Origin: Desulfuromonadaceae bacterium
GTDB taxonomy: Bacteria > Desulfobacterota > Desulfuromonadia > Geobacterales > Pseudopelobacteraceae
Reading direction: 5' to 3'
NCBI GenBank assembly: GCA_028712075.1
Contig: JAQTQX010000023.1
Location: 1-64,000 of the forward strand
DNA: 64,000 bases
Shown here: piece by piece, positions 1 through 64,000 of the stretch
How the letters are laid out: each line of letters starts with the position of its first letter
How positions within the stretch are numbered: position 1 is the stretch's first letter
Notes under the pieces: model-generated
Databases searched by the model: none
The model's input: the letters and a program-made list of their open reading frames with translations, nothing else
What the model was told of the DNA's origin: nothing
Made by a program: the position numbers and the translations under genes

Positions 1-105
1 AAGGCGCAGGTCCCGCTCGTGGTAAACCAGTGCTTCGGTGTCAGGAAAACGGCGAGACATGTCGTCTAATAAACTGCCAACGGTGTGAGTGAGTTGTTTT
101 GACAT
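1..105 (-). CDS. AMP-dependent synthetase/ligase (acyl-CoA synthetase type), N-terminal fragment
   Basis: Only the first 35 codons lie in the window; the gene runs off the left edge. The start is an ATG at 105 preceded by a good GGAGGT ribosome binding site. The peptide (SLLDDMSRRFPDTEALVY, then HERDLRL) resembles the N-terminus of AMP-forming acyl-CoA synthetases, where a helix precedes a PDxxALVY segment and the first beta strands of the ligase domain. These enzymes activate carboxylic acids to acyl-AMP and then acyl-CoA in the cytoplasm. With so little sequence the family is a fair guess and the substrate cannot be told. Confidence 0.6.
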   Translation of the reverse strand, partial: MSKQLTHTVGSLLDDMSRRFPDTEALVYHERDLRL

Positions 106-232
106 GAGGAACCTCCAAAAGTTTGTTGTACAATCAAACACAAATGAGTCGATAGGCTGCATTTACATGGCTTTTCGAGGAATAGAGAGACAAGGGGAAA
201 GCAGAATATCCATGTAAGGATCAAACGAAGCG

Positions 233-2386
233 TTATGCCAAGGTGAAGAAAAAGGTCGCTCCGGTATCAGGTTCCGCTTCAGCCCATACCCGCCCCCCGT
301 GCTTGGAAATAATCCGCTGGACGGTCGCGAGACCAATGCCGGTGCCTTCAAACTGACTGCGGTCATGCAGTCGGGTGAAAACCCGGAACAGCCTGCCAGA
401 ATCTTTCATGTCAAAACCAACTCCATTATCGCGAACATAGTAGTACGGCGAGCCTGATTCCGTCAGGTCTGAACCAAATTCTATCATGGCACCACTTTTG
501 TGAGCGCTGTATTTCCAGGCGTTGCCCAACAGATTGGCCAGAACGATTCTCAGAAGGCGGGGATCACCGATCGCAACGACTGATGGTTTAATGCTGAAAC
601 CGATCGATTTACCATGGTTTTCAAGCGACAATTCTTGCATGATTTCCTCGGCTATGACACTCAGATTGACGCTGTCGGAATTAATTTCTTCACGCGTTAA
701 ATGGGCCAGTTGCATCAGTGCATCAATCATGTCGTTCAACCATCTGCCAGACTCATAAATGCGCGCAACATACTCTCTGGTCTCTGGATCCAGATTATTA
801 TCCTCATCAAGGAGCAGTTGGCAGTAACCGGAAATGCGGGTAAGAGGACCCCGCATATCGTGTGAAACTGAATAGTTGAACGTTTCCAGCTCATTGTTTG
901 CAGCAGAAAAATCAAGCGCTTTCTGACTCAATTTTTCGTTAAGCTGACGAATTTGCTCCATGTACAAATGGTCGGTCTCTTCGGTCATTTTACGCAACGT
1001 AATATCCCGGTCAAAACCGAGCAGGAATTTTTTCCCGCCAATTGATATAAGTCCGGCATGTATTTCGATTGGAAATTGAGTACCGTCTTTTTTACGATGC
1101 CAGAGTTCAGCACTCACCCATTCACCGTTGAGCATATCATCGGTGATTTTTCCGGAAATCTTATTGGCCTCTGGGGTGTTCAGGTCGCTTATTGTCAGTG
1201 AGCACATCTCTTCGATCGTATAGCCATGCAGGTCTGCAGCAGCTTGATTGGAAGCGACAATCCTCCCTGCCTCGCCTCCTTCGACACCGATGACAATAAT
1301 TGCATCAGGAGCCCGTTCAAAAAGAATACGATAGCGCTCTTCGTTTTCATGCCTGCCTATCTCGGCATTTTCCAGTGAATTGAGCATATTGTTAATTGAA
1401 CCGGCAAGGTTCTTAAGTTCATCTTCCTGCTTAGGCAAGGGTATCCGCGCCGATATATTACGCGCCTCGGAAATGTGTCCAACCATTGTAACAAGTGTTT
1501 TTAACCGGTTAAGTATTGTTCCCCGTACAAACAGCAGCATCACGCAGCAGAATACGGCGGCTGCAATAAATAATGCCGCGAAAATATAGGCAATCGTAGT
1601 TTTCCCATGTTCGTATAACGTGCGTTTCTCTGTAGCTTGGACAATAAAAGACGGCTGACCAAAAATATCCTTGAGCAAAAAATATCCCGCAACAGATGTT
1701 GAATCAAGAGGGCCAGAATAAAAACCTGAATCTTTTGCAAGTGCCGCAGCGGCTTTAGCAACATCGGGTGCAAGCGGTTTTCTTGCGTCATAAACCTTTA
1801 TCACAGAGCTTGAAGCCCTGAAGACTCTTTCCAGTTCGTTACGATCGATAAACCAGCCGGCAGCAACAACACCCTTACTGCCCCCTCTATTATCCTTGAT
1901 ACGCATGAACGACACCATAAGCGGGGAACCGTTAAAATCGACGACGCCTTGAAACGACGCTTTTTCATCAAACCTGATACGCGATTTGAGTTCGGCAAGT
2001 GCCGTCTGCTGTTCGACTGACACCGCACGCAACACATCCGTGTCACAATCATATCGCTGCACAGCAATCAATCGGTCGGCTTTGTTATAGACAGCAACCA
2101 TGTCAATGCTGCGCGCACGCATAAAATGATCGGTCAACAATGTTTTGGCATTGCGAAGAGCAGCATCCGTTTGCAACGTCTCGGATATTTCCAGTGCAGC
2201 TACGCTGAGATGTACCATACGATCGTCAATTTGGTTTGCAATATTACGAGTGTGGGAAGTAATGTCCGCCTTTTCCAGGGAAGAAAAGCTGGAGAGAATG
2301 ATTAAATCGGACGTTGTCGCCAGAATAAACAGCAGAGCAATGAACGTACTAATAATAACAAGAATTGTGCGCTGAGAAAGAGACAT
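233..2386 (-). CDS. Membrane sensor histidine kinase (CHASE4-HAMP-PAS-HisKA-HATPase)
   Basis: A 717-residue hybrid-free sensor kinase. A transmembrane helix (about 8-30) is followed by a periplasmic CHASE4-like domain (about 45-255), a second helix (about 264-288), a HAMP linker (about 290-345), a PAS domain (about 350-465), a short coiled coil, the dimerisation helix with the phospho-accepting His509 in YSVSHDMRGPL, and an ATPase domain with the G1 motif DNGVGFD and the G2 motif GTGIGLA. It should autophosphorylate in response to an extracytoplasmic and/or PAS-sensed cue. There is no receiver domain and no response regulator beside it, so its partner is encoded elsewhere. The neighbour at 2595 is transcribed divergently. 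Confidence 0.92.
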   Translation of the reverse strand: MSLSQRTILVIISTFIALLFILATTSDLIILSSFSSLEKADITSHTRNIANQIDDRMVHLSVAALEISETLQTDAALRNAKTLLTDHFMRARSIDMVAVYNKADRLIAVQRYDCDTDVLRAVSVEQQTALAELKSRIRFDEKASFQGVVDFNGSPLMVSFMRIKDNRGGSKGVVAAGWFIDRNELERVFRASSSVIKVYDARKPLAPDVAKAAAALAKDSGFYSGPLDSTSVAGYFLLKDIFGQPSFIVQATEKRTLYEHGKTTIAYIFAALFIAAAVFCCVMLLFVRGTILNRLKTLVTMVGHISEARNISARIPLPKQEDELKNLAGSINNMLNSLENAEIGRHENEERYRILFERAPDAIIVIGVEGGEAGRIVASNQAAADLHGYTIEEMCSLTISDLNTPEANKISGKITDDMLNGEWVSAELWHRKKDGTQFPIEIHAGLISIGGKKFLLGFDRDITLRKMTEETDHLYMEQIRQLNEKLSQKALDFSAANNELETFNYSVSHDMRGPLTRISGYCQLLLDEDNNLDPETREYVARIYESGRWLNDMIDALMQLAHLTREEINSDSVNLSVIAEEIMQELSLENHGKSIGFSIKPSVVAIGDPRLLRIVLANLLGNAWKYSAHKSGAMIEFGSDLTESGSPYYYVRDNGVGFDMKDSGRLFRVFTRLHDRSQFEGTGIGLATVQRIISKHGGRVWAEAEPDTGATFFFTLA

Positions 2387-2594
2387 TCACTGTTCCGTTG
2401 TAATTCGATCTGCCGCAATGGCGAAGCGTGTTACTGCGGCGTGGTTATATCAATATTCAGCAAATCATGCAACGCTTGACCACTTACCCTGAAAAAATAA
2501 TGAGCGGAGGTCAGCTTGATATGTCACATTCAGTGAAGGATATGGTACAGTGCGTCATGATTTACTCAGTATTATAATCGGAGTTAGGTCAAAC

Positions 2595-3797
2595 ATGAGC
2601 GAGATGACAACACCCCTTCGACAAGAATTACCTGACCTGACAGATATCACGAAATATTGTCGCATGAATGAAATTGTACCGTTTCTGACTATGACCCTGG
2701 ACTCGGTAAAAAGGACTCTTGACAGTATTACCACCTGGAATGACAAAAATAATAAGCTCGTCGCCGCAATTGCACAAGCGCACGGTTCCTCGCTTAAAAC
2801 CATACATGACAGCCTCAACCAGATCGAGCTCGAGCGTTTTCTGTTGATACCTTCTGTGCAGGAACTGCATAGTTCATGTACTGACTATCGCGATCTCCTG
2901 TCGATCAGAGTAATGGACAATGTAATTGCTGACATGGATGCAGCCGGCTTCGTACGACCACGGATCCCCTTTGCCCTGATCAGCATGGGGAGTGACGGGC
3001 GGGAAGAGCAGACCCTCATAACTGATCAGGACAATCTGATAGTGTATGGCGATGATGGCGGTGAAGCGGCCGACCGCTATTTTGCAGAGTTTGCCATACG
3101 TTTGGTTAACGGGTTGGAAGAGGCCGGTTTTAAACGCTGCACCGGCGATATAATGCCGACGAATCAGACCTGGCGAGGTTCTTTTACACAGTGGAGAAAA
3201 CGCCTTTTTTCCATTGTCAGGTACGAAGTCGAAGATCTCGGCAAGAACGTCATGAATTTGATTGTGCTCTCCGATGCCCGCTATGTTGCTGGTGACCCGG
3301 AATTAGCGGCTGAATTGATTGCCATGATCAGAACAATGGAGCGGGATTATTTTCAGGTGCTATGGGGAATGGCCAAGGCTGCAACGGAGATGCAGGTTGC
3401 GCTCGGCTTTATGAAACATATCTGGACTGAGGGAAGCGGCGAACATAAGGGTGAATTTAACATCAAGCTGCTGGCCTGGGCGCCGCTCGTCATGAATATC
3501 CGTATTCTGGCCATTAACGAGAGCATCCCTGCCACAAGCACTTTAGAGCGGATTTCATTATTAACGTCTGCAGGGAGTCTCTCTCAATCCTTTGCACGAG
3601 ATCTTGTCGATGCGTACCATACCATCACCCGGCAGCGAATCCTCATCCAGATCAAAGCCCTGAAAGGCATCCAGAATGATTCTTACTACATCAATCCGTA
3701 TCAGCTATCAGCCACTGAGCGTGAAAGAATCCAGCACTCCCTGATTAAAATAGAAGAGCTGCAGAAAGTAATCCACACAAATTTCCATATTGTGTAA
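2595..3797 (+). CDS. DUF294-type nucleotidyltransferase-like protein
   Basis: A 400-residue soluble protein. The middle carries the GlnD-like nucleotidyltransferase signature GSDGREEQTLITDQDN (G-S-x-G-R-x-E followed by D-x-D), as in the DUF294 family, followed by an all-helical DUF294_C region. Many family members have N-terminal CBS or cyclic-nucleotide-binding domains. This one has instead about 110 residues of helical sequence of no recognised fold. I prefer the ATG at 2595 (GGAG 11 nt upstream) over an in-frame GTG at 2550, because the 15 extra residues are not family-like. The reaction it carries out is unknown; nucleotidylation of a protein partner is one possibility. Confidence 0.82.
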   Translation: MSEMTTPLRQELPDLTDITKYCRMNEIVPFLTMTLDSVKRTLDSITTWNDKNNKLVAAIAQAHGSSLKTIHDSLNQIELERFLLIPSVQELHSSCTDYRDLLSIRVMDNVIADMDAAGFVRPRIPFALISMGSDGREEQTLITDQDNLIVYGDDGGEAADRYFAEFAIRLVNGLEEAGFKRCTGDIMPTNQTWRGSFTQWRKRLFSIVRYEVEDLGKNVMNLIVLSDARYVAGDPELAAELIAMIRTMERDYFQVLWGMAKAATEMQVALGFMKHIWTEGSGEHKGEFNIKLLAWAPLVMNIRILAINESIPATSTLERISLLTSAGSLSQSFARDLVDAYHTITRQRILIQIKALKGIQNDSYYINPYQLSATERERIQHSLIKIEELQKVIHTNFHIV

Positions 3798-3808
3798 ATC
3801 CTTAAAAA

Positions 3809-4717
3809 TTATGTACTTGTAGCTTGGTTTTTCCCGAACGTATCAAGTATCCAGCGGGCGATGCTCCTTTTTCCGCCCGGCGAAAGCGGAAGAACGCCTT
3901 CGTGGAACCAGTGGGCCTCCACGACCTCCACACCATCCGGTGTGACTTCACCTCCAGCATAATCAGCCAGAAAACCAATCATCACCTGGCTGGGAAACGG
4001 CCAGCACTGACTCGCAACATATCTGATGTTGGTTACTTCTATGCCGGCCTCTTCCCTCACTTCCCGCTGAACACACTCCTCCAGAGATTCACCAAAATCG
4101 ACAAAGCCGGCGACCAGGCTGAAACGTCCGGGATTCCAGGCGGCGTTGCGGATCAGCAGCATATCTTCACCTCGCCTGACAAGAACAATGATGCAGGGAT
4201 GGATATGGGGAAAATGGTCGTCTCCGCATGATTGGCAGTGTTTGCCCCAGCTTGCGGGGATTCTTGACATCATACTGCCGCAGTGCGAGCAGTGGCGACT
4301 GCGTCGCTCCCAGTGCATGATTTGCGCCGCCCGACCGGCAATCGTTGCCAGTGTATTGTCCAGACGCATGTCCGGCCCCTGAAATGGAAGCGTTTCGTAT
4401 CCCTCAGGCAGTGCGGCATCAAGTGCAATTCTTGCGCAGCGCAGCGGTTTTCCCTGCCAGAGGCCAATCATCAGCGGCTCGGTCTCCGGCTCCAGACTCG
4501 CGGGCAGATCTCCCACCAGCAGGACCTGTTCGGATGAATCAACAGCGACTACCAGTGACGCCCCCTGAAGAATCGTCCAGAATCCGGGAACATCACTCTT
4601 CGGTTCCTGCTCTGACGATAGAGGTGTAAATAAGCTGGTGATGATGGTTGTATTAAACGGTAATGAATTCGGCATGATTTCCTGATTACCCGGCATACTA
4701 TCGATGCAGCCTTTCAT
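3809..4717 (-). CDS. nudC: NADH pyrophosphatase / NAD-cap hydrolase NudC
   Basis: A Nudix hydrolase of the NudC branch, which cleaves NAD(H) to NMN(H) and AMP and removes NAD caps from RNA. A four-cysteine zinc ribbon (Cys143, 146, 161, 164) is followed by a full Nudix box (residues 204-226, with GESLEECVQREVREEAG) and the NudC signature SQCWPFPS, which has Cys in place of the usual Pro. Its ATG overlaps the stop of the antiporter gene by the ATGA arrangement, so the two are probably translationally coupled. An alternative ATG at 4675 has a better ribosome binding site (AGGA) and would give 288 residues, closer to the family length, so the exact start is open. Confidence 0.9.
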   Translation of the reverse strand: MKGCIDSMPGNQEIMPNSLPFNTTIITSLFTPLSSEQEPKSDVPGFWTILQGASLVVAVDSSEQVLLVGDLPASLEPETEPLMIGLWQGKPLRCARIALDAALPEGYETLPFQGPDMRLDNTLATIAGRAAQIMHWERRSRHCSHCGSMMSRIPASWGKHCQSCGDDHFPHIHPCIIVLVRRGEDMLLIRNAAWNPGRFSLVAGFVDFGESLEECVQREVREEAGIEVTNIRYVASQCWPFPSQVMIGFLADYAGGEVTPDGVEVVEAHWFHEGVLPLSPGGKRSIARWILDTFGKNQATST

Positions 4718-6966
4718 GGTGATTCTGCCAGTTTTTTGTAGTTATCTCCAATCGACCGGAACAGTGCTTTTACCCGCTCGATGTGGTTGGTAACAGATAA
4801 AAATAACGCCTTGGTCTGAGGGGCAAGCTGCTGTGACTCGCCAAGATATGTTTCACGAATTTTCGACAATCCGTGATTGCCGTCAGACGCAAGTGCAGCC
4901 AGTAGTGACATTTCATCGGTGCTGAACTCCTCGGCAAGGGCTTTGAGCGACAAGAGTACGGTATCCAGCGCTTCAACAACATTCTGCGAAAAAGCTGCGG
5001 TCTGACCTTGTTCCTCAAGACGCTTCAGGTCCTGGCCCAACTCCTCCATTGCGCTGCTCAGAGTCTCGAGCTGGTGCTGATTATCCATCAGAGAATTAAT
5101 ACATTCATATTCCTGATGGCCAAGCCGCGCCCTGGTCATAATGTTCGAAATTGCGTTCCGGATAATTTCGCTTAGAACCCGGAATGAGGCGTGAAGAGCC
5201 TTGAGATGCATGATATCCATCCCTTTCCGGAGTGCGTCGAAAGAGTCGGATATGACGTCCAGCAGTCGGGCCTGCTCGCGCTTCACAAGGCTGATCGCCT
5301 CGTGCGGCTTGTCCAGCGAATAGTTTCCGAGGTACCGGAGCTGTGAAGTCTCCTCAGCCAGCATTTTCGATTTGGATATCTGGTTGACGAGCAACAATGC
5401 GGTGTGGCTGTTGCCATCCAGCACCATCTCATGATTGAATTCGGCCAGTTGCTGGCGATCTTCTTCGCTCGGAACTTTGGCTATCACTTTAAAGGTTTTA
5501 TCGATCAGAGCTATTGCTGCACTTACCCGTTTGACGGTTTCCACATCTTCTTCAGCAATAATCGTACTTATCGCCCTTTTGATCTGCAGGCTTTCCAACA
5601 GAACACGATCTGCAGAATCACCGAAAACGACAAGCTTGCCCTGTTCCTTGGCTTTGACATAGCCGTCCGTGTTGCTGGTGACAATTATATGGCGTATTCC
5701 CGCCCGGTCCAGGTTATCCGAGACCGCACGCCCGAATGCGCCATACCCGCACAGGATGACGTGCTCACCGAATATCTCTGAACAATCTTGAGTTTCTGTC
5801 TCAATCTTTCTTTTAACAAGAAAGTTAACGATGCGGTCAAGATTGTTCAGTAAAAACGGCGTGACGATCATCGACAGCACTACTGTGACCATCGCAATTT
5901 GTCCCCAGGTCTGGTCGAGCATCCGGTTGGTCAGCAGCAGCGAGAAAATAACCAGCGCGAACTCTCCGATCTGAGCAAGTGCAATCGCGCTTTTAAGGGA
6001 CACTTGACGGGAATTGAAAAAGACCAGGACGCCAAAGAGCGCGGCCATCTTGACCACCATGATCCCGACACTGAAAAGCAGAACTGCTATAATGTTGCTG
6101 AACACCACCTGTGGGTCAATCTGCAGGCCGACGGAAACAAAGAATACTCCCAAAAGCAGATCGCGAAAGGGGATCAGGTCTGCCTCAACCTGGTATTTGT
6201 AGATGGTATCGGCAATCATCATGCCCGCGATAAAGGCACCAAGGGTATAGGAAAAACCAAAAAAATGCGCGATGGAGGCCGCCCCCACCACCACGAAGAG
6301 AATTGACCCCATATAGATCTCTTTTGAATTAGTGCTCGAAACCGCCCGGAACAGGTGGCTGAGAGCAAACTTTCCGATCAGGATGAGAATGGCCAGGGTT
6401 AGCACCGCATTGATCGCTGTTTCCATCAGCAGGTCACTCAGCCCCTTGTCATTACTGGTGAGGATGGTGATCATCAGCAGGATGGGAATGACCGCAATAT
6501 CCTGAAACAGGAGAATACCGAGTGCATTGCGGCCGTATTCACTCCGTATTTGACCGGACTCGTTCAAAAGCTTGAGAACTATTGCGGTAGATGAGAGCGC
6601 CAGACCTGAGCCGATAATAATGGCGTATTGAAACTTGATACCGAATACAAGTGTGGCAATGACGGCGATCAGCAGTCCAGTCACTCCGACCTGCAGACCA
6701 CCAAAAAGAAAGACTTCCTTTTTCATGCTTTTCAAATGGCTGACAGAAAACTCCAGACCGATGATGAACATTAGGAAGACGATTCCAAATTCGGCGGTTT
6801 TCTCCAGCGCCTCGTTTCCATGCACCTGTATGCCGAAAAGGGGTCCGATCAGAGCACCGGTGAAGATATAGCCGATCACCGTCGGCATATTGAACCGCTT
6901 CAACACCACATTGAGCAGGGTAGCAACAGCGACTGCGGCGATCAAAAGCGGGATCAGGTTCTGCAT
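4714..6966 (-). CDS. CPA2-family cation:proton antiporter with RCK/TrkA-N domain (KefB/YbaL-like)
   Basis: A 750-residue inner-membrane protein. The first 390 residues form about 12 hydrophobic helices typical of CPA2 Na+/H+ or K+/H+ exchangers. A Rossmann RCK_N domain follows, with the nucleotide-binding loop GYGAFGRA. After it come some 200 further residues that are mostly charged amphipathic helices, longer than the usual KefB tail; they look like a PhoU-type or coiled-coil regulatory extension. I chose the ATG at 6966 because MQNLIPLLIAAVAV is the typical family N-terminus; an upstream GTG at 7014 would add 16 residues. The stop overlaps the nudC start. Confidence 0.88.
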   Translation of the reverse strand: MQNLIPLLIAAVAVATLLNVVLKRFNMPTVIGYIFTGALIGPLFGIQVHGNEALEKTAEFGIVFLMFIIGLEFSVSHLKSMKKEVFLFGGLQVGVTGLLIAVIATLVFGIKFQYAIIIGSGLALSSTAIVLKLLNESGQIRSEYGRNALGILLFQDIAVIPILLMITILTSNDKGLSDLLMETAINAVLTLAILILIGKFALSHLFRAVSSTNSKEIYMGSILFVVVGAASIAHFFGFSYTLGAFIAGMMIADTIYKYQVEADLIPFRDLLLGVFFVSVGLQIDPQVVFSNIIAVLLFSVGIMVVKMAALFGVLVFFNSRQVSLKSAIALAQIGEFALVIFSLLLTNRMLDQTWGQIAMVTVVLSMIVTPFLLNNLDRIVNFLVKRKIETETQDCSEIFGEHVILCGYGAFGRAVSDNLDRAGIRHIIVTSNTDGYVKAKEQGKLVVFGDSADRVLLESLQIKRAISTIIAEEDVETVKRVSAAIALIDKTFKVIAKVPSEEDRQQLAEFNHEMVLDGNSHTALLLVNQISKSKMLAEETSQLRYLGNYSLDKPHEAISLVKREQARLLDVISDSFDALRKGMDIMHLKALHASFRVLSEIIRNAISNIMTRARLGHQEYECINSLMDNQHQLETLSSAMEELGQDLKRLEEQGQTAAFSQNVVEALDTVLLSLKALAEEFSTDEMSLLAALASDGNHGLSKIRETYLGESQQLAPQTKALFLSVTNHIERVKALFRSIGDNYKKLAESP

Positions 6967-7080
6967 ATATGATACCTGTGAAGTAATGAGAAAAAATATG
7001 ACGTTGCGTTCCACATAGTAGCGTTATCCTTGTTTGGCTGTATCAATGGGGAGTTTTCGGGTTAGCGGCAATATCAAAGT

Positions 7081-7818
7081 CTATTTGATTATAAAATTGT
7101 CTGCATCATCCTGCGGATTGAAACCGAGTCTATTCCTCGTTGCTTCGAGGTCGAAAACCGCACTGCTGTTATTACTGACGGCAAAGGCGGTCATAAAATC
7201 AGTTTCAACATCAATGGCTTTGGAAAAAGCTTGGACAAGGTCACGGTGACTGCAGAAAACGGCCCTCATATATGCACCGTCATAGAGCTGCGGATTATCC
7301 TCCGGGACGGTCCAACCGATCCGAAGCGCAATAAATTGGACACCAAGATGTGAAAGATGGCGTCCGACAGTCTCTCCAAAGACCTTTGACTCTCCGTAGA
7401 GACATTGCGGGGTTGGCGGAGCATCCAAGGTTATCAGACGCCTCTTGTCCCGAGCATGCAACAGGTTACCTATATCACCTTCATGGTAAAAATTGGAACT
7501 GGCAAAAATGATTTTTTTAGCCCCTGCAGCCCGAGCTTCTTCAAACACATAGCTTGTAGAAACAAAGTTGTTACGAATGGTAGAAGCTTTCGGGGCATTT
7601 GGCCGGGGATTTCCGGCAAGGTGAATGAGAACGTCCAGTCCACTGAAGAGACCGGCAAGCTGGTCACGTTCTCCCGTGTCAACGGAAACTATCTCGCCGC
7701 CTGTAGGAGAAGACCCACCATTGATATCGAATAACTTGAGAATGTGGCTCCCGCGCAACCCTTTTTGCAGCGTTGTCCCGACATTTCCAGCAGCCCCGGT
7801 TATGCCAACGGTCTTCAT
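7081..7818 (-). CDS. NAD-dependent epimerase/dehydratase, uronate-dehydrogenase-like
   Basis: A 245-residue extended short-chain dehydrogenase. It has the N-terminal cofactor loop GITGAAGNVG, an LAGNPRP segment, and a catalytic YGESK (Tyr-x-x-x-Lys) motif. Length and motifs match NAD-dependent uronate dehydrogenases, which oxidise hexuronates to aldarolactones. The ATG at 7818 has a GGAG site 9 nt upstream; an in-frame TTG at 7833 lies inside that site and is unlikely. It sits downstream of a YhcH gene, another sugar-acid associated family, so a role in uronate or sialate-type sugar metabolism is likely but the substrate is unproven. Confidence 0.78.
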   Translation of the reverse strand: MKTVGITGAAGNVGTTLQKGLRGSHILKLFDINGGSSPTGGEIVSVDTGERDQLAGLFSGLDVLIHLAGNPRPNAPKASTIRNNFVSTSYVFEEARAAGAKKIIFASSNFYHEGDIGNLLHARDKRRLITLDAPPTPQCLYGESKVFGETVGRHLSHLGVQFIALRIGWTVPEDNPQLYDGAYMRAVFCSHRDLVQAFSKAIDVETDFMTAFAVSNNSSAVFDLEATRNRLGFNPQDDADNFIIK

Positions 7819-7857
7819 GTGGTCGTTCTCCAATTATCGATGGGAATTTGCTTTGAA

Positions 7858-8307
7858 TTACACCGGCACCTTAAATACAATCTTCTTGACAGCAACCACA
7901 TCCGTGCCGCTTCTCACCCCCGGTTCATGGGCATCGTGAGTAAAAAAGACTGCAAAAAAACCCGGCACAAGCGTAATATAATCAACCCTGCCGGTGAGTT
8001 TTTGTAAATCCTTCCCCTCATCATAAGGTTGTTCAGCACAAAACTGTGTATTGGTTACGCCAATTTTCTCTTCACCCCAGGCAATTATCTGAACATCAAT
8101 ATACTTTCGGTGACATTCGATAAAACTCTCTTCGATTGACCTGGTATTGTACTCATTTACTGATGCATAACCGCCTTTACTATTTATGGGATGCTTACCG
8201 ACAGAAAGCGTTGCCAGATCGGTTTTCGCAAGAAATGCTTCAATATCGGCAAATGCGGGATGTACATCGCTATACAATCCTAAATTATCCAGGGAATCAA
8301 ATATCAT
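7858..8307 (-). CDS. YhcH/YjgK/YiaL family protein (DUF386)
   Basis: A 149-residue cytoplasmic protein of the YhcH/EbgC cupin family. Recognisable family segments are the N-terminal MIFDSLDNLGLY, the central HRKYIDVQI metal-site segment, a conserved TLVPGFFAVFFTHDAHEP with metal-ligand His and Asp residues, and a C-terminal VKKIVFKV. YhcH proteins are associated with sialic acid, uronate and other sugar operons and may act as anomerases or isomerases. It lies between an AEC transporter gene and the uronate-dehydrogenase-like gene in the same direction, consistent with shared sugar-acid use. Confidence 0.88.
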   Translation of the reverse strand: MIFDSLDNLGLYSDVHPAFADIEAFLAKTDLATLSVGKHPINSKGGYASVNEYNTRSIEESFIECHRKYIDVQIIAWGEEKIGVTNTQFCAEQPYDEGKDLQKLTGRVDYITLVPGFFAVFFTHDAHEPGVRSGTDVVAVKKIVFKVPV

Positions 8308-8326
8308 AACTGCTCCTCTCCAGCAT

Positions 8327-9301
8327 TCACATTATGTAGCGGGTGATGAGGCTCAGGACCAGAGGGATTGTTGCAATCCCCCCCAATGTCCCGACAGCCA
8401 GCATTGAGGCAGCCTTGTCCGGACAATTGTCGAATTTTACATTCAGCAAGTAGGCCATCACCGGGCCCGGCATGGCCGCGTTAATAACAATGATTGCCTC
8501 CGTAGTGCGAAAACCGAGCGAGGTGAGAGGGTCCATCATGCCACCAACAGGCGTCCAGCCGAGCAACCGGTAGCAGTACACCAGGCCAAAGGCCAGGAGC
8601 GGCCCTGCGAGCAGGCGCAGCGTTGCCCCGGTGATGCCGTCCTTAAGTGTGGAAAGTTTGGTATCACTCATCGAATAGCCGAGATTTATGATGAGTAGTG
8701 GAATTGCCCCGAGTGCAAGCACATCAATGCCCTTGTTGGCAATTGCGTAGGTATCGCTGACAATTCCCGGAAGCGCAGGATTGCTGGTTGCTGCAATTAC
8801 GCCAAGGATAGTTGCCCAGAGAGCCGGGATTTTGAAAAACTGCATCAGATCCGATTTGCCACTCACCAGATAAACACCATACGAATAAAGCACCAGAATA
8901 TTCATCATATGGAACATAATGGCTTTTGCCAGTCCTTCATTGCCAAACATCAGTAGCGCGATCGGGAGTGAAATATTTCCGGTATTCATAAAGATAATCG
9001 GAAGCACATAACCGTTTTGCGTTACTCCGGCCCGTTTTTTACAGAAAAATGCCACAGGTGTCATAATGGCAATTAACAGTAGGGCAGCCCCTCCGATGAC
9101 GGCAAATTCCTGAAAATCAAAGCTTCTTTTATGGAGAGATGAAAAAACCAGGCACGGTGTGAAGAAGTAATAAACCATGTTGGAGATGGTTTTCTGATTC
9201 ATTTCCCGTTTGCTGTCAAGCTTACCGAGCATGAATCCAAGAAGCGCGATGGTGAAGGAAGGAAGCACCGCACGTATGATAATAAGCATTTCGCTGGACA
9301 T
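8327..9301 (-). CDS. AEC family (auxin efflux carrier) transporter, copy 2
   Basis: A 324-residue membrane protein with about ten hydrophobic helices in the two inverted halves typical of the AEC/bile-acid transporter fold. It ends with the family C-terminal segment (about 295-320) after a TTEAIIVINAAMPG motif. Bacterial AEC members carry malate, malonate or other carboxylates. It lies 13 nt downstream of a second AEC gene of similar sequence (both have ALGAIPLLIINLGY-like or GALPLLLISFGY-like segments), so the pair arose by tandem duplication and may be transcribed together. The substrate is unknown; the nearby sugar-acid genes hint at an organic acid. Confidence 0.88.
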   Translation of the reverse strand: MSSEMLIIIRAVLPSFTIALLGFMLGKLDSKREMNQKTISNMVYYFFTPCLVFSSLHKRSFDFQEFAVIGGAALLLIAIMTPVAFFCKKRAGVTQNGYVLPIIFMNTGNISLPIALLMFGNEGLAKAIMFHMMNILVLYSYGVYLVSGKSDLMQFFKIPALWATILGVIAATSNPALPGIVSDTYAIANKGIDVLALGAIPLLIINLGYSMSDTKLSTLKDGITGATLRLLAGPLLAFGLVYCYRLLGWTPVGGMMDPLTSLGFRTTEAIIVINAAMPGPVMAYLLNVKFDNCPDKAASMLAVGTLGGIATIPLVLSLITRYIM

Positions 9302-9314
9302 GTTATACCGGCCT

Positions 9315-10319
9315 TTAATCTGTAAAAATATACATCAGTATTGTCAGCAGGACTGCTGGAATCGTAACAATGCTGGCGACCACGCTGACTAAAAGGGTTC
9401 CTGTCGCGGTTTTTTCCGGATTCACCTCACTGCCGTTCCCCTGCATGGCATAATGCGAGGCCGGCAAGGCTGCGCCCAGAACCAATAGAGCTTCAGTAGT
9501 TCGCTGATCAAGGTATCCCAGAACATCGTACCCCCTATCCATGCTTATCAGACCGGTCTTTCGGTACAGATATACTACCAGCAGGGCAATCACCGGCCCG
9601 ATAATTACTCTCAAGAACCCACCTTTCAAGCCTCCTCTCATGTCAGACAGTTTCAATTGCCCAAGGGGGTAGCCGAAACTTATGAGCAGCAACGGGAGTG
9701 CTCCCATTGCGGTAAGATCAACCCCTTTTTCTGCAAGCCAGGCAAATTCCTCAACAGTCTCGGGCAGGGAAAAGGGAAAAAGCCGAGCCGCTATTCCAAG
9801 AAAGATGAGATAAACTAGAGGAGTTCTGAAAAAGCCTTTCAGGTTACTCGCTCCGTTTACCATCCAGAGGCCGGCAGTATGGTAGGCAAGCATGACAAAA
9901 AAATGAAAATAGATCGCCTTTGCAAGCCCCTCATTGCCAAAGAGGACAAACGCGAGTGGAGGCAACAGAGTTCCGCTGCCCATGTAAACGGTAGCAAGAA
10001 GGTTTTTAGAACCGCCACAGAATTTATCCCGCAATACTCCCACTGATGCAAATGTTGTGACGGTTATGAGTATGAATACCGCAAAAGCTATGCGAAGAAT
10101 TTCGGCAGGATCAAAAGCATGTTTATGCAGTGCGGAAAAGGCAAGGCAGGGGAGAAATATGTAGTTAATGAGCTTGATCAGTGTCAGCTGATGCTTTGAA
10201 GCATCCCAGCGACCGATGACTATCCCCACGATAACAATGATAACGACAGGAATGAACCCGCGTAGCATCATGTAAATTTCAAGAGGAGTAACCAGTGAAA
10301 AAAAGTTTTCCAGTGTCAC
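9315..10319 (-). CDS. AEC family (auxin efflux carrier) transporter, copy 1
   Basis: A 334-residue polytopic membrane protein, the upstream partner of the tandem AEC pair. It shares with the downstream copy the first-helix motif IVGIVIGRWD, the YIFLPCLAFSALHK segment and a TTEALLVLGAALPAS motif near the end. About ten transmembrane helices are predicted by eye. Sequence divergence from the neighbour is substantial, suggesting an old duplication with different substrates or a heteromeric arrangement. It starts 10 nt after the ABC_sub_bind stop, so it is probably part of the same transcript as that gene and the SpoIIE phosphatase. Confidence 0.88.
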   Translation of the reverse strand: MTLENFFSLVTPLEIYMMLRGFIPVVIIVIVGIVIGRWDASKHQLTLIKLINYIFLPCLAFSALHKHAFDPAEILRIAFAVFILITVTTFASVGVLRDKFCGGSKNLLATVYMGSGTLLPPLAFVLFGNEGLAKAIYFHFFVMLAYHTAGLWMVNGASNLKGFFRTPLVYLIFLGIAARLFPFSLPETVEEFAWLAEKGVDLTAMGALPLLLISFGYPLGQLKLSDMRGGLKGGFLRVIIGPVIALLVVYLYRKTGLISMDRGYDVLGYLDQRTTEALLVLGAALPASHYAMQGNGSEVNPEKTATGTLLVSVVASIVTIPAVLLTILMYIFTD

Positions 10320-10329
10320 AAAAATTCCT

Positions 10330-11292
10330 TCAATGAATGACTGTTGAAAGGGAAAGGAGCTGTATGGGTAAATTTATGCCGAGTCTGTCGGCAGTTTTCA
10401 GATTTACGCTGATGCTTAGATTCTGCACCCTCTTGATCGGTATGTCAGTCGGTTTTTCCCCCTGTAATACATCAAGAGCACTGATTCCGGCCAGTTCTCC
10501 CAGTTTTTGATAATCAGGGCCGAGAGAGATTAACGCGCCGTTTTCTTTAACCATTTCAGGAATTATGACTACAGAAGGAATCCGGTGTTGGTTAAGAACC
10601 TTCAAAATACTGTTGGCATTGGCTTTTATAAACGAGTCTGAAGGAAACATAACGGCATCAACTCTCGCCCTCACAATATCTTTTAGTGCCACCGGAATTG
10701 CCTCTACATCGCGTACCGGAACGTCAATCACCCTGAAACCGAATTTTTTCCGGACACTCTCGACCTCAGCCCTCTGAAACTTCGGGGCAGGGTCTTTTTC
10801 GTAATAGATGAAGGCCAGCTTGCGGATGTTCATCACCAGAGACAGCGTCCTGAAAGCGCTCTCCATAGAGACTATGTTTGATGCCCCGGTCATGTTATTG
10901 CCGGAACTTTCCCAGCTTTTGGCCAGTTTTGCCTCGATCGGTCTCTGCACCACATTAAAGACAACCGGTTTCTCTGTAATCTTTTCCATCGCCATCTGGG
11001 CTGCCATAGTGCCAAACGCATAGAAAAGATCGAACTGCGTCTGGTCAAGTCCGGCAATAATACTTTTGAGTTTATCCTTACTCTGATTTGCGTCAAAAAC
11101 CGTTATCTTGATATCAAAATCTTTTGAAGCGGAGAGCGTTTCGCGAAAACCTTTTTCCGCAGGAGTTTCCCCCCTGAACAGTATCATGGCAACACGCTTG
11201 ACGGGCCGTTCCGCTCCCCAAGCCACAGAAGCTGACAACAACACTGCCGTGAACAATACTATGAAAAGGTGTACGAACCTGTCGTTACGCAT
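10330..11292 (-). CDS. ABC_sub_bind family periplasmic binding protein (TrpX-like)
   Basis: A 320-residue exported protein: a Sec signal peptide (about 1-26, ending SVAWGA) followed by a two-lobed periplasmic binding fold of the ABC_sub_bind (PF04392) family, recognisable from the VKRVAMILFRG start, the FYAFGTMAAQMA strand-helix, and the NIVSMESAFR and SLGPDYQKLGELAG segments. No permease or ATPase genes are nearby. The start overlaps the last 8 nt of the SpoIIE phosphatase gene, so it may act as a ligand-binding accessory to that sensor rather than in import. The ligand is unknown; characterised relatives bind aromatic amino acids or unidentified metabolites. Confidence 0.85.
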   Translation of the reverse strand: MRNDRFVHLFIVLFTAVLLSASVAWGAERPVKRVAMILFRGETPAEKGFRETLSASKDFDIKITVFDANQSKDKLKSIIAGLDQTQFDLFYAFGTMAAQMAMEKITEKPVVFNVVQRPIEAKLAKSWESSGNNMTGASNIVSMESAFRTLSLVMNIRKLAFIYYEKDPAPKFQRAEVESVRKKFGFRVIDVPVRDVEAIPVALKDIVRARVDAVMFPSDSFIKANANSILKVLNQHRIPSVVIIPEMVKENGALISLGPDYQKLGELAGISALDVLQGEKPTDIPIKRVQNLSISVNLKTADRLGINLPIQLLSLSTVIH

Positions 11293-13435
11293 CAGTCACA
11301 GTTCCCCTGTATTTTATCGCCAGCAGTGTGACGTCGTCGGATTGTGGAGCACCGTTGGCGTGTTTGCTCACTTCATTCCTGATGTTATGGATCATATCTG
11401 CAAGCCCGTCTTTGGGGCCGCTTTCAAGCGCAGTGAGTAAACGTGGTTCTCCGTACAACTCCGCCTCCGGGTTTTTCGCCTCCGTCACTCCGTCCGTATA
11501 AAGGAACAGAGTATCACCGGGCCGCATGGTGATCCGCTCGGTATCGTAGACCGAATCAGGCACAGGGCCGAGGACAAAACCAGCTTTCATGGTCAGGTAT
11601 CGCAGCCCCTGTGATTCGATTATTACCGGCGGATTATGACCGGCATTGGCAAATCGGACTTCTCCGGTCCGGGTATCCATAATTGCGCAGAACACGGTAA
11701 CAAACATGCAGTTTTCATTATCAGCCGCAAGAATATTATTCACATACCTAAGTATCTGGTCAGGCTCACCAAGCCGCTGACCTTCTGACTTCAACAGGGT
11801 TTTTGATACCATCATATACAGCGCAGCAGGCACACCTTTGTCGGCAACATCGGCGATGATAAAACAGAGATTGTTATCATCAATGAAAAAGAAATCGTAA
11901 AAATCTCCGCCAACCTCCTTGGCCGGATCCATCGTGGCAAAAACATCAAACTCGGGTCGATCGGGAAACGCAGGAAACAGACGCGGCAGCAGACTTGCCT
12001 GAATGTCTGTCGCAACCTTAAGCTCGCTCTGGATACGCTCCTTGGCTGCGGTGGTTTCAGTCAAGTTGCGAATATATTCTCGCAGATCAGCTGTCATCTT
12101 ATTGAAGGTGCCGGCCAGCTCTTCAATTTCATCGCCCGAATGTATATCAATCATGTGCCCAAGATTCCCGTCACCGATAATGCGAACTCCCCTGTCAAGT
12201 TCCATGATCGGTCCGGTCACAAATTCAGCCATACGTTTTGCAACGATATACACCAACGCGACAATAATCAGAAAAATCGCCAATAGCACTATGATGGAGA
12301 ACTCTATCTTGTCTTTTACCAGACCCTTGACAGTTTCGGCTTGATGCAGGATTGCCTTTTCAGTTGGAATAATCGGTGCATTGATAGCTTCTACCGGCAT
12401 GATGAAAAGTACTGACCAGTGGGTGCTTACGACCGGCGCATAGGCTATATAGCACTCTTTACCCTTGTATTTACCACTATGAATGCCGGGTTTCGCAGTA
12501 AGCAGGTCATTCTCGAAATTTTTAACATTCGAAGCATCGGGATCCAGGGAGAAGTATTCTGCCTTTTGCGGATCCGCCCAGTTATCCGATTTTACATCCA
12601 TCCCCTCTCGTGCGATGATCTTGAGAGTGCTGTCAACCAGCACTGCGCTCCCCTGATTATTCAGCCGTGTGGAAATTATTCTTTCATTGATAGTTTGAAG
12701 CGGCACATTGATTGCCACAACACCCACCAGTTTCTTGTTGCGATAGATCGGCTTTGAGTAATTGATGCGCAGATTTTTTGCAACTGAACCGATATACGGT
12801 ACGCTCCACCCCCCTTTTCCGGTTTCAACCGCTCGGGTAAACCATTGCCGTTTACGCACATCATAACCGGGTGCAACCGTCCCCCACGGAAAACGTCGAA
12901 ACAGACCATCCGGCGTCGCAAGATTAAAATCGTTGATGTTTGAGTTATTGGCAATAAACGGCAAGAAAATGGTGTCCATAGCGGACGTCAATTCCAGTTC
13001 ATTCTTTATCTTTTTGAAATCAACACCTTCTGGAATCTGGTACACAGAGCTGAGTTCGGGTTTCGGTGGTTGATTGGTATTCGAATAGGAGCGATTTTTG
13101 GGATACATTGACGGGTTAGCCCAAAGTTTTTCACAGATATCAGCAAGAACGTTGACGGCCCCTTCAACCTCCTTGAATTCGGCGTTGCAGAGATTTGCTC
13201 GATCAGTGACAATTCGCTGTAAACCGTCCTGCGCCAGTGATTCAAGAGCAGATTTGCTTATTTTGAGCGCTTCCTGCCCCAGTCCACTGCTTGATTTAAC
13301 GGAAAAATCTCCCAGACGCACCATCCCGTCAAGCGCAACAATGGCAAAACTTATCAACGAAATTGAGGCAACACCAAGCAGCGCTTTAAGAATGCGTGAT
13401 CGGATGTTTCCTTTTGCAAGAAATCTGGTCAACAT
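11285..13435 (-). CDS. Membrane PP2C-type phosphatase (dCache-HAMP-SpoIIE/RsbU)
   Basis: A 716-residue sensor phosphatase. One transmembrane helix (about 16-38) is followed by a periplasmic dCache-type region (about 45-375) containing WSVPYIG and a VGVVAINVPL strand, a second helix (about 385-407), a HAMP domain (about 408-465) and a SpoIIE-like PP2C domain with the metal-binding motifs VGGDFYD, IADVADKG and SDDVTLLA and a LFLYTDGVTEA segment. Such enzymes dephosphorylate STAS anti-sigma antagonists, and two STAS genes and an RsbW-like kinase lie just upstream. The start has AGGAG 7 nt before the ATG. Confidence 0.93.
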   Translation of the reverse strand: MLTRFLAKGNIRSRILKALLGVASISLISFAIVALDGMVRLGDFSVKSSSGLGQEALKISKSALESLAQDGLQRIVTDRANLCNAEFKEVEGAVNVLADICEKLWANPSMYPKNRSYSNTNQPPKPELSSVYQIPEGVDFKKIKNELELTSAMDTIFLPFIANNSNINDFNLATPDGLFRRFPWGTVAPGYDVRKRQWFTRAVETGKGGWSVPYIGSVAKNLRINYSKPIYRNKKLVGVVAINVPLQTINERIISTRLNNQGSAVLVDSTLKIIAREGMDVKSDNWADPQKAEYFSLDPDASNVKNFENDLLTAKPGIHSGKYKGKECYIAYAPVVSTHWSVLFIMPVEAINAPIIPTEKAILHQAETVKGLVKDKIEFSIIVLLAIFLIIVALVYIVAKRMAEFVTGPIMELDRGVRIIGDGNLGHMIDIHSGDEIEELAGTFNKMTADLREYIRNLTETTAAKERIQSELKVATDIQASLLPRLFPAFPDRPEFDVFATMDPAKEVGGDFYDFFFIDDNNLCFIIADVADKGVPAALYMMVSKTLLKSEGQRLGEPDQILRYVNNILAADNENCMFVTVFCAIMDTRTGEVRFANAGHNPPVIIESQGLRYLTMKAGFVLGPVPDSVYDTERITMRPGDTLFLYTDGVTEAKNPEAELYGEPRLLTALESGPKDGLADMIHNIRNEVSKHANGAPQSDDVTLLAIKYRGTVTDA

Positions 13436-13450
13436 GTGCCCGCTCCTATT

Positions 13451-13978
13451 CTACTCATACACCTGCCCCCAGCTGTTAAGCGAAATTCTTTCCGGCTTGA
13501 AACGTTCTGTCGGTCTTGCGGGTCTGCCGTCATGATATCCGGTCGCAATGAGTGCAAAAGGGAGCACCGTTTCCGGAACATGGAAAAGATTCGCAAGCGC
13601 CCTCATTCTATCCTCTTCAGGATAGACACCTGCCCAGACAGCACCGAGCCCGATTGAATGTGCGGCAAGAAGAATGTTCTGTGACGCACAGGAACAATCG
13701 AGCACCCAGTTACCGGGGGCCTTTTCCATCGTGATATCTCCGCAGACCAGTATTGCCAGAGGAGCAGTTTCAAGCATGGCAGCATATGGATGAACCTTGA
13801 TTATTTCAGGAAAAAGTCTCCTGTCACTGAGAACCAGAAAACGCCAGGGCTGTTCATTCATCGCTGATGGTGCATACATGGCGGCCTTCAACAGCGTGGT
13901 AACATGTTCAGGCTCAACAGGCCTGTTCAGAAAATTCCGGATACTTCTACGAGTCACTATGGTCTCGAATGTGTCCAC
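13451..13978 (-). CDS. Nitroreductase family protein
   Basis: A 175-residue FMN-dependent nitroreductase-fold oxidoreductase. The N-terminal TRRSIRNF motif binds the FMN phosphate, MYAPSAMNEQPWRF is the second conserved segment, and GAVWAGVYP occupies the third. The last residues (RPTERFKPERI) match the family C-terminus. Members reduce nitroaromatics, quinones or flavins with NAD(P)H; the natural substrate cannot be read here. Translation begins at GTG (13978) with a strong GGAGGGG site lying within the end of the RsbW-like gene, one base away, so it is in the partner-switch transcript. Confidence 0.88.
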   Translation of the reverse strand: MDTFETIVTRRSIRNFLNRPVEPEHVTTLLKAAMYAPSAMNEQPWRFLVLSDRRLFPEIIKVHPYAAMLETAPLAILVCGDITMEKAPGNWVLDCSCASQNILLAAHSIGLGAVWAGVYPEEDRMRALANLFHVPETVLPFALIATGYHDGRPARPTERFKPERISLNSWGQVYE

Positions 13979-13979
13979 G

Positions 13980-14408
13980 TCATCCCCTCCCCGACCGGTT
14001 CATGACAAAGATATTCCTGTTTTTGCCCTCGGAGAATTCGTAGCTGAAGTTGTCCACCCCCTTGAGTACAAGAAAAATTCCAAGCCCGCCGATATCGCGT
14101 TCCTCAAGTGGCATATTAAGCTCTTCCTCACCGGGAAGAGTCCGGCTCAGCGGGTCAAACGGGATTCCGGTGTCCTCAAGCACGATTGTCAGGGATGAAT
14201 CGGTCAGTTCACTGCTCACGGCAATATCACCGGCTCTCTCCGCTTCTTCGTAACCGTGAGTGATGATATTGGTGGCAATTTCATCCACCGCAAGCCTTAA
14301 ACCGTAGGCAGGTTTGGTGTCAAGGCCCGCCTCTGTGGTCGCAGCCATAATATATTTTCCCAGTTCATCAAGTGAATCCAGTGTTGCGGGAAGGCAAAGT
14401 GATATCAT
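13980..14408 (-). CDS. RsbW-like anti-sigma factor / ATP-binding serine kinase (HATPase_c_2)
   Basis: A 142-residue stand-alone GHKL ATPase of the RsbW/SpoIIAB type. It has the N box AVDEIATNIITHGY, the G1 box EDTGIPFDP, and the G2 box DIGGLGIFLV. Kinases of this family phosphorylate a serine in STAS antagonists and release or bind a sigma factor or another partner. STAS genes at 14445 and 16988 and the SpoIIE phosphatase at 11285 complete a partner-switching set. No sigma factor gene is visible in the window, so the output is unknown. Confidence 0.9.
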   Translation of the reverse strand: MISLCLPATLDSLDELGKYIMAATTEAGLDTKPAYGLRLAVDEIATNIITHGYEEAERAGDIAVSSELTDSSLTIVLEDTGIPFDPLSRTLPGEEELNMPLEERDIGGLGIFLVLKGVDNFSYEFSEGKNRNIFVMNRSGRG

Positions 14409-14444
14409 ATAGTTCCCTTAATTGGGCGGAGATGAGCCATAACA

Positions 14445-14768
14445 TCAGGCATCAACGTAGGTTTCCTGAATATACACACTATGATGGAATCCACTCATTT
14501 CGAGAGTTCCCAGCACCGGGCCCTGGCTGCCGACAACGTAAATATCAACCGCAGCGCCCATTTTCTGCTTGGCAAAAATAAGCACGCGCAGCCCGGCGCT
14601 AGCCAAAAAGTCGAGATTGTTCATGATCAGGACGAGTTTGGTGGGTGATTGTACTGCCGCCTCCTCGATGACCTCTTTAAAGCGAGGTGCCGAGCTGGCG
14701 TCAAGTGATCCGATAAGGGTTATTTTTGCTACGCTGTTCGTCATTGCCAGTTGTGCGTCGAATGCCAT
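14445..14768 (-). CDS. STAS-domain anti-sigma factor antagonist (RsbV-like), copy 1
   Basis: A 107-residue single STAS domain. The conserved segment reads LDFLASAGLRVLI, where Ser57 aligns with the phosphorylated serine of SpoIIAA. The gene sits 36 nt upstream of the RsbW-like kinase. The protein should be phosphorylated by the kinase and dephosphorylated by the SpoIIE phosphatase, switching partner binding. The usual aspartate before the helix is replaced (MNNLDF rather than DLSGVxF), so its behaviour may differ from the second STAS protein encoded at 16988. Confidence 0.9.
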   Translation of the reverse strand: MAFDAQLAMTNSVAKITLIGSLDASSAPRFKEVIEEAAVQSPTKLVLIMNNLDFLASAGLRVLIFAKQKMGAAVDIYVVGSQGPVLGTLEMSGFHHSVYIQETYVDA

Positions 14769-14804
14769 GATGTAATTCTCCTTTGTTTTTATCTTGGTTA
14801 ACCA

Positions 14805-16967
14805 CTATCGTGCCACCAGCACGACCACAGTATATGCAGGAATCAGAAAATGCTGCTGGTCACCAAGTACCGGCTCGCTTCCCGGCTCAAATATATCCTC
14901 AGGCGACTGCATCCCGGAATTGACAGCAACATGCCATGATCCACAATCGGAGGCGAGTACCGGTAACTCAATAAATTTTGTATCCCAATGGCTGTTCATG
15001 GCAACGTAGATGTACTCGTCACAAGCCGTGCCGCTCTTGGCATGTTTGCCGCACAGCATGAATGCCAGCATGCGGCTTTCAGCTGACCAGTCGGCACACC
15101 AGGCTTTTTCGCCATGCCAGCTGATATCGGCATACCCGCTTCCCATATAATCATGATTGCTTAGATGATAACGGCTCCGCAGTGCAGGATGTGCCAAACG
15201 AAAGGCGATCATATATTTGGCAAAACGGAGCAGATCGGCGTTTTTCCCGGCAAGACCCCAGTCGAGCCAGTTCAGGCCATTGTCCTGGCAGTAGGTATTA
15301 TTGTTGCCGTTCTGAGTGCGCCCCATCTCGTCACCCATCAGCACCATCGGCACACCATGACTGACCATCAGGATCGCCCAGGCGTTTTTGATAAGGCGTT
15401 TGCGCAGATCGTTTATCCAGAAATTATCAGTTTCCCCTTCCCACCCGCAATTCCAGCTGTCGTTGTCATTGCCGCCATCGTTATTGTTCTCGCCGTTGGC
15501 ATGATTGTGTTTTTCGTTGTAGGCAAACATGTCGTACAGGGTAAAACCGTCGTGACAGGTGATAAAGTTGATCGAAGCGGTCGGTCCCCTGCCGTTCCAG
15601 CCATACAGATCAGGTGATCCTTGAATCCTCTGGGCGAGTGCACCCACTTTTCCGGCATCCCCCTTCAAAAAGCAGCGCAGGTCGTCACGATATTTGCCGT
15701 TCCATTCGGCCCAACGCCCAAAGGCGGGAAATGAGCCAACCTGATAAAGTCCCCCCGCATCCCACGCCTCGGCAATCAGCTTGCACTTGCCGAGCACCGG
15801 GTCAAAGGCCAGTGATTCCAGTAACGGTGGATTTGAGAGCGGTGCCCCCCAGGGATCGCGCCCAAGAATTGCAGCCAGATCAAAGCGGAAACCGTCGATG
15901 TGATACTCGGATGCCCAGTAGCGCAGACAATCCAAGACGATGCTTCGAACAATCGGATTGTTGCAGTTAAGGGTGTTGCCGCACCCGGAGAAATTGTAAT
16001 AATACCCTTCCGGAGTCAGCATATAATAGGTCTTGTTGTCGATGCCCCGGAACGAGAAGGTCGGTCCTCGTTCATCACCTTCGGCGGTGTGATTGAAAAC
16101 AACATCAAGAATTACCTCGATGTTGTTTTTGTGCAGTTCCTTTACCAGGGTTTTCAGTTCGTCAACCTGCATGCCGAGACGTCCGGTAGCCGCATAACCG
16201 GCTTTTGGCGCAAAAAAATTGACGGTGCTGTATCCCCAGTAATTATACAACATCTCACCACTGTCAGGGTGGCGACGGCTGTTCTCAAATTCATCGAACT
16301 CGTACACCGGCATCAGCTCTACGCAGTTGACACCCAACTCGCTGATATATGGGATTTTGTCCTTCAGGGCGGCGAATGTCCCGGGATGTTTTGCATCTGA
16401 AGATGCGTGCCGGGTAAAGCTGCGTACATGCATCTCATAAATGATCAGGTCTTCAATCGGAATTTCCAGAGGGCGATCATCCTCCCAGTCAAAATCCTCG
16501 AACACCAGACGACCCCGGTAGGGAAACTGATTATCCCAGTTCGGCGGAGTTCCCCATATGTCACGCCCTCCGACCGCTTTGGCGTAGGGATCGAGCAGGA
16601 TTTTCTCCTTATTGAACCGGTGTCCAACTGTCGTGTCAAACGGGCCGTCGATGCGATAACCATATTCAATGGTCTCACAGTTCAGGTCAAACACCATCAT
16701 GCTCCAGACATGGCCAATCCTGAATGAATCGGGAAACGGAATTTCAGCCAGCGGTTCATCCGCCCCTTTTTCAAACAGCACAAGCGTGCAGGAAAATGCA
16801 TGGCTGGAAAAAACCGAGAAATTGACTCCTCCCGGCACAAGAGTAGCGCCAAATGGAAACGGTTTACCGGGGCGCAGCCTGAAACCGGCAATTTCATGGG
16901 TTGGATAATAATCAATCCGCGCTTCAAGTGAATCAATTCGAACCGCTGCTGGGTTTGTACTTGTCAT
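14805..16967 (-). CDS. glgX: Glycogen debranching enzyme GlgX (isoamylase family GH13)
   Basis: A 720-residue isoamylase-type glycoside hydrolase that cleaves alpha-1,6 branches in glycogen or limit dextrin. An N-terminal CBM48 beta domain (about 25-130) is followed by the GH13 barrel with VVFNHTAEGD, the nucleophile in DGFRFDLA, the acid in IAEAWDAGG, and FITCHDGFTL, then a C-terminal beta domain. Length fits the family. It lies between two STAS genes in the same direction, so glycogen breakdown and the partner switch are probably co-expressed. Confidence 0.94.
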   Translation of the reverse strand: MTSTNPAAVRIDSLEARIDYYPTHEIAGFRLRPGKPFPFGATLVPGGVNFSVFSSHAFSCTLVLFEKGADEPLAEIPFPDSFRIGHVWSMMVFDLNCETIEYGYRIDGPFDTTVGHRFNKEKILLDPYAKAVGGRDIWGTPPNWDNQFPYRGRLVFEDFDWEDDRPLEIPIEDLIIYEMHVRSFTRHASSDAKHPGTFAALKDKIPYISELGVNCVELMPVYEFDEFENSRRHPDSGEMLYNYWGYSTVNFFAPKAGYAATGRLGMQVDELKTLVKELHKNNIEVILDVVFNHTAEGDERGPTFSFRGIDNKTYYMLTPEGYYYNFSGCGNTLNCNNPIVRSIVLDCLRYWASEYHIDGFRFDLAAILGRDPWGAPLSNPPLLESLAFDPVLGKCKLIAEAWDAGGLYQVGSFPAFGRWAEWNGKYRDDLRCFLKGDAGKVGALAQRIQGSPDLYGWNGRGPTASINFITCHDGFTLYDMFAYNEKHNHANGENNNDGGNDNDSWNCGWEGETDNFWINDLRKRLIKNAWAILMVSHGVPMVLMGDEMGRTQNGNNNTYCQDNGLNWLDWGLAGKNADLLRFAKYMIAFRLAHPALRSRYHLSNHDYMGSGYADISWHGEKAWCADWSAESRMLAFMLCGKHAKSGTACDEYIYVAMNSHWDTKFIELPVLASDCGSWHVAVNSGMQSPEDIFEPGSEPVLGDQQHFLIPAYTVVVLVAR

Positions 16968-16987
16968 GAAGAAGACCTCAAAGGTAT

Positions 16988-17320
16988 TCAGGATAGTGCG
17001 GAAAGCCCCGCTTCCAAGGTGTCAGCAAGGATGAAGAAATTAATGAAGCCGGTCATGGACATGGTGTCACGAATTTCCTCGGAAACTCCAACCAGAACGA
17101 CCTTCCCTTTCCTGGCGGCAATCTGGCGATAGAGTAACAGGAGCATCCGTAAACCGGCGCTGGAGAGAAAGGTAACACCCCTCATATCAAGCAGCAGCCG
17201 TTTTCCCTCTTGCAGGGCCGCCAGTAATTCGGTCTGCACCTGAGGCGCTGTTTTGCCATCAATTTCTCCGCATACTGTTGCGATTACGTTGTCTCCATCT
17301 ATCCTCGTTTCTACGGTCAT
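16988..17320 (-). CDS. STAS-domain anti-sigma factor antagonist (RsbV-like), copy 2
   Basis: A 110-residue STAS protein with the canonical LDMRGVTFLSSAGLRM segment; Ser54 is the expected phosphorylation site. It is more typical of the RsbV/SpoIIAA consensus than the copy at 14445. It lies 21 nt upstream of glgX and downstream of the AGE-like gene, with a short inverted repeat in the gap before it. Two antagonists with one visible kinase suggest either two inputs to one kinase or a second kinase elsewhere. Confidence 0.92.
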   Translation of the reverse strand: MTVETRIDGDNVIATVCGEIDGKTAPQVQTELLAALQEGKRLLLDMRGVTFLSSAGLRMLLLLYRQIAARKGKVVLVGVSEEIRDTMSMTGFINFFILADTLEAGLSALS

Positions 17321-17361
17321 GAAATATCTCCCTTTGTTATCAATGACTTCAGAGTCAAAAG

Positions 17362-17399
17362 CAAATCCCCCTCAATCCCCCTTTACAAAGAGGGATTTG
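17362..17399. repeat. Inverted repeat in intergenic gap (CCCCCTTT-type element)
   Basis: Arms CAAATCCC and GGGATTTG are perfect complements, and a nested CTTT/AAAG stem lies in the loop. The sequence CCCCTCAATCCCCCTTTACA resembles short repeats that recur between genes in many bacterial genomes. It sits right after the stop of the AGE-like gene on the minus strand and could also act as a transcript-end hairpin, but no clear T-run follows. Confidence 0.5.
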
Positions 17400-17402
17400 T
17401 TG

Positions 17403-19226
17403 CTACGGCGTTAATGTCACCTTTACCTTCAGATTGTTATCCGACACCGGCAGTGTCACAAACAATTCATCGGCATTGAAATTGGTATACGGCTTGCCGT
17501 CAATTTCGACCGCCGTCAGCTTCACACTCCCTTTCGGCAATATATCGGGTGAAACTCTCAGAATGTTATTTTTAAAGCCGCCCGGTTTCGGTTTGAAATA
17601 GAAATCCATTGGCACCTTGTTGATCAGAAGATTCGTATAGACGGCGGAAAGATAGCAGAGTTCCGTTGAGTGGTAGCCGCTCATGGAATGGCTCCCCTTG
17701 AAGCGCTCGTTGCCCATCAGATACGGCACTCCATTAGAAAGTACGTTGAAATATACCGCTCCGTCGTCGTGATCAAGGAAATGTGCATTGTAAAAGGCTG
17801 CAGCTTCGCGGGCATGACGCAGATACTCGTCATCTTTCAGTACTCCCTTTAAAATCATATAGGCCAGTATTGCCTGTTCCTGCTGCCACCAGGCCTTGCG
17901 GTCGTGCCAGGTAAATCGGTGATATTCCTCACCGGGAGCCAGGGTTCGTGCCACGACGTCATACCACCCACCACGCTGGCGGTCACTGCCAGCTTCCGGC
18001 ATCAGTTCCGCAATTTTTTTGGCAAAGGCAACGTACTTGTCTTTCGGGCGCAGGCTGTTCATTCTCATCAGGTTCCAGGCAATTTTGAGATTATGTCCCA
18101 CAACAGCGTTATCCTGCTGCCAACCCCAGGTTTTATCATGACTCCAGTCTTCAAAAAATCGTTCCTGGACAAAGGGACTGTTGTCATAATCCTTAAAGTG
18201 TTCCTCGATGGTGTCAAAGGTATACTCCAGAAAATCGGCGTATTTTTCCTCTCCCGTGGCCAACCACAGATTAATCAGATAGGCAGGGGCATGATCACCG
18301 ACCGAGTTCCAGTTCTTTTTAGCCCGGTTATTTCCCTTGTCGAGTGTTGAAGAGCGGGGATCCAGTGTTATCGGATCGATGTGCGAGAAATACCCTTCCT
18401 TCTCAGTATCCTTGTAGTATTTTTCAAAGAGCCCGATGGTTTTTTCAATATCGAACATGATGCGTGTATCTCCGGTAATCCGGTAGGTCTGGGTCGGACC
18501 GGCAAGGGCGTATATCTGTTCGTACATCGGGAGCGAGTCGTAATCGTCGCCAAATTCGGAAGTCAGGAGCTTCTGCTCCCGATCGCCTGACACCTGGAGA
18601 CCGTGGTACCAGTAGACCAGATCCTCATCATTGTCATAAAATCGGACATGTTCGCGCAGATACTCTGTGCCGATTTCAGCACCTTCCAGAAAACGATCTT
18701 CACCGGTCATCAGATAGGCGGAGGCAAAACCATACACTAAACGGGAAATGGTATCGGTCTCCTGAAGATAATCTCCTTTTTTACCGCCACCGAGATGCAG
18801 AAAGGTCCGGTAATTCTTGAAATCAATCGGAGCTTCCGGATAATTGAACTGCCATTTAAGGTAGCTATCGGCGATAGAGCGAACTTGCTTGACCCACCAA
18901 TCCGGCTCTTCATGGCGGTATGCACCAACCTTGTCACCGGGGAAAATCATTGATTTTACCTCAATCCGATAATCATCGCCCTTAGGATAAAAGATGCAGT
19001 ACGCATACACAAGATTTCCCTCTTCCAGCAGTTCGGAAAGTCTGCCGGTCGCGTCTATGTACCCTTCATGAAGATTCTGGGTAACTTTGGCATACGTCAT
19101 CGGCGTGATGAAGAGCGTGTACTCACGCCCTTCCGAGGTTTTGAGGCTGAATGAGCGTTCCGTACGGTTGAACTGGTTAACGTAGCCGGCAATCGTGTCT
19201 GAAAAAGTGAACTTTAGCTGTCCCAT
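17403..19226 (-). CDS. AGE-family-like (alpha/alpha)6-barrel protein with N-terminal beta domain
   Basis: A 607-residue protein. Residues about 1-95 form a beta-rich domain of no family I recognise; about 100-540 look like an N-acylglucosamine 2-epimerase/cellobiose-epimerase type alpha-toroid, with repeated Trp/His-rich helices (WWVKQVRSIADSY, NSVGDHAPAYLINLW, WGWQQDNAVVGHNLK, RKAWWQQEQAILAY). A short C-terminal beta segment follows. The ATG at 19226 has a strong GAGGAG site 7 nt away; an upstream in-frame ATG at 19268 directly abuts the VOC stop and is less likely. Position next to STAS and glgX suggests carbohydrate metabolism, but whether it is an epimerase or a glycosidase cannot be told. 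Confidence 0.7.
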   Translation of the reverse strand: MGQLKFTFSDTIAGYVNQFNRTERSFSLKTSEGREYTLFITPMTYAKVTQNLHEGYIDATGRLSELLEEGNLVYAYCIFYPKGDDYRIEVKSMIFPGDKVGAYRHEEPDWWVKQVRSIADSYLKWQFNYPEAPIDFKNYRTFLHLGGGKKGDYLQETDTISRLVYGFASAYLMTGEDRFLEGAEIGTEYLREHVRFYDNDEDLVYWYHGLQVSGDREQKLLTSEFGDDYDSLPMYEQIYALAGPTQTYRITGDTRIMFDIEKTIGLFEKYYKDTEKEGYFSHIDPITLDPRSSTLDKGNNRAKKNWNSVGDHAPAYLINLWLATGEEKYADFLEYTFDTIEEHFKDYDNSPFVQERFFEDWSHDKTWGWQQDNAVVGHNLKIAWNLMRMNSLRPKDKYVAFAKKIAELMPEAGSDRQRGGWYDVVARTLAPGEEYHRFTWHDRKAWWQQEQAILAYMILKGVLKDDEYLRHAREAAAFYNAHFLDHDDGAVYFNVLSNGVPYLMGNERFKGSHSMSGYHSTELCYLSAVYTNLLINKVPMDFYFKPKPGGFKNNILRVSPDILPKGSVKLTAVEIDGKPYTNFNADELFVTLPVSDNNLKVKVTLTP

Positions 19227-19268
19227 ATTTCTCTCCTCATTATGTGATGAAATGGATGTATCGACCAT

Positions 19269-19673
19269 TTACCCTTCGTCTTTGTATCCTTGAGATATCT
19301 CGATGATTCGACCATCGGGATCCTTGAGCCAGACCGACTTCCACCCCGGGATGAAATCATCGAAGGAAAGCGGCCCGAGAGTCACCTCAGCGCCAATCGC
19401 TTTCACAGCGGCATCGACATCATCGACCGTGAAGGAAATATGGCGAAATCCGGCATACGAAGGACCGTCATTGGTGTACGGCAGTTCGGGCGTATCCCCC
19501 GTGGCCTTGAAAAGTTCCAAGTATACCTCCCCGGACTTCAGGAAAACAATCTGGTCATCGCCCAGCGGAATCATCCGGGCGCGGCGAAAACCGAAGTGTG
19601 TGCAGTAGAAAGACTCCGTAACCGCCATATCCCTGCAGTTTAGACCCATATGGGCATACATGGGTGCTGCCAT
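19269..19673 (-). CDS. VOC-family (glyoxalase/bleomycin resistance-like) protein
   Basis: A 134-residue vicinal-oxygen-chelate protein made of two beta-alpha-beta-beta-beta modules. Candidate metal ligands are His in MGLNCRDMAV context (YAHMGLN), Glu in GEVYLELF, His in GFRHISFTV, and Glu in GRIIEIS. These match the His/Glu/His/Glu set of glyoxalase-I-like enzymes. Glyoxalase I converts methylglyoxal-glutathione adducts; many family members act on other substrates. It follows the PfpI gene by 11 nt and ends the DJ-1/NTF2 cluster. Confidence 0.85.
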   Translation of the reverse strand: MAAPMYAHMGLNCRDMAVTESFYCTHFGFRRARMIPLGDDQIVFLKSGEVYLELFKATGDTPELPYTNDGPSYAGFRHISFTVDDVDAAVKAIGAEVTLGPLSFDDFIPGWKSVWLKDPDGRIIEISQGYKDEG

Positions 19674-19684
19674 AGTATCTCCTT

Positions 19685-20260
19685 TCAGTGTGACCTTTCA
19701 GCAATCATGTCGATTATCCTGCGGGCAAATAGATGGCAGTGCCCCCCGCTGCGACCGGTGACGAGGTCACCGTCAACCACTACATCTTCGTCAACATAAA
19801 CGGCTCCCATATTGCGGGCGTCTCCTAGCAGGTTATTGTGAACCACCAGGCGTCTGCCCCGAACCAGTTCCGGCACAGGAGCAATCAACCATAACCCGTG
19901 GCAGATAATCCCCTTGATAATGGACGGACATGAGAACGCCCTTTTCATAAACTCCACAGCTGGAGGGAGTTTGTTAATATCTTCAGTATAGCGGAGTCGG
20001 TCCGAAACCATGCCGGCCGGGACAATAATCGCGCTGTAAGACTCCAGTTCTGCGTCCGTCATTCCTTCAAAACTGCCGGAGACATCTATCGGCAGGTGAT
20101 ATTCATGCCCTTTGAAGGTTAGCGACGCCTGCCCCCAGAGTCGGGTCAGAAAGTGAACTACCATCCCATCTTCCGGAAAACGGCGCTGATAATAAAAAAT
20201 CTCCGGCTCGTAATAATCGCTCTCCATCAGGATGGCGATTTTCTTGCCTGCAAGGCTCAT
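19685..20260 (-). CDS. DJ-1/PfpI family protein (PfpI type), module 3
   Basis: A 191-residue protein of the DJ-1/PfpI superfamily. The proposed catalytic residues are present: Glu18 in YYEPEIFY and a nucleophile elbow with Cys120-His121 in IICHGLWLIAP, as in PfpI/YhbO-type proteins. Members have been reported as proteases, glyoxalase III or protein/nucleotide deglycases, with function still debated. It is immediately downstream of an NTF2-like gene, repeating the order seen twice further upstream in this cluster. Confidence 0.9.
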   Translation of the reverse strand: MSLAGKKIAILMESDYYEPEIFYYQRRFPEDGMVVHFLTRLWGQASLTFKGHEYHLPIDVSGSFEGMTDAELESYSAIIVPAGMVSDRLRYTEDINKLPPAVEFMKRAFSCPSIIKGIICHGLWLIAPVPELVRGRRLVVHNNLLGDARNMGAVYVDEDVVVDGDLVTGRSGGHCHLFARRIIDMIAERSH

Positions 20261-20308
20261 CAGAAAAACCTCCTTAGCTTCTTGGTAAATTAGTGTGTAC
20301 CGAGTCTT

Positions 20309-20746
20309 TTACAACTGCGCCGAACCTTCATGGTAGCGGAGTTCGTCTACCGAATAGCTCGAAATCACGGCTTTCCCGGTAGCCTGCGAACGCTGAACCG
20401 TCCAGCTTTGATAGGCATCAAGTATTATTCTGGCGCTGACAGCTGCCGGCGGATTCCAGACGCTTGCCTGCCACTCGACGACCACGTTGACTCTGGCAGT
20501 GTCACCAGTAATTTCTGATGTTACTTCCTTTACAGTATGAACTTCATCGAAGAAGATACGAATTACCCGCTGATACCACCCTTCAAACTCAGCCATGGTA
20601 GTAAGGGTCGCTTCAGGGAAAATCATCTTAAGTCCCTCTTCCGAAAGCATCGGAAGAACCTCTACCATTGGTGCATGGACATCCAGTTTTCGGTACCAAT
20701 TTTCTGCAAGTTGCTTTACTTCCTGAGCAGTCAGTGGAGCTTTCAT
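20309..20746 (-). CDS. NTF2-like/SnoaL-like protein, module 3
   Basis: A 145-residue protein with the cone-shaped alpha+beta NTF2 pattern: N-terminal helices (ENWYRKLDVHAP), a helix with MAEFEGWYQRVI, and long C-terminal strands (TARVNVVVEWQAS, AVISSYSVDELRYH). The ATG at 20746 has AAGGAC 8 nt upstream and is preferred over one at 20806, which would extend into the ThDP gene's 3' end. NTF2-like folds serve as isomerases, dehydratases or ligand binders; no catalytic set is obvious. It is followed by a PfpI gene. Confidence 0.72.
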   Translation of the reverse strand: MKAPLTAQEVKQLAENWYRKLDVHAPMVEVLPMLSEEGLKMIFPEATLTTMAEFEGWYQRVIRIFFDEVHTVKEVTSEITGDTARVNVVVEWQASVWNPPAAVSARIILDAYQSWTVQRSQATGKAVISSYSVDELRYHEGSAQL

Positions 20747-20809
20747 ATATAAGTCCTTTCGCGGCAGAGCGGTTAAACGCCCCGCATGGTTACCACTACA
20801 TTTCAATCA

Positions 20810-22516
20810 TTATTGCCCGCACTTGAGTCCAATCATATCCGGATGCACATCCCCTTCCAGGACAAGATCGATCAGAAAGGGGCCCTGATGAGCAAGCATC
20901 TGATGAATGGCGGCTCCAACTTCGCACGGTTTCTCAACCCGTACCGAAGCTACGCCCATTGACTTCGCCATTTCGTCAAATCTGAGCTGGGGCCGGGAAA
21001 GATCAAAACAGAGTGGATATTCGTGGGATATCATCCCCCGTTCTTTCCAGTACGCATCGATATTGAGCTGAAGCAGCCTGTATGAAGAGTTGTTACAGAT
21101 GACGAATTTTGCAGCCACATTATGGCGGGCAGCGCTCCAGAGCGCTTGAATGGTGTACATGGAACCGCCGTCACCGCTGAAGCCGATAACGGTTCTGCCG
21201 GGATTAGCCAGTTTGGCCCCGATGGCACCCGGCACTCCGACCCCAAGGGAACCGCCTCTGGTCTGGAAAAATTCACCGCTCTTCCGTGGTGGAAGATACC
21301 GGGTAAGTGCCGGTGAATTGGTCAGAGCTTCGTCAAAGATAATTGCGTCTGCGGGAAGCTGCCGCGCCAGTTCCTTCATAAAGCATGATGATTGCATCGG
21401 TACGGCATCCTGCTGCAGCATATCCCGTTCCTGTTCGGCCCTCAACGCCCGTATCTTTGCCTCAGTCAACGCCCCCGTCCGGCGGGCCGCCTCTTCAATC
21501 TGCGGTGTTGTCTGAATCGCTTTCAGGACGATGGCCAGTTCTTTCAGAGTTAATTTCGGGTCACTTACCACGCCGAGGGATACCGGGTGATTTTTGGCAA
21601 TTTCATACGCATTCAGGTCGATATGAATCGTTTTGGCCCCTGGAGCGAATACCTCTCCAAGTAATGGAAAAACTTCTGGAAGGACGTAAGTGCCGCAAAT
21701 CAGGTTAGCATCGCCACGCTGCATAATTGGCAGGCTCTGCTCCCCAAACATGTGTCCGGTCTGGCCGCGATAAAGCGGATGATCGTACGCCATGTTGAGT
21801 TCACCTGAGTCAACGCCCCATACCTCGGCTCCCAGCATTTCAGCAACACGGGTCAGCTCTTCCTGAGCTCCGGAATATGCCACGCCGTCACCGACAAAGA
21901 TCATTGGTTTTTCTGCTGCTGCGAGCCATGAGGCGGCCTGCACAAGATCATCAGCAGCGGGCACCGTTCGTGTGGAAGGCAGACAAGCGGGGAAAACTGA
22001 CTCGGTGCATGGCTCATCAAGTATGTCCATGGGAAGACAGACATAGACCGGCCCCATCGGCGGGGTTGCGGCGATCTTGATCGCCCGGCGAATTGTCCGA
22101 AGCAGTGATGAAGGGTGCATGACCATGGTTGACCACTTGGTTACCGGCTCTGCTATGGCAACCAGATCCCCGGCCATCTGGGCATCCATCCCGGAATATT
22201 TAATTCCGGAATCACCACCTATCACCACCAGTGGCGCATGGCCACGCTTGGCCTGGTACAGTGCACCAATCGCGTTGCCCAGACCCGGAGTACTGTGAAG
22301 CTGAACCAGTGTCGGACGCCGCGTCGCACGGGCGTAACCATCAGCCATCAGAACCGCCACCGATTCCTGAAGGGTCAGGATGTAATGCATTTCAGGATAA
22401 TCACGAAGAGCATCGAGAAATCCCTGCTCAACGGTTCCAGGGTTCCCGAACATAACGCTCATGCCATCAGCCAGAAATTGTTCGATGATAGCGTGGCGAC
22501 CGGTTTTTTCAGCCAT
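20810..22516 (-). CDS. Thiamine diphosphate-dependent enzyme, benzoylformate decarboxylase / acetolactate synthase-like
   Basis: A 568-residue three-domain ThDP enzyme. The N-terminal PYR domain contains the activating Glu in LTLQESVAVLMADG and NPGTVEQGFLDAL; the middle domain follows; the C-terminal PP domain holds the ThDP motif GFSGDGGSMY...ICNNSSY. The start of the sequence (MFGNPGTVEQ) is closer to benzoylformate decarboxylase and MdlC-like proteins than to true acetolactate synthase, and no small subunit is present. It should decarboxylate or ligate a 2-oxo acid and thereby make an aldehyde, which fits a cluster full of carbonyl-type enzymes. The ATG at 22516 with GAGGAAAG is favoured over a TTG at 22531. 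Confidence 0.85.
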   Translation of the reverse strand: MAEKTGRHAIIEQFLADGMSVMFGNPGTVEQGFLDALRDYPEMHYILTLQESVAVLMADGYARATRRPTLVQLHSTPGLGNAIGALYQAKRGHAPLVVIGGDSGIKYSGMDAQMAGDLVAIAEPVTKWSTMVMHPSSLLRTIRRAIKIAATPPMGPVYVCLPMDILDEPCTESVFPACLPSTRTVPAADDLVQAASWLAAAEKPMIFVGDGVAYSGAQEELTRVAEMLGAEVWGVDSGELNMAYDHPLYRGQTGHMFGEQSLPIMQRGDANLICGTYVLPEVFPLLGEVFAPGAKTIHIDLNAYEIAKNHPVSLGVVSDPKLTLKELAIVLKAIQTTPQIEEAARRTGALTEAKIRALRAEQERDMLQQDAVPMQSSCFMKELARQLPADAIIFDEALTNSPALTRYLPPRKSGEFFQTRGGSLGVGVPGAIGAKLANPGRTVIGFSGDGGSMYTIQALWSAARHNVAAKFVICNNSSYRLLQLNIDAYWKERGMISHEYPLCFDLSRPQLRFDEMAKSMGVASVRVEKPCEVGAAIHQMLAHQGPFLIDLVLEGDVHPDMIGLKCGQ

Positions 22517-22546
22517 AGTCTTTCCTCTCAAACATGATATAAGCGT

Positions 22547-23374
22547 TTACCAGCCGTAGCGGCGCAAGCCCTTCTCCAGTACCTGAACGAGCAGTTCGCC
22601 AGTTTTGTAGGAGTCGGCGGTGGAACGGCCGGTGATGAAAGGATAATCGACGATGGCAGAAATCTGTCGGCCAACATTGCCATGAAACTGCCCTTTCGAT
22701 CCGACTGCGTCACGCAGGATAAATTCGAGCGGATAAGGGGGCGGTCCCATGTTGAAATCAACTCCCATGAAACCGGTGCCGTCTTTGTAGTCATATTCGA
22801 GCGGGTGTCCTGTCACATGCTTGCCCAAGAGAATACTTTTGCGGATATGGTAATCTCTGGCAAAGGCCAGGCATGCCACTCCGTAGCACTCGGCAGCGAT
22901 CGGTCGGTCTGCACGGTTGAAGCCGAGAATCAGGTCATGAACCCGCTGGTTGTTTACCATATCGACGATAGGACCGCTCCCGCCAACAAGCAGCAGTGCA
23001 CTATATTCCCCCAAAATATTTTCCATGGCTGCGTCAAGGGCGTTGTTATATTCCTCAAAATCGCGAATAAATGTGGCTGAACTTGGGTAGGGGCGTTCCG
23101 GCAGCAGCAGGGACAGATTGAGGGGATTGTCAAGTTTGGTTGATTTTTCGATGGCAACAACCTTGGCGGCTACCTCAGGAGACGTAACCGGCTTTCCCAA
23201 CGGCGGATCGACATACGCCGGATCCATACTCGGCGTCAAAGCCGGGGCGCGCCGCCCCTTTGATGTCGCAATTACGACGCTGTACCCGGCTTTTTCAAGT
23301 GTTTCCAACGGTCCGATCAACTCTTCACCCCAGTACCCAAACTCCGACAGTATGGCCAATATTTTCTTACTCAT
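22547..23374 (-). CDS. DJ-1/PfpI family protein (class I amidotransferase fold), module 2
   Basis: A 275-residue DJ-1-superfamily protein resembling the larger Hsp31-type members. It has FGYWGEEL near the N-terminus (acidic residue of the active site) and a nucleophile elbow with Cys163 in AAECYGVACLAF, where Tyr follows Cys instead of the usual His. A conserved YPFITGRSTADS segment near the C-terminus is shared with the module-1 paralogue. It sits 61 nt downstream of an NTF2-like gene and just upstream of the ThDP enzyme gene. The activity is unknown. Confidence 0.88.
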   Translation of the reverse strand: MSKKILAILSEFGYWGEELIGPLETLEKAGYSVVIATSKGRRAPALTPSMDPAYVDPPLGKPVTSPEVAAKVVAIEKSTKLDNPLNLSLLLPERPYPSSATFIRDFEEYNNALDAAMENILGEYSALLLVGGSGPIVDMVNNQRVHDLILGFNRADRPIAAECYGVACLAFARDYHIRKSILLGKHVTGHPLEYDYKDGTGFMGVDFNMGPPPYPLEFILRDAVGSKGQFHGNVGRQISAIVDYPFITGRSTADSYKTGELLVQVLEKGLRRYGW

Positions 23375-23435
23375 GTATCTCCTCCATTAAAACAGGTAGT
23401 TGCCACTGGTTACGTGGCCTGCTTGATGAACTTAT

Positions 23436-23828
23436 TTATGCAAGACTGCCATCCGGATGTTGAACCATACCCGCAAAGTGGATGGCAATTTTTCCGTCAC
23501 GCAAAACCCAACTGTCTGCGAAACGCATGTTAGCTACCCCATCTTTGGTTTGCATGGTGATCTGTTCCGTAATCATGAGAGTTTGAGGATCTGCTGTTTC
23601 CGACCAGAAAATGATTTCCGTCTCCAGACCGTCAATCCCGAGAATACCTTGCATATGTTCACGTAACTGATTCCGTCCGCGATAAACTATCGGCTTTTTC
23701 ATGAAACTGCTGATGAGTAATGCGTCATCAGTGTATTGATCCAGTAATGCCTCAATATTTTTGTCCAATATCAACTGAATATGCTTCTTATACATGTGCC
23801 CCAACGGGCTGTCCGGAACGTTTTTCAT
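23436..23828 (-). CDS. NTF2-like/SnoaL-like protein, module 2
   Basis: A 130-residue small protein with the NTF2/SnoaL pattern: helix IQLILDKNIEALLDQY, then TDDALLISSF, a RGRNQLREHMQGIL helix, and the closing strands WVLRDGKIAIHFAGM. The DGKI turn and preceding W are typical of SnoaL-like proteins. It is followed by the module-2 DJ-1 gene and preceded by the porin gene. No signal peptide. Function not known; possibly a binding or isomerase partner of the DJ-1 protein. Confidence 0.8.
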   Translation of the reverse strand: MKNVPDSPLGHMYKKHIQLILDKNIEALLDQYTDDALLISSFMKKPIVYRGRNQLREHMQGILGIDGLETEIIFWSETADPQTLMITEQITMQTKDGVANMRFADSWVLRDGKIAIHFAGMVQHPDGSLA

Positions 23829-23864
23829 AGAAGACCTCGCGAAATTATGATCAGACTGACCTGA

Positions 23865-25364
23865 CTAAAAATGTACCAGCACTGTGAATTGCAACATTGT
23901 GGAATTTTTATCACTTATGGCTGCCGGGGCAGGAAAAGCATAGCGATCTTTACCGCCTTTTCCTGGAGTGGCATTTCCGTAAATGGCCATGTAATCAACT
24001 TTTTTTGACGGTGAATAACCAAATATCACATCCCACTCCGTTGCGAACCGGTTACTCGACACTGCCGACCCATCGATCTTTGCAGTGCTCTTATCATCAA
24101 AGCGGTGGTCATAATAAAGAATCTTGGCCCAACTGCCTTGAACGGGTGGTACAATGGTCAAATTGACAAAGTGGGTATTTAGGTTACTGAGCCGAGTTTC
24201 GTATGTACCTACAACGATACCCTGATACCAGTAGCCAAAACCATTGGAAGTTGCGCCATTGTGCAGATAGTCCCACCCTTCGTTTTTGCTTGTTGAGCCC
24301 TTGTCTCCTGAAAATGAAGCATATCGATATCCAACAGTTGGATACCAGGGCAAAAATGGTATGAAAAGTTTGGCCTCTAAAAAATAAGCATGAGCCTCAA
24401 CATTGGGGTTGCTGTTTTTCTGGAAATCAACTTCTCCCGCTACCTCAAAGATCGGCATTGAAGGGATCGGATTACCACGGGCATGCAGTCCGTATACGCT
24501 CATTCCATCACGATTATCCATCTCCGAATCGATAATATTAAAATACGATACTCCGACTTTCCCCAGTTTTTTGCTTACCAGCTCGAAGTTTCCACCGGCA
24601 ATAACATCATTGAAAGAATCTTTGTCAGTGAGAAGGGTGAACAGCTCTATATTGTACGGATCTTTTTTAATCCGAACCAAACCGGCTCCTTCCCATGCCT
24701 GCCTTGGGTCAAGCCAGTAAATCCCTTTGCTCTGATTGGCTTCATCATTTCCGTCAACCAGTACCATACCATCGCCAAGCTGAAAATTCTGCCGACCAAA
24801 ACTTACATCCAGACCGTCAGCGTCAAGAAAAGATAACTTATCGCCCGACTTCCAGCCCAAATACGCGCTGTCAACATCAATACGGTACATACTTTTACCA
24901 ACTAGCGACGGTGGTTGATTCAGCTGAAAATTATAATGCTCACTCGCCGTCAAGCCCCAACTGTCACCATCTCCGTTGGTAAAAGAACCGACCGGGCGGA
25001 AACCTCCGTAAACTGTTCCCGCTTCAGGAACATTCCACTGCATATTTGCCCTTGGTGCCAAATAAAATTCGGTTCTGGATATATCTTTTGCATAATACGT
25101 CACGTCCTGCTGCCCCAGGCCAAAGTGAGTGTTCCTCAGTGACATCAACGACAATCCGGCTGAAAGACCAAAATCAAATTTTGGCATATTATTGTCTGAC
25201 GTACCTGCATCCGCAGCTGCAACAGACTTGGGCTTGTCTTCATCCGACGCACCGGCGCCAGCTGCATAGGCAGGTAAATTGTTTGTAAGAAGTAGAGCAG
25301 CACTTAGTACAGCCCAACAACCGAGAACGCGCATAACTGAAATCTCTTTGAAATGGATTTTCAT
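23865..25364 (-). CDS. Outer-membrane porin, alginate-export (AlgE-like) family
   Basis: A 499-residue exported protein. A Sec signal peptide (about 1-34, ending PAYAAGAG) is followed by a short Asp/Ala-rich linker and a long series of amphipathic beta strands rich in aromatic residues, ending in the outer-membrane C-terminal pattern LQFTVLVHF. Segments such as DGLDVSFGRQNFQLGDG and WEGAGLVRIKK match the alginate-export-type porin family, whose members form 18-stranded barrels. It should pass a small or anionic solute across the outer membrane. It lies inside the DJ-1/NTF2 cluster, so it probably serves that pathway. Confidence 0.85.
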   Translation of the reverse strand: MKIHFKEISVMRVLGCWAVLSAALLLTNNLPAYAAGAGASDEDKPKSVAAADAGTSDNNMPKFDFGLSAGLSLMSLRNTHFGLGQQDVTYYAKDISRTEFYLAPRANMQWNVPEAGTVYGGFRPVGSFTNGDGDSWGLTASEHYNFQLNQPPSLVGKSMYRIDVDSAYLGWKSGDKLSFLDADGLDVSFGRQNFQLGDGMVLVDGNDEANQSKGIYWLDPRQAWEGAGLVRIKKDPYNIELFTLLTDKDSFNDVIAGGNFELVSKKLGKVGVSYFNIIDSEMDNRDGMSVYGLHARGNPIPSMPIFEVAGEVDFQKNSNPNVEAHAYFLEAKLFIPFLPWYPTVGYRYASFSGDKGSTSKNEGWDYLHNGATSNGFGYWYQGIVVGTYETRLSNLNTHFVNLTIVPPVQGSWAKILYYDHRFDDKSTAKIDGSAVSSNRFATEWDVIFGYSPSKKVDYMAIYGNATPGKGGKDRYAFPAPAAISDKNSTMLQFTVLVHF

Positions 25365-25410
25365 TATTATCCCCCAACCAAGATAACTGATAGCAACTAT
25401 GATGTTTTAC

Positions 25411-26235
25411 TTACTTCATTTGAAATAGAAAAAAAGCAGACATCTCGATCATTGAACGAAGACCGTACTCCGGAAATGCTTCCAATGCATTCTGAACAAA
25501 ATTTTCGCCGTTTGATGATTCTACAATGCCCCTCATAATTTCAAGATTGTGGATATTCTCTAAAAAAACAGAAGCATCAGTTGGAACACCATGACCAGGC
25601 AGAACTAGCTCATACTCTTCATTCATAAATTTTTTCAATGCGTTGATCCAGCCATCAAAACACATCGTTCCCTCGTAGGATCTCTGTCCGACAAATAAAT
25701 GTACCTTATTGTAGATCAGGTCCTGGGCAATGAGTGTTTTTACCTCAGGCAAATCAATAGCCAGCATGAACAGGTCTTCTGCTGCCACTATCTTGTGCAG
25801 CCGAAAAACCACTCCATCAATTTCAACATTGCCTTCAGTTGCATCCGGAACAGGCAAATACATCTTATCGGTAATAAGATCACCATGTTGGCTGCGATGA
25901 AAATCAATTTCCAATTGCGCCATCATTTTAATTTCCTCGACCGTCTCCGGTAGAGATACATTTTTTACATCCTGAAAAAACTCCATCCCAAACCAGTGGT
26001 CAGGATGGGCATGGGTAATGTACACACGATCTATCGGCTTGCCGATGCTGTCGGCATACTGCCGCAACTCCCTGGCATAGGGACGCATCAACATCGTATC
26101 GATAATGATCAGTTTGTTTTCTGTTTCGACGACCTGGGCATTGACCCTTTCGCCATCGTCCGGGCTGGCACAACAGTGAATGCAAACCGGACCCTTCTGA
26201 ATTTTGTTTATAATCAGATTTTTATCGTTTGCCAT
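25411..26235 (-). CDS. MBL-fold metallo-hydrolase
   Basis: A 274-residue metallo-beta-lactamase fold hydrolase with the metal-binding motif THAHPDHWFG (HxHxDH), a later Asp in DLIYNK context and His in VLPGHGVPT. It lacks a signal peptide and the glyoxalase II hallmark regions are not clear, so it is a general MBL hydrolase, possibly acting on a thioester or lactone. An early CIHCCASPDDG segment (about 17-27) is Cys/His rich and unusual for the family. It lies between the module-1 DJ-1 gene and the porin gene. Confidence 0.88.
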   Translation of the reverse strand: MANDKNLIINKIQKGPVCIHCCASPDDGERVNAQVVETENKLIIIDTMLMRPYARELRQYADSIGKPIDRVYITHAHPDHWFGMEFFQDVKNVSLPETVEEIKMMAQLEIDFHRSQHGDLITDKMYLPVPDATEGNVEIDGVVFRLHKIVAAEDLFMLAIDLPEVKTLIAQDLIYNKVHLFVGQRSYEGTMCFDGWINALKKFMNEEYELVLPGHGVPTDASVFLENIHNLEIMRGIVESSNGENFVQNALEAFPEYGLRSMIEMSAFFLFQMK

Positions 26236-26303
26236 ATCTCATATATCCAATGCTTGTAGGTATTTTTTTACGTGGGTTACTTGTCCCTCACTTACATAAA
26301 AAG

Positions 26304-27056
26304 CTATTTAGAAAGCACTTCCACCATTTTTTCACCAAAAGCGACACTGGACTCAACCGATTGAGCGGTAACAAACGGGAAGTCAAAATGCACAACCGGT
26401 TTTTCCCTGTTTGCGGCCGGATCGGCAATAACCTTTCCGTTATCACCGACGGCGTCCTCAACAATCATCTGGAGTGGGTAGACAAATCCCGGCGTGACCA
26501 GATCAGTACCAGGATTTTCCGGAGTTGCGTTGAATAGCGGATAAGGCAGATCTCCGGTGAAATCCCATTCTTTGGGATGTGCAACGATAGTTTTTCCGTT
26601 GATTATGCTTTTTCCGTCTTCCTTTTTGCGCGCCCAGACAAAAGATCCCACGGCATAGCAGAGCGCGCCCATCACCTTCTTCTGATAATAAAAATCCTCC
26701 AGTAGTCGGTGAACTTTTGCATTTCCAACCAGATCCAAAGGTGATCCGGGCCCGCCCACAATTGCAAGGGCGTCATAGTCAGAAGCTTTTGCATCAGCAA
26801 TTTTTATCGGATTATCCCATTCACCGGTTTTGAGTATTTCCATAATTCGATCAACAACCTCAGCAGGATTGACATGGTATTCCTGAACCGGATCGACAAA
26901 CGTTTTATCGACACTGAGCTGCAATGGCAGAGGAACTATCCCTTTTTCGGTAGCGAGAACCACCTGAAAGCCTGCCTTTTTTAATTCATCCCACGGAGCC
27001 TGAAGCTCTTCTCCCCAAAGACCGAGATTTGATGCCAGCACCAATACCTTTTTCAT
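26304..27056 (-). CDS. DJ-1/PfpI family protein (class I amidotransferase fold), module 1
   Basis: A 250-residue DJ-1-superfamily protein, paralogous to module 2. It has GLWGEEL (acidic active-site residue at about 16-17) and the elbow Cys133 in ALCYAVGSFVWA, with Tyr after Cys. The C-terminal FPFVTAQSVESS matches the module-2 YPFITGRSTADS. No signal peptide. It begins 31 nt after the NTF2-like gene and precedes the MBL hydrolase. Like the other copies it could act on dicarbonyls, glycated molecules or an unknown substrate. Confidence 0.88.
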   Translation of the reverse strand: MKKVLVLASNLGLWGEELQAPWDELKKAGFQVVLATEKGIVPLPLQLSVDKTFVDPVQEYHVNPAEVVDRIMEILKTGEWDNPIKIADAKASDYDALAIVGGPGSPLDLVGNAKVHRLLEDFYYQKKVMGALCYAVGSFVWARKKEDGKSIINGKTIVAHPKEWDFTGDLPYPLFNATPENPGTDLVTPGFVYPLQMIVEDAVGDNGKVIADPAANREKPVVHFDFPFVTAQSVESSVAFGEKMVEVLSK

Positions 27057-27087
27057 TTGTTAACTCCTTTCGTGATCCTCGTTATGC

Positions 27088-27426
27088 TTATTTCAGTCCT
27101 GAATAATGACGATAAATCTTACCATCCCTCATATAAAGAGCATCCCAAACCTGTGCTTCGCCCCCGGTTGTATTAATTGTTGCCTCCATACAGATTGAAT
27201 CGTCTGATATTCCAAGTTTCTGGATCGACACAAAGCCGCGATAAATATTCTTAAGATACATGTCAAACTGAACCTTAAGCGCCTCCTTTCCTGTAACAAC
27301 CTGCCCTTCTTTTCCAAGCATCAGAACCATAACCGCATCGTCATGATAATCATTTTCCACCAACCTCCCCGCATCACCTTCGGACAGGAGCTGTATGTGG
27401 CTATCAATAAACTTTTGGAAATCCAT
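27088..27426 (-). CDS. NTF2-like/SnoaL-like protein, module 1
   Basis: A 112-residue small soluble protein with the NTF2-like plan: a helix (FIDSHIQLLSEGDAGRLV), NDYHDDAVMVL, a KEALKVQFDMYLKNI helix, and the closing strands ALYMRDGKIYRHYSGLK with the DGKI turn shared by the module-2 protein. It is preceded by the outer-membrane protein gene and followed 31 nt later by the module-1 DJ-1 gene. This is the first of three such pairs. Function unknown. Confidence 0.8.
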   Translation of the reverse strand: MDFQKFIDSHIQLLSEGDAGRLVENDYHDDAVMVLMLGKEGQVVTGKEALKVQFDMYLKNIYRGFVSIQKLGISDDSICMEATINTTGGEAQVWDALYMRDGKIYRHYSGLK

Positions 27427-27493
27427 CCGTAGTATCCTCCAATTTCTTTAAGTAAAGTGGCAGTTCTCTGAAGCCCGGCCTCGATGGCACTAA

Positions 27494-28285
27494 TTAAAAG
27501 TGATACATGGCGCCAAAATAAAACCCGGAAAATTTGACAACAGCAGAATCTCCGTATTGATAAAGGGCTCCGCCGTTCTGTTCATTGGCAACCACTACGT
27601 TCTCAGCTCTGGTCCACATATATCCACCGACAGCGCTGATACTCTCAAAGATTGGGAATTCCCCACCGACTTTAACGTTAATGATGTTCTTTCCTTTCAT
27701 CAAGTTATCATCTTTCATATATCCGTGAACCTCAACAGCAGGGACATAACCAACCTTATAAATGAGTGCATTCCCGCCGTCCCAGGTTCGTCGTCCTTTT
27801 ATGCCGATTTCGGGACCGTCATACCAGTTTGGAGGAGAAATTGTTGGGCTTGCCCACATACGGAAATATCCCAAAGTTATATCCGTCTTACCCATTATCG
27901 CATTATCGATGACATTGTAACCAAGCGTCAGATCAAAGGTATCAGAGTTTTCGTACGTCAGAGGGTTGAAAGTGTATGGATCAGCAAAATTAGCACCTCC
28001 TGAAACCTTCTTCGACTTTCCTCTCAAATAATCTACCGACAAACTGACCTTACCGTAGTTAACCTCGCCCATCAGTCCCCAGTAATTACTTCCATCATTT
28101 TCATGATCTTTCGGCAGTTCTCCTGCACCTGCCAGATAGCCAGGTGCGCTGAGTTCGGTCTTGTGCGGAGAGTATATAACAGCTATTTGCCCATTCACAT
28201 CCTCTGCCATAACCACACCTGACGAGAACACAATAGCCGTAACTACCGTACAGCAGACAAAAAAAGACTTACATCTATTTACCAT
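27494..28285 (-). CDS. Outer-membrane beta-barrel protein of unknown family
   Basis: A 263-residue exported protein. A signal peptide (about 1-27, ending GVVMAED) precedes amphipathic beta strands with many aromatic and Gly residues (YWGLMGEVNYGKVSLSVDYL, VKFSGFYFGAMYHF), and the last residue is Phe, as in outer-membrane barrels. I recognise no specific family. Its ATG follows a GGAGG site and it is the first gene downstream of the duplicated promoter at 28330-28434, so it probably heads the DJ-1/NTF2 operon. A binding, channel or assembly role is possible. Confidence 0.75.
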   Translation of the reverse strand: MVNRCKSFFVCCTVVTAIVFSSGVVMAEDVNGQIAVIYSPHKTELSAPGYLAGAGELPKDHENDGSNYWGLMGEVNYGKVSLSVDYLRGKSKKVSGGANFADPYTFNPLTYENSDTFDLTLGYNVIDNAIMGKTDITLGYFRMWASPTISPPNWYDGPEIGIKGRRTWDGGNALIYKVGYVPAVEVHGYMKDDNLMKGKNIINVKVGGEFPIFESISAVGGYMWTRAENVVVANEQNGGALYQYGDSAVVKFSGFYFGAMYHF

Positions 28286-28307
28286 AATTAATTACCTCCA
28301 TCGTAAG

Positions 28308-28334
28308 ATACAGATATTATGTATGAATCTGTAT
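28308..28334. promoter_or_regulatory. Inverted repeat overlapping a promoter -10 (candidate operator)
   Basis: Arms ATACAGAT (28308-28315) and ATCTGTAT (28327-28334) are perfect complements separated by 11 nt. On the minus strand the repeat covers the -10 of the proximal promoter and the region just downstream, a usual place for a repressor site. The second promoter copy keeps only one arm. No regulator gene is next to it. Confidence 0.5.
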
Positions 28335-28357
28335 AGCAACAAAATTCAGACCGTCAA
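28330..28357 (-). promoter_or_regulatory. Proximal promoter of the OMP/DJ-1/NTF2 operon
   Basis: On the minus strand TTGACG (28352-28357) is separated by 16 nt from TATACA (28330-28335). Downstream lies a leader of about 35 nt, then GGAGG and the start at 28285. The -10 overlaps the inverted repeat at 28308-28334. A sigma-70-type promoter is inferred. Confidence 0.6.
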
Positions 28358-28406
28358 CATAACCACATAATAAATCGAGAATTCTTTAAAAATAATGTAG
28401 TAAATC

Positions 28407-28434
28407 TGTATAGCACTAAAATTCAGACCGTCAA
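28407..28434 (-). promoter_or_regulatory. Distal promoter copy of the OMP/DJ-1/NTF2 operon
   Basis: Duplicate of the proximal promoter, 77 bp upstream: TTGACG (28429-28434), 16-nt spacer, TATACA (28407-28412). All promoter bases are preserved, so both copies may fire; only the downstream one has the full inverted repeat. Confidence 0.55.
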
Positions 28435-28530
28435 CATAACCACACAATAAAATCGAGATTTTTTTAAAGATAAGAGGGAAAAAAGCTAGGGAGAGGCGTT
28501 AAGAAAGGATTATTGGGACGAAAATATAAT

Positions 28531-29208
28531 TCAGATGGGTATTTGGGCAAGCGCTAATACAATTTCCACTTCATCCATTACAATCGCCGCAGGTATGAAC
28601 AGATCCACCTCATTGCGTTCCTTGCCGCCAAGGAGGCAAGTAAACTCCTGGAAAAAGAGCAGTTCACGGGTAAACAGTTCTGTAAAGGGAAAACGCAAAT
28701 CCATAAATTCCCTTGGGTCTGCCCCGGTAAAGTTGAGTGTGCACCATTCATCGAAAAATTCTTCACCGGATATGTCAATCAGCGGAATACCGTTCAAGCG
28801 GCAGGTCATCGGCCGATATTCATAGACGAGACACCTTCCGTCTTTCGATAACAACAGACAGGGGGTTTCATCCTCCTCCGGCATCAGTGCATCCCACTGC
28901 TCCTCCGGAATACTATTTAACAGCCACGGTTTAACAAACATCGTGTTCACGCGGGAGAGTAGTGCAAGGAGCTGGGAAGCAGCCTGCCTGATATCGATTT
29001 TCTGGTCTATGGGGAGAGCATTGAATCCGTACCTAAGGTAGTACGCATCCAGCAGGGTAATGTCAAACAGCCCACGACAACATGATGAACAGCCATTGTG
29101 GCACGCTATCTGTTCCGGATGCCGTTCCTGACACTGTTGAAACCAGGCGTCAACCTCTCTCAACAATGCACCATATCGATCCAGTAGCTCATTCACTCCA
29201 ATCACCAC
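28531..29208 (-). CDS. YkgJ-family cysteine-cluster protein
   Basis: A 225-residue cytoplasmic protein with the cysteine pattern of the YkgJ/UPF0153 family: CHNGCSSCC near residue 35 and a later C-x(n)-C set in GRCLVYEYRPMTCR. The cysteines are thought to bind zinc or an iron-sulfur centre. Function is unknown in the family. The start is uncertain: the first codon is GTG with no good ribosome binding site. It lies downstream of cheX and does not share a clear operon with the next cluster, which has its own promoters. Confidence 0.82.
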   Translation of the reverse strand: MVIGVNELLDRYGALLREVDAWFQQCQERHPEQIACHNGCSSCCRGLFDITLLDAYYLRYGFNALPIDQKIDIRQAASQLLALLSRVNTMFVKPWLLNSIPEEQWDALMPEEDETPCLLLSKDGRCLVYEYRPMTCRLNGIPLIDISGEEFFDEWCTLNFTGADPREFMDLRFPFTELFTRELLFFQEFTCLLGGKERNEVDLFIPAAIVMDEVEIVLALAQIPI

Positions 29209-29334
29209 TGTGTCACGATTTATAGCAGTACCATATCAGTGAGATGCGAGAAACAGGTATCCCGCTGATATGGTGATGAAGTGGACAACTACTTGGGAAG
29301 GATCACAGGTACTACATTTATGCGGGAAACCTGA

Positions 29335-29871
29335 TTACATATACACCATGACGGAAATTGCTATTGAGCCGTCAGCAGTTTTAAATGGTATTGTCACCCC
29401 TTTGCACTGCACATTGATACTCGTTGATTCATTGGGATCGGGAGGCTCGGAAATCGCCCGCAACTGTCCGGAAACCACGAGCGGCAAGCCAAGCGCGACA
29501 CTGCCGTACTGTTCATGGTATTTTGTTTTGAACACTCCGGCGATATTATTTGCAAGCTCACCCATAGCATCCCGAATACATTCTTCATCGGCTTCATCAA
29601 CCATGAGCAGTTCCTTGGCTACGCGTTGAGCGCTCAATTTGTTGGTGGCGATAATAATATAACCGACCCGGTCGCCAGCAATTCCGACAATTCCAGTGAC
29701 ATCGGAATCAACCGGCTCAAGTTTCTTTTCAACTTTGCCGGCCAGCAGGTCAATACTCATATAACTCTTGAATGTGTCCTGAGTTGCCGACATGATCGTA
29801 AACATGATTTCTTCAAATGAAATGGTTCCCAAATGCATATCCTCCTGAAAAAAATCTTTTATTGGCAGCAT
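29335..29871 (-). CDS. CheX-like chemotaxis phosphatase
   Basis: A protein of up to 178 residues with the CheC/CheX/FliY fold. The segment ECIRDAMGELANNIAGVFKTKY carries the phosphatase motif Glu-x-x-Asn (E in GELAN and N), as in CheX, which dephosphorylates CheY-P. The first ATG at 29871 lacks a clear ribosome binding site, and an ATG at 29838 has AGGAGG only 2 nt upstream, so the start is uncertain; the conserved CheX start FEEIMFTIMSATQ begins after both. A promoter lies at 29964-29992. Confidence 0.85.
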   Translation of the reverse strand: MLPIKDFFQEDMHLGTISFEEIMFTIMSATQDTFKSYMSIDLLAGKVEKKLEPVDSDVTGIVGIAGDRVGYIIIATNKLSAQRVAKELLMVDEADEECIRDAMGELANNIAGVFKTKYHEQYGSVALGLPLVVSGQLRAISEPPDPNESTSINVQCKGVTIPFKTADGSIAISVMVYM

Positions 29872-29963
29872 TCCATTTCAGAACGCCAATAACAACGTAA
29901 CATACTTATATTATATAATTATTTACTACTCAATATTCTAATATTTTTCATAATCTAACGATC

Positions 29964-29992
29964 TATATAGCATGACTGCAAGTCACGTTCAA
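29964..29992 (-). promoter_or_regulatory. Candidate promoter of cheX-like gene
   Basis: Minus-strand TTGAAC (29987-29992), a 17-nt spacer and TATATA (29964-29969), about 90 nt upstream of the gene start. The spacer contains a short inverted repeat, TGACT-GCA-AGTCA (29973-29985). The surroundings are very A+T rich. Sigma-70 type is inferred. Confidence 0.6.
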
Positions 29993-29994
29993 TT

Positions 29995-30018
29995 ATTAAT
30001 CTACTGATTAATCTACTG
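29995..30018. repeat. 12-bp perfect tandem duplication upstream of cheX-like gene
   Basis: ATTAATCTACTG occurs twice head to tail (29995-30006 and 30007-30018), just upstream of the -35 of the candidate cheX promoter. It may be a chance slippage duplication or a regulator site. Confidence 0.7.
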
Positions 30019-30065
30019 AGCTTTAGACTTCTGTAGAGTTCTTTGAAAGCAGAACATACAAACAG

Positions 30066-30100
30066 TTCGACCTCCAAGGATTCTGTCCTTGGAGGTCGAA
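30066..30100. terminator. Perfect 15-bp hairpin after the DUF1858 gene
   Basis: The sequence TTCGACCTCCAAGGA and its exact complement flank a 5-nt loop. It lies 27 nt beyond the stop of the DUF1858 gene on the minus strand, the last gene of the pyr-carB-greA run, and is the likely end of that transcript. The following bases contain only a weak U-rich run (CTGTTTGTATG), so termination efficiency is uncertain. Confidence 0.6.
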
Positions 30101-30126
30101 ATACGTGTGCGGCGCAGAGTCCATCC

Positions 30127-30324
30127 TTAACTGATGGCGGCGTTCAAATCACTGAGCAGTGTATCAATATCAAGCCCGTGCGCCCGTGCTCCCTGCTCGA
30201 GGTTTTCATTCTGAGCCCCCATGCAACCGATGCAGCCAAGGTTGTGTTTTTGAAGAACCTTGACCGATTCAGGATGAGCACGCATCAATTCAAAAAAAGT
30301 CATATCTTTGCTAATTTCGGCCAT
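30127..30324 (-). CDS. DUF1858 domain protein
   Basis: A 65-residue protein of the DUF1858 family, with the typical short helical start (ISKDMTFFELMRAHPE), a KVLQKHNLGCIGCMGAQ segment with a Cys-x-x-Cys pair, and an ENLEQGARAHGLD helix. These proteins are small, often encoded near redox or metabolic genes, and may bind a metal or an iron-sulfur cluster; function is not established. The ATG at 30324 has AGAGGT 7 nt upstream. It is the last gene of the pyr-car-greA set. Confidence 0.9.
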   Translation of the reverse strand: MAEISKDMTFFELMRAHPESVKVLQKHNLGCIGCMGAQNENLEQGARAHGLDIDTLLSDLNAAIS

Positions 30325-30356
30325 CTGTAACACCTCTTTACATATGAAATAAATAA

Positions 30357-30833
30357 CTATTCGTATTTTATATCAATAATTTCATATTCCTTCGTGCCGG
30401 ACGGGACCATCACCTTGACCGAATCATCCAGTTTGTGACCGATCAGAGCTTTCCCCACTGGAGATGTGCAGGATATTTTGCCTAATTTGATGTCAGCTTC
30501 GTCCTCACCAACAATTTTGTAGGTAACCTCTTCCTCAGATGCAGTATCGTACATGGTCACCGTACAACCAAATACAACTTTATCAGGGTTCATGCCGGAA
30601 AGGTCAACCACATGGGCACGTGCCAGCTTCCCGTTAATTTCCTGTATACGCCCTTCAATAAACCCTTGTCGGTTTTTGGCAGCGTCGTATTCGGCATTTT
30701 CTGACAAATCTCCATGAGCACGCGCCTCGGCAATATCCTGAATTACCTTTGGACGTTCTTCACGAATCAGGCGTTTTAACTCTTCCTGTAGCGCCTCAAA
30801 ACTTTCTTTTGTTAATGGTATTGAATGGGACAT
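30357..30833 (-). CDS. greA: Transcription elongation factor GreA
   Basis: 158 residues, the normal GreA length. The N-terminal coiled coil contains GDLSENAEYDAAKNRQG, whose acidic tip reaches the RNA polymerase active site and induces cleavage of backtracked transcripts. The C-terminal FKBP-like domain has PVGKALIGH and the final YEIIDI. It follows carB by 27 nt in the same direction, the arrangement expected for this bacterial group. Confidence 0.97.
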   Translation of the reverse strand: MSHSIPLTKESFEALQEELKRLIREERPKVIQDIAEARAHGDLSENAEYDAAKNRQGFIEGRIQEINGKLARAHVVDLSGMNPDKVVFGCTVTMYDTASEEEVTYKIVGEDEADIKLGKISCTSPVGKALIGHKLDDSVKVMVPSGTKEYEIIDIKYE

Positions 30834-30860
30834 CGGGTCGTCTACTCCTAAATAAATAAT

Positions 30861-33800
30861 TCAAGCCAAATAGTCTTGAATCGGCTTAACATCCAGTTTC
30901 TGAGTTTGCAGTGAAATAATGCTTTCGGCAGCAGCCTTGGCACCGGCAACGGTTGTGTAATACGCAAGGCCATGCATCAAAGATTCTCGGCGTATTGAAA
31001 AAGAATCCGCAACCGCCTGGGCTCCATGAGTGGTGTTAAACACCAACTGCACTTCGCCGTTTTTGATGGCGTCTACAATATGAGGGCGACCTTCCAGTAC
31101 TTTGTTGACCCTCCGGACCGGAATTCCCTTTTCTTCAAGAAATTGAGCCGTACCGCCGGTGGCTAAAATACCGAAACCGGATTTATACAGTTTTTCGGCA
31201 GCACTGACAACATGTTTCTTGTCGGCATCCCGTACACTGATGAAGACATTTCCTGATAATGGCATCTTGACATTTGAACCAAGTTGAGATTTAGCAAACG
31301 CTTCGGCAAAAGTCTCACCGATTCCCATAACTTCACCGGTTGACTTCATTTCTGGTCCCAGAATGGTATCGACTCCAGGGAATTTTACAAACGGAAAGAC
31401 CGACTCTTTTACTGAGATGTGCTTTGGAATGATATCGCTGATAATTCCCAGCCCTTTAAGTGTTTTTCCAGCCATGATCCGGGCGGCAATTTTGGCGAGA
31501 GGCCTTCCGGTCGCCTTGGATACGAACGGAGAAGTTCGTGACGCACGCGGGTTGACCTCCAGAATGTAGACAATTGCTCCTTTAACAGCATACTGGACAT
31601 TCATCAGGCCTTTGACGTTCAACTCAAGAGCCATCATCACCGTCTGGCGACGAATGTCGGCAACGATCTCCGGGCTGATTGAGTACGGAGGAAGACTACA
31701 GGCAGAATCACCAGAGTGAATACCGGCTTCCTCAATATGCTCCATAATGCCGCCGATAACTACATCGGTACCGTCACAAAGTGCATCAACATCAATTTCA
31801 ATCGCTTCATCCAGAAAGCTGTCAAGCAGGATCGGATGCTCAGGGGAAACAAGAACAGCGGTTTTCATATACCGCTGCAAATTTTCCTGATCATAGACGA
31901 TCTCCATGGCACGTCCCCCCAGGACATACGAAGGGCGAACCACCACCGGGTAACCGATACGTTCAACAACCCTTTCCGCCTCTTCAAATGAACGGGCAGT
32001 GCCGTTTTCCGGCTGAAGGAGCCCAAGCTTGTGCAGCATTTCCTGAAACCGTTCGCGATCTTCAGCGCGATCAATGGCATCTGGTGATGTCCCGATAATC
32101 GGCACTCCGGCCTTCTCAAGGGCAACTGCCAGCTTAAGTGGCGTCTGACCACCGAATTGGACAATTACACCAACCGGCTGCTCAACCGCAACAATTTCAA
32201 GGACATCTTCAAGAGTCAGCGGCTCAAAATAGAGACGATCCGAAGTATCATAGTCCGTCGAAACCGTTTCCGGATTACAGTTGACCATTATTGTTTCATA
32301 GCCGTCTTCAGCCAACGCAAAGGCACCATGTACACAACAGTAATCGAATTCGATCCCCTGTCCGATCCGGTTCGGTCCACCTCCCAGAATCATGATTTTT
32401 TTCCGGTCTGTCGGCGCTGCCTCACACTCTTCCTCGTAGGTAGAATACATGTACGGAGTGTATGCGACGAATTCGGCGGCACAGGTATCAACGCGCTTGT
32501 ACACGGGGCGTACCGCCAGTGACCACCTTAGTGAGCGAACTTCATCCTCACTGGTGCTCCAGAGCTTTGCCAGAAACTTGTCTGAAAAGCCCATCTGTTT
32601 GGCATCACGCAGTACTGAACCGGTTACCTCTGATAACGTCAACGACTTCAGTTCATCTTCTTTTTCAATAATCTGCCGGATATTATGCAGGAACCAGGGA
32701 TCAATTGCGGTATGTTTCTGGATATCGGCAACGCTCATGCCGCTGCGCAGTGCATCACCAATATACCAGAGTCGGTCGGCATTCGGCACGCGCAGCTTTT
32801 CCAACAGCAATTGTTGCTCCTTACCTGTCAATGCACGCCTTGTTTCAGTGCCCAGTTCAAACATTTTCGAATCGAAGCCACTGACGCCAATTTCAAGCGA
32901 CCGGAGCGCTTTCTGGAGCGATTCCTTGAAAGTCCGTCCTATCGACATGACTTCACCGACTGATTTCATTTGCGTCGTCAACGTTGCGTCGGCAGCAGGG
33001 AACTTCTCAAAGGTGAAGCGCGGAATTTTCGTAACGACATAATCAATGCTCGGCTCAAAGCAGGCCGGTGTTTCACGGGTAATATCGTTGGTGACCTCAT
33101 CAAGCGTATAACCGACCGCCAACTTGGCCGCAATCTTGGCAATCGGGAATCCGGTTGCCTTCGAAGCCAACGCTGACGAACGCGAAACACGAGGGTTCAT
33201 CTCGATTACAACAAGGCGCCCATCGCGCGGATTGATACCGAACTGAATGTTGGAACCGCCGGTATCAACACCGATCTCACGGATGATCTTCAGAGACGCA
33301 TCACGCAGAATCTGATATTCTTTATCGGTTAATGTCTGAGACGGGGCAATGGTAATTGAGTCTCCGGTATGAACACCCATCGGGTCAAAGTTTTCAATTG
33401 AACAGATGATCACGACGTTATCAGCAGTATCGCGCATGACTTCAAGTTCGTACTCTTTCCATCCAATAACTGATTCCTCAACCAGGATTTCGTCAGTCGG
33501 CGATGCATCAATTCCCCCCATCGCCATTTTTTCATACTCCTCCAGGTTATAGGCGATGCCGCCGCCACTACCACCCAGGGTAAATGAGGGGCGAATAATG
33601 GCAGGAAACCCGATAGACCTGATAACCTCCATCGCCTCCGCTCTATTATGTGCCAGACCAGAGCGGGGAACGGCCAGACCGATTTTCTCCATTGCCTGTT
33701 TGAATAATGTACGGTCTTCGGCCTTCCTGATGGCCGGCAACTTGGCACCGATCAACTCGACACCGAATTTTTCCAGAATACCCATCTCGGCAACTGCAAC

Positions 33801-34097
33801 AGCCGTGTTGAGAGCAGTCTGTCCACCAAGCGTTGGGAGTATGGCATCCGGGCGTTCCTTTTCAATGATTTTGGCCAGGATTTCTGGGGTGACCGGTTCA
33901 ATGTAGGTACGGTCGGCAAAATCAGGATCCGTCATAATAGTAGCTGGATTGCTGTTAAGCAGTACAACCTCATATCCCTCTTCCTTCAGCGCCTTGCACG
34001 CCTGAGTGCCGGAGTAATCAAATTCACAGGCCTGACCGATAACGATGGGGCCGGCTCCTATTATGAGTATTTTTTTAATGTCAGTTCTTTTAGGCAT
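30861..34097 (-). CDS. carB: Carbamoyl-phosphate synthase large subunit
   Basis: 1078 residues, the usual CarB length. Two ATP-grasp halves are present, each with a carboxylate-type [15 protein letters not shown] and [16 protein letters not shown] start and substrate motifs such as [11 protein letters not shown] and [12 protein letters not shown], followed by a C-terminal MGS allosteric domain. It makes carbamoyl phosphate from bicarbonate, ammonia (from CarA) and two ATP for pyrimidine and arginine synthesis. The ATG at 34097 has AAGGAG 10 nt upstream; longer in-frame starts would add about 44 non-family residues. It is separated from carA by two other genes. Confidence 0.98.
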
Positions 34098-34120
34098 GAA
34101 TGTAAAGCTCCTTCGTGAAT

Positions 34121-34450
34121 TTATCGAAATATGAAGAAAACGGCTCCGGCCAGACAGCATCCGGCCCAAAGATAGTTCCAAGTCAAACCAGTCCCCATGT
34201 ACAACACTGCGAAAGGGACAAAAACACACAGTGTGATCACTTCCTGGGTGATCTTGAGCTGAGCCAAAGTAAAGCTACCGGAATATCCTATTCTGTTGGC
34301 CGGCACCTGCACCAGATATTCAAAGAAAGCTATTCCCCATGAAACAAAAACGGCAATCAGCCAATGCCGGTTATTCAAATTTTTCAAATGTGCGTACCAG
34401 GCAAAGGTCATGAAAACATTAGAGATAATTAGCAGGACAACCGTTTTCAT
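34121..34450 (-). CDS. DUF486/DMT-type small membrane protein
   Basis: A 109-residue membrane protein with four hydrophobic helices, matching the DUF486 family of the drug/metabolite transporter superfamily. It has the family motif [11 protein letters not shown] and [19 protein letters not shown]. Function is not known. Its ATG overlaps the stop of the radical SAM gene by 4 nt (ATGA), so translation is coupled, and it lies 23 nt before carB. Confidence 0.9.
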
Positions 34451-35373
34451 ATTGCACCGCGTTCTTCGTCAAGTTCCTGAACCCAGCCGTTTTCAAGGCC
34501 CGCTTCTTCCAGTACTTCAACAGCCGCATCGTACTCTTCATGATTCACGGAGCGATTCAATCCGGCCATTCCCAACGCCTTATGCGCTGGAAAGTACTGG
34601 CTCATCAGGGCTACATGCGTTTTTTCCCCAAGGTTTTCAGCTATCCAGGGAAGTGTTTCCAGAGAACCCGCCCTACCCTCCGGCAGCACGAGATGCCGAA
34701 CGATCAAGCCACCAGTCGCAATCCCTTGACCGTCTGTGGTGAGGTGCCCAACCTGCCTGAGCATCTCTGTAACTGCCGCCCGATTGATCGAGCAGTAGTC
34801 AGGAGCAGCAGATATTTCAACCGCCGTTGCATCGTCACTGTATTTCATGTCTGGCAGGTAGATCGCCACGACTCCATCCAGCAGCTGAAGAGCATCAACC
34901 TTATCGTATCCGCTGCTGTTCCAGACAATCGGCAACGTAAACCCCAGCGGTATGGCCAGCCAAAGAGCCGCCAGGATTTGCGGCAGGTAGTGTGTCGGAG
35001 TGACAAAGTTGATGTTGTGAGCCCGCTGCCTCTGCAGCTTTAGCATTCGCGCCGCAAGCTCCCCCGTGGAGATTTCTTCACCGTTACAGAACTGGCTGAT
35101 GGGAAAATTTTGACAAAAAGCACATTTCAGGGAACATCCCGATAGAAAAATTGTGCCGGACCCACTTGACCCGGAAATCGGCGGTTCCTCTCCCTTATGG
35201 AGATTTGCCGAGGCAATTTTGGGTTTCAACGCGGCACCACAGATTCCACGGTCACCCTTGATGCGCTCAACCCCACAGTTCTGGGAGCAAAGGTCACAGG
35301 CAGCAAGACGCCGGTAGGCCATAGCAGTTCTGCGCAATAATTCGCCCGAATGAAAAAGATCGCTGTAATTCAT
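34447..35373 (-). CDS. Radical SAM protein, PflX-like (COG1313)
   Basis: A 308-residue radical SAM enzyme. The [4Fe-4S]-SAM motif is GCSLKCAFCQN (C-x3-C-x2-C). An extra N-terminal cysteine cluster, CDLCSQNCGVERIKGDRGIC, is typical of the PflX/COG1313 group of pyruvate-formate-lyase-activase-like proteins. The substrate is unknown; no glycyl radical enzyme is nearby. The gene is inserted between carA and carB and overlaps the DUF486 gene by 4 nt. Confidence 0.9.
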   Translation of the reverse strand: MNYSDLFHSGELLRRTAMAYRRLAACDLCSQNCGVERIKGDRGICGAALKPKIASANLHKGEEPPISGSSGSGTIFLSGCSLKCAFCQNFPISQFCNGEEISTGELAARMLKLQRQRAHNINFVTPTHYLPQILAALWLAIPLGFTLPIVWNSSGYDKVDALQLLDGVVAIYLPDMKYSDDATAVEISAAPDYCSINRAAVTEMLRQVGHLTTDGQGIATGGLIVRHLVLPEGRAGSLETLPWIAENLGEKTHVALMSQYFPAHKALGMAGLNRSVNHEEYDAAVEVLEEAGLENGWVQELDEERGAI

Positions 35374-35404
35374 AACAAAATCGAAACCTAACTTGGTGCG
35401 TGTT

Positions 35405-36532
35405 CTATTGCCCTTTATATTTTTCCATCATCTCCACAAATCGCCCGAACAGATAGTGAGAATCATGCGGTCCGGGCGACGCTTCAGGATGATGCTGGAC
35501 CGAAAATATCGGCAAAGAACTGTGGCATATCCCTTCAACCGTCTGATCGTTTAGATTTTCATGCCCCAGACAGGCAGATTCACCAAGCGAATCAAGATCT
35601 ACGGCAAAACCATGATTCTGCGATGTAATTTCCACCTTGCGGGTGGACATATCCATGACCGGCAGATTAGAGCCGTGGTTGCCGAATGGGAGTTTAACCG
35701 TTTTTCCCCCGAGGGCGAGACCTAGCAGTTGATGCCCGAGACAGATACCGAAAATCGGCTTTTTGCCGATGAACTTTCTGATTTCAGCCTGTACGGTGAC
35801 CAACGGCTCTGGATCTCCCGGACCATTTGACAGGAAAATACCGTCTGGGTTCAGTGCCAGCGCCTCGTCAGCAGAAAAAGACGCAGGAACTACCGTCACA
35901 TCACAACCTGCATCAATCAGACAGCGCAAGATGTTGTATTTTATGCCGAAATCGTAAGCTATGACTTTGTACTTCAGAGCTGCAGGATCAACCTGAGGAT
36001 AGCCGTTGACAAGATTCCACGCACCTTCGGTCCAGTGATAGGGAGAGGTACAGGAAACGCCTGAAGCCAGGTCAAGACCGGACATACTCGGGACCGCCCG
36101 GGCTTTTGCTGTCAAGCTGGCATGATCCAGATCAGTTGTCGAAATGATGCCGTTTTGCGCACCTTTATCCCGCAGGTGGCGCGTCAGGGCGCGGGTATCG
36201 ATCCCCTGAATGCCGACCACACCGTTCTCCATGAGATAGGAGGCGAGACTCATTGTAGCTCGCCAGTTGGAATGGCAGTCCAGGTATTCCTTGACAATAA
36301 AACCTGACAGAAACAGACCACGACTCTCAATATCCTCAGGGTTGATACCGGTGTTACCGATCTGCGGATAGGTCATGGTAACCATCTGTCCCTTGTAGGA
36401 TGGGTCGGTCAGAACCTCTTGATAACCGGACATTGCGGTATTGAACACAACTTCACCAGTTGCCTCTCCCGGTGCTCCGAATGATTTTCCTTCAAAAATA
36501 CGCCCGTCGGCGAGCGCAAGGATTGCTTTCAT
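35405..36532 (-). CDS. carA: Carbamoyl-phosphate synthase small subunit
   Basis: 375 residues. An N-terminal CPSase small-chain domain (MKAILALADGRIFEG) is followed by a class I glutamine amidotransferase domain with the catalytic Cys in GICLGHQLLG and His/Glu in QHHPEASPGPHD. It hydrolyses glutamine and passes ammonia to CarB. The ATG at 36532 is chosen; an in-frame TTG at 36547 lies in its ribosome binding site region (GGGAG). It lies 24 nt after pyrC. Confidence 0.97.
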   Translation of the reverse strand: MKAILALADGRIFEGKSFGAPGEATGEVVFNTAMSGYQEVLTDPSYKGQMVTMTYPQIGNTGINPEDIESRGLFLSGFIVKEYLDCHSNWRATMSLASYLMENGVVGIQGIDTRALTRHLRDKGAQNGIISTTDLDHASLTAKARAVPSMSGLDLASGVSCTSPYHWTEGAWNLVNGYPQVDPAALKYKVIAYDFGIKYNILRCLIDAGCDVTVVPASFSADEALALNPDGIFLSNGPGDPEPLVTVQAEIRKFIGKKPIFGICLGHQLLGLALGGKTVKLPFGNHGSNLPVMDMSTRKVEITSQNHGFAVDLDSLGESACLGHENLNDQTVEGICHSSLPIFSVQHHPEASPGPHDSHYLFGRFVEMMEKYKGQ

Positions 36533-36556
36533 AGACCTGACTCCCAAATTCTGTTT

Positions 36557-37831
36557 TTATCGTTTGTACACAATTCTGCCACCTACTATGGTTGCAACTG
36601 CTCCGCCTGTGAGAGTCTGCCCGAGCCATGGAGAGTTTTTAGACTTGCTGGCAAGCTTGTCAGCCTCTACTACCCACTCTATCTTCGGATCAATCAGGGT
36701 GATATCGGCAATTGAACCTGTTATAAGAGAAGCTCGGTTTAAACTTAGAATATTCGAAGGGTTGGATGACATCTTTTCAATCAGTTGATCAAGTGTTAAA
36801 ACTCCATCATCGACCAGCTTCAGTGACAGCGGCAGAGATGTTTCGAGCCCGATAATGCCGTTCATGGCCACATTGAATTCGACATCTTTTTCATCCAGAT
36901 GGTGGGGCGCATGATCAGTAGCAATGGCATCAATGGTGCCATCTTTCAAACCTTCCTTTATCGCAGCTACGTCTTCGGCTTCCCGGAGCGGAGGATTCAT
37001 TTTGGCATTGGTATTGTAGCCGCGCACGGCCGCATCCGTCAGCGTGAAATAATGGGGTGCCGTCTCGCAGGTAACCTTGACACCGCGCGCTTTCGCTTCA
37101 CGTATGATGCGCACGGCACCTTTGGTGGAAACGTGGGCAATGTGAATAGGGGTTCCGGTATACTCAGCAAGCAGAGTTTCCCGAACGGTTGCTATGTCTT
37201 CGGCGACACGGGGAATACCTTTCAAGCCGAGCTCAGTTGAGGTGAAACCTTCATTCATTACCCCCTCTCCCACCAGTTCAAGCTCCTCGGAATGAGAAAT
37301 TACCATGATTCCGATGCCAGCAGCATACTGCAGTGAACGCATCATCAACTCGCTGTTTGCTACCGGCTTGCCATCATCAGAGACGGCAACGCATCCCGAC
37401 TCCTTAAGCTCACCCATCTCAGACATCCGCTCCCCGGAGAGCCCATACGTGATGGAGCCGACAGGGAACACATTGCAGAAACCTTCCGCTTTGGCTTTGT
37501 TGATGATGTAACTGGCAATGGCTTTGTTGTCGATAACCGGTTTGGTGTTCGGCATACAGCAGATGGAAGTAAAGCCACCGGCAGCAGCGGCTTTGGTACC
37601 GGAAATAATATCCTCTTTGTATTCCAGACCAGGTTCACGCAGATGGACATGCATATCAATCAGCCCCGGGACAACATATAAACCGGTTGCATCAATAATT
37701 TCAGCTCCGGCCGGTGCAGATAGCGCTTTACCGATTTCCTTTACCAGACCGTCTACTACCAAAACATCCTGCATGTCGTCAATCTTCTGGCTCGGATCAA
37801 TCACCCGGCCATTTTTTATCAGTAGATTCAT
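36557..37831 (-). CDS. pyrC: Dihydroorotase, class I
   Basis: 424 residues, class I (Bacillus PyrC-like) dihydroorotase, which interconverts carbamoyl aspartate and dihydroorotate. Metal ligands are in [17 protein letters not shown], in HIAHVSTKG and in the [11 protein letters not shown] segment. The ATG at 37831 has GAGGTG 7 nt away; a longer in-frame start at 37864 would extend upstream without family similarity. A candidate extra promoter lies in front of it at 37872-37901. Confidence 0.97.
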
Positions 37832-37871
37832 AGTTTCACCTCGTATATGTGATGTTTTCGTCATCAGAATC

Positions 37872-37901
37872 GGTCATATTCGCGTCAGATCAAGGATGTC
37901 A
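37872..37901 (-). promoter_or_regulatory. Candidate internal promoter before pyrC
   Basis: Minus-strand TTGACA (37896-37901), an 18-nt spacer and TATGAC (37872-37877) about 40 nt upstream of the pyrC start. If active, pyrC-carA-carB could be transcribed independently of the PyrR-controlled promoter upstream of pyrR. Confidence 0.45.
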
Positions 37902-37914
37902 AGGGATGGCGCGG

Positions 37915-37933
37915 AGGCGTAGCTGCGCTACGC
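37915..37933. repeat. 8-bp inverted repeat (hairpin) in the pyrB-pyrC gap
   Basis: GGCGTAGC, a 3-nt loop, GCTACGCC. It lies in a GC-rich stretch of about 90 bp (37890-37980) that is unlike the rest of the intergenic DNA and does not encode a plausible protein. It looks like a mobile or repeated intergenic element. It may also act as a weak terminator behind pyrB, though there is no T-run. Confidence 0.5.
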
Positions 37934-37984
37934 CGCACAAGGTATCCCGAAGACTTACGCCGAGCTGGCGTGAAAGTGGCCGAT

Positions 37985-38917
37985 TTATTCCAGTTCGCCA
38001 CCGCAGACGTGGTACAGCATCGCCATCCTCACCGCAACACCGTTTTCAACCTGCTTCAATATCCAGGACTGATTACCATCGACCACGTAAGACGACATTT
38101 CCACGCCGCGATTTATCGGTCCGGGGTGCATAATCATGGCGTCCGGTTTGGCCAACTTGATATTATTTGGGTTAAGCCCGAAATAACGTGAATATTCACG
38201 GGCATTAGGCATAAGCGTCTTTCCCTGGCGCTCCTGCTGAATACGCAGCATCATGACCACATCAGCATCCTGAATCGCTTCGTTCATGGTTGTGCATACT
38301 GTTACGTCGCCGAGTTTTTCCACCCCCGGCGGCATCATGGTCGGCGGGCCAGCCAAGTAGACGGAGGACCCAAGTTTGGTCAACCCTTGAATATCGGAAC
38401 GGGCAACCCGGCTGTGGGTTATATCGCCAACAATAGCCACTTTCAGTCCGTCAAGACGCCCAAATTTGTCCTTCATGGTCAGCAGGTCAAGAAGCCCTTG
38501 TGACGGATGCTCATGAGCTCCGTCACCGGCATTGATAATCGAACAGCTTACCTTGTTGGCCAGGAAATAGTGTGAACCGGAAACAGCATGGCGCATAACA
38601 ATGATATCCGGCTTCATTGCCAGCAGATTCAACGCTGTGTCGGAAAGTGTTTCACCTTTGGTGGCAGAGCTGTTTGATGGGGCGATATTGACCGTATCAG
38701 CCGACAGCCGTTTCCCGGCAATTTCAAAAGAGGTGCGAGTGCGGGTCGATGCTTCGTAAAAGAGGTTGATGATTGTTTTGCCGCGTAGCGTCGGTACCTT
38801 TTTGATGTCACGGCTGTTGATTTCCCGCATGCTTTCAGCACTTGAGATCAACAATTCTATCTCCTCTTTTGACAAGTCACGCAGGGCAATAATGTGTTTT
38901 TGCTTGAATTCTGCCAT
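37985..38917 (-). CDS. pyrB: Aspartate carbamoyltransferase catalytic subunit
   Basis: 310 residues. Carbamoyl phosphate binding motif [16 protein letters not shown], and the aspartate-loop region with PGPINRGVE. It forms carbamoyl aspartate from carbamoyl phosphate and aspartate. No PyrI regulatory subunit follows. The ATG at 38917 is reported, but an in-frame TTG at 38923 has GGAGG at better spacing (5-6 nt), so the true start may be 6 nt earlier. It is 18 nt downstream of pyrR. Confidence 0.97.
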
Positions 38918-38934
38918 GTTCAATTTACCCTCCC

Positions 38935-39471
38935 CTATTTTTCAAGTAGCACTTCAATCGGCTGGTCCATTTTATCAAAGACAACCTGGACATTTTCTTT
39001 CTGACTAGTCGGAACATTACGTCCAACATAATCCGCCCGTATCGGCAGCTCACGATGACCACGGTCAATCAGCACCGCCAGCTGAATCGACTGAGGACGC
39101 CCGAAATCCATCATAGCATCCATGGCTGCCCGGATCGTGCGACCGGTGTACAGAACGTCATCGACCAGAATGACTTTTTTTGCTTCCAGCGAGAATGGAA
39201 TTTCAGTTTTACCGACCGGGTGGTGCGGCAGTTGGCCGGAGCAGTCATCACGATACAGGGTAATGTCAACTACTCCTACCGGCACGGCTCCCCCCTCGAT
39301 AATACTGATCTGCTGCGCAATCCCGTCAGCAAGAAATTCTCCGCCGGAACGGATGCCGATCAGCACAATATCCGCAACCCCTTTGTTATGCTCGAGAATT
39401 TCATGGGCGATTCGCGTCAAAGCTCTCTTTATTCCCGCGCCATCCATAAGTATCGTCTGTTCAGCAGTCAC
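38935..39471 (-). CDS. pyrR: PyrR bifunctional pyr attenuator regulator / uracil phosphoribosyltransferase
   Basis: 178 residues, standard PyrR length. The PRPP-binding loop [13 protein letters not shown] and the IRSGGEFLA motif mark the phosphoribosyltransferase fold. PyrR binds UMP and the pyr leader RNA and promotes termination. Translation begins at GTG (39471) with GGGGAGG 7 nt upstream. A leader with a PyrR-type RNA element lies directly upstream, so the gene regulates its own operon. Confidence 0.97.
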
Positions 39472-39490
39472 GAGTTACCTCCCCAGGCAT

Positions 39491-39525
39491 AAAAAAAGAG
39501 CCTTCCCGTGAAACGCGGAAAGACC
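39491..39525 (-). terminator. pyr leader attenuator terminator
   Basis: On the minus strand, just before the pyrR ribosome binding site, the RNA CUUUCCGCG...CGGGAAGG folds into a G+C-rich stem (with one bulge) followed by U7. The 5' arm GUCUUU can alternatively pair with AGAGAC of the PyrR element upstream, giving an antiterminator. The arrangement is that of a PyrR-regulated attenuator. Confidence 0.8.
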
Positions 39526-39567
39526 CCCTATGTTGTTTTTACGTTCGTTCATTGTATCGCCTTTGCT

Positions 39568-39580
39568 AGTCTCTCGGACT
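39568..39580 (-). promoter_or_regulatory. PyrR-binding hairpin (anti-antiterminator) in the pyr leader
   Basis: The minus-strand sequence AGTCCGAGAGACT folds as a 4-bp stem (AGUC/GACU) with loop CGAGA and resembles the PyrR target consensus ARUCCNGNGAGGYU, though one base shorter. Its AGAGAC half would otherwise pair with the terminator 5' arm. PyrR-UMP binding would hold this hairpin and allow termination. Confidence 0.72.
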
Positions 39581-39616
39581 AAATTAAAAGGTGTGTGTGT
39601 ATGCAGAAGTGACCGG

Positions 39617-39646
39617 AAGGTACCACTTATTACTGGAGCAGGTCAA
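39617..39646 (-). promoter_or_regulatory. pyr operon promoter
   Basis: Minus-strand TTGACC (39641-39646), an 18-nt spacer and TACCTT (39617-39622), placing the transcript start near 39610, about 30 nt before the PyrR hairpin. No competing signal is seen. Confidence 0.6.
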
Positions 39647-39697
39647 GCACGATTTCAAAAAATGTGTTCTAAGAAAGTTGCTTGGAGTGATACTCCG

Positions 39698-40960
39698 CTA
39701 AACATCCAGCATATCAAGCGATAGCCCAAGATCGGCAACCTGTCCTAATACCTCAAGGTGCAGAAGTTCGCTGCGAAACAGTTCCTGAGACACTCTTTGA
39801 ATGTCACTGCTGCTGACAGCATCGTAATTAAGGAGCACGTCGTCAATAGATTGTTGCTTTTGGAGATAAATCTCATTTTTGGCCAAACGTGTCATCAGAT
39901 TATCGCTGCTTTCAAGCGACATGAGCGTTTTCCCTTTCAACTGTTCCCGCGCAGCATCAAGCTCATCCTGCGGTACCTCCTCTGTTACAAGTCGTGTCAT
40001 TTCCCGTAGAGCAATATCAATTACCTCACGGCAATGATTCTTTTCCGTACCTGCATATACGACCAGAGCGCCGGAATCGGCATGAGAAATAATATATGAG
40101 TAGACGGAGTAGGCCAATCCCTTCTTTTCGCGGACTTCCTGAAACAATCGTGAACTCATTCCGCCACCCAAAATCGTAGTCAACAAAAACTGGGTATGGC
40201 GATCATGATGATCGTAGCGGAGCGCACGGGTACCGAGACAGACGAGAGTCTGCTCCATTTCCCGCCGTTCGGTAAGATGCTGTACTTTTCCTGAAGAAAT
40301 AAACACATTATCAGGATGCGGGTGCCATTGTGAGGAAAGCTTCGAGAACAAAGGAGCCAGAATTGCAACCAGATCGGTGTGATTTACGTTACCTGCTGCG
40401 GCGATGACTATATCCTGGGGGCGATACCGACTGTTTTTATGACGCAGAATGGAATCCCGTGACAAACCGGAAACTGTTTTTTCACTGCCAAGAACCGGCA
40501 TACCAAGCAGTTGGCTTTGCCAGAAATTCTGGTGAAAACGATCGTGAATATACTCTTCAGGGGAATCATCACGCATCTTGATTTCCTGAAGAACAACATT
40601 GCGTTCCCGTTCAATCTCATCAAGCGGAAAAGTCGAGTTCAGAAAAATATCAGACAACAGGTCGGCGGCACGGGGCAAAAATTTTGCGAGAACTTTTGCA
40701 TAGTAGCAGACATATTCATGACCAGTAAACGCATTGAGTATACCACCCATAGAGTCAATCTCTCGGGTGATCTGGTGGGCAGTGCGGCGCGTTGTCCCTT
40801 TGAACAGCATATGTTCAATAAAATGTGCAACACCGTTATCTTCGGGGGCTTCATGGCGAGTACCGTTCGCCACCCAGATGCCGGTAGTCACAGTATGCAT
40901 ATATTCAATATTCTGGGTGACGATACGAACGCCATTGTCAAGAGTAGTAGTAGTTATCAT
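39698..40960 (-). CDS. M16-family zinc metallopeptidase (processing-peptidase-like)
   Basis: 420 residues, an M16B-type peptidase with the inverted zinc motif HFIEHMLFKGT (HxxEH) near residue 45 and the downstream Glu in the ERNVVLQEIKMR context. A GGGMSSRLFQEVREKKGLAYSV segment in the second half is characteristic of the family. Such proteins degrade or process peptides in the cytoplasm. Its stop is just before the pyr promoter region. Members are often near pnp/dut in this group but are not here. Confidence 0.95.
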   Translation of the reverse strand: MITTTTLDNGVRIVTQNIEYMHTVTTGIWVANGTRHEAPEDNGVAHFIEHMLFKGTTRRTAHQITREIDSMGGILNAFTGHEYVCYYAKVLAKFLPRAADLLSDIFLNSTFPLDEIERERNVVLQEIKMRDDSPEEYIHDRFHQNFWQSQLLGMPVLGSEKTVSGLSRDSILRHKNSRYRPQDIVIAAAGNVNHTDLVAILAPLFSKLSSQWHPHPDNVFISSGKVQHLTERREMEQTLVCLGTRALRYDHHDRHTQFLLTTILGGGMSSRLFQEVREKKGLAYSVYSYIISHADSGALVVYAGTEKNHCREVIDIALREMTRLVTEEVPQDELDAAREQLKGKTLMSLESSDNLMTRLAKNEIYLQKQQSIDDVLLNYDAVSSSDIQRVSQELFRSELLHLEVLGQVADLGLSLDMLDV

Positions 40961-41025
40961 ACTGAAAGCGTACCCCGGTTTTTTAAAATATCAACTCTGA
41001 AAATGCATAAATATAGATTAGCACG

Positions 41026-41056
41026 AAAAAACCCGCTCTGGTCTGTCCAGAACGGG
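41026..41056 (-). terminator. Rho-independent terminator after acnB
   Basis: Minus-strand stem CCCGTTCTGG / CCAGAGCGGG (10 bp) with a 5-nt loop followed by TTTTTT, 29 nt beyond the acnB stop codon. Confidence 0.9.
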
Positions 41057-41084
41057 CATTTCTCACAACCGAATGTAAGGCTGG

Positions 41085-43622
41085 TTACTTGTATTCAGGC
41101 ATTTCATTAAACTGCAGATATTTATATATTTTGTCTTTGTTCGGCTCGATTTTCTCTTTGTATATTTTGAGGAATTCTGCCGGTTTTGGCAGCCGTCCTA
41201 AAAGTGCCGTTACTGCGCCAAGTTCGGCCGACCCGAGATAGACTTTGGCGCCGTTGCCGATACGGTCATCGAAGTTACGGGTGGAGGTCGAAAACATATT
41301 GACCCCGTCAGGAACGCGAGCCTGGTTGCCCATACAGAGCGAACAGCCCGCAATTTCTATACGGGCACCAAACGCACTGTAGACAGAGAAGTACGCTTCG
41401 TCTTTAAGCTGCTGCTGATCCATACGGGTCGGCGGGCAAATCCAGGTGCGCACAGCAGGATTGAATGGCTGGCCGCGCCAGATTTCAGCGGCGGCACGGA
41501 AGTGACCGATGTTGGTCATGCAGGAGCCGAGGAATACGTCCTGAATCTGTGTACCGGCGACTTTAGAGAGCAACTTGACATCATCAGGATCATTCGGGCA
41601 GGCTAGAATCGGTTCAGCAATCTCTTTCAGATCGATTTCAATCACGGCAGCATATTCGGCTGTCTTGTCGGCTTTCAGCAGAGTCGGTTTTTTCAGCCAT
41701 GCTTCAACCGCTTTGATGCGATTCTTCAGGGTGTTGGCATCAGAATATCCTTCGGCAATCATTTTTTTCATCAGCGCCACGTTAGATTTGAGATAGGTAG
41801 CAACCGATTTTTCAGAAAGCTGAATACAACCGGCAGCAGCAGAACGTTCGGCTGCCGCATCAGTTAATTCAAATGCCTGCTCGACTGTCAGGTCAGGAAG
41901 CCCTTCCATCTCAAGAATGCGGCCATTAAAAATATTGACCTTGTTCTTTTTCGGCACGGTCAGCAGCCCCTGTTTGATAGCCCAGTACGGAATGGCATTA
42001 ACAGCGTCACGCAGGGTCATACCGGGATTCAACTTGCCTTTGAAACGGACCAGAACCGATTCCGGCATATCGAGCGGCATGAATCCCATTGCACCGGCAA
42101 AGGCGACCAGACCTGAACCGGCCGGGAACGAAATGCCGATCGGGAAACGGGTGTGGGAGTCGCCGCCAGTACCGACAGTGTCCGGCAACAACAGACGGTT
42201 CAGCCAGGAGTGAATTACGCCGTCACCGGGACGGAGTGCAACACCTCCACGCGCGGCGGTAAAGCCTGGCAGGTTTTTATGCATTTTGACGTCTGCAGGC
42301 TTTGGATACGCAGCAGTGTGGCAAAACGACTGCATGTACATCGGTGCCTGGAACTTGAGGCACGCCAGTTCTTTCAACTCGTCAGCAGTCATTGGACCGG
42401 TTGTATCCTGCGAGCCAACCGTCGTCATCTTTGGTTCGCAGGCGGTGCCCGGCATAATGCCGGCAACGCCGCAGGCTTGCCCAACCATCTTCTGCGCAAG
42501 CGAGAAACCTTGCTTGGCCTTTGGCTTAGGATTATCCGGCAAGGTAAATACGGTGGTCGGCTTAAGGCCGAGCGCCTTTCGGGCCTTATCGGTTACGGCA
42601 CGACCGATGATCAGTGGAATACGTCCGCCGGCGCGGAACTCGTCTGGAACGGTATTCGGTGCAATGGTGAGTTTAGAGAGAACCTTCTTCCCCTTCTCGT
42701 CGGTGATAACGCCCTTCTTGGTGTCGATCACGATTACATCACCGGTTTTCATGCCGGTCACATCAGCCTTCAGCGGCAGCGCGCCGGAGTCCTGTGCAGT
42801 GTTGAAGAAGATTGGAGCGATAACGCCACCGATAATCACACCGGCAGTTTTCTTATTCGGTACACAGGGGATTTCATCACCGATAGCCCAAAGAACGCTG
42901 TTACAGGCTGATTTACGGGAAGAACCGGTACCGACAACATCACCGACAAAGGCGACCTGAAAGCCATCTTTGCGGAATTTAGCAATGGTGGCAAGACCGT
43001 CCTTGAAACGGGTTTTACCCATGGCAAGTGAATGCAGAGGAATATCAGGGCGGCTCCAGGCATCGCCAGCAGGTGAGAAGTCATCAGTATTAATTTCACC
43101 GTCAACTTTGTAGACTTTGACTTTGATAGTGTCTGGAACCCCTTTGCGGTTGGTAAACCAGTCGGCATCAGCCCATGATTTGAGAACTTTTGCAGCGGCA
43201 GCATTTTTGGCTTTAGCCAGTGCGGCTACTTCATCAAAGGCATCATAGACAAGGGTCATTCCGGAAAGAGCACATGCAGCCTCATCAGCCAGTTTTTTAT
43301 CCTTAAGTGCGGCTACAAGCGGAGCCACATTGTAACCGCCGATCATGGTGCCGAGCATGCGAATCGCATCCACCGGAGTAATCAGCGGAGATTTTGCTTT
43401 TCCGGAAACAATACCGGCGAGAAACTCAGCTTTTACCTTTGCAGCAGGATCAACGCCGGGAGAAACACGCTCCTTGATCAAACCAAGCAGGAACTTTTCT
43501 TTTCCCTTCGGCGGTTTAACCAGTAATTTACAAAGGTCGGCAGTCTGTTCAGGTGTGAGCGGCAGCGCCGGAATGCCTTGGGCCGCCCTCTCCTTTTCAT
43601 GTGCAAGATACGCTTCAATCAT
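41085..43622 (-). CDS. acnB: Bifunctional aconitate hydratase 2 / 2-methylisocitrate dehydratase
   Basis: 845 residues, AcnB type with the N-terminal HEAT-like domain followed by the aconitase swivel and cluster domains. Cluster cysteines are in [11 protein letters not shown] and [11 protein letters not shown] (two of them). It converts citrate to isocitrate in the citric acid cycle. The ATG at 43622 has AAGGAGG 9 nt upstream; the 27 codons to 43703 would be non-family. A strong promoter lies upstream and a clean terminator downstream, so it is transcribed alone. Confidence 0.97.
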
Positions 43623-43694
43623 TTCATGTTCCTCCTTGGTGGGATTATGTTCTGCAACGGTTAATACTGACAAATCACGGGTGAAATCGCATAC

Positions 43695-43724
43695 TGTATA
43701 CACGCTTCAGATTTCGCTTGTCAA
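43695..43724 (-). promoter_or_regulatory. acnB promoter
   Basis: Minus-strand TTGACA (43719-43724), an 18-nt spacer and TATACA (43695-43700), about 70 nt before the acnB start. Near-perfect sigma-70 elements. Confidence 0.7.
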
Positions 43725-43796
43725 ATTATAATTATGCGGTAATAACTGGGCGCACCATCGAAAAAGCCTCCCAAAAGTCACACCTTTTCGCCTGTT

Positions 43797-45833
43797 CTAT
43801 GACTGTTCATCCCCCTCTGGCGTATCTGCGTATTCCTTGGCAACCGTATAAAATTCCTCGTTCTTTGCATAAAATGCTGTAACCACCTCAGGATCAAATT
43901 GTTTTCCGGAACCCTGTACAATCATATCGCGGGCCTTTTCGTGAGAAAAACCTTCCTTGTAAATTCGGTGACTGACGAGTGCGTCATACACATCCGCAAG
44001 TGCCATGAGACGACCGGACAAGGGAATATCGTCACCGCTCAACCCGTATGGATAACCACAGCCATCCCAACGTTCATGATGAGATTCAATCATCTGTTGT
44101 GCATAGTGGAGAAAATCCTGTTGTTCAGGATGGCCGGTACCTTTGATAGTTTTGGATAAGGCGTCAACACCAATTGTAGTATGTCCCTTCATGACGGCAT
44201 ATTCTGAGTCGTTCAATGCCCCCGGCTTTTGGAGTATGCAATCGGGAATTCCGACTTTACCGATATCATGCAACGGCGCCGATTTGATAATAAGTTCAAT
44301 GGCACCTTCATCAAGCTCGGCATATTTGGGCAATAGTGTCAACTCCCGAATAAGAATTTCGACATAGCGCTGAGTGCGGAGAATGTGTTTACCGGTTTCC
44401 TTGTCACGGGCCTCGGCAAGTGCTGACATACTGATGATGATTGTGTCTTGAGCGTCTATCAGGTCAAGGGTACGTTGTTTCACTTTACGATATTCTATAC
44501 GGTATTTCAGCGAACTCAGAACCGTCAGAATAACAATCGGTGTCAGCATCGGCATCAGCGGTGACAAATAGATACCTTTGGCAACAAGCAGTTCACGCAT
44601 CCCCCAGTAGGAACCGATGCTCGTAACGGAAACTGCCACAAGCGACAGGCCGAATCCCGATCTGCTCAGCAGTAGGGTACTCAAAATGCCAATACACAAA
44701 ACAGCACACAATTCTGCACCTTTGGCCCAATCGGGTCGGGTTATGAATGTGCCGGACAGTATAGTATCGATAATGGTGGCGTGAATATTCAGCCCACCCA
44801 CCGACTTGCCTGACGGCGTCAGATGTTCATCTCCCAAACCTTTGGCCCAAGGCCCGACCAGGACAATTTTCCCCTTAAGTGCACCCTGAGCCTGCCCACC
44901 TTTCAAAATTGAACGGGCGGAATAATACGGGAACGTGTTTTCGTCACTGCGAAAATCGATCAGCAAATTACCTTCCCTATCAAGAGGTATGTGACGGTCA
45001 TTCCAGACCAGCCAGGTTTCTGAGCTGTTACGGTTGAGCCGTAACGTACGTTCTGAGGAGGTGAGGAGAAGAGCAGCCATTGCAAGCGACGGGTAGCAGG
45101 TGCCGTTATATGATAAAAGCAGCGGTACGCGCCGAAGAGCACCATCCCTGTCATGGAGCGCATTGGTAAAACCCTCTGCACGAACACCTTTACGTAACGG
45201 TTCAATGGTACGAATCATTGCGGTCGGTTTTGGCCATGCTGCGTCAATATCTGCAGCCTTGTGAATAACCAACCCTTCCGGGAGAACCGGTAAATAATTG
45301 TGCTCCGTTAGCGCGGTCGTTTCAGTAAAATCAAAGTAAAAGCCGAGTACACTTGTTCCTTTGGCAAGAGCTTTTGCTAACTCAAGGGAATTACTGTCAT
45401 CTGATGAATTCCGAAAATCAACAGGAGTTGTCTCATTGTCACGCAGGCGCTCGGAGATGATGACCCCGGGTGAGGTTCGATCAGGTTCGGGCATCAAAAA
45501 GTCCAGTACTACGACAACTGCTCCCAGTTCATGAAGACGTTCAACAAGACGGGCGAGCCGATAACGAGGCCACGGCCATTGACCGTAAGCGTGCAGACTT
45601 TCTTCATCGATTCCGACTAAAACAGGAACATGAGATTTGGGCGATTCCACTCGCCCGGACAGCATGAGATCATAGAGACGCAGTTCAGCCTGATGCATCA
45701 ATAGTGGCTGGTATATCAAAAGCAAGGCGTGAACGATGGTAAGAAAGAGGCCAACTGCTAATAAAAAGCCGCGACCTTCCCTGAGAGGGCGAAATCGTTG
45801 AAAAACATTACGTGGCGAAGGGGGATCAAACAT
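43797..45833 (-). CDS. CHASE2-domain membrane HD-GYP protein (c-di-GMP phosphodiesterase-like)
   Basis: A 678-residue sensor. One N-terminal transmembrane helix, a periplasmic CHASE2 domain (about 50-365; GIDEESLHAYGQWPWPR, FTNALHDRDG, DEHLTPSGKSVGG), three clustered helices (about 380-445), a short coiled coil, then an HD-GYP domain with the motifs HDIGKVGIPD, HHERWDGCGYP and LADVYDAL. It should hydrolyse cyclic di-GMP, coupled to a periplasmic signal. It lies downstream of FecR- and OmpA-type genes that form its likely input. Confidence 0.93.
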   Translation of the reverse strand: MFDPPSPRNVFQRFRPLREGRGFLLAVGLFLTIVHALLLIYQPLLMHQAELRLYDLMLSGRVESPKSHVPVLVGIDEESLHAYGQWPWPRYRLARLVERLHELGAVVVVLDFLMPEPDRTSPGVIISERLRDNETTPVDFRNSSDDSNSLELAKALAKGTSVLGFYFDFTETTALTEHNYLPVLPEGLVIHKAADIDAAWPKPTAMIRTIEPLRKGVRAEGFTNALHDRDGALRRVPLLLSYNGTCYPSLAMAALLLTSSERTLRLNRNSSETWLVWNDRHIPLDREGNLLIDFRSDENTFPYYSARSILKGGQAQGALKGKIVLVGPWAKGLGDEHLTPSGKSVGGLNIHATIIDTILSGTFITRPDWAKGAELCAVLCIGILSTLLLSRSGFGLSLVAVSVTSIGSYWGMRELLVAKGIYLSPLMPMLTPIVILTVLSSLKYRIEYRKVKQRTLDLIDAQDTIIISMSALAEARDKETGKHILRTQRYVEILIRELTLLPKYAELDEGAIELIIKSAPLHDIGKVGIPDCILQKPGALNDSEYAVMKGHTTIGVDALSKTIKGTGHPEQQDFLHYAQQMIESHHERWDGCGYPYGLSGDDIPLSGRLMALADVYDALVSHRIYKEGFSHEKARDMIVQGSGKQFDPEVVTAFYAKNEEFYTVAKEYADTPEGDEQS

Positions 45834-45848
45834 AAGAGCAGAAAAGGG

Positions 45849-46454
45849 TTATTGCACGATGACTTCAACCCGACGGTTGCGCGGTTCAGCAACACCATCG
45901 GGGGTGGGGACAAGAGGATTCCCTTTGCCATGAGATGACACCGTTATCAGGTCTGGATTGATCCCATTCTGCAACAAAAGGTCCCTGATTAACAAGGCGC
46001 GTTCCCGGGCAAGTTTTTCGTTGAATTGGTCCGTACCGGTCGCATCGGTATGTCCACTTATGCGAATGCTGGTAACACCACGTTTTTTGCAGACGGTCAA
46101 AATGGCGGTAATGGCGGCATGGGACTCCGTACTCATTGTGGTTGTGCCGGTTGCAAAAAAAAGGATGAATTTTTTCGGTGGTAGCGGCTGAGCCGCCATA
46201 GCTTCAGCAAAGGTGACAGCAATATAATCAGGGGGGGCAGTCATAACTGAAGAGGGTGATGCAGGAGAACCGGATACGCGTGTCATATCCCCCGGTTTTT
46301 CAAGAAGTTGTTTTCCTCCAGCGGTAATAACCTCCGCTTTTCCGATACGCCCATCCGGGTCAGTAACCAGAATGACGGAGTGTTGTGGCAAGCAACTGGA
46401 GAGAAAAAGAATCATCAGAATAGCCGTCAGCATGCCTGATATTGGATTGTTCAT
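45849..46454 (-). CDS. OmpA-family lipoprotein
   Basis: A 201-residue exported lipoprotein: a signal peptide ending in the lipobox LSSC (Cys about 20) and a C-terminal OmpA peptidoglycan-binding domain with HAAITAIL, RISGHTDATGTDQFNEKLA, and GNPLVPTPDGVAEPRNRRVEV. An Asn/Pro-rich linker separates them. It should anchor to peptidoglycan and the outer membrane. The ATG at 46454 is preferred over 46478 as it gives a normal lipoprotein signal. It precedes the CHASE2/HD-GYP gene by 15 nt. Confidence 0.85.
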   Translation of the reverse strand: MNNPISGMLTAILMILFLSSCLPQHSVILVTDPDGRIGKAEVITAGGKQLLEKPGDMTRVSGSPASPSSVMTAPPDYIAVTFAEAMAAQPLPPKKFILFFATGTTTMSTESHAAITAILTVCKKRGVTSIRISGHTDATGTDQFNEKLARERALLIRDLLLQNGINPDLITVSSHGKGNPLVPTPDGVAEPRNRRVEVIVQ

Positions 46455-46493
46455 GATTGTACTCACTGAAGCAGGCATAAATAACGAAATGAA

Positions 46494-46940
46494 CTAATTA
46501 TCCTGTACTTCAACCAGTAGTTTTGTCCCCCTGGCTGAAATGGTTGCATCAGGGATAGACAGCTGGACGGCATTAGGAGAGAGTTTTCCTATCAACCCCG
46601 AGAGATATACGAACGTTCCCTTGACCATCCGTACCGCTAAAGAGAACCTTTCCTCCTTAGGATCAAAGAGATAACTGCTGATAGAAAGTTCGCTGTTAGG
46701 GCCGAGGGAAATGGTCGTGCCATCGGTTAACACAATACCGGCAGCGCCAGGTTTTGCAGTGCGGATCAGGTCTGAATGGTAGATCGGTGTGCCGACAGAA
46801 CCGGGCAGCGTTGAATTTCCTCGCAGTATCGATACGTGTCCATTAAGTGTTTGAATGTGGCCGACCGGATCACCCTGCACTGCATACGCCGTAGAACCGG
46901 TGAGTACAAAAATCAGTAAACAGAATACATAATATTTCAT
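46494..46940 (-). CDS. FecR-domain periplasmic protein
   Basis: A 148-residue exported protein with a signal peptide (about 1-20) and a FecR-like domain: VGHIQTLNGHVSILRG, DLIRTAKPGAAGIVLTDGT and the ARGTKLLVEVQ end, with the LGPNSELSISSY strand. FecR domains bind or sense cues in the periplasm. It is the first gene of an operon with the OmpA-type lipoprotein and CHASE2/HD-GYP gene and has its own promoter upstream. The substrate or partner is unknown. Confidence 0.88.
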   Translation of the reverse strand: MKYYVFCLLIFVLTGSTAYAVQGDPVGHIQTLNGHVSILRGNSTLPGSVGTPIYHSDLIRTAKPGAAGIVLTDGTTISLGPNSELSISSYLFDPKEERFSLAVRMVKGTFVYLSGLIGKLSPNAVQLSIPDATISARGTKLLVEVQDN

Positions 46941-46979
46941 GGGCTTGACCTCACCACCGAAATGAGCCGTATATGTTCT

Positions 46980-47007
46980 AGTGTAACCCTGCTCTCATCC
47001 TTGTCAA
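46980..47007 (-). promoter_or_regulatory. Promoter of the FecR-OmpA-CHASE2/HD-GYP operon
   Basis: Minus-strand TTGACA (47002-47007), a 16-nt spacer and TACACT (46980-46985), about 40 nt upstream of the FecR start. Confidence 0.6.
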
Positions 47008-47082
47008 GTTGGAATCCTTATCACGATCGACCTTATCAGAGTCCGTGACATAAACAGCATCAAATATTCTTTTAGCTCAGAT

Positions 47083-47301
47083 TCATTTTCTCATACGTTC
47101 AATACGCTCTTTTACCGTTATAAGAAGCTTTCTGGCCCAGACGTATTCAGTTGCAAGGATCGTCAACCCGATAGGTATAACAACTATCGCAGGTCCTGGT
47201 AACACGATCATGGCAATACCAGTAGCCAGGATTGTAAAACCGATTACTACAACAATCAGACGTTTTGCCTGAGCCAATGATCTGAAAAGAATATCATTCA
47301 T
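47083..47301 (-). CDS. PGPGW-type small membrane protein
   Basis: A 72-residue membrane protein with two hydrophobic helices around a conserved LPGPAIVVIPIGL motif typical of the PGPGW (PF09656) family, followed by ILATEYVWARK and a basic C-terminus. Function unknown. It is 95 nt downstream of htpX in the same direction and may share its riboswitch-controlled transcript. Confidence 0.85.
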   Translation of the reverse strand: MNDILFRSLAQAKRLIVVVIGFTILATGIAMIVLPGPAIVVIPIGLTILATEYVWARKLLITVKERIERMRK

Positions 47302-47395
47302 CGTTTGTTTCTTCTTAAACCTGCCTGAGACAGCTTCATTGTTTGCTTCTCCGGCACTCGTAATATCATGTAATCACCTCGCTACGACGGCTTCT

Positions 47396-48262
47396 TCACT
47401 TCCTTGACCCGGCTGCCAGCGCTTCGAGCCGTGCGATACGTTCTTCCATCGGCGGGTGAGTTGAAAAAAGTGACATTAATCCTCCTCCGGTCAAAGGGTT
47501 GACAATAAACATATGAGCTGTTGCGGGGCGTGCTTCCTGGAGTGGAATCATCTGAGAAACGTTGTGCAGTTTGCGTAAGGCACCTGCCAGTGCCAGTGGG
47601 CGACCGCAGATTTCGGCTCCGGATGAATCGGCAAGATATTCGCGAGAACGTGATATCGCCATTTGTATCAGCATTGCGGCGATGGGGGCAATAATTGCCA
47701 TTGCCAGCGAACCGACCACACTGCCTGCTCCGCCTTCTTCCTCATCGCTGCGACCTGCACCGAACAGTGCGCCCCACTGCAACATATTGCCAATCATCGA
47801 GATAGCACCGGCAAAGGTTGCAGCAATACTGGAAATGAGAATATCACGGTTTTTAACATGTGCCAGTTCGTGAGCCATAACCCCTTCAAGCTCCTCCGGG
47901 GTAAGGATGCGCAGTACCCCTTCTGTTGCGGCAACAGCGGCATGAGCGGGATTACGACCCGTGGCAAAGGCGTTGGGGGAATCATCCGGGATGATATACA
48001 CTTTGGGCATAGGCAGTTGTGCCCTGACGGTCAGACGCTCAATCATACCGTAAAAGAACGGCTGTTCCTCTCGAGTAATCTCATGAGCATTGTACATTCT
48101 GAGGACAATTTTGTCAGAAAACCAGTAGGAGCCGAAGTTCATGATGGCTGCCATGAAAAATGCGAGAATCATGCCGTTCTTACCTCCAACAGCTCCCCCC
48201 ATGAAAACCAGTAAGAGGGTTAACAAGCTCAGTAGAAAAGTAGTTTTTAAAACATTATTCAT
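47396..48262 (-). CDS. htpX: Membrane zinc protease HtpX (M48B)
   Basis: 288 residues. Two N-terminal transmembrane helices, the zinc motif HELAH (131-135), and a second pair of hydrophobic helices around 150-200, with [11 protein letters not shown] between them and the third zinc ligand in [12 protein letters not shown]. HtpX degrades misfolded membrane proteins in the cytoplasmic membrane. GGAGGT lies a few nt before the ATG. A yybP-ykoY riboswitch precedes the gene, a link that I do not know from experiment. Confidence 0.97.
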
Positions 48263-48303
48263 TTTTTACCTCCATCTTGTTTTGAGATCAACTGCGGATA
48301 AAT

Positions 48304-48356
48304 AAAAAGACCCTCACCCGCAGCGTAATGGTAAACGCGTTGGATAAAGGTCTTGC
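48304..48356 (-). terminator. Riboswitch expression-platform terminator before htpX
   Basis: Minus-strand RNA AAGACCUUUAUCC pairs with GGGUGAGGGUCUU (13 bp, a few G-U), with an inner 4-bp GCGU/ACGC stem, followed by UUUUUAUU. The 5' arm AAGACCUUUAU is also the 3' strand of riboswitch helix P1, so aptamer folding and termination exclude each other. Confidence 0.88.
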
Positions 48357-48447
48357 TTGCGATAACACGTTCCCGATCCGAGTCTTTCGACTGTGTTGAC
48401 GGACACGGGATCAACCATGTCTCCGGTTGATAGCTACTCCCCTTTAT
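48344..48447 (-). ncRNA. yybP-ykoY (manganese) riboswitch aptamer
   Basis: On the minus strand the leader reads AUAAAGGGGAGUAGC at its 5' end, CCGUCAACACAG in the middle and GCAAGACCUUUAU at its 3' end: the conserved L1, L3 and P1 elements of the yybP-ykoY family. The P1 helix pairs AUAAAGG with CCUUUAU. Other regions can form the two hairpins of the aptamer (AUCAACC/GGUUGAU and a stem around CGAAAG). The family binds Mn2+. It starts a few nt after the transcript start and ends in the htpX leader. Confidence 0.95.
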
Positions 48448-48456
48448 GCGATTTTG

Positions 48457-48485
48457 AATATAATCATCGTTATAGCGCTTGTCAA
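48457..48485 (-). promoter_or_regulatory. Promoter of riboswitch-htpX transcript
   Basis: Minus-strand TTGACA (48480-48485), a 17-nt spacer, and TATATT (48457-48462). The predicted start is near 48450, just ahead of the first aptamer base. Confidence 0.85.
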
Positions 48486-48545
48486 GATAATTGAGATGTA
48501 AAACGGTGTGCCGGATTTATTGCCGATTCATTGTGAGGGGTAAAA

Positions 48546-49400
48546 TCAGCGTTTGACACGAGGATCAAGGGCATCCCGTATCCCCTCACCAAGTAGATTG
48601 TAGGCCAAGACCGTTAGCAAAATTGCCAATCCAGGAAATAGCGACAGCCACCAGGCAAATTCAATATAATCCTTGCCGGAAGTGAGAATGTTGCCCCAGC
48701 TTGGCGTTGGAGGCTGTACGCCAATACCAAGAAAAGATAGTGCTGATTCAGTGAGGATAGCTCCGGCGACACCAAGTGTTGCTGAGACAAGTACGGGAGA
48801 AACTGCATTAGGAAGAATATGGCGAAACATAATGCGACTGTTGGAACAGCCAATACAGCGCGCTGCTAGAATATAATCCATTTCGCGAATAGAGAGGGTT
48901 TCAGCCCTTACAAGCCTGGCTACCCCCATCCAGCCCGTTAACCCTATAACCATCATGATGTACCAGATAGATGGCTCCAAAAAGGTTATTATGGCCAGAA
49001 TCAGAAAAAATGCGGGGAAACAGAGCATAATATCGACAAATCTCATCAGAGTTGCATCAACCAGACCACCAAAATATCCTGATACAAGACCGACTACGGT
49101 GCCGATTGAAACAGCAATCCCAACTGCAACAAATCCAACTTTGAGCGAGACTCGCGCACCAAAAAGGACTCGACTGAAGACATCTCTCCCTAACTCATCA
49201 GTACCACACCAATGCTGCCATGATGGCGGCGACAACACGTGCCAGGCATTGATAGCGTCCGGGTCGTATGGAGCAATCAACGGGGCAAACAGTGAGACAG
49301 CGAACAGCGCCAGCACGACACAGCCACCGAAAAGGGCAAAACGGTTCCGTTTGAGCCGTGGCCAGAAGATTGCAAAAAAATATGAGTTCGTAAGGGTCAT
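48546..49400 (-). CDS. Peptide/nickel-type ABC transporter permease (DppC/OppC-like)
   Basis: A 284-residue inner-membrane permease with one N-terminal helix and a binding-protein-dependent transport domain of five helices; the EAA-loop region reads YILAARCIGCSNSRIMFRHILPN, and the N-terminal segment LAPYDPDAINAWHVLSPPS is typical of the DppC family. It pairs with the DppB-like protein encoded upstream to form the channel for peptides or related solutes. No ATPase gene follows. Confidence 0.93.
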   Translation of the reverse strand: MTLTNSYFFAIFWPRLKRNRFALFGGCVVLALFAVSLFAPLIAPYDPDAINAWHVLSPPSWQHWCGTDELGRDVFSRVLFGARVSLKVGFVAVGIAVSIGTVVGLVSGYFGGLVDATLMRFVDIMLCFPAFFLILAIITFLEPSIWYIMMVIGLTGWMGVARLVRAETLSIREMDYILAARCIGCSNSRIMFRHILPNAVSPVLVSATLGVAGAILTESALSFLGIGVQPPTPSWGNILTSGKDYIEFAWWLSLFPGLAILLTVLAYNLLGEGIRDALDPRVKR

Positions 49401-49403
49401 ACC

Positions 49404-50384
49404 TTACCCCCGACCCTGTCTGATGCGCGGATCAGCAAATGCGTAACTGAGATCTGCGATAAGGTTGCCAATAAGCGTCAAGAAGGCACCGATGACCAGA
49501 ATCCCCATGACAACAGGGTAGTCGCGCGACATGACCCCCTGGTAGAAAAGCTGCCCCATACCTGGAATAGCGTAGATCGTCTCAAAAATGACCGAACCAC
49601 CGATCAGGCCGGGGATCGAAAAACCAAGCAGAGTAATCAGCGGCAGCAAAGCGTTACGCAGAGCGTGTTTATAGATGACAACCCGTTCGGTCAGACCTTT
49701 GGCACGGGCGGTGGTGATGTAATCCTGGCTTATTACGTTGAGCATGGCAGAGCGCATATACCGCGACAGTCCTGCCAAGCTGCCGAAAGAAGCGACCATG
49801 ACCGGCATGATGAGATGTTTCGCCAGGTCCCACAGATAGCGACCGGTTCCCCAAGTATCACTTCCAATCGTATGCAGGCCGGAGATGGGAAGCCACCCTA
49901 GTCTGACTCCGAAAAAATACATCAGTAACAGCGCCAACCAGAAGGTCGGTACAGCAAAACCAACAAAGACAAAAACGGTAATACCCTTGTCAAGCCAAGT
50001 ATCACGGCGGGTTGCCGCCAGAATACCGATCGGTATTGCCAGCCCGAATTCGAGTATCAGCGCGATCACATTGAGGGAAATAGTCACCGGCAGACGCTCT
50101 TTGATTTTATCCAGCACCGGACGATTGTCGGAGGAAAAGGAACGCCCCAGATCAAGACGGGCCAGCTTGCCGACCCAGGCGATGTACTGCTCATGAAGCG
50201 GCTTGTCGAGACCATAAAACTTGGTCAGTCGTTCGCGCGCCTCTTTACCGACCTTCGGATTCATCGCCATCTGCATGTCAACCGGTTCACCGGGCGCCAG
50301 ATGGATGACCGAAAAGGTAATCAGAGTAATACCGATCATCAGTGGAATCAGCATAAGAATGCGTTTGATAAGATAGGTCGTCAC
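49404..50384 (-). CDS. Peptide/nickel-type ABC transporter permease (DppB/OppB-like)
   Basis: A 326-residue permease. The N-terminus [22 protein letters not shown] with the following [14 protein letters not shown] is typical of DppB, and the EAA-loop reads [22 protein letters not shown]. It is translationally coupled to the binding protein gene (4-nt overlap) and followed 3 nt later by the DppC-like gene. Confidence 0.93.
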
Positions 50385-52024
50385 GGCAGATACACCTGCT
50401 CACTCTTTGGTACAAACCAGCGAATCTGATTATAGCCGATCCCGGCCGGTGCCGGCTCAACTCCGCGTATGCGAGCACTTACAACAGGCAGAGAATCTGG
50501 TACATACAGGAATGTGTATGGCTGTTCATCGGCAAAAATATCCTGAATGCGGAAGTAGGCCTTTTTCCGTTTTTCGATATTAAAGGTATTGCGTCCTTCA
50601 ATCAGCAACCGGTCTACTTCTGGATTTTTATAACCGATAAAATTAAGTTCCCCCGGGTTAGTTTTACTGGAGTGCCAGATATCATACATATCAGGATCCT
50701 GTGAAATGCTCCATGCGAGCAACACAACCTCAAAATTCCCTTTATTGACAAATTCTTTAAGAAAAGCTGCCCACTCGACAACCCTGATTTTAACGTCGAT
50801 TCCAACCTGACGCAGTCTCTGCTGAATGATCTGGGCGGTCATCAGCCGCTGCTGGTTCCCCTGATTGGTCAGAATAGTAAATCTGAACGGCTTGCTATCC
50901 TTGGTCAGGATACCGTCGCTGTTTTTGTCTTTCCAGCCAGCCTCTGTCAGCAATTCTGCAGCATGCTTCGGATTATATTCAATATCTTTAACAGCAGCAT
51001 TATAGGCCCAGCGCCCTGGTACAATCGGACCGTGCGCTTTTTGGCCCATACCGAACAAGACGCCTTGAATCAACTCATCTTTGTTGATAGCGGCGGTTAT
51101 GGCCTGTCGGATTCGCTTGTCTTTAAAAAGCGGGTGGCGCAGATTATATCCCATGTACAGATAACTGGATGAGGGATAACGGTATTTGTTAAAACCGCTG
51201 GTAAATTCCTGCGACGCAGTCTGGCGCGCATACTGAACCGGAGTCAGGGACATTAGATCGATTGCACCGGTTTTCAGTTCCATATACATCGTCGAACTGT
51301 CCGGAATGATACGATAGATAAAGCGATCGATATAAGGACGCCCCTCAAAATAATCATTATTCGCTTCAAGCACAATCTTCTGCCCGGGCACCCATTCCTT
51401 GAAGCGATACGGGCCGGTTCCAACAGGGTTCCGGGCCAAATCACTCTTGGTGATGTCTTTCCCTTCCAACAGATGAGCGGGAAGAATGTTTACTCCCCAT
51501 GATGCGAGCGCAGGAGCAAAAGGAGCATCGTATACCACGCGAACCGTGTATGGATCAGGAGCCGAAATATGTTTGACCTGTTTAAAATCTTCAGCGTAGG
51601 CGGTGGGAGTTTTTGGGTCTATAGTGACCTGGTAGGTATAAAGCACATCATGGGACGTCAGGGGGGCACCGTCATGCCATGTCACGTTTCGGTGCAGATG
51701 AAATATGATAGTCAATCCATCGCTGGAAATGTCAAATGATTTTGCCAGATCGCCGACGATATTCAGATTCTTATCATATTTGACCAGCCCGTTGTATATC
51801 TGCCCCGCCACCGAATGGGAAGAGGCATCTGTGGCAAGCAGGGGAATAAGCGTCGAAGCTTCTCCAATGGTCCCTTCAACAAGTGCATCACCATACGTCG
51901 GTGGAACAGATGAAGGTGCGCGGGTGGAAGACACCGTATGAGAATCGGAATTGCTGCATGAAACGAGTGGTACTCCAAGACACAGAGCCATCAGCAGGCA
52001 TCGTATGCCTGTTGAAATGATCAT
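50381..52024 (-). CDS. Peptide ABC transporter substrate-binding lipoprotein (SBP_bac_5)
   Basis: 547 residues with a lipoprotein signal ending in LVSC (Cys23) and a family-5 extracellular solute-binding fold ([31 protein letters not shown]). It delivers oligopeptides or similar solutes to the DppBC permeases. Its start overlaps the TPR lipoprotein stop by 4 nt and its stop overlaps dppB, so all four genes form one operon. Confidence 0.94.
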
Positions 52025-53724
52025 TTATCGCTCTGCTCCCCTTTAAGCTTATGCATCTTTTCAACAAGTTCTTTGCGCTCGGGAGTCAGCTCAAGGGCTC
52101 TTTGATATTGCTTCAGAGCTTTTTTAATCGCGTGCCGCGCAGCATAGACATCTCCAAGATGTTCCACAATGGTAGAATCGTCATCAACCAGAGAGATTGC
52201 TTCCCTAAGAGTATTAACCGCTTCATCATAACGTTTCAGCTTGAAATAGGCCCAGCCGAGGCTGTCGAGAATAAAAGCATCACGTGGACGAAGAGCAACA
52301 GCCTTCTGAATATATTGCAGTGCCTCTTCAAGGTGAATCCCCATCTCTGCATATGAATAACCAAGGTAGTTGAGTGCCTGGGGATCATTAGGATCAAGCT
52401 GCAGCACCAGTTTCATCCGGTTGATCGACTCAGTGCGCTGCCCCAGTTTATCAAAAAGAACACCTATTCTGAAATGCAGCCGAGGTTCTTTCTGAAAAAG
52501 AGGCTCACTTTCGAGAAGAAAGTCGAGACCTGCTTGAGGTTTATCAATGGATTCATACAGAGTCGACAAATTGAGATACAATTCCAATGTACCTCGATTC
52601 TCGGCAATCGCATCCCTGAAAGTACCAATTGCAGCCTCGATATTGCCCTGCTCTTTCAGTATGAGTGCCGCATGGCTTAATGCTTCAATATACTGCGCTG
52701 AATCATGTTTAATGCAGGTAAAATCAGCATACGCCTTATCCAAATCACCATTCTCTTCATACGCAATACCACGATACAGACGGATATTATCGGCTAAAGG
52801 ATCATCGTCGAGCAGGTCGCTGAACACGGCTATTGCTTCCTTGAATTGTTCAAGTTCAAGATGCACCAAGCCTATTTTTCGCAAGGTTTCCTGACCACCC
52901 AACCCTTCTTGAGCAGCCTGTTTCAAATAATCCAACGCTTCTCCAAAACGCTGCTGCTGGAGCAATAACTGGATAAGACGCTGCAGGATCGGAGTGCGTC
53001 GTTCATCCTGCTCAAACAGTGAGCGGTACGTATCAATCGCATGTGAATAGTCGCCCAAAGCTTCGTACGTTGCCGCCATATCAATTAGCGCCAGGTCGAA
53101 TCCGGGCTTCAGCGATAACACTTTGGTGAAATACCCGAGGGCATCGTGATACAGTTTCATCTGGCTGTAAGTGCGCCCGAGATAATAATAACCAAGTGCA
53201 GAATCAGGATTGCGTTTGGTCAACTCCTTGAGCGTAGCAACAGCCTCCGCATACTCAAACAACCGGTTCAATGACATTGCTAAATGCAGGTAGCCATCTT
53301 CTTTGTCTGGATCAATTGCAATTGCTTTCCGTAGATATTTCGCTGCTTCGATATCTTTCCCGGCCGAGGACAGAATGACACCACCCAGAAGGTACGGGGG
53401 GCGATAGCCGGGATCAAGAGCAATAGCCTTCTTGATATAATCAAGTGCTTCAGGAACCTGACCGATTTTATATTTCAAAGCGGCGGCTTCTCCATACAAT
53501 GTGGCAGAATCAGATTCAAAGGTCATTGCCTCGTGCAGCAGGGAAAGAGCAGCAGGATAGTCGCCCTCAAGCTCCGTCAGGCGTGCCCGGGAGAACAGGT
53601 ACAAAGAGTGGGAATGATTGTCGAGAATCACCGGAGCAGCAAGAGGAGCATCACTCGAATGAGGTGCAATGGTACACGCAGAAAGGAGAAGGAAGGTTGA
53701 GAGTATAATAAGCTGCATGTACAT
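52021..53724 (-). CDS. TPR-repeat lipoprotein
   Basis: A 567-residue exported lipoprotein: signal with lipobox LLSAC, then about fourteen tetratricopeptide repeats (for example ALDYIKKAIALDPGYRPPYL, DALGYFTKVLSLKPGFDLAL, EALQYIQKAVALRPRDAFIL) through to the C-terminus. It should form a scaffold at the outer or inner membrane. The start is uncertain; the ATG at 53724 has AGGAAG about 9 nt upstream, the upstream in-frame start at 53763 is unlikely. Coupled by ATGA to the binding-protein gene. Confidence 0.88.
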   Translation of the reverse strand: MYMQLIILSTFLLLSACTIAPHSSDAPLAAPVILDNHSHSLYLFSRARLTELEGDYPAALSLLHEAMTFESDSATLYGEAAALKYKIGQVPEALDYIKKAIALDPGYRPPYLLGGVILSSAGKDIEAAKYLRKAIAIDPDKEDGYLHLAMSLNRLFEYAEAVATLKELTKRNPDSALGYYYLGRTYSQMKLYHDALGYFTKVLSLKPGFDLALIDMAATYEALGDYSHAIDTYRSLFEQDERRTPILQRLIQLLLQQQRFGEALDYLKQAAQEGLGGQETLRKIGLVHLELEQFKEAIAVFSDLLDDDPLADNIRLYRGIAYEENGDLDKAYADFTCIKHDSAQYIEALSHAALILKEQGNIEAAIGTFRDAIAENRGTLELYLNLSTLYESIDKPQAGLDFLLESEPLFQKEPRLHFRIGVLFDKLGQRTESINRMKLVLQLDPNDPQALNYLGYSYAEMGIHLEEALQYIQKAVALRPRDAFILDSLGWAYFKLKRYDEAVNTLREAISLVDDDSTIVEHLGDVYAARHAIKKALKQYQRALELTPERKELVEKMHKLKGEQSDK

Positions 53725-53854
53725 ACGGAAGGATCTTCCTATTTCAAAAAAATAAAGTATCAAAAGCTATCATGAATCATTTTATTGGTCAAACGATAAT
53801 AATAATTGGCACGTTGCAGTTGACATCACACTCATCCACGTGGAAAATACACCC

Positions 53855-55162
53855 ATGAATCACACCATTTTCAAGCTTTTTCTTGTGCTGCTGCTGGTCG
53901 TCGCTAACGGTTTCTTCGTGGCGGCAGAATTTTCTCTCGTTTCAGTACGTCGCTCCCGAATTGCCACGCTTGCAGATAGTGGTGATACCCGTGCCCAAAA
54001 ATTACTGGGATTACTCGACAATCTCAATTCCTATATATCTGCGACGCAACTCGGCATTACCATGGCGTCTCTTGCACTTGGCTGGATTGGTGAACCAGCT
54101 CTGTCACATATTCTTGAAGCGCCACTTCATGGCCTCGTTTCGGATTCAGTCAGGCACACAATCGCTTTTATCTTAGCTTTTACTATCATCACATTCCTGC
54201 ATATCGTGCTCGGTGAACTTGCGCCGAAAACACTGGCACTGGACCGGTCAGAACGGGTAGCTCTTGCTGTGGCGTGGCCGTTACGGCTGTTTCACACTTT
54301 GTTCGGCTGGCCGATCCGTCTGCTCGATTTTGCCGGCAGAAGCACCGTCAGACTTCTGGGATTCAAGTGCTCACCTGAACATACCAGCATATATACCGTG
54401 GATGAACTGCGGCAAATTATCAATATATTTCACACAAGTGGCGCACTTGAAGCTGATGAGCAGCAGATGCTCCACCGCATATTTGAATTCTCCGATTCTG
54501 AAGTCCAGGATATCATGATACCCCGCTATGCCGTTACAGCACTTCCAGTAACTGCCACACGCGAAGAAACTCTTGAGCTCTTCAACACGTTGGGCTTTTC
54601 CCGGATCCCGGTGTATCAGGATCAACTTGATAATATTCTCGGAATTGTTGTCAGAAGAGATCTTGAACCGTACCTATCCGGCACGGATGCTCCCGATTTT
54701 GATCTTGCCAAGCTCATACACCCACCCCGCTTTGTCCCGACCAACGCTCAGTTAAGTGCTGCCCTGAAGCAGATGCAGGCGGCCCGGACCCACATGGTAT
54801 TTGTTGTCGATGAATATGGGGGATTCGAGGGAATAATAACCTTGGAAGATCTGCTGGAAGAAATAGTGGGAGAAATAGATGACGAGTATGACGATATTTC
54901 ACAAGCCCAATGCATCAAGGATAATAACGGTTATCTGCTTGATGGCATGATGACAATACGAGAGGTGAATATACAGCTGAGTCTTGATCTGCCAGAGGAG
55001 GCTCCGTACTCAACTATTGCCGGATTCGTTCTCGCTCAAGCGGGCCGTCTGCTGCAGCAAGGGGAAAGTATTCTATACCATGACACCCGTTTTACTGTTG
55101 AAAGTGTTGATCGTAAAAGGATTCGGCGGCTCAGAGTCACGATTGAAAGGCTGGTTGCGTGA
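53855..55162 (+). CDS. CNNM/HlyC-CorC family membrane protein
   Basis: 435 residues. A DUF21/CNNM membrane domain with four helices (about 5-185, including [16 protein letters not shown]), a CBS pair (about 215-335, [13 protein letters not shown] and [15 protein letters not shown]), and a C-terminal CorC/HlyC domain. Members are thought to export or regulate Mg2+/Co2+. An ATG at 53855 is preferred; a GTG at 53840 would add five residues. It overlaps the next gene by 4 nt (GTGA). Confidence 0.9.
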
Positions 55163-58100
55163 AAGTCCCGGTACGGTTTATCAAAATATCCGGATTGCTG
55201 TTGGCAACAGTAGTAGCACTCATTACTGCAACGGCACTGTTCCTTCCCTATCTTCTGGATGTTAACGCGTATCGTACAGAAATTGTCGCAGCGCTTCAGC
55301 AAAGCTTGCACCGGTCAGTCAGATTCAGTTCCGGTTCTTTTGCCTGGCATTTCGGGCCATCATTCCAGTTCAAATCTTTTAATGTCAAAGACCGGGACGG
55401 TACGACTGATTTCATTTCATCCCGTACTATCACTGTTCAGGTGGCGCTGATACCGCTACTGGGAAAAAAGGTGGACTTACGTAAACTAGTTCTTGACGAG
55501 GCAACCATTTCATTGGTTCGCGCAGCAGATGGCACGTTAAATATCGATGATCTGCTGCAACCGGGCAGCGATGACAGTGTTCGGGTAAATTTCAAGCACA
55601 TCAGGGTGAATAACGGCACAATTCACTGGAGCGATATGGTTGATCGAAAAAACCCCCTCTCCGCCACATTGCGGGATATATCGCTTACTTTGGATAATGT
55701 CGCCCGCGGCAAGAACGGCCATGCCAAATTATCTGGTGAGATACTTGCGAAAAGCGGCACCCCGGCACATATTGCCCTTTCTGGCGGAATACACCTCCCC
55801 CCTGACGGGGAGTCACTGCTGAATAGTAAAATTGATTGTACTATAGCGCTTAAACAGGTTGAAATAGGCAGATTCTGGACCTATTTTGAGCGGTTTGTCC
55901 CATTTGCAAACAGCGGCGGCCGCCTCGATTTTACATGCAGTTTCAAGGGAAAACCTCAGGATTTTTCAGCCAAAGGGAAAATTATTATCAAAGATGCAAC
56001 CGTACGATGGCCGACTGTGTTCCATACGCCGCTTTCACCAAAGACGGTGCAGCTAGAGTATTCTGGTTCATTGAACAGGAAGCTGATCGACATTTCCACA
56101 GTTGATGTGAGCATGGAAGGTTTCAGAATCAAGGGGAGCTTTCAGCTGCAGGATTACCTGACGAAAGACCCGCGAATCGTCGCCAAGGCATATACTCCAT
56201 CAACATTCCGTTATGAAGATGTCAGAGATTACGTCCCATACGGAATTATTGAAAGTGGTGCCTCTGATTATATAGAAAACAAAATAAAAACGGGCATATT
56301 CAAGCTTGATACCGGGATCCTAGAGGGCCGGATAAGCGAGATAACCCATATGGAGATCGGACAGAACTGCAATACTCTTATGATTCGCGGTCCGGTTGAA
56401 AAAGCAGTGTTGAGTTACGGGCCAACAGCGCCCACCTTTAACAACCTGAAGGGCATAATTGAACTGAAAGGTAAGAATTTTAACCTTGTCGACATGACCG
56501 GAAACTTCGGGACATCGCCCTTTTCGCTGAACGGTTCAATTACAGAATACAATACCGATAAAACCTCTGATTATCCCATTAAAATGGATATTTCGCCCCG
56601 CCCCCCGGAAATTTCATGGCTCGCTAACATAGCTGGTCTCACCAAGCTTGAATACGCCAACAGTTCTTCACTTCAACTCACCGGGGGTGGACATTATTCT
56701 GCCTACCGTCTCAATGGAGACTGGGATCTCAAGCAGGCATCCTATACACTGCCGGGATATATCAACAAACCTGTATCAATGCCTCATACACTTGTATTCA
56801 GCACGGTGATCGGCAAGGATTTTACCCGCGTCACTTCCGTGAACTACGCGCTGCAACCACTCGTTATCACCGGAACTGGCCTGATAGGTTACGGAAAAAA
56901 CCCGTATCTTGGTTTTGATCTCCAGACTAACAAATTTGTCATGGACAACTCGCTGCCAATTTTATCCATGTGGAAGAAATATAACATCCAGGGGTCTGCA
57001 CAGGCTCATATAAAAGCTGGCGGCGATCCTGTCGATATGAGCGCCATGGACTATTATGGAACGGTTTATCTTACCCGGGTAAGCTTCCAACCAGACGAGA
57101 ATCTAAACCGGATCAGTGGCGTCAGCGGCATGCTTGTCTTTAATGGGAACAACATGGAATCATCTAGTATTGCTACCCGTTACGGAGCTTCCATCGTTAC
57201 TATGAAAGCCACGATAAAGAGTCTTAAAAACCCCGAAGGCGATATCACTATTGCATCTCCACAGCTTTATCTGCGTGACCTGAATCTTGCCGAAAAATAT
57301 CCTGATGCCAGTATTATGAGAATGAATGCACGCTTCACCATTCATAAGGATTCCATAGCTCTACACAATGCGTCTGGATTGATTAACTCTTCAAATTTTA
57401 GCCTGGATGGCATCTACCATACCGGTAGTGTTCGACAGGCAACAATTACTGCAACTTCAACAAAACTCGATATCGATGATCTACGGATGCTGCTGACGCA
57501 GAAGGAGCAGGACCTTGGGCAGCAGAAAAGCCAGCGGCCGGAAATACAACTCACTCTGAATGTTGATGCTGGCAATTTCGGGAAAGTGACCTTCAGAAAG
57601 CTGAATGCAGCGGTACTGGATGAGAACGGAACCATATACTTGCAAAATTTAACGGCAGGTCTGTTTGGCGGGAAGCTTACGGCAAAAGGAAGAATTGCCT
57701 CAGGAGGGGAGCAGGGAGACCGCTATGATCTGACCGTTGATATCACCAGGACTGATGCAGAAAAACTTTTTGCGGCTCTCGATATTACCCGCGAGGTTAC
57801 CGGCACATTGACAATTGGCGGGAACCTTACAGCACGTGGAAACAGTTTTGTCGATATCAAAAAAACTGCCCTCGGGAATATCCGGTTAACTATGGCCAAC
57901 GGAAGTTTAAGAAAATTCAACACTCTTTCTAAGGTTTTTTCAATATTAAATGTCTCGCAACTGCTTAAGTTTAAACTGCCTGATATGGTTTCCGGAGGTA
58001 TGCCGTACAGTAGTATTAAAGGAAGTTTTGCAGTAAAAGACGGCACACTGACAACCAAGGATCTTTTTATCAGCAGTAATGCCATCAACATGTCAGTTAT

Positions 58101-58392
58101 TGGAAGCGCCAATATTGTGAAAGAGGAGTTGGATTTCACGATCGGCGCTCAACCGCTCCAGACCGTTGACAAAATAGTTAACAGAATTCCAATTGTCGGC
58201 TGGCTACTGACCGGTAAGGAAAAGGACCTTCTAACTGCTTATTTTGAAGCAAAGGGGAAATGGGACGACCCTCGGGTTGAAGCCATTCAGATAAAATCGA
58301 TGAGCAAGGGAATGCTGAACATGTTTGTCAGAATTTTTCAGCTGCCGGTAAAGCTTTTTACTGATACCGGCGAAGTAATTTTGGGCAAATGA
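55159..58392 (+). CDS. AsmA-family inner-membrane protein
   Basis: A 1077-residue protein with a single N-terminal transmembrane helix (about 10-31) and a long periplasmic beta-rich part. The start (LLATVVALITATALFLP, followed by VNAYRTEIVAALQQSLHRSV) and C-terminal segment (LRKFNTLSKVFSILNVSQLL, YSSIKGSFAVKDGTL, TKDLFISSNA, AQPLQTVDKIVNRIPIVG) match AsmA/YhdP-type proteins, thought to carry phospholipids between the membranes. It starts at GTG in the stop of the CNNM gene. No obvious partner nearby apart from lpxC on the other strand. Confidence 0.92.
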   Translation: MKVPVRFIKISGLLLATVVALITATALFLPYLLDVNAYRTEIVAALQQSLHRSVRFSSGSFAWHFGPSFQFKSFNVKDRDGTTDFISSRTITVQVALIPLLGKKVDLRKLVLDEATISLVRAADGTLNIDDLLQPGSDDSVRVNFKHIRVNNGTIHWSDMVDRKNPLSATLRDISLTLDNVARGKNGHAKLSGEILAKSGTPAHIALSGGIHLPPDGESLLNSKIDCTIALKQVEIGRFWTYFERFVPFANSGGRLDFTCSFKGKPQDFSAKGKIIIKDATVRWPTVFHTPLSPKTVQLEYSGSLNRKLIDISTVDVSMEGFRIKGSFQLQDYLTKDPRIVAKAYTPSTFRYEDVRDYVPYGIIESGASDYIENKIKTGIFKLDTGILEGRISEITHMEIGQNCNTLMIRGPVEKAVLSYGPTAPTFNNLKGIIELKGKNFNLVDMTGNFGTSPFSLNGSITEYNTDKTSDYPIKMDISPRPPEISWLANIAGLTKLEYANSSSLQLTGGGHYSAYRLNGDWDLKQASYTLPGYINKPVSMPHTLVFSTVIGKDFTRVTSVNYALQPLVITGTGLIGYGKNPYLGFDLQTNKFVMDNSLPILSMWKKYNIQGSAQAHIKAGGDPVDMSAMDYYGTVYLTRVSFQPDENLNRISGVSGMLVFNGNNMESSSIATRYGASIVTMKATIKSLKNPEGDITIASPQLYLRDLNLAEKYPDASIMRMNARFTIHKDSIALHNASGLINSSNFSLDGIYHTGSVRQATITATSTKLDIDDLRMLLTQKEQDLGQQKSQRPEIQLTLNVDAGNFGKVTFRKLNAAVLDENGTIYLQNLTAGLFGGKLTAKGRIASGGEQGDRYDLTVDITRTDAEKLFAALDITREVTGTLTIGGNLTARGNSFVDIKKTALGNIRLTMANGSLRKFNTLSKVFSILNVSQLLKFKLPDMVSGGMPYSSIKGSFAVKDGTLTTKDLFISSNAINMSVIGSANIVKEELDFTIGAQPLQTVDKIVNRIPIVGWLLTGKEKDLLTAYFEAKGKWDDPRVEAIQIKSMSKGMLNMFVRIFQLPVKLFTDTGEVILGK

Positions 58393-58399
58393 TACCAGA

Positions 58400-59227
58400 T
58401 CAGTAGATACTGTAGTTAAGCGGATCCGAAAACAGCTCTCTCAGCAGCAGGTTGTTAAGATGATGCCCCGTTTTGTTCGCTTCCACTTTTCCGAGAATCC
58501 GATAGCCACAGGTATAAAAATCACCGATCAGGTCAAGTATTTTGTGATTTACCAGCTCCTTCTTGTAGCGGAGCCCCTGGGGATTGACGATCCTGTCTTC
58601 TCCGATTCCCACGGCGTTATCCAGTGACGCTCCCTTGGCCAATCCAACCTTTTTGATTGCTTCAAGCTCATCAAGAAAACCGAAAGTACGGGAATTTATA
58701 ATCGAAAATGCATTTTCAACGTCTGTGACCCGTTTTTTTTGTTTCCCCACCGGGGCCCGAAAATCAATAGACATGGTGATATCCAGAGTATTGAGCGGTT
58801 TTATTCTCACAAACGCATCATCTCTATTAACCTCAACATTGCGAAGTACTTTCAGATATACGCCGGACTCAGGGAACTCATACACCCCGGCCTTCCACAT
58901 TCCCTGATAAAACTCCCAGGCTGAGCCATCCATGATCGGCACTTCCGGGCCATCAATATAAATCAGACAATTTGTGATTCCAGAAAAATAGAGCGCCGCC
59001 ATGAGATGCTCAATAGTGGAAACTGAAACACCGGCACTACTGATCTGGGTGGAAAGCCGCGTGTCACCAACCATATCATAGCGGGCAGGAACAAGTTGAC
59101 CGTTATATACAAAGGCAATACCGAACTCCCGGCGGGGAAGAAATTCGAGGGTCACTTCCCGGCCACTATGCAGACCGATTCCGGATACTTTAAATATACT
59201 ATTAATTGTTGTCTGTCGTTTGATCAT
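58400..59227 (-). CDS. lpxC: UDP-3-O-acyl-N-acetylglucosamine deacetylase LpxC
   Basis: 275 residues, at the short end of the family. The zinc ligands His74 (STIEHLMAAL), His228 and Asp232 (NHKILDLIGD), and the catalytic His256 (TGHHLNNL) are all present, and SRTFGF carries the conserved loop. It performs the committed step of lipid A synthesis. It follows cysE by 9 nt. Because every catalytic residue is in place, the shorter length is not a truncation. Confidence 0.96.
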   Translation of the reverse strand: MIKRQTTINSIFKVSGIGLHSGREVTLEFLPRREFGIAFVYNGQLVPARYDMVGDTRLSTQISSAGVSVSTIEHLMAALYFSGITNCLIYIDGPEVPIMDGSAWEFYQGMWKAGVYEFPESGVYLKVLRNVEVNRDDAFVRIKPLNTLDITMSIDFRAPVGKQKKRVTDVENAFSIINSRTFGFLDELEAIKKVGLAKGASLDNAVGIGEDRIVNPQGLRYKKELVNHKILDLIGDFYTCGYRILGKVEANKTGHHLNNLLLRELFSDPLNYSIY

Positions 59228-59236
59228 TGAGAAATC

Positions 59237-59911
59237 TTATCCGTTGATTCGTTTTTTGAGTTCCGCATGCTCATTGGCAAGGATATCATATTTCCGCTCT
59301 AGCTCCCGAATCTGGTCAAACAGGCAGGCAATCGCCTTGGCCTCAGGGTCCGGCAATTGACCGTGCTGCAAATCTGCACGTCCTTCTTCTTTTTTTTCTT
59401 CGGCCATCACCGTGCGACCGGGGATGCCAACGACTGTGGCATTATCAGGAACGGCTTTGACGACAACAGAGTTCGATCCTATTTTTGCGCCCTTGCCGAC
59501 AGTGAACGGACCAAGAACCTTGGCCCCAGAGCCGATTACAACGTTATCAAGCAAGGTCGGATGCCGCTTTATCTTATCCCAGGTAACTCCACCAAGTGTG
59601 ACTCCATGGTAGAGAGTCACGTTATCACCAATTTCAGCAGTCTCACCGATGACAACTCCCATACCGTGATCAATAAAAAATTTTCGCCCTATTTTAGCTC
59701 CGGGGTGAATTTCCACACCAGTCAAAAAGCGGCCAATATGAGAAATAAACCTTCCAGGGAAAAAGAGGTTATGTACCCACAACCAGTGAGCAATCCGGTA
59801 AAACCAGAGGGCGTGCAGGCCGGGGTAACAGAATATGATTTCAAACACATTTCGTGCAGCGGGATCCCTCTCAAAAACTGAATGTATATCTTCGCGGATA
59901 TTCCTGAACAT
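59237..59911 (-). CDS. cysE: Serine O-acetyltransferase
   Basis: 224 residues with the SATase N-terminal helical domain and a left-handed beta-helix containing hexapeptides ([41 protein letters not shown]). The catalytic His is in [15 protein letters not shown]. It makes O-acetylserine for cysteine synthesis. A C-terminal helical tail of about 40 residues ([12 protein letters not shown]) is longer than in E. coli CysE and may affect feedback or cysteine synthase binding. It overlaps no other gene and precedes lpxC. Confidence 0.93.
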
Positions 59912-60019
59912 TGATTAAGGTAACTCCTCGCGTAATCATCGTAATACCGGTTTTCAGAGGTAGCATATTACCAGTAAAACTGTCAAATTCATTCGATTTC
60001 AACGTTAGAACTTCATGCT

Positions 60020-60032
60020 GTACAATTTGTAC
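60020..60032. repeat. 13-bp palindrome GTACAA-T-TTGTAC in the cysE-ispE gap
   Basis: A perfect 6-bp-arm palindrome between the divergent cysE and ispE genes. It is a candidate operator site; it could also be chance, as the region is A+T rich. Confidence 0.5.
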
Positions 60033-60087
60033 GAATATTTCTATAAAGTAGTTACAGTCAGTCAAACCTGAATGTACTGGAGTTCTC

Positions 60088-60930
60088 GTGAATGCCCTTA
60101 CGCTGTACGCCCCGGCAAAAATAAATTATGTACTTGATGTCATACGGAAACGCCCTGACGGATATCATGATCTACGCATGATCATGCAGCGCATCAACCT
60201 GTGTGATGAAATTTCGCTTTCCGTTACTGAAGGAGAAAACATCTCTGTTGCCTGCAGTGATGCAGGCGTGCCTGATGGCCCTGAAAATATCGCTTGGCGA
60301 GCGGCACGGATGCTGCTTGATCATGTAAATCTCCAAAGTGGTGTCAACATCAGGATCACCAAGCGTATTCCTGTCGCCGCCGGACTGGGGGGCGGTAGCA
60401 GTGACGCTGCATCGGTATTGCTGGGTGTGAATCAATTACTGAAACTCAACGTACCGATGCAAAAACTCCTTGAGATCGGGCAGAAACTTGGCGCCGATGT
60501 TCCATTTTTTGTCTTCGGCAAAAATGCCCGTGCGGAGGGTATCGGCGAAATGCTTTCTCCACTTGATTTTATGCCAAAGTGTTGGATACTTTTGGTAAAT
60601 CCGGGAATTCCTGTATCGACTGCCTGGGTGTACCGATCTTTACAGTTGACAAGTGGTCGTACACTGAATAAACTGCCAGAGTTTAACGAGTCGATTGGTC
60701 AAATTGTTTCTATTTTATCGAACGATCTTGAATCTGTTACCATACCGGCTTTTCCGGTCATTGCAGACATCAAGGCGCTTCTGTTAAGCCTTGGTGCAGA
60801 AGGAAGTATGATGTCCGGCAGCGGTCCGACGGTCTTCGGCATATTCGACAATTTTGCTGGCGCAGAAAATGCCCGCCGGGAACTGACAAAAATTGCTGAC
60901 TGGTTTGCAGTAACTGTAGAAACACTCTAA
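60088..60930 (+). CDS. ispE: 4-diphosphocytidyl-2-C-methyl-D-erythritol kinase
   Basis: 280 residues, a GHMP kinase. The N-terminus (LYAPAKINYVLDVIRKRPDGYH), the ATP loop PVAAGLGGGSSDAA, and the third motif (EGSMMSGSGPTVFG) fit IspE, which phosphorylates CDP-methylerythritol in the MEP isoprenoid pathway. It starts at GTG with GGAG five nt upstream. tRNA-Gln follows. Confidence 0.96.
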   Translation: MNALTLYAPAKINYVLDVIRKRPDGYHDLRMIMQRINLCDEISLSVTEGENISVACSDAGVPDGPENIAWRAARMLLDHVNLQSGVNIRITKRIPVAAGLGGGSSDAASVLLGVNQLLKLNVPMQKLLEIGQKLGADVPFFVFGKNARAEGIGEMLSPLDFMPKCWILLVNPGIPVSTAWVYRSLQLTSGRTLNKLPEFNESIGQIVSILSNDLESVTIPAFPVIADIKALLLSLGAEGSMMSGSGPTVFGIFDNFAGAENARRELTKIADWFAVTVETL

Positions 60931-60949
60931 GTACGCGTTTTATTTTCAT

Positions 60950-61024
60950 TGGGGCGTCGCCAAGCGGTAAGGCACCGGATTTTGATTCCGGCATTCCCAG
61001 GTTCGATCCCTGGCGCCCCAGCCA
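60950..61024 (+). tRNA. tRNA-Gln(TTG), CCA encoded
   Basis: A full cloverleaf: acceptor TGGGGCG paired with CGCCCCA, D arm with AAGCGGTAAGGC, anticodon stem CCGGA/TCCGG with loop TTTTGAT (anticodon TTG), T loop TTCGATC, discriminator G61021 and CCA at 61022-61024. It follows ispE by 19 nt. Confidence 0.97.
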
Positions 61025-61033
61025 ATAAACTTG

Positions 61034-61066
61034 CGGGTTTGCAGACATTGCAAATCCGTTTTTTTT
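61034..61066 (+). terminator. Rho-independent terminator after tRNA-Gln
   Basis: CGGGTTTGCA and TTGCAAATCCG form a 10-bp stem around GACAT, followed by TTTTTTTT. Ends the ispE-tRNA transcript, 10 nt after the CCA. Confidence 0.92.
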
Positions 61067-61286
61067 GTGGTTTTATTCGGGGAAATTCGGGGTTTTTTAC
61101 CACCGTTAACTCACATCCAGAATAGCCGAGGCTTCCGGCGGTGTGCTGATCTCGGCGTAGCCACCTACAAATTCTGGCGAACGTCCACTGTCCGTAAATG
61201 TTGCCGTTTGCGTCCTTTTCGGCTGCCTGTGCAACTCAACGTTTCCACATTCAGTGGTGATCAATATGGTTGACAGATATGCCAGA

Positions 61287-62921
61287 TCAGTTGAACTGAA
61301 AACGGGATACCGTGCACTGAAGCTCAGCAGCCAGTGCAGACAGACTGTTGGCGGCGGCAAACGACTCTTGCGCGCCATGGGAAGTTTGCTGAACCACGTC
61401 CGTTATCTGATGCATATTGCCGGAAATCTCGCTGGTAGTCGCGGTCTGTTCCTCGGCTGCGGTTGCTATCTGATTAACCTGCATGTTCACCGATTCAATC
61501 TGCGCAAGTATCTGCCTGATTGCATCACCGGAACGGCTCGCTTCTCCGGTCCCTTCCTGCACCTCTCTCACTCCGGCTTCCATCTCGCCGACCGCACTGC
61601 GCGTCTCAGCCTGGATCGACTTGATCATCTCACCGATTTCACGGGTTGCCCGGGTAGTTCTCTCCGCCAGGGCGCGAACCTCGTCAGCCACAACGGCAAA
61701 TCCCCGTCCCTGCTCTCCCGCACGGGCGGCCTCAATTGCAGCATTGAGCGCCAGCAGATTGGTCTGGTCTGCAATATCCTCGATGGTGCCGATGATTGCC
61801 CCGATCTGGTCACTTCTGGTTCCAAGTCCTTCAATGGTTTTTGCCGTCAATTGAACCCGTTCAGCAATTTTGCCCATCACAGTAACGGTCTGGCCTACTA
61901 CGGCAGCGCCTGATTCCGCCGCTGTCATCGCTGTCAGCGAACCTTCCGCTGCCAATTGACAATTTTGAGAGATATCCCTGCTGGTTGCCGTCATCTCTTC
62001 GCCTGCTGTTGCAACTGCCGCTGACTGATTGGCAACCTGTTCCGCGCCATGTGCCATCTGTTCGGAGGTGTTGCTCAGTTCAGCAGAAGCGGAAGCCAGT
62101 TTTACGGATGTACTGGCAAACGAACGAATGGTCTCCTGAAGGGAATTGATAAACTCGTTAATATGGCGGGCCATGTTGCCGATTTCGTCAGATGAACGAA
62201 CATCGATACGTCTGGTCAGGTTGCCTCCGGCCATGGATTCAATAACCTGAACAGTGCCATGGATCGGCGCCATGATAATCCGGTTGATCAGATAGCTGAG
62301 AATGATCGTTAACATAATGGAAATAAAGATTATTCCGGCAAGGGTAATAAGAACCTTTTGGCTGGCACTGACCGATTGCGCATGACTTGCATCGTTCAGC
62401 AGCGCTTCAAGTTTCATGAATCCGTTGAATGTATTCTCAAAAATCACATATTTGTCGTCAGCCTGCTGGAGAAACATCATAACGGCATTGATATCCGGCC
62501 CCATCATATCGAGCGTTTCAGACACGCTCTTGGAATACGCAGTGAGTGTCGCAACAATTTCAGTGACAAACTTTTGTTCTTCGGTTCTGAGCGTGACACC
62601 GGCAGATATAGCTTTTACGCTTGTAATCGTCTGCGCCAACAGACTCTGGACCTCCGTTATTTCAGCATCAACCTTCTTCTGGTCATATCCGGTGCCGGAC
62701 CAGATGACAAGCCGGTAAAGCCTGTTATGAACGCTGTCGATGTCGTTCATGATCTTTCCGGCCTTGGCATTATTTGCGTACCGGACGGAATGCATCTCCT
62801 GTATCGTTGATTGTTGCATGCGCATGCCCCAAAAAGAAAATGCGCCGGAGATCAGCATAAACAAAATGACTACTCCAGGCGTCATGAGAAGCTTTATTGA
62901 TAATTTCATATTATTGAACAT
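61287..62921 (-). CDS. Methyl-accepting chemotaxis protein
   Basis: 544 residues. A transmembrane helix (about 8-30), a 4-helix periplasmic bundle (about 35-185), a second helix (about 190-213), HAMP (about 213-266) and a cytoplasmic signalling hairpin whose tip includes [18 protein letters not shown]. The end lacks a CheR-docking pentapeptide. It should pair with CheA/CheW to steer motility. The ATG at 62921 has AAGGGG 7 nt away; upstream in-frame codons would add 7 residues. A secreted Cache protein lies next to it and may share function. Confidence 0.95.
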
Positions 62922-63035
62922 ATAAACCCCTTTGCGGTTCATTTTGTATTTTCAATGACATGGCGTTGATTCTCCAAGGTTTCAACCCCATTACAGTATT
63001 ATCTGTGGCTGAAACCTCGGAGAGTAATCGAGCGG

Positions 63036-63485
63036 CTATTTATAAATGCCGCACCCTACCAGCATATCTCCTGCCTTCTCCACATAAGAAGACTTTGCTT
63101 CTATCTTCTTTGAAACCGGGTTGGTCCAACGATAATCGACCCACCCCTTGCCGGGGCCATTTACTGCCGCCAGAAAATCCTTGGTAAAATACTTGCCGTC
63201 GGCATCCTTTACTTCGTTCATATCCTTGCCAATGAGTTTGGGGTTCATGGGATGGGCAATGATTACCCCTTTGAGATTATAGGCAAAGATATAAAGTGCT
63301 CCTTTAACAAACTTGCCTTTTGGATCATTAAAATCAGCCAGGGCTTTTTCTTTGCCACTTTCCTTGACATGCGCCACGGCCTTCTTCACCAGGGCGACCG
63401 CGTCATCTTTTGGAGCAGCGACTGCGAAACCGGCCAAGCACAACACCAACATACCTGCCATTACCAACGCAATTACTTTTTTCAT
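63036..63485 (-). CDS. Secreted single-Cache domain protein
   Basis: A 149-residue exported protein: signal peptide (about 1-24, ending AVAAPK) and one small Cache-type domain (about 25-149), with ALYIFAYNLKGVIIAHPMNPKLIGKDM and GKGWVDYRWTNPVSKKIEAKSSYVE, close to the sCache_2 family. It has no membrane anchor or signalling domain. It may bind a ligand and present it to a chemoreceptor. The MCP gene lies 115 nt downstream. Confidence 0.9.
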   Translation of the reverse strand: MKKVIALVMAGMLVLCLAGFAVAAPKDDAVALVKKAVAHVKESGKEKALADFNDPKGKFVKGALYIFAYNLKGVIIAHPMNPKLIGKDMNEVKDADGKYFTKDFLAAVNGPGKGWVDYRWTNPVSKKIEAKSSYVEKAGDMLVGCGIYK

Positions 63486-63584
63486 TGTTACATTCTCCTT
63501 TCGATGTACCTGATTTTTTTGATACAGCTTCCCAAGTTTGGCATCTCCGCCGGCACCACCTCCTCCACAATAATTTTCCGCTCC

Positions 63585-64000
63585 TTATTTTCCTGCCAGG
63601 CATTCTCCCAGAATTTCAACCAGCCGTGGCAGGTCGGGTTTCGTCAGCACTCCATTGATATCGAGATTTTCCCATTTTTTGATATTGTCGCCCGATGCCA
63701 GGGAACTGAACACATAGACCGGCAGCCTTGTCAACGCAGCGTTCCTGCGAATAAGCGTCACCAGATGAAGGCCGTCCATTTGTGGCATTTCAACATCAGT
63801 AATAACTGCGTCAATATCGAACCTCCCCGCAGCAAGCGTTCCGTTGATATAATCCCAGGCCTCCTGACCGTTGGCGGCCTCTTCAACTACATAGCCGGAC
63901 CCGCGCAGCGACGAGCAGATCTGCATACGTATAAACGCAGAATCGTCAGTAACCAGGATCTTCCTGCCGATGCCGTTGTAGGCCAGCAATTGTTGATCAT
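63585..64000 (-). CDS. CheV-like protein, C-terminal receiver domain (partial)
   Basis: The frame is open to the right window edge with no stop, so only the C-terminal domain is visible. It is a CheY-like receiver: ILVTDDSAFIR (acidic pocket), the phospho-accepting Asp in AVITDVEMPQMDG, and Lys in GVLTKPD. The sequence MPQMDGLHLV and SGDNIKKWENLDINGV resembles CheV proteins, in which a CheW domain lies upstream. Inferred: CheV. No downstream che genes are in the window. Confidence 0.85.
   Translation of the reverse strand, partial: DQQLLAYNGIGRKILVTDDSAFIRMQICSSLRGSGYVVEEAANGQEAWDYINGTLAAGRFDIDAVITDVEMPQMDGLHLVTLIRRNAALTRLPVYVFSSLASGDNIKKWENLDINGVLTKPDLPRLVEILGECLAGK

Follow-up and report, generated by a model that had tools for sequence, protein, structure and literature searches.

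A yybP-ykoY-class leader upstream of htpX points to a membrane protease in the manganese riboswitch regulon of Desulfuromonadia

Our analysis of the window (the whole 64,000-nucleotide stretch of contig JAQTQX010000023.1, from a Desulfuromonadaceae bacterium) makes it highly probable, from sequence comparison, that the RNA encoded at 48343-48447 on the minus strand is a yybP-ykoY riboswitch aptamer and that the downstream gene, htpX, is a member of its regulon. By homology to the class, the leader is predicted to bind Mn2+ and to turn htpX on in response. The riboswitch class is a known one; htpX appears to be new as a target within the literature searched, and would be an addition to the genes that the class controls. 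The features of the locus are the following:

48457..48485, minus strand: sigma-70-type promoter, TTGACA-17-TATATT, with 11 of 12 consensus matches
48343..48447, minus strand: very probable yybP-ykoY (Mn2+) riboswitch aptamer with four helices, assigned by alignment, covariation, model matches and fold
48439, minus strand: counterpart of G9, whose phosphate is a ligand at the Mn site; G throughout both alignments
48397, minus strand: adenosine that matches A41, the Mn-sensing residue of the Lactococcus lactis riboswitch, with the equivalence set by motif (UCA = 39-41)
48304..48354, minus strand: intrinsic terminator of 13 bp, with its 5' arm at 48354-48342, its 3' arm at 48319-48307 and its U-run at 48308-48304
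47396..48262, minus strand: htpX, M48 membrane zinc metalloprotease, an open frame with an HEXXH motif (HELAH)
47083..47301, minus strand: PGPGW small membrane protein (PF09656)

The first-pass annotation of this DNA had described the promoter, the aptamer parts L1 (GGGGAGUAG), L3 (CCGUCAACA) and P1 3' strand (GCAAGACCUUUAU), and a membrane zinc protease gene followed by one for a PGPGW membrane protein, and all of these were found again on the minus strand, with family profiles in agreement for both proteins. HtpX scores 113.4 bits with the Pfam M48 profile PF01435 (cut-off, 20.3) and 411.5 bits with NCBIfam NF002826 (cut-off, 369), and its translation contains the HELAH form of HEXXH. The promoter call is weak evidence alone, as a scan of 1.8 kb gave four sites of this kind, versus 2.7 (SD, 1.9) in shuffles, and an exact TTGACA lies close upstream of the aptamer in 10 of the 12 leaders printed out. 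The nearest gene upstream on the same strand encodes an oligopeptide-permease subunit (48546-49400), which ends 60 bp ahead of the htpX promoter. Downstream, a GGAGG-type ribosome site lies between the terminator and the htpX start codon at 48262, which is 41 nt past the terminator U-run. The PGPGW gene at the 3' side, which adjoins htpX also at four other loci (L131, L274, L330 and L359), is probably cotranscribed with it.

The class assignment was examined with leaders of related htpX genes. The HtpX of the window was searched against 76 genomes of the family, and the upstream stretches of 90 loci were fetched; 51 of these carried the element by motif scan, 48 of them distinct. In an alignment of 49 htpX leaders (A1, to which one incomplete row, L049, was added by reference), RNAalifold returned helices P1, P1.2, P2, P3 and P4 with 33 pairs, 18 of which have changed on both sides. 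Over these leaders 97.8% of the cells pair in keeping with the consensus structure, versus 22 to 46% in slid versions, and none of 500 shuffles scored as high in paired cells, two-sided changes or covariation score; a further measure, the number of further pair types, gave no excess over shuffles in the same 49 leaders (333/500). The window copy carries L1 GGGGAGUAG, L3 CGUCA, the P1 3' strand AGACCUUU and paired helices P1 to P4. Folded on its own, the aptamer forms P1 to P4, with P1 in place (z, -2.71) and with a weak P4 of 3 bp.

Two covariance models tie these leaders to experimentally studied members of the class. R1 was trained on the 49 htpX leaders only, and in 21 kb of Escherichia coli DNA its sole match was the alx leader (36.3 bits; E, 6.8e-9), with no match to mntP in the same DNA. 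R2, whose training set includes E. coli alx and excludes mntP, scored 51.1 bits on alx, a member of its training set, and 49.5 bits on mntP, outside it. The window aptamer itself scores 114.7 bits with R1, a value that is high by construction, since its own sequence is in the training set. Thus E. coli alx and mntP resemble the htpX leaders closely enough to be found by models grown from them, and they differ in lying ahead of genes annotated as Mn exporters. The E. coli htpX gene is some 5.4 kb away from mntP, and neither R1 nor R2 gave a match beside htpX in the 12 kb read. Taken together, the covariation, the conserved architecture and the matches to alx and mntP support the yybP-ykoY class that the first-pass annotation had named. 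In the window, a gene for a CNNM-CBS-CorC family membrane protein (53840-55162, plus strand) lies about 5.6 kb from htpX, with no R1 match beside it.

The Rfam model of the class, RF00080, gave no match in the window at its gathering score, and in a permissive search the window RNA reached 9.6 bits, versus a cut-off of 45. Over the window's own genome it had no matches, and the same search matched 5 of 14 control genomes, 2 of them above the cut-off. The absence of a covariance-model hit had been named in advance as grounds for giving up the class, and with Rfam there is formally no hit; however, the same model also fails its cut-off on the E. coli elements. With Rfam 15, RF00080 scores 41.6 bits on the E. 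coli mntP leader (L186:3462-3558) and does not list the alx leader (L187:2375-2501) at E values up to 0.1. Because it misses its cut-off on mntP and omits alx, its silence on htpX leaders says little, and we judge this silence to be a failure of the model, a matter of its detection threshold. The lack of an Rfam match at the gathering score could also be taken to mean that the leader has a mere chance similarity to the class or is a generic terminator hairpin, but the covariation, the recurrence across families and the model matches to E. coli alx and mntP leave this reading with a negligible probability. It follows from the Rfam outcome that the current model misses this set of putative Mn riboswitches and that surveys relying on RF00080 undercount the regulon. 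The snoRNA and CRISPR-repeat matches of the permissive Rfam search were weak (E, 1.1 to 9.4) and were taken as chance.

In the L. lactis riboswitch, as described in the available text of PMC9190785, Mn2+ is held by the phosphates of G9, U39, C40, U44 and C45 and by N7 of A41. The equivalents in the window, placed by motif, are 48439 (G9), 48399 (U39), 48398 (C40), 48397 (A41), 48394 (U44) and 48393 (C45). The equivalents of A41 and G9 are A and G, respectively, in all leaders of both alignments (49/49 in A1 and 51/51 in A2), and that of U39 is U in 49/49 and 45/51. Position 44 is occupied by A in 49/49 and 48/51; the L. lactis contact of U44 is to its phosphate. These residues are consistent with Mn2+ binding by the htpX leader, as class homology would predict. 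It is conceivable that the leader is a yybP-ykoY relative whose ligand has changed or whose metal response has been lost, so that it acts as a constitutive attenuator, and the low Rfam score and the weak P4 of the window copy fit this idea. We regard it as very unlikely, however, given the conserved metal-site residues, the strong covariation, the presence of the same RNA ahead of terC and of a P-type cation ATPase gene in the window genome, and a terminator that overlaps the aptamer in 96 of 96 htpX leaders read.

When the whole leader is folded, its minimum-energy structure contains the terminator and lacks P1 (z, -3.42), which bears out an earlier reading of a 13-bp terminator whose 5' arm overlaps the P1 3' strand. 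A simple terminator scan, which admits loops of 3 to 8 only, omits it. A hairpin with a T-run that starts on the P1 3' strand was found at 51 of 51 family htpX loci (four with a partial htpX match) and in 45 of 45 htpX leaders outside the family, and when the downstream parts were block-shuffled a hairpin of -17 kcal/mol or better arose in 16 of 960 cases. Another 110 leaders, almost all of them ahead of genes other than htpX, show the overlap with the single exception of L296 (109/110). This conservation speaks for the ON-type terminator platform that the first-pass annotation had proposed. In L. lactis yoaB, according to the available text of PMC9190785, P1.1 is held by Mn2+ at the expense of the terminator, and by homology we infer the same direction, Mn2+-ON, for htpX. 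Transcription would start just upstream of the aptamer; at low Mn2+ the terminator would capture the P1 3' strand and transcription would stop, and at high Mn2+ the L1-L3 metal site would form and P1 would be held, so that the terminator is blocked and htpX is made. Antitermination by Mn2+ would in this way turn on htpX and probably the PGPGW gene too. The yoaB riboswitch resembles the htpX leader in its four helices, its L1 and L3 loops, its Mn-sensing A and its competition of P1.1 with a terminator in an ON switch; it differs in standing ahead of yoaB and in having been studied experimentally, whereas the leader described here stands ahead of a membrane protease and is known from sequence. 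A point against this reading comes from Vibrio parahaemolyticus, in which, according to the available part of an RNA-seq study, reads did not drop off in a pronounced way at a yybP-ykoY element predicted there (PMC13274385).

The association of the switch with htpX that had been read from a single locus is conserved. The 76 family genomes contain 50 HtpX matches with an identity of 73% or higher across 270 residues or more, and the switch lies directly upstream in 47 of them, a reading of upstream regions that excludes a few truncated HtpX matches. In the remaining three (L007, L008 and L024) the R1 match is farther off, 3.6 to 6.5 kb upstream and in the same orientation, at the head of a string of same-strand genes that runs through terC and others, including UPF0182, to htpX. 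None of the 36 HtpX loci of 66 to 70% identity has the element by motif scan or R2. R1 matches 64 of the 76 family genomes, including 49 of the 53 good ones, and gave no match in the other 12, including 4 good ones.

A tree of HtpX, made by a quick method from 81 rows (79 of the 80 named loci plus two of the window genome), contains one clade (SH-aLRT, 99) in which 28 of 29 rows are linked to the switch, with the switch lying 3.6 kb upstream in one of these (L196); none of the other 52 rows is linked, although for three of them (L218, L237 and L264), with no more than about 210 nt of upstream sequence, the absence is uncertain. In the odd row of the clade (L189) a same-strand run of open reading frames precedes htpX, and at a locus compared with it (G480:C151) an R2 match lies about 6.4 kb upstream, heading terC and a Tim44-like gene. 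The tree and the family-genome counts partly share assemblies (e.g., L196 and G025), and therefore the two results are not independent. By R1, the window genome holds five copies of the riboswitch:

Copy 1: the window, ahead of htpX
Copy 2: C45:38362, ahead of a second htpX, 80% identical, with an open frame
Copy 3: C51:260207, ahead of an htpX start close to the end of the contig, its matched frame interrupted by a stop
Copy 4: C51:183516, ahead of terC-UPF0182 (L127)
Copy 5: C39:62265, ahead of genes for a CBS protein and a P-type cation ATPase (L126)

Relatives of the window RNA thus precede Mn-related genes (those for TerC and a P-type cation ATPase), and among 58 further family loci, mostly picked for a nonadjacent htpX, terC is the first gene in 25.

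The association is also found outside the family. R1 matched 34 of 395 genomes of the phylum and R2 matched 112 of 195 genomes of the class, family members included in both. Outside the family, the genes behind 97 aptamers were read, 24 from the R1 search and the rest among the R2 matches listed (7 weak R1 matches, and R2 matches beyond the best-scoring ones listed, were left out), and the first genes were named by tblastn with ten reference proteins. Among the matches listed, the first gene is htpX in 45, Tim44-like in 12 plus 3 labelled via a shorter relative, terC in 10, a P-type ATPase gene in 9, alx-type terC in 5, UPF0182 in 5 and another gene or none in 8; the htpX share (45/97) is inflated, as the models were grown from htpX leaders and only the best-scoring R2 matches were read. 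Within 1.7 kb behind these 45 htpX genes lies terC in 19 and alx-type terC in 6 (25/45, again among the matches listed). Several families of the phylum share the htpX link, often with terC or alx in the same gene string, and two families from outside the class (f51 and f62) also have the element ahead of htpX. Genes for Tim44-like and related small proteins, UPF0182, VTT-domain proteins and Zn-ribbon proteins recur behind the riboswitch (L163, L138, L165, L128 and others); a literature search on UPF0182 and riboswitch found nothing, and we saw no stated Mn link for UPF0182, Tim44-like, VTT or Zn-ribbon proteins.

From these gene neighbourhoods, one HtpX clade in Desulfuromonadia looks like a standing member of a predicted Mn2+-ON regulon, whose other members would be TerC/Alx, a P-type cation ATPase and UPF0182, Tim44-like and VTT-domain proteins. 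The riboswitch might instead serve mainly its operon mates (TerC, UPF0182 and PGPGW) with htpX as a passenger, as the three family genomes in which htpX ends a riboswitch-terC-UPF0182 string would allow. We consider this improbable, because htpX lies directly behind the switch in nearly all family cases, is the first gene behind nearly half of the outside-family aptamers read among the matches listed, and is tied to the switch in one HtpX clade.

Within the literature searched on riboswitch or yybP-ykoY together with htpX, a link between the two was not found, as far as the available texts go, and supplementary tables outside that search may hold one; a search on manganese riboswitch and peptidase also found nothing. 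One of the main comparative surveys left the delta-proteobacterial lineage out of its analysis, as its available text states (PMC3766115), and the available part of a review of Mn regulation names YqgP as the Mn-linked protease, with htpX not seen there (PMC9334652). Work on the TerC proteins of Bacillus subtilis comes close to the present case, in that meeY is under a Mn riboswitch and HtpX copurified with the TerC protein MeeF; it differs in that the available text does not present htpX as the target of a riboswitch (PMC10550928). The same source reports that FtsH is essential when MeeF and MeeY are both missing. A second likeness is the Mn-potentiated membrane proteolysis of MgtE by YqgP with FtsH in B. 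subtilis, which protects cells against Mn; according to the available text, Mn acts there on a domain of the protease itself with no riboswitch, and the proteases are a rhomboid and FtsH, not HtpX (PMC7231995).

What HtpX would do under such control is less clear. Given the shared gene strings, the copurification with MeeF and the FtsH dependence, and the YqgP-FtsH proteolysis, the likeliest task of HtpX is quality control of membrane proteins when Mn2+ is in excess, next to TerC at the membrane or secretion machinery, a role that we think has about an even chance of being the right one. Clearance of mis-metallated or misfolded membrane proteins, as the first-pass annotation suggested, is one of several possible roles. 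The YqgP-FtsH precedent could also suggest that Mn2+-induced HtpX, with the riboswitch accepted, cuts a specific metal transporter and so limits Mn2+ entry. We find this a fair alternative but the less likely one, since the recurrent neighbours are TerC/Alx, UPF0182, Tim44-like and PGPGW proteins and not one importer. If quality control is indeed the task, our results raise the further possibility, which we hold slightly more tentatively, that the Mn2+-riboswitch regulon of Desulfuromonadia pairs Mn export and metalation (TerC/Alx and P-type ATPase) with a dedicated membrane quality-control arm, made up of a Mn-devoted HtpX paralogue and Tim44-like, UPF0182, PGPGW and VTT-domain proteins, in which HtpX cooperates with TerC at the secretion machinery and removes proteins that excess Mn2+ has damaged or jammed. 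Desulfuromonadia include metal reducers that are able to make much Mn2+. On this reading, membrane proteolysis would join the processes under an RNA manganese sensor, the riboswitch link would be a genetic counterpart to the reported copurification of HtpX with a TerC protein, and a testable claim would be that, in these bacteria, it is membrane or exported proteins that are damaged when Mn2+ is in excess.

Some loci show other arrangements around htpX. At L130, L135 and L146 only short htpX-like pieces lie behind the riboswitch, which suggests that riboswitch-linked copies of htpX have been lost repeatedly. In the window, genes for FecR-like, OmpA and CHASE2-HD proteins (43797-46940, minus strand) come next after htpX and the PGPGW gene, in the same direction; a promoter-like site (47007-46980) precedes them, and they probably form a separate unit.
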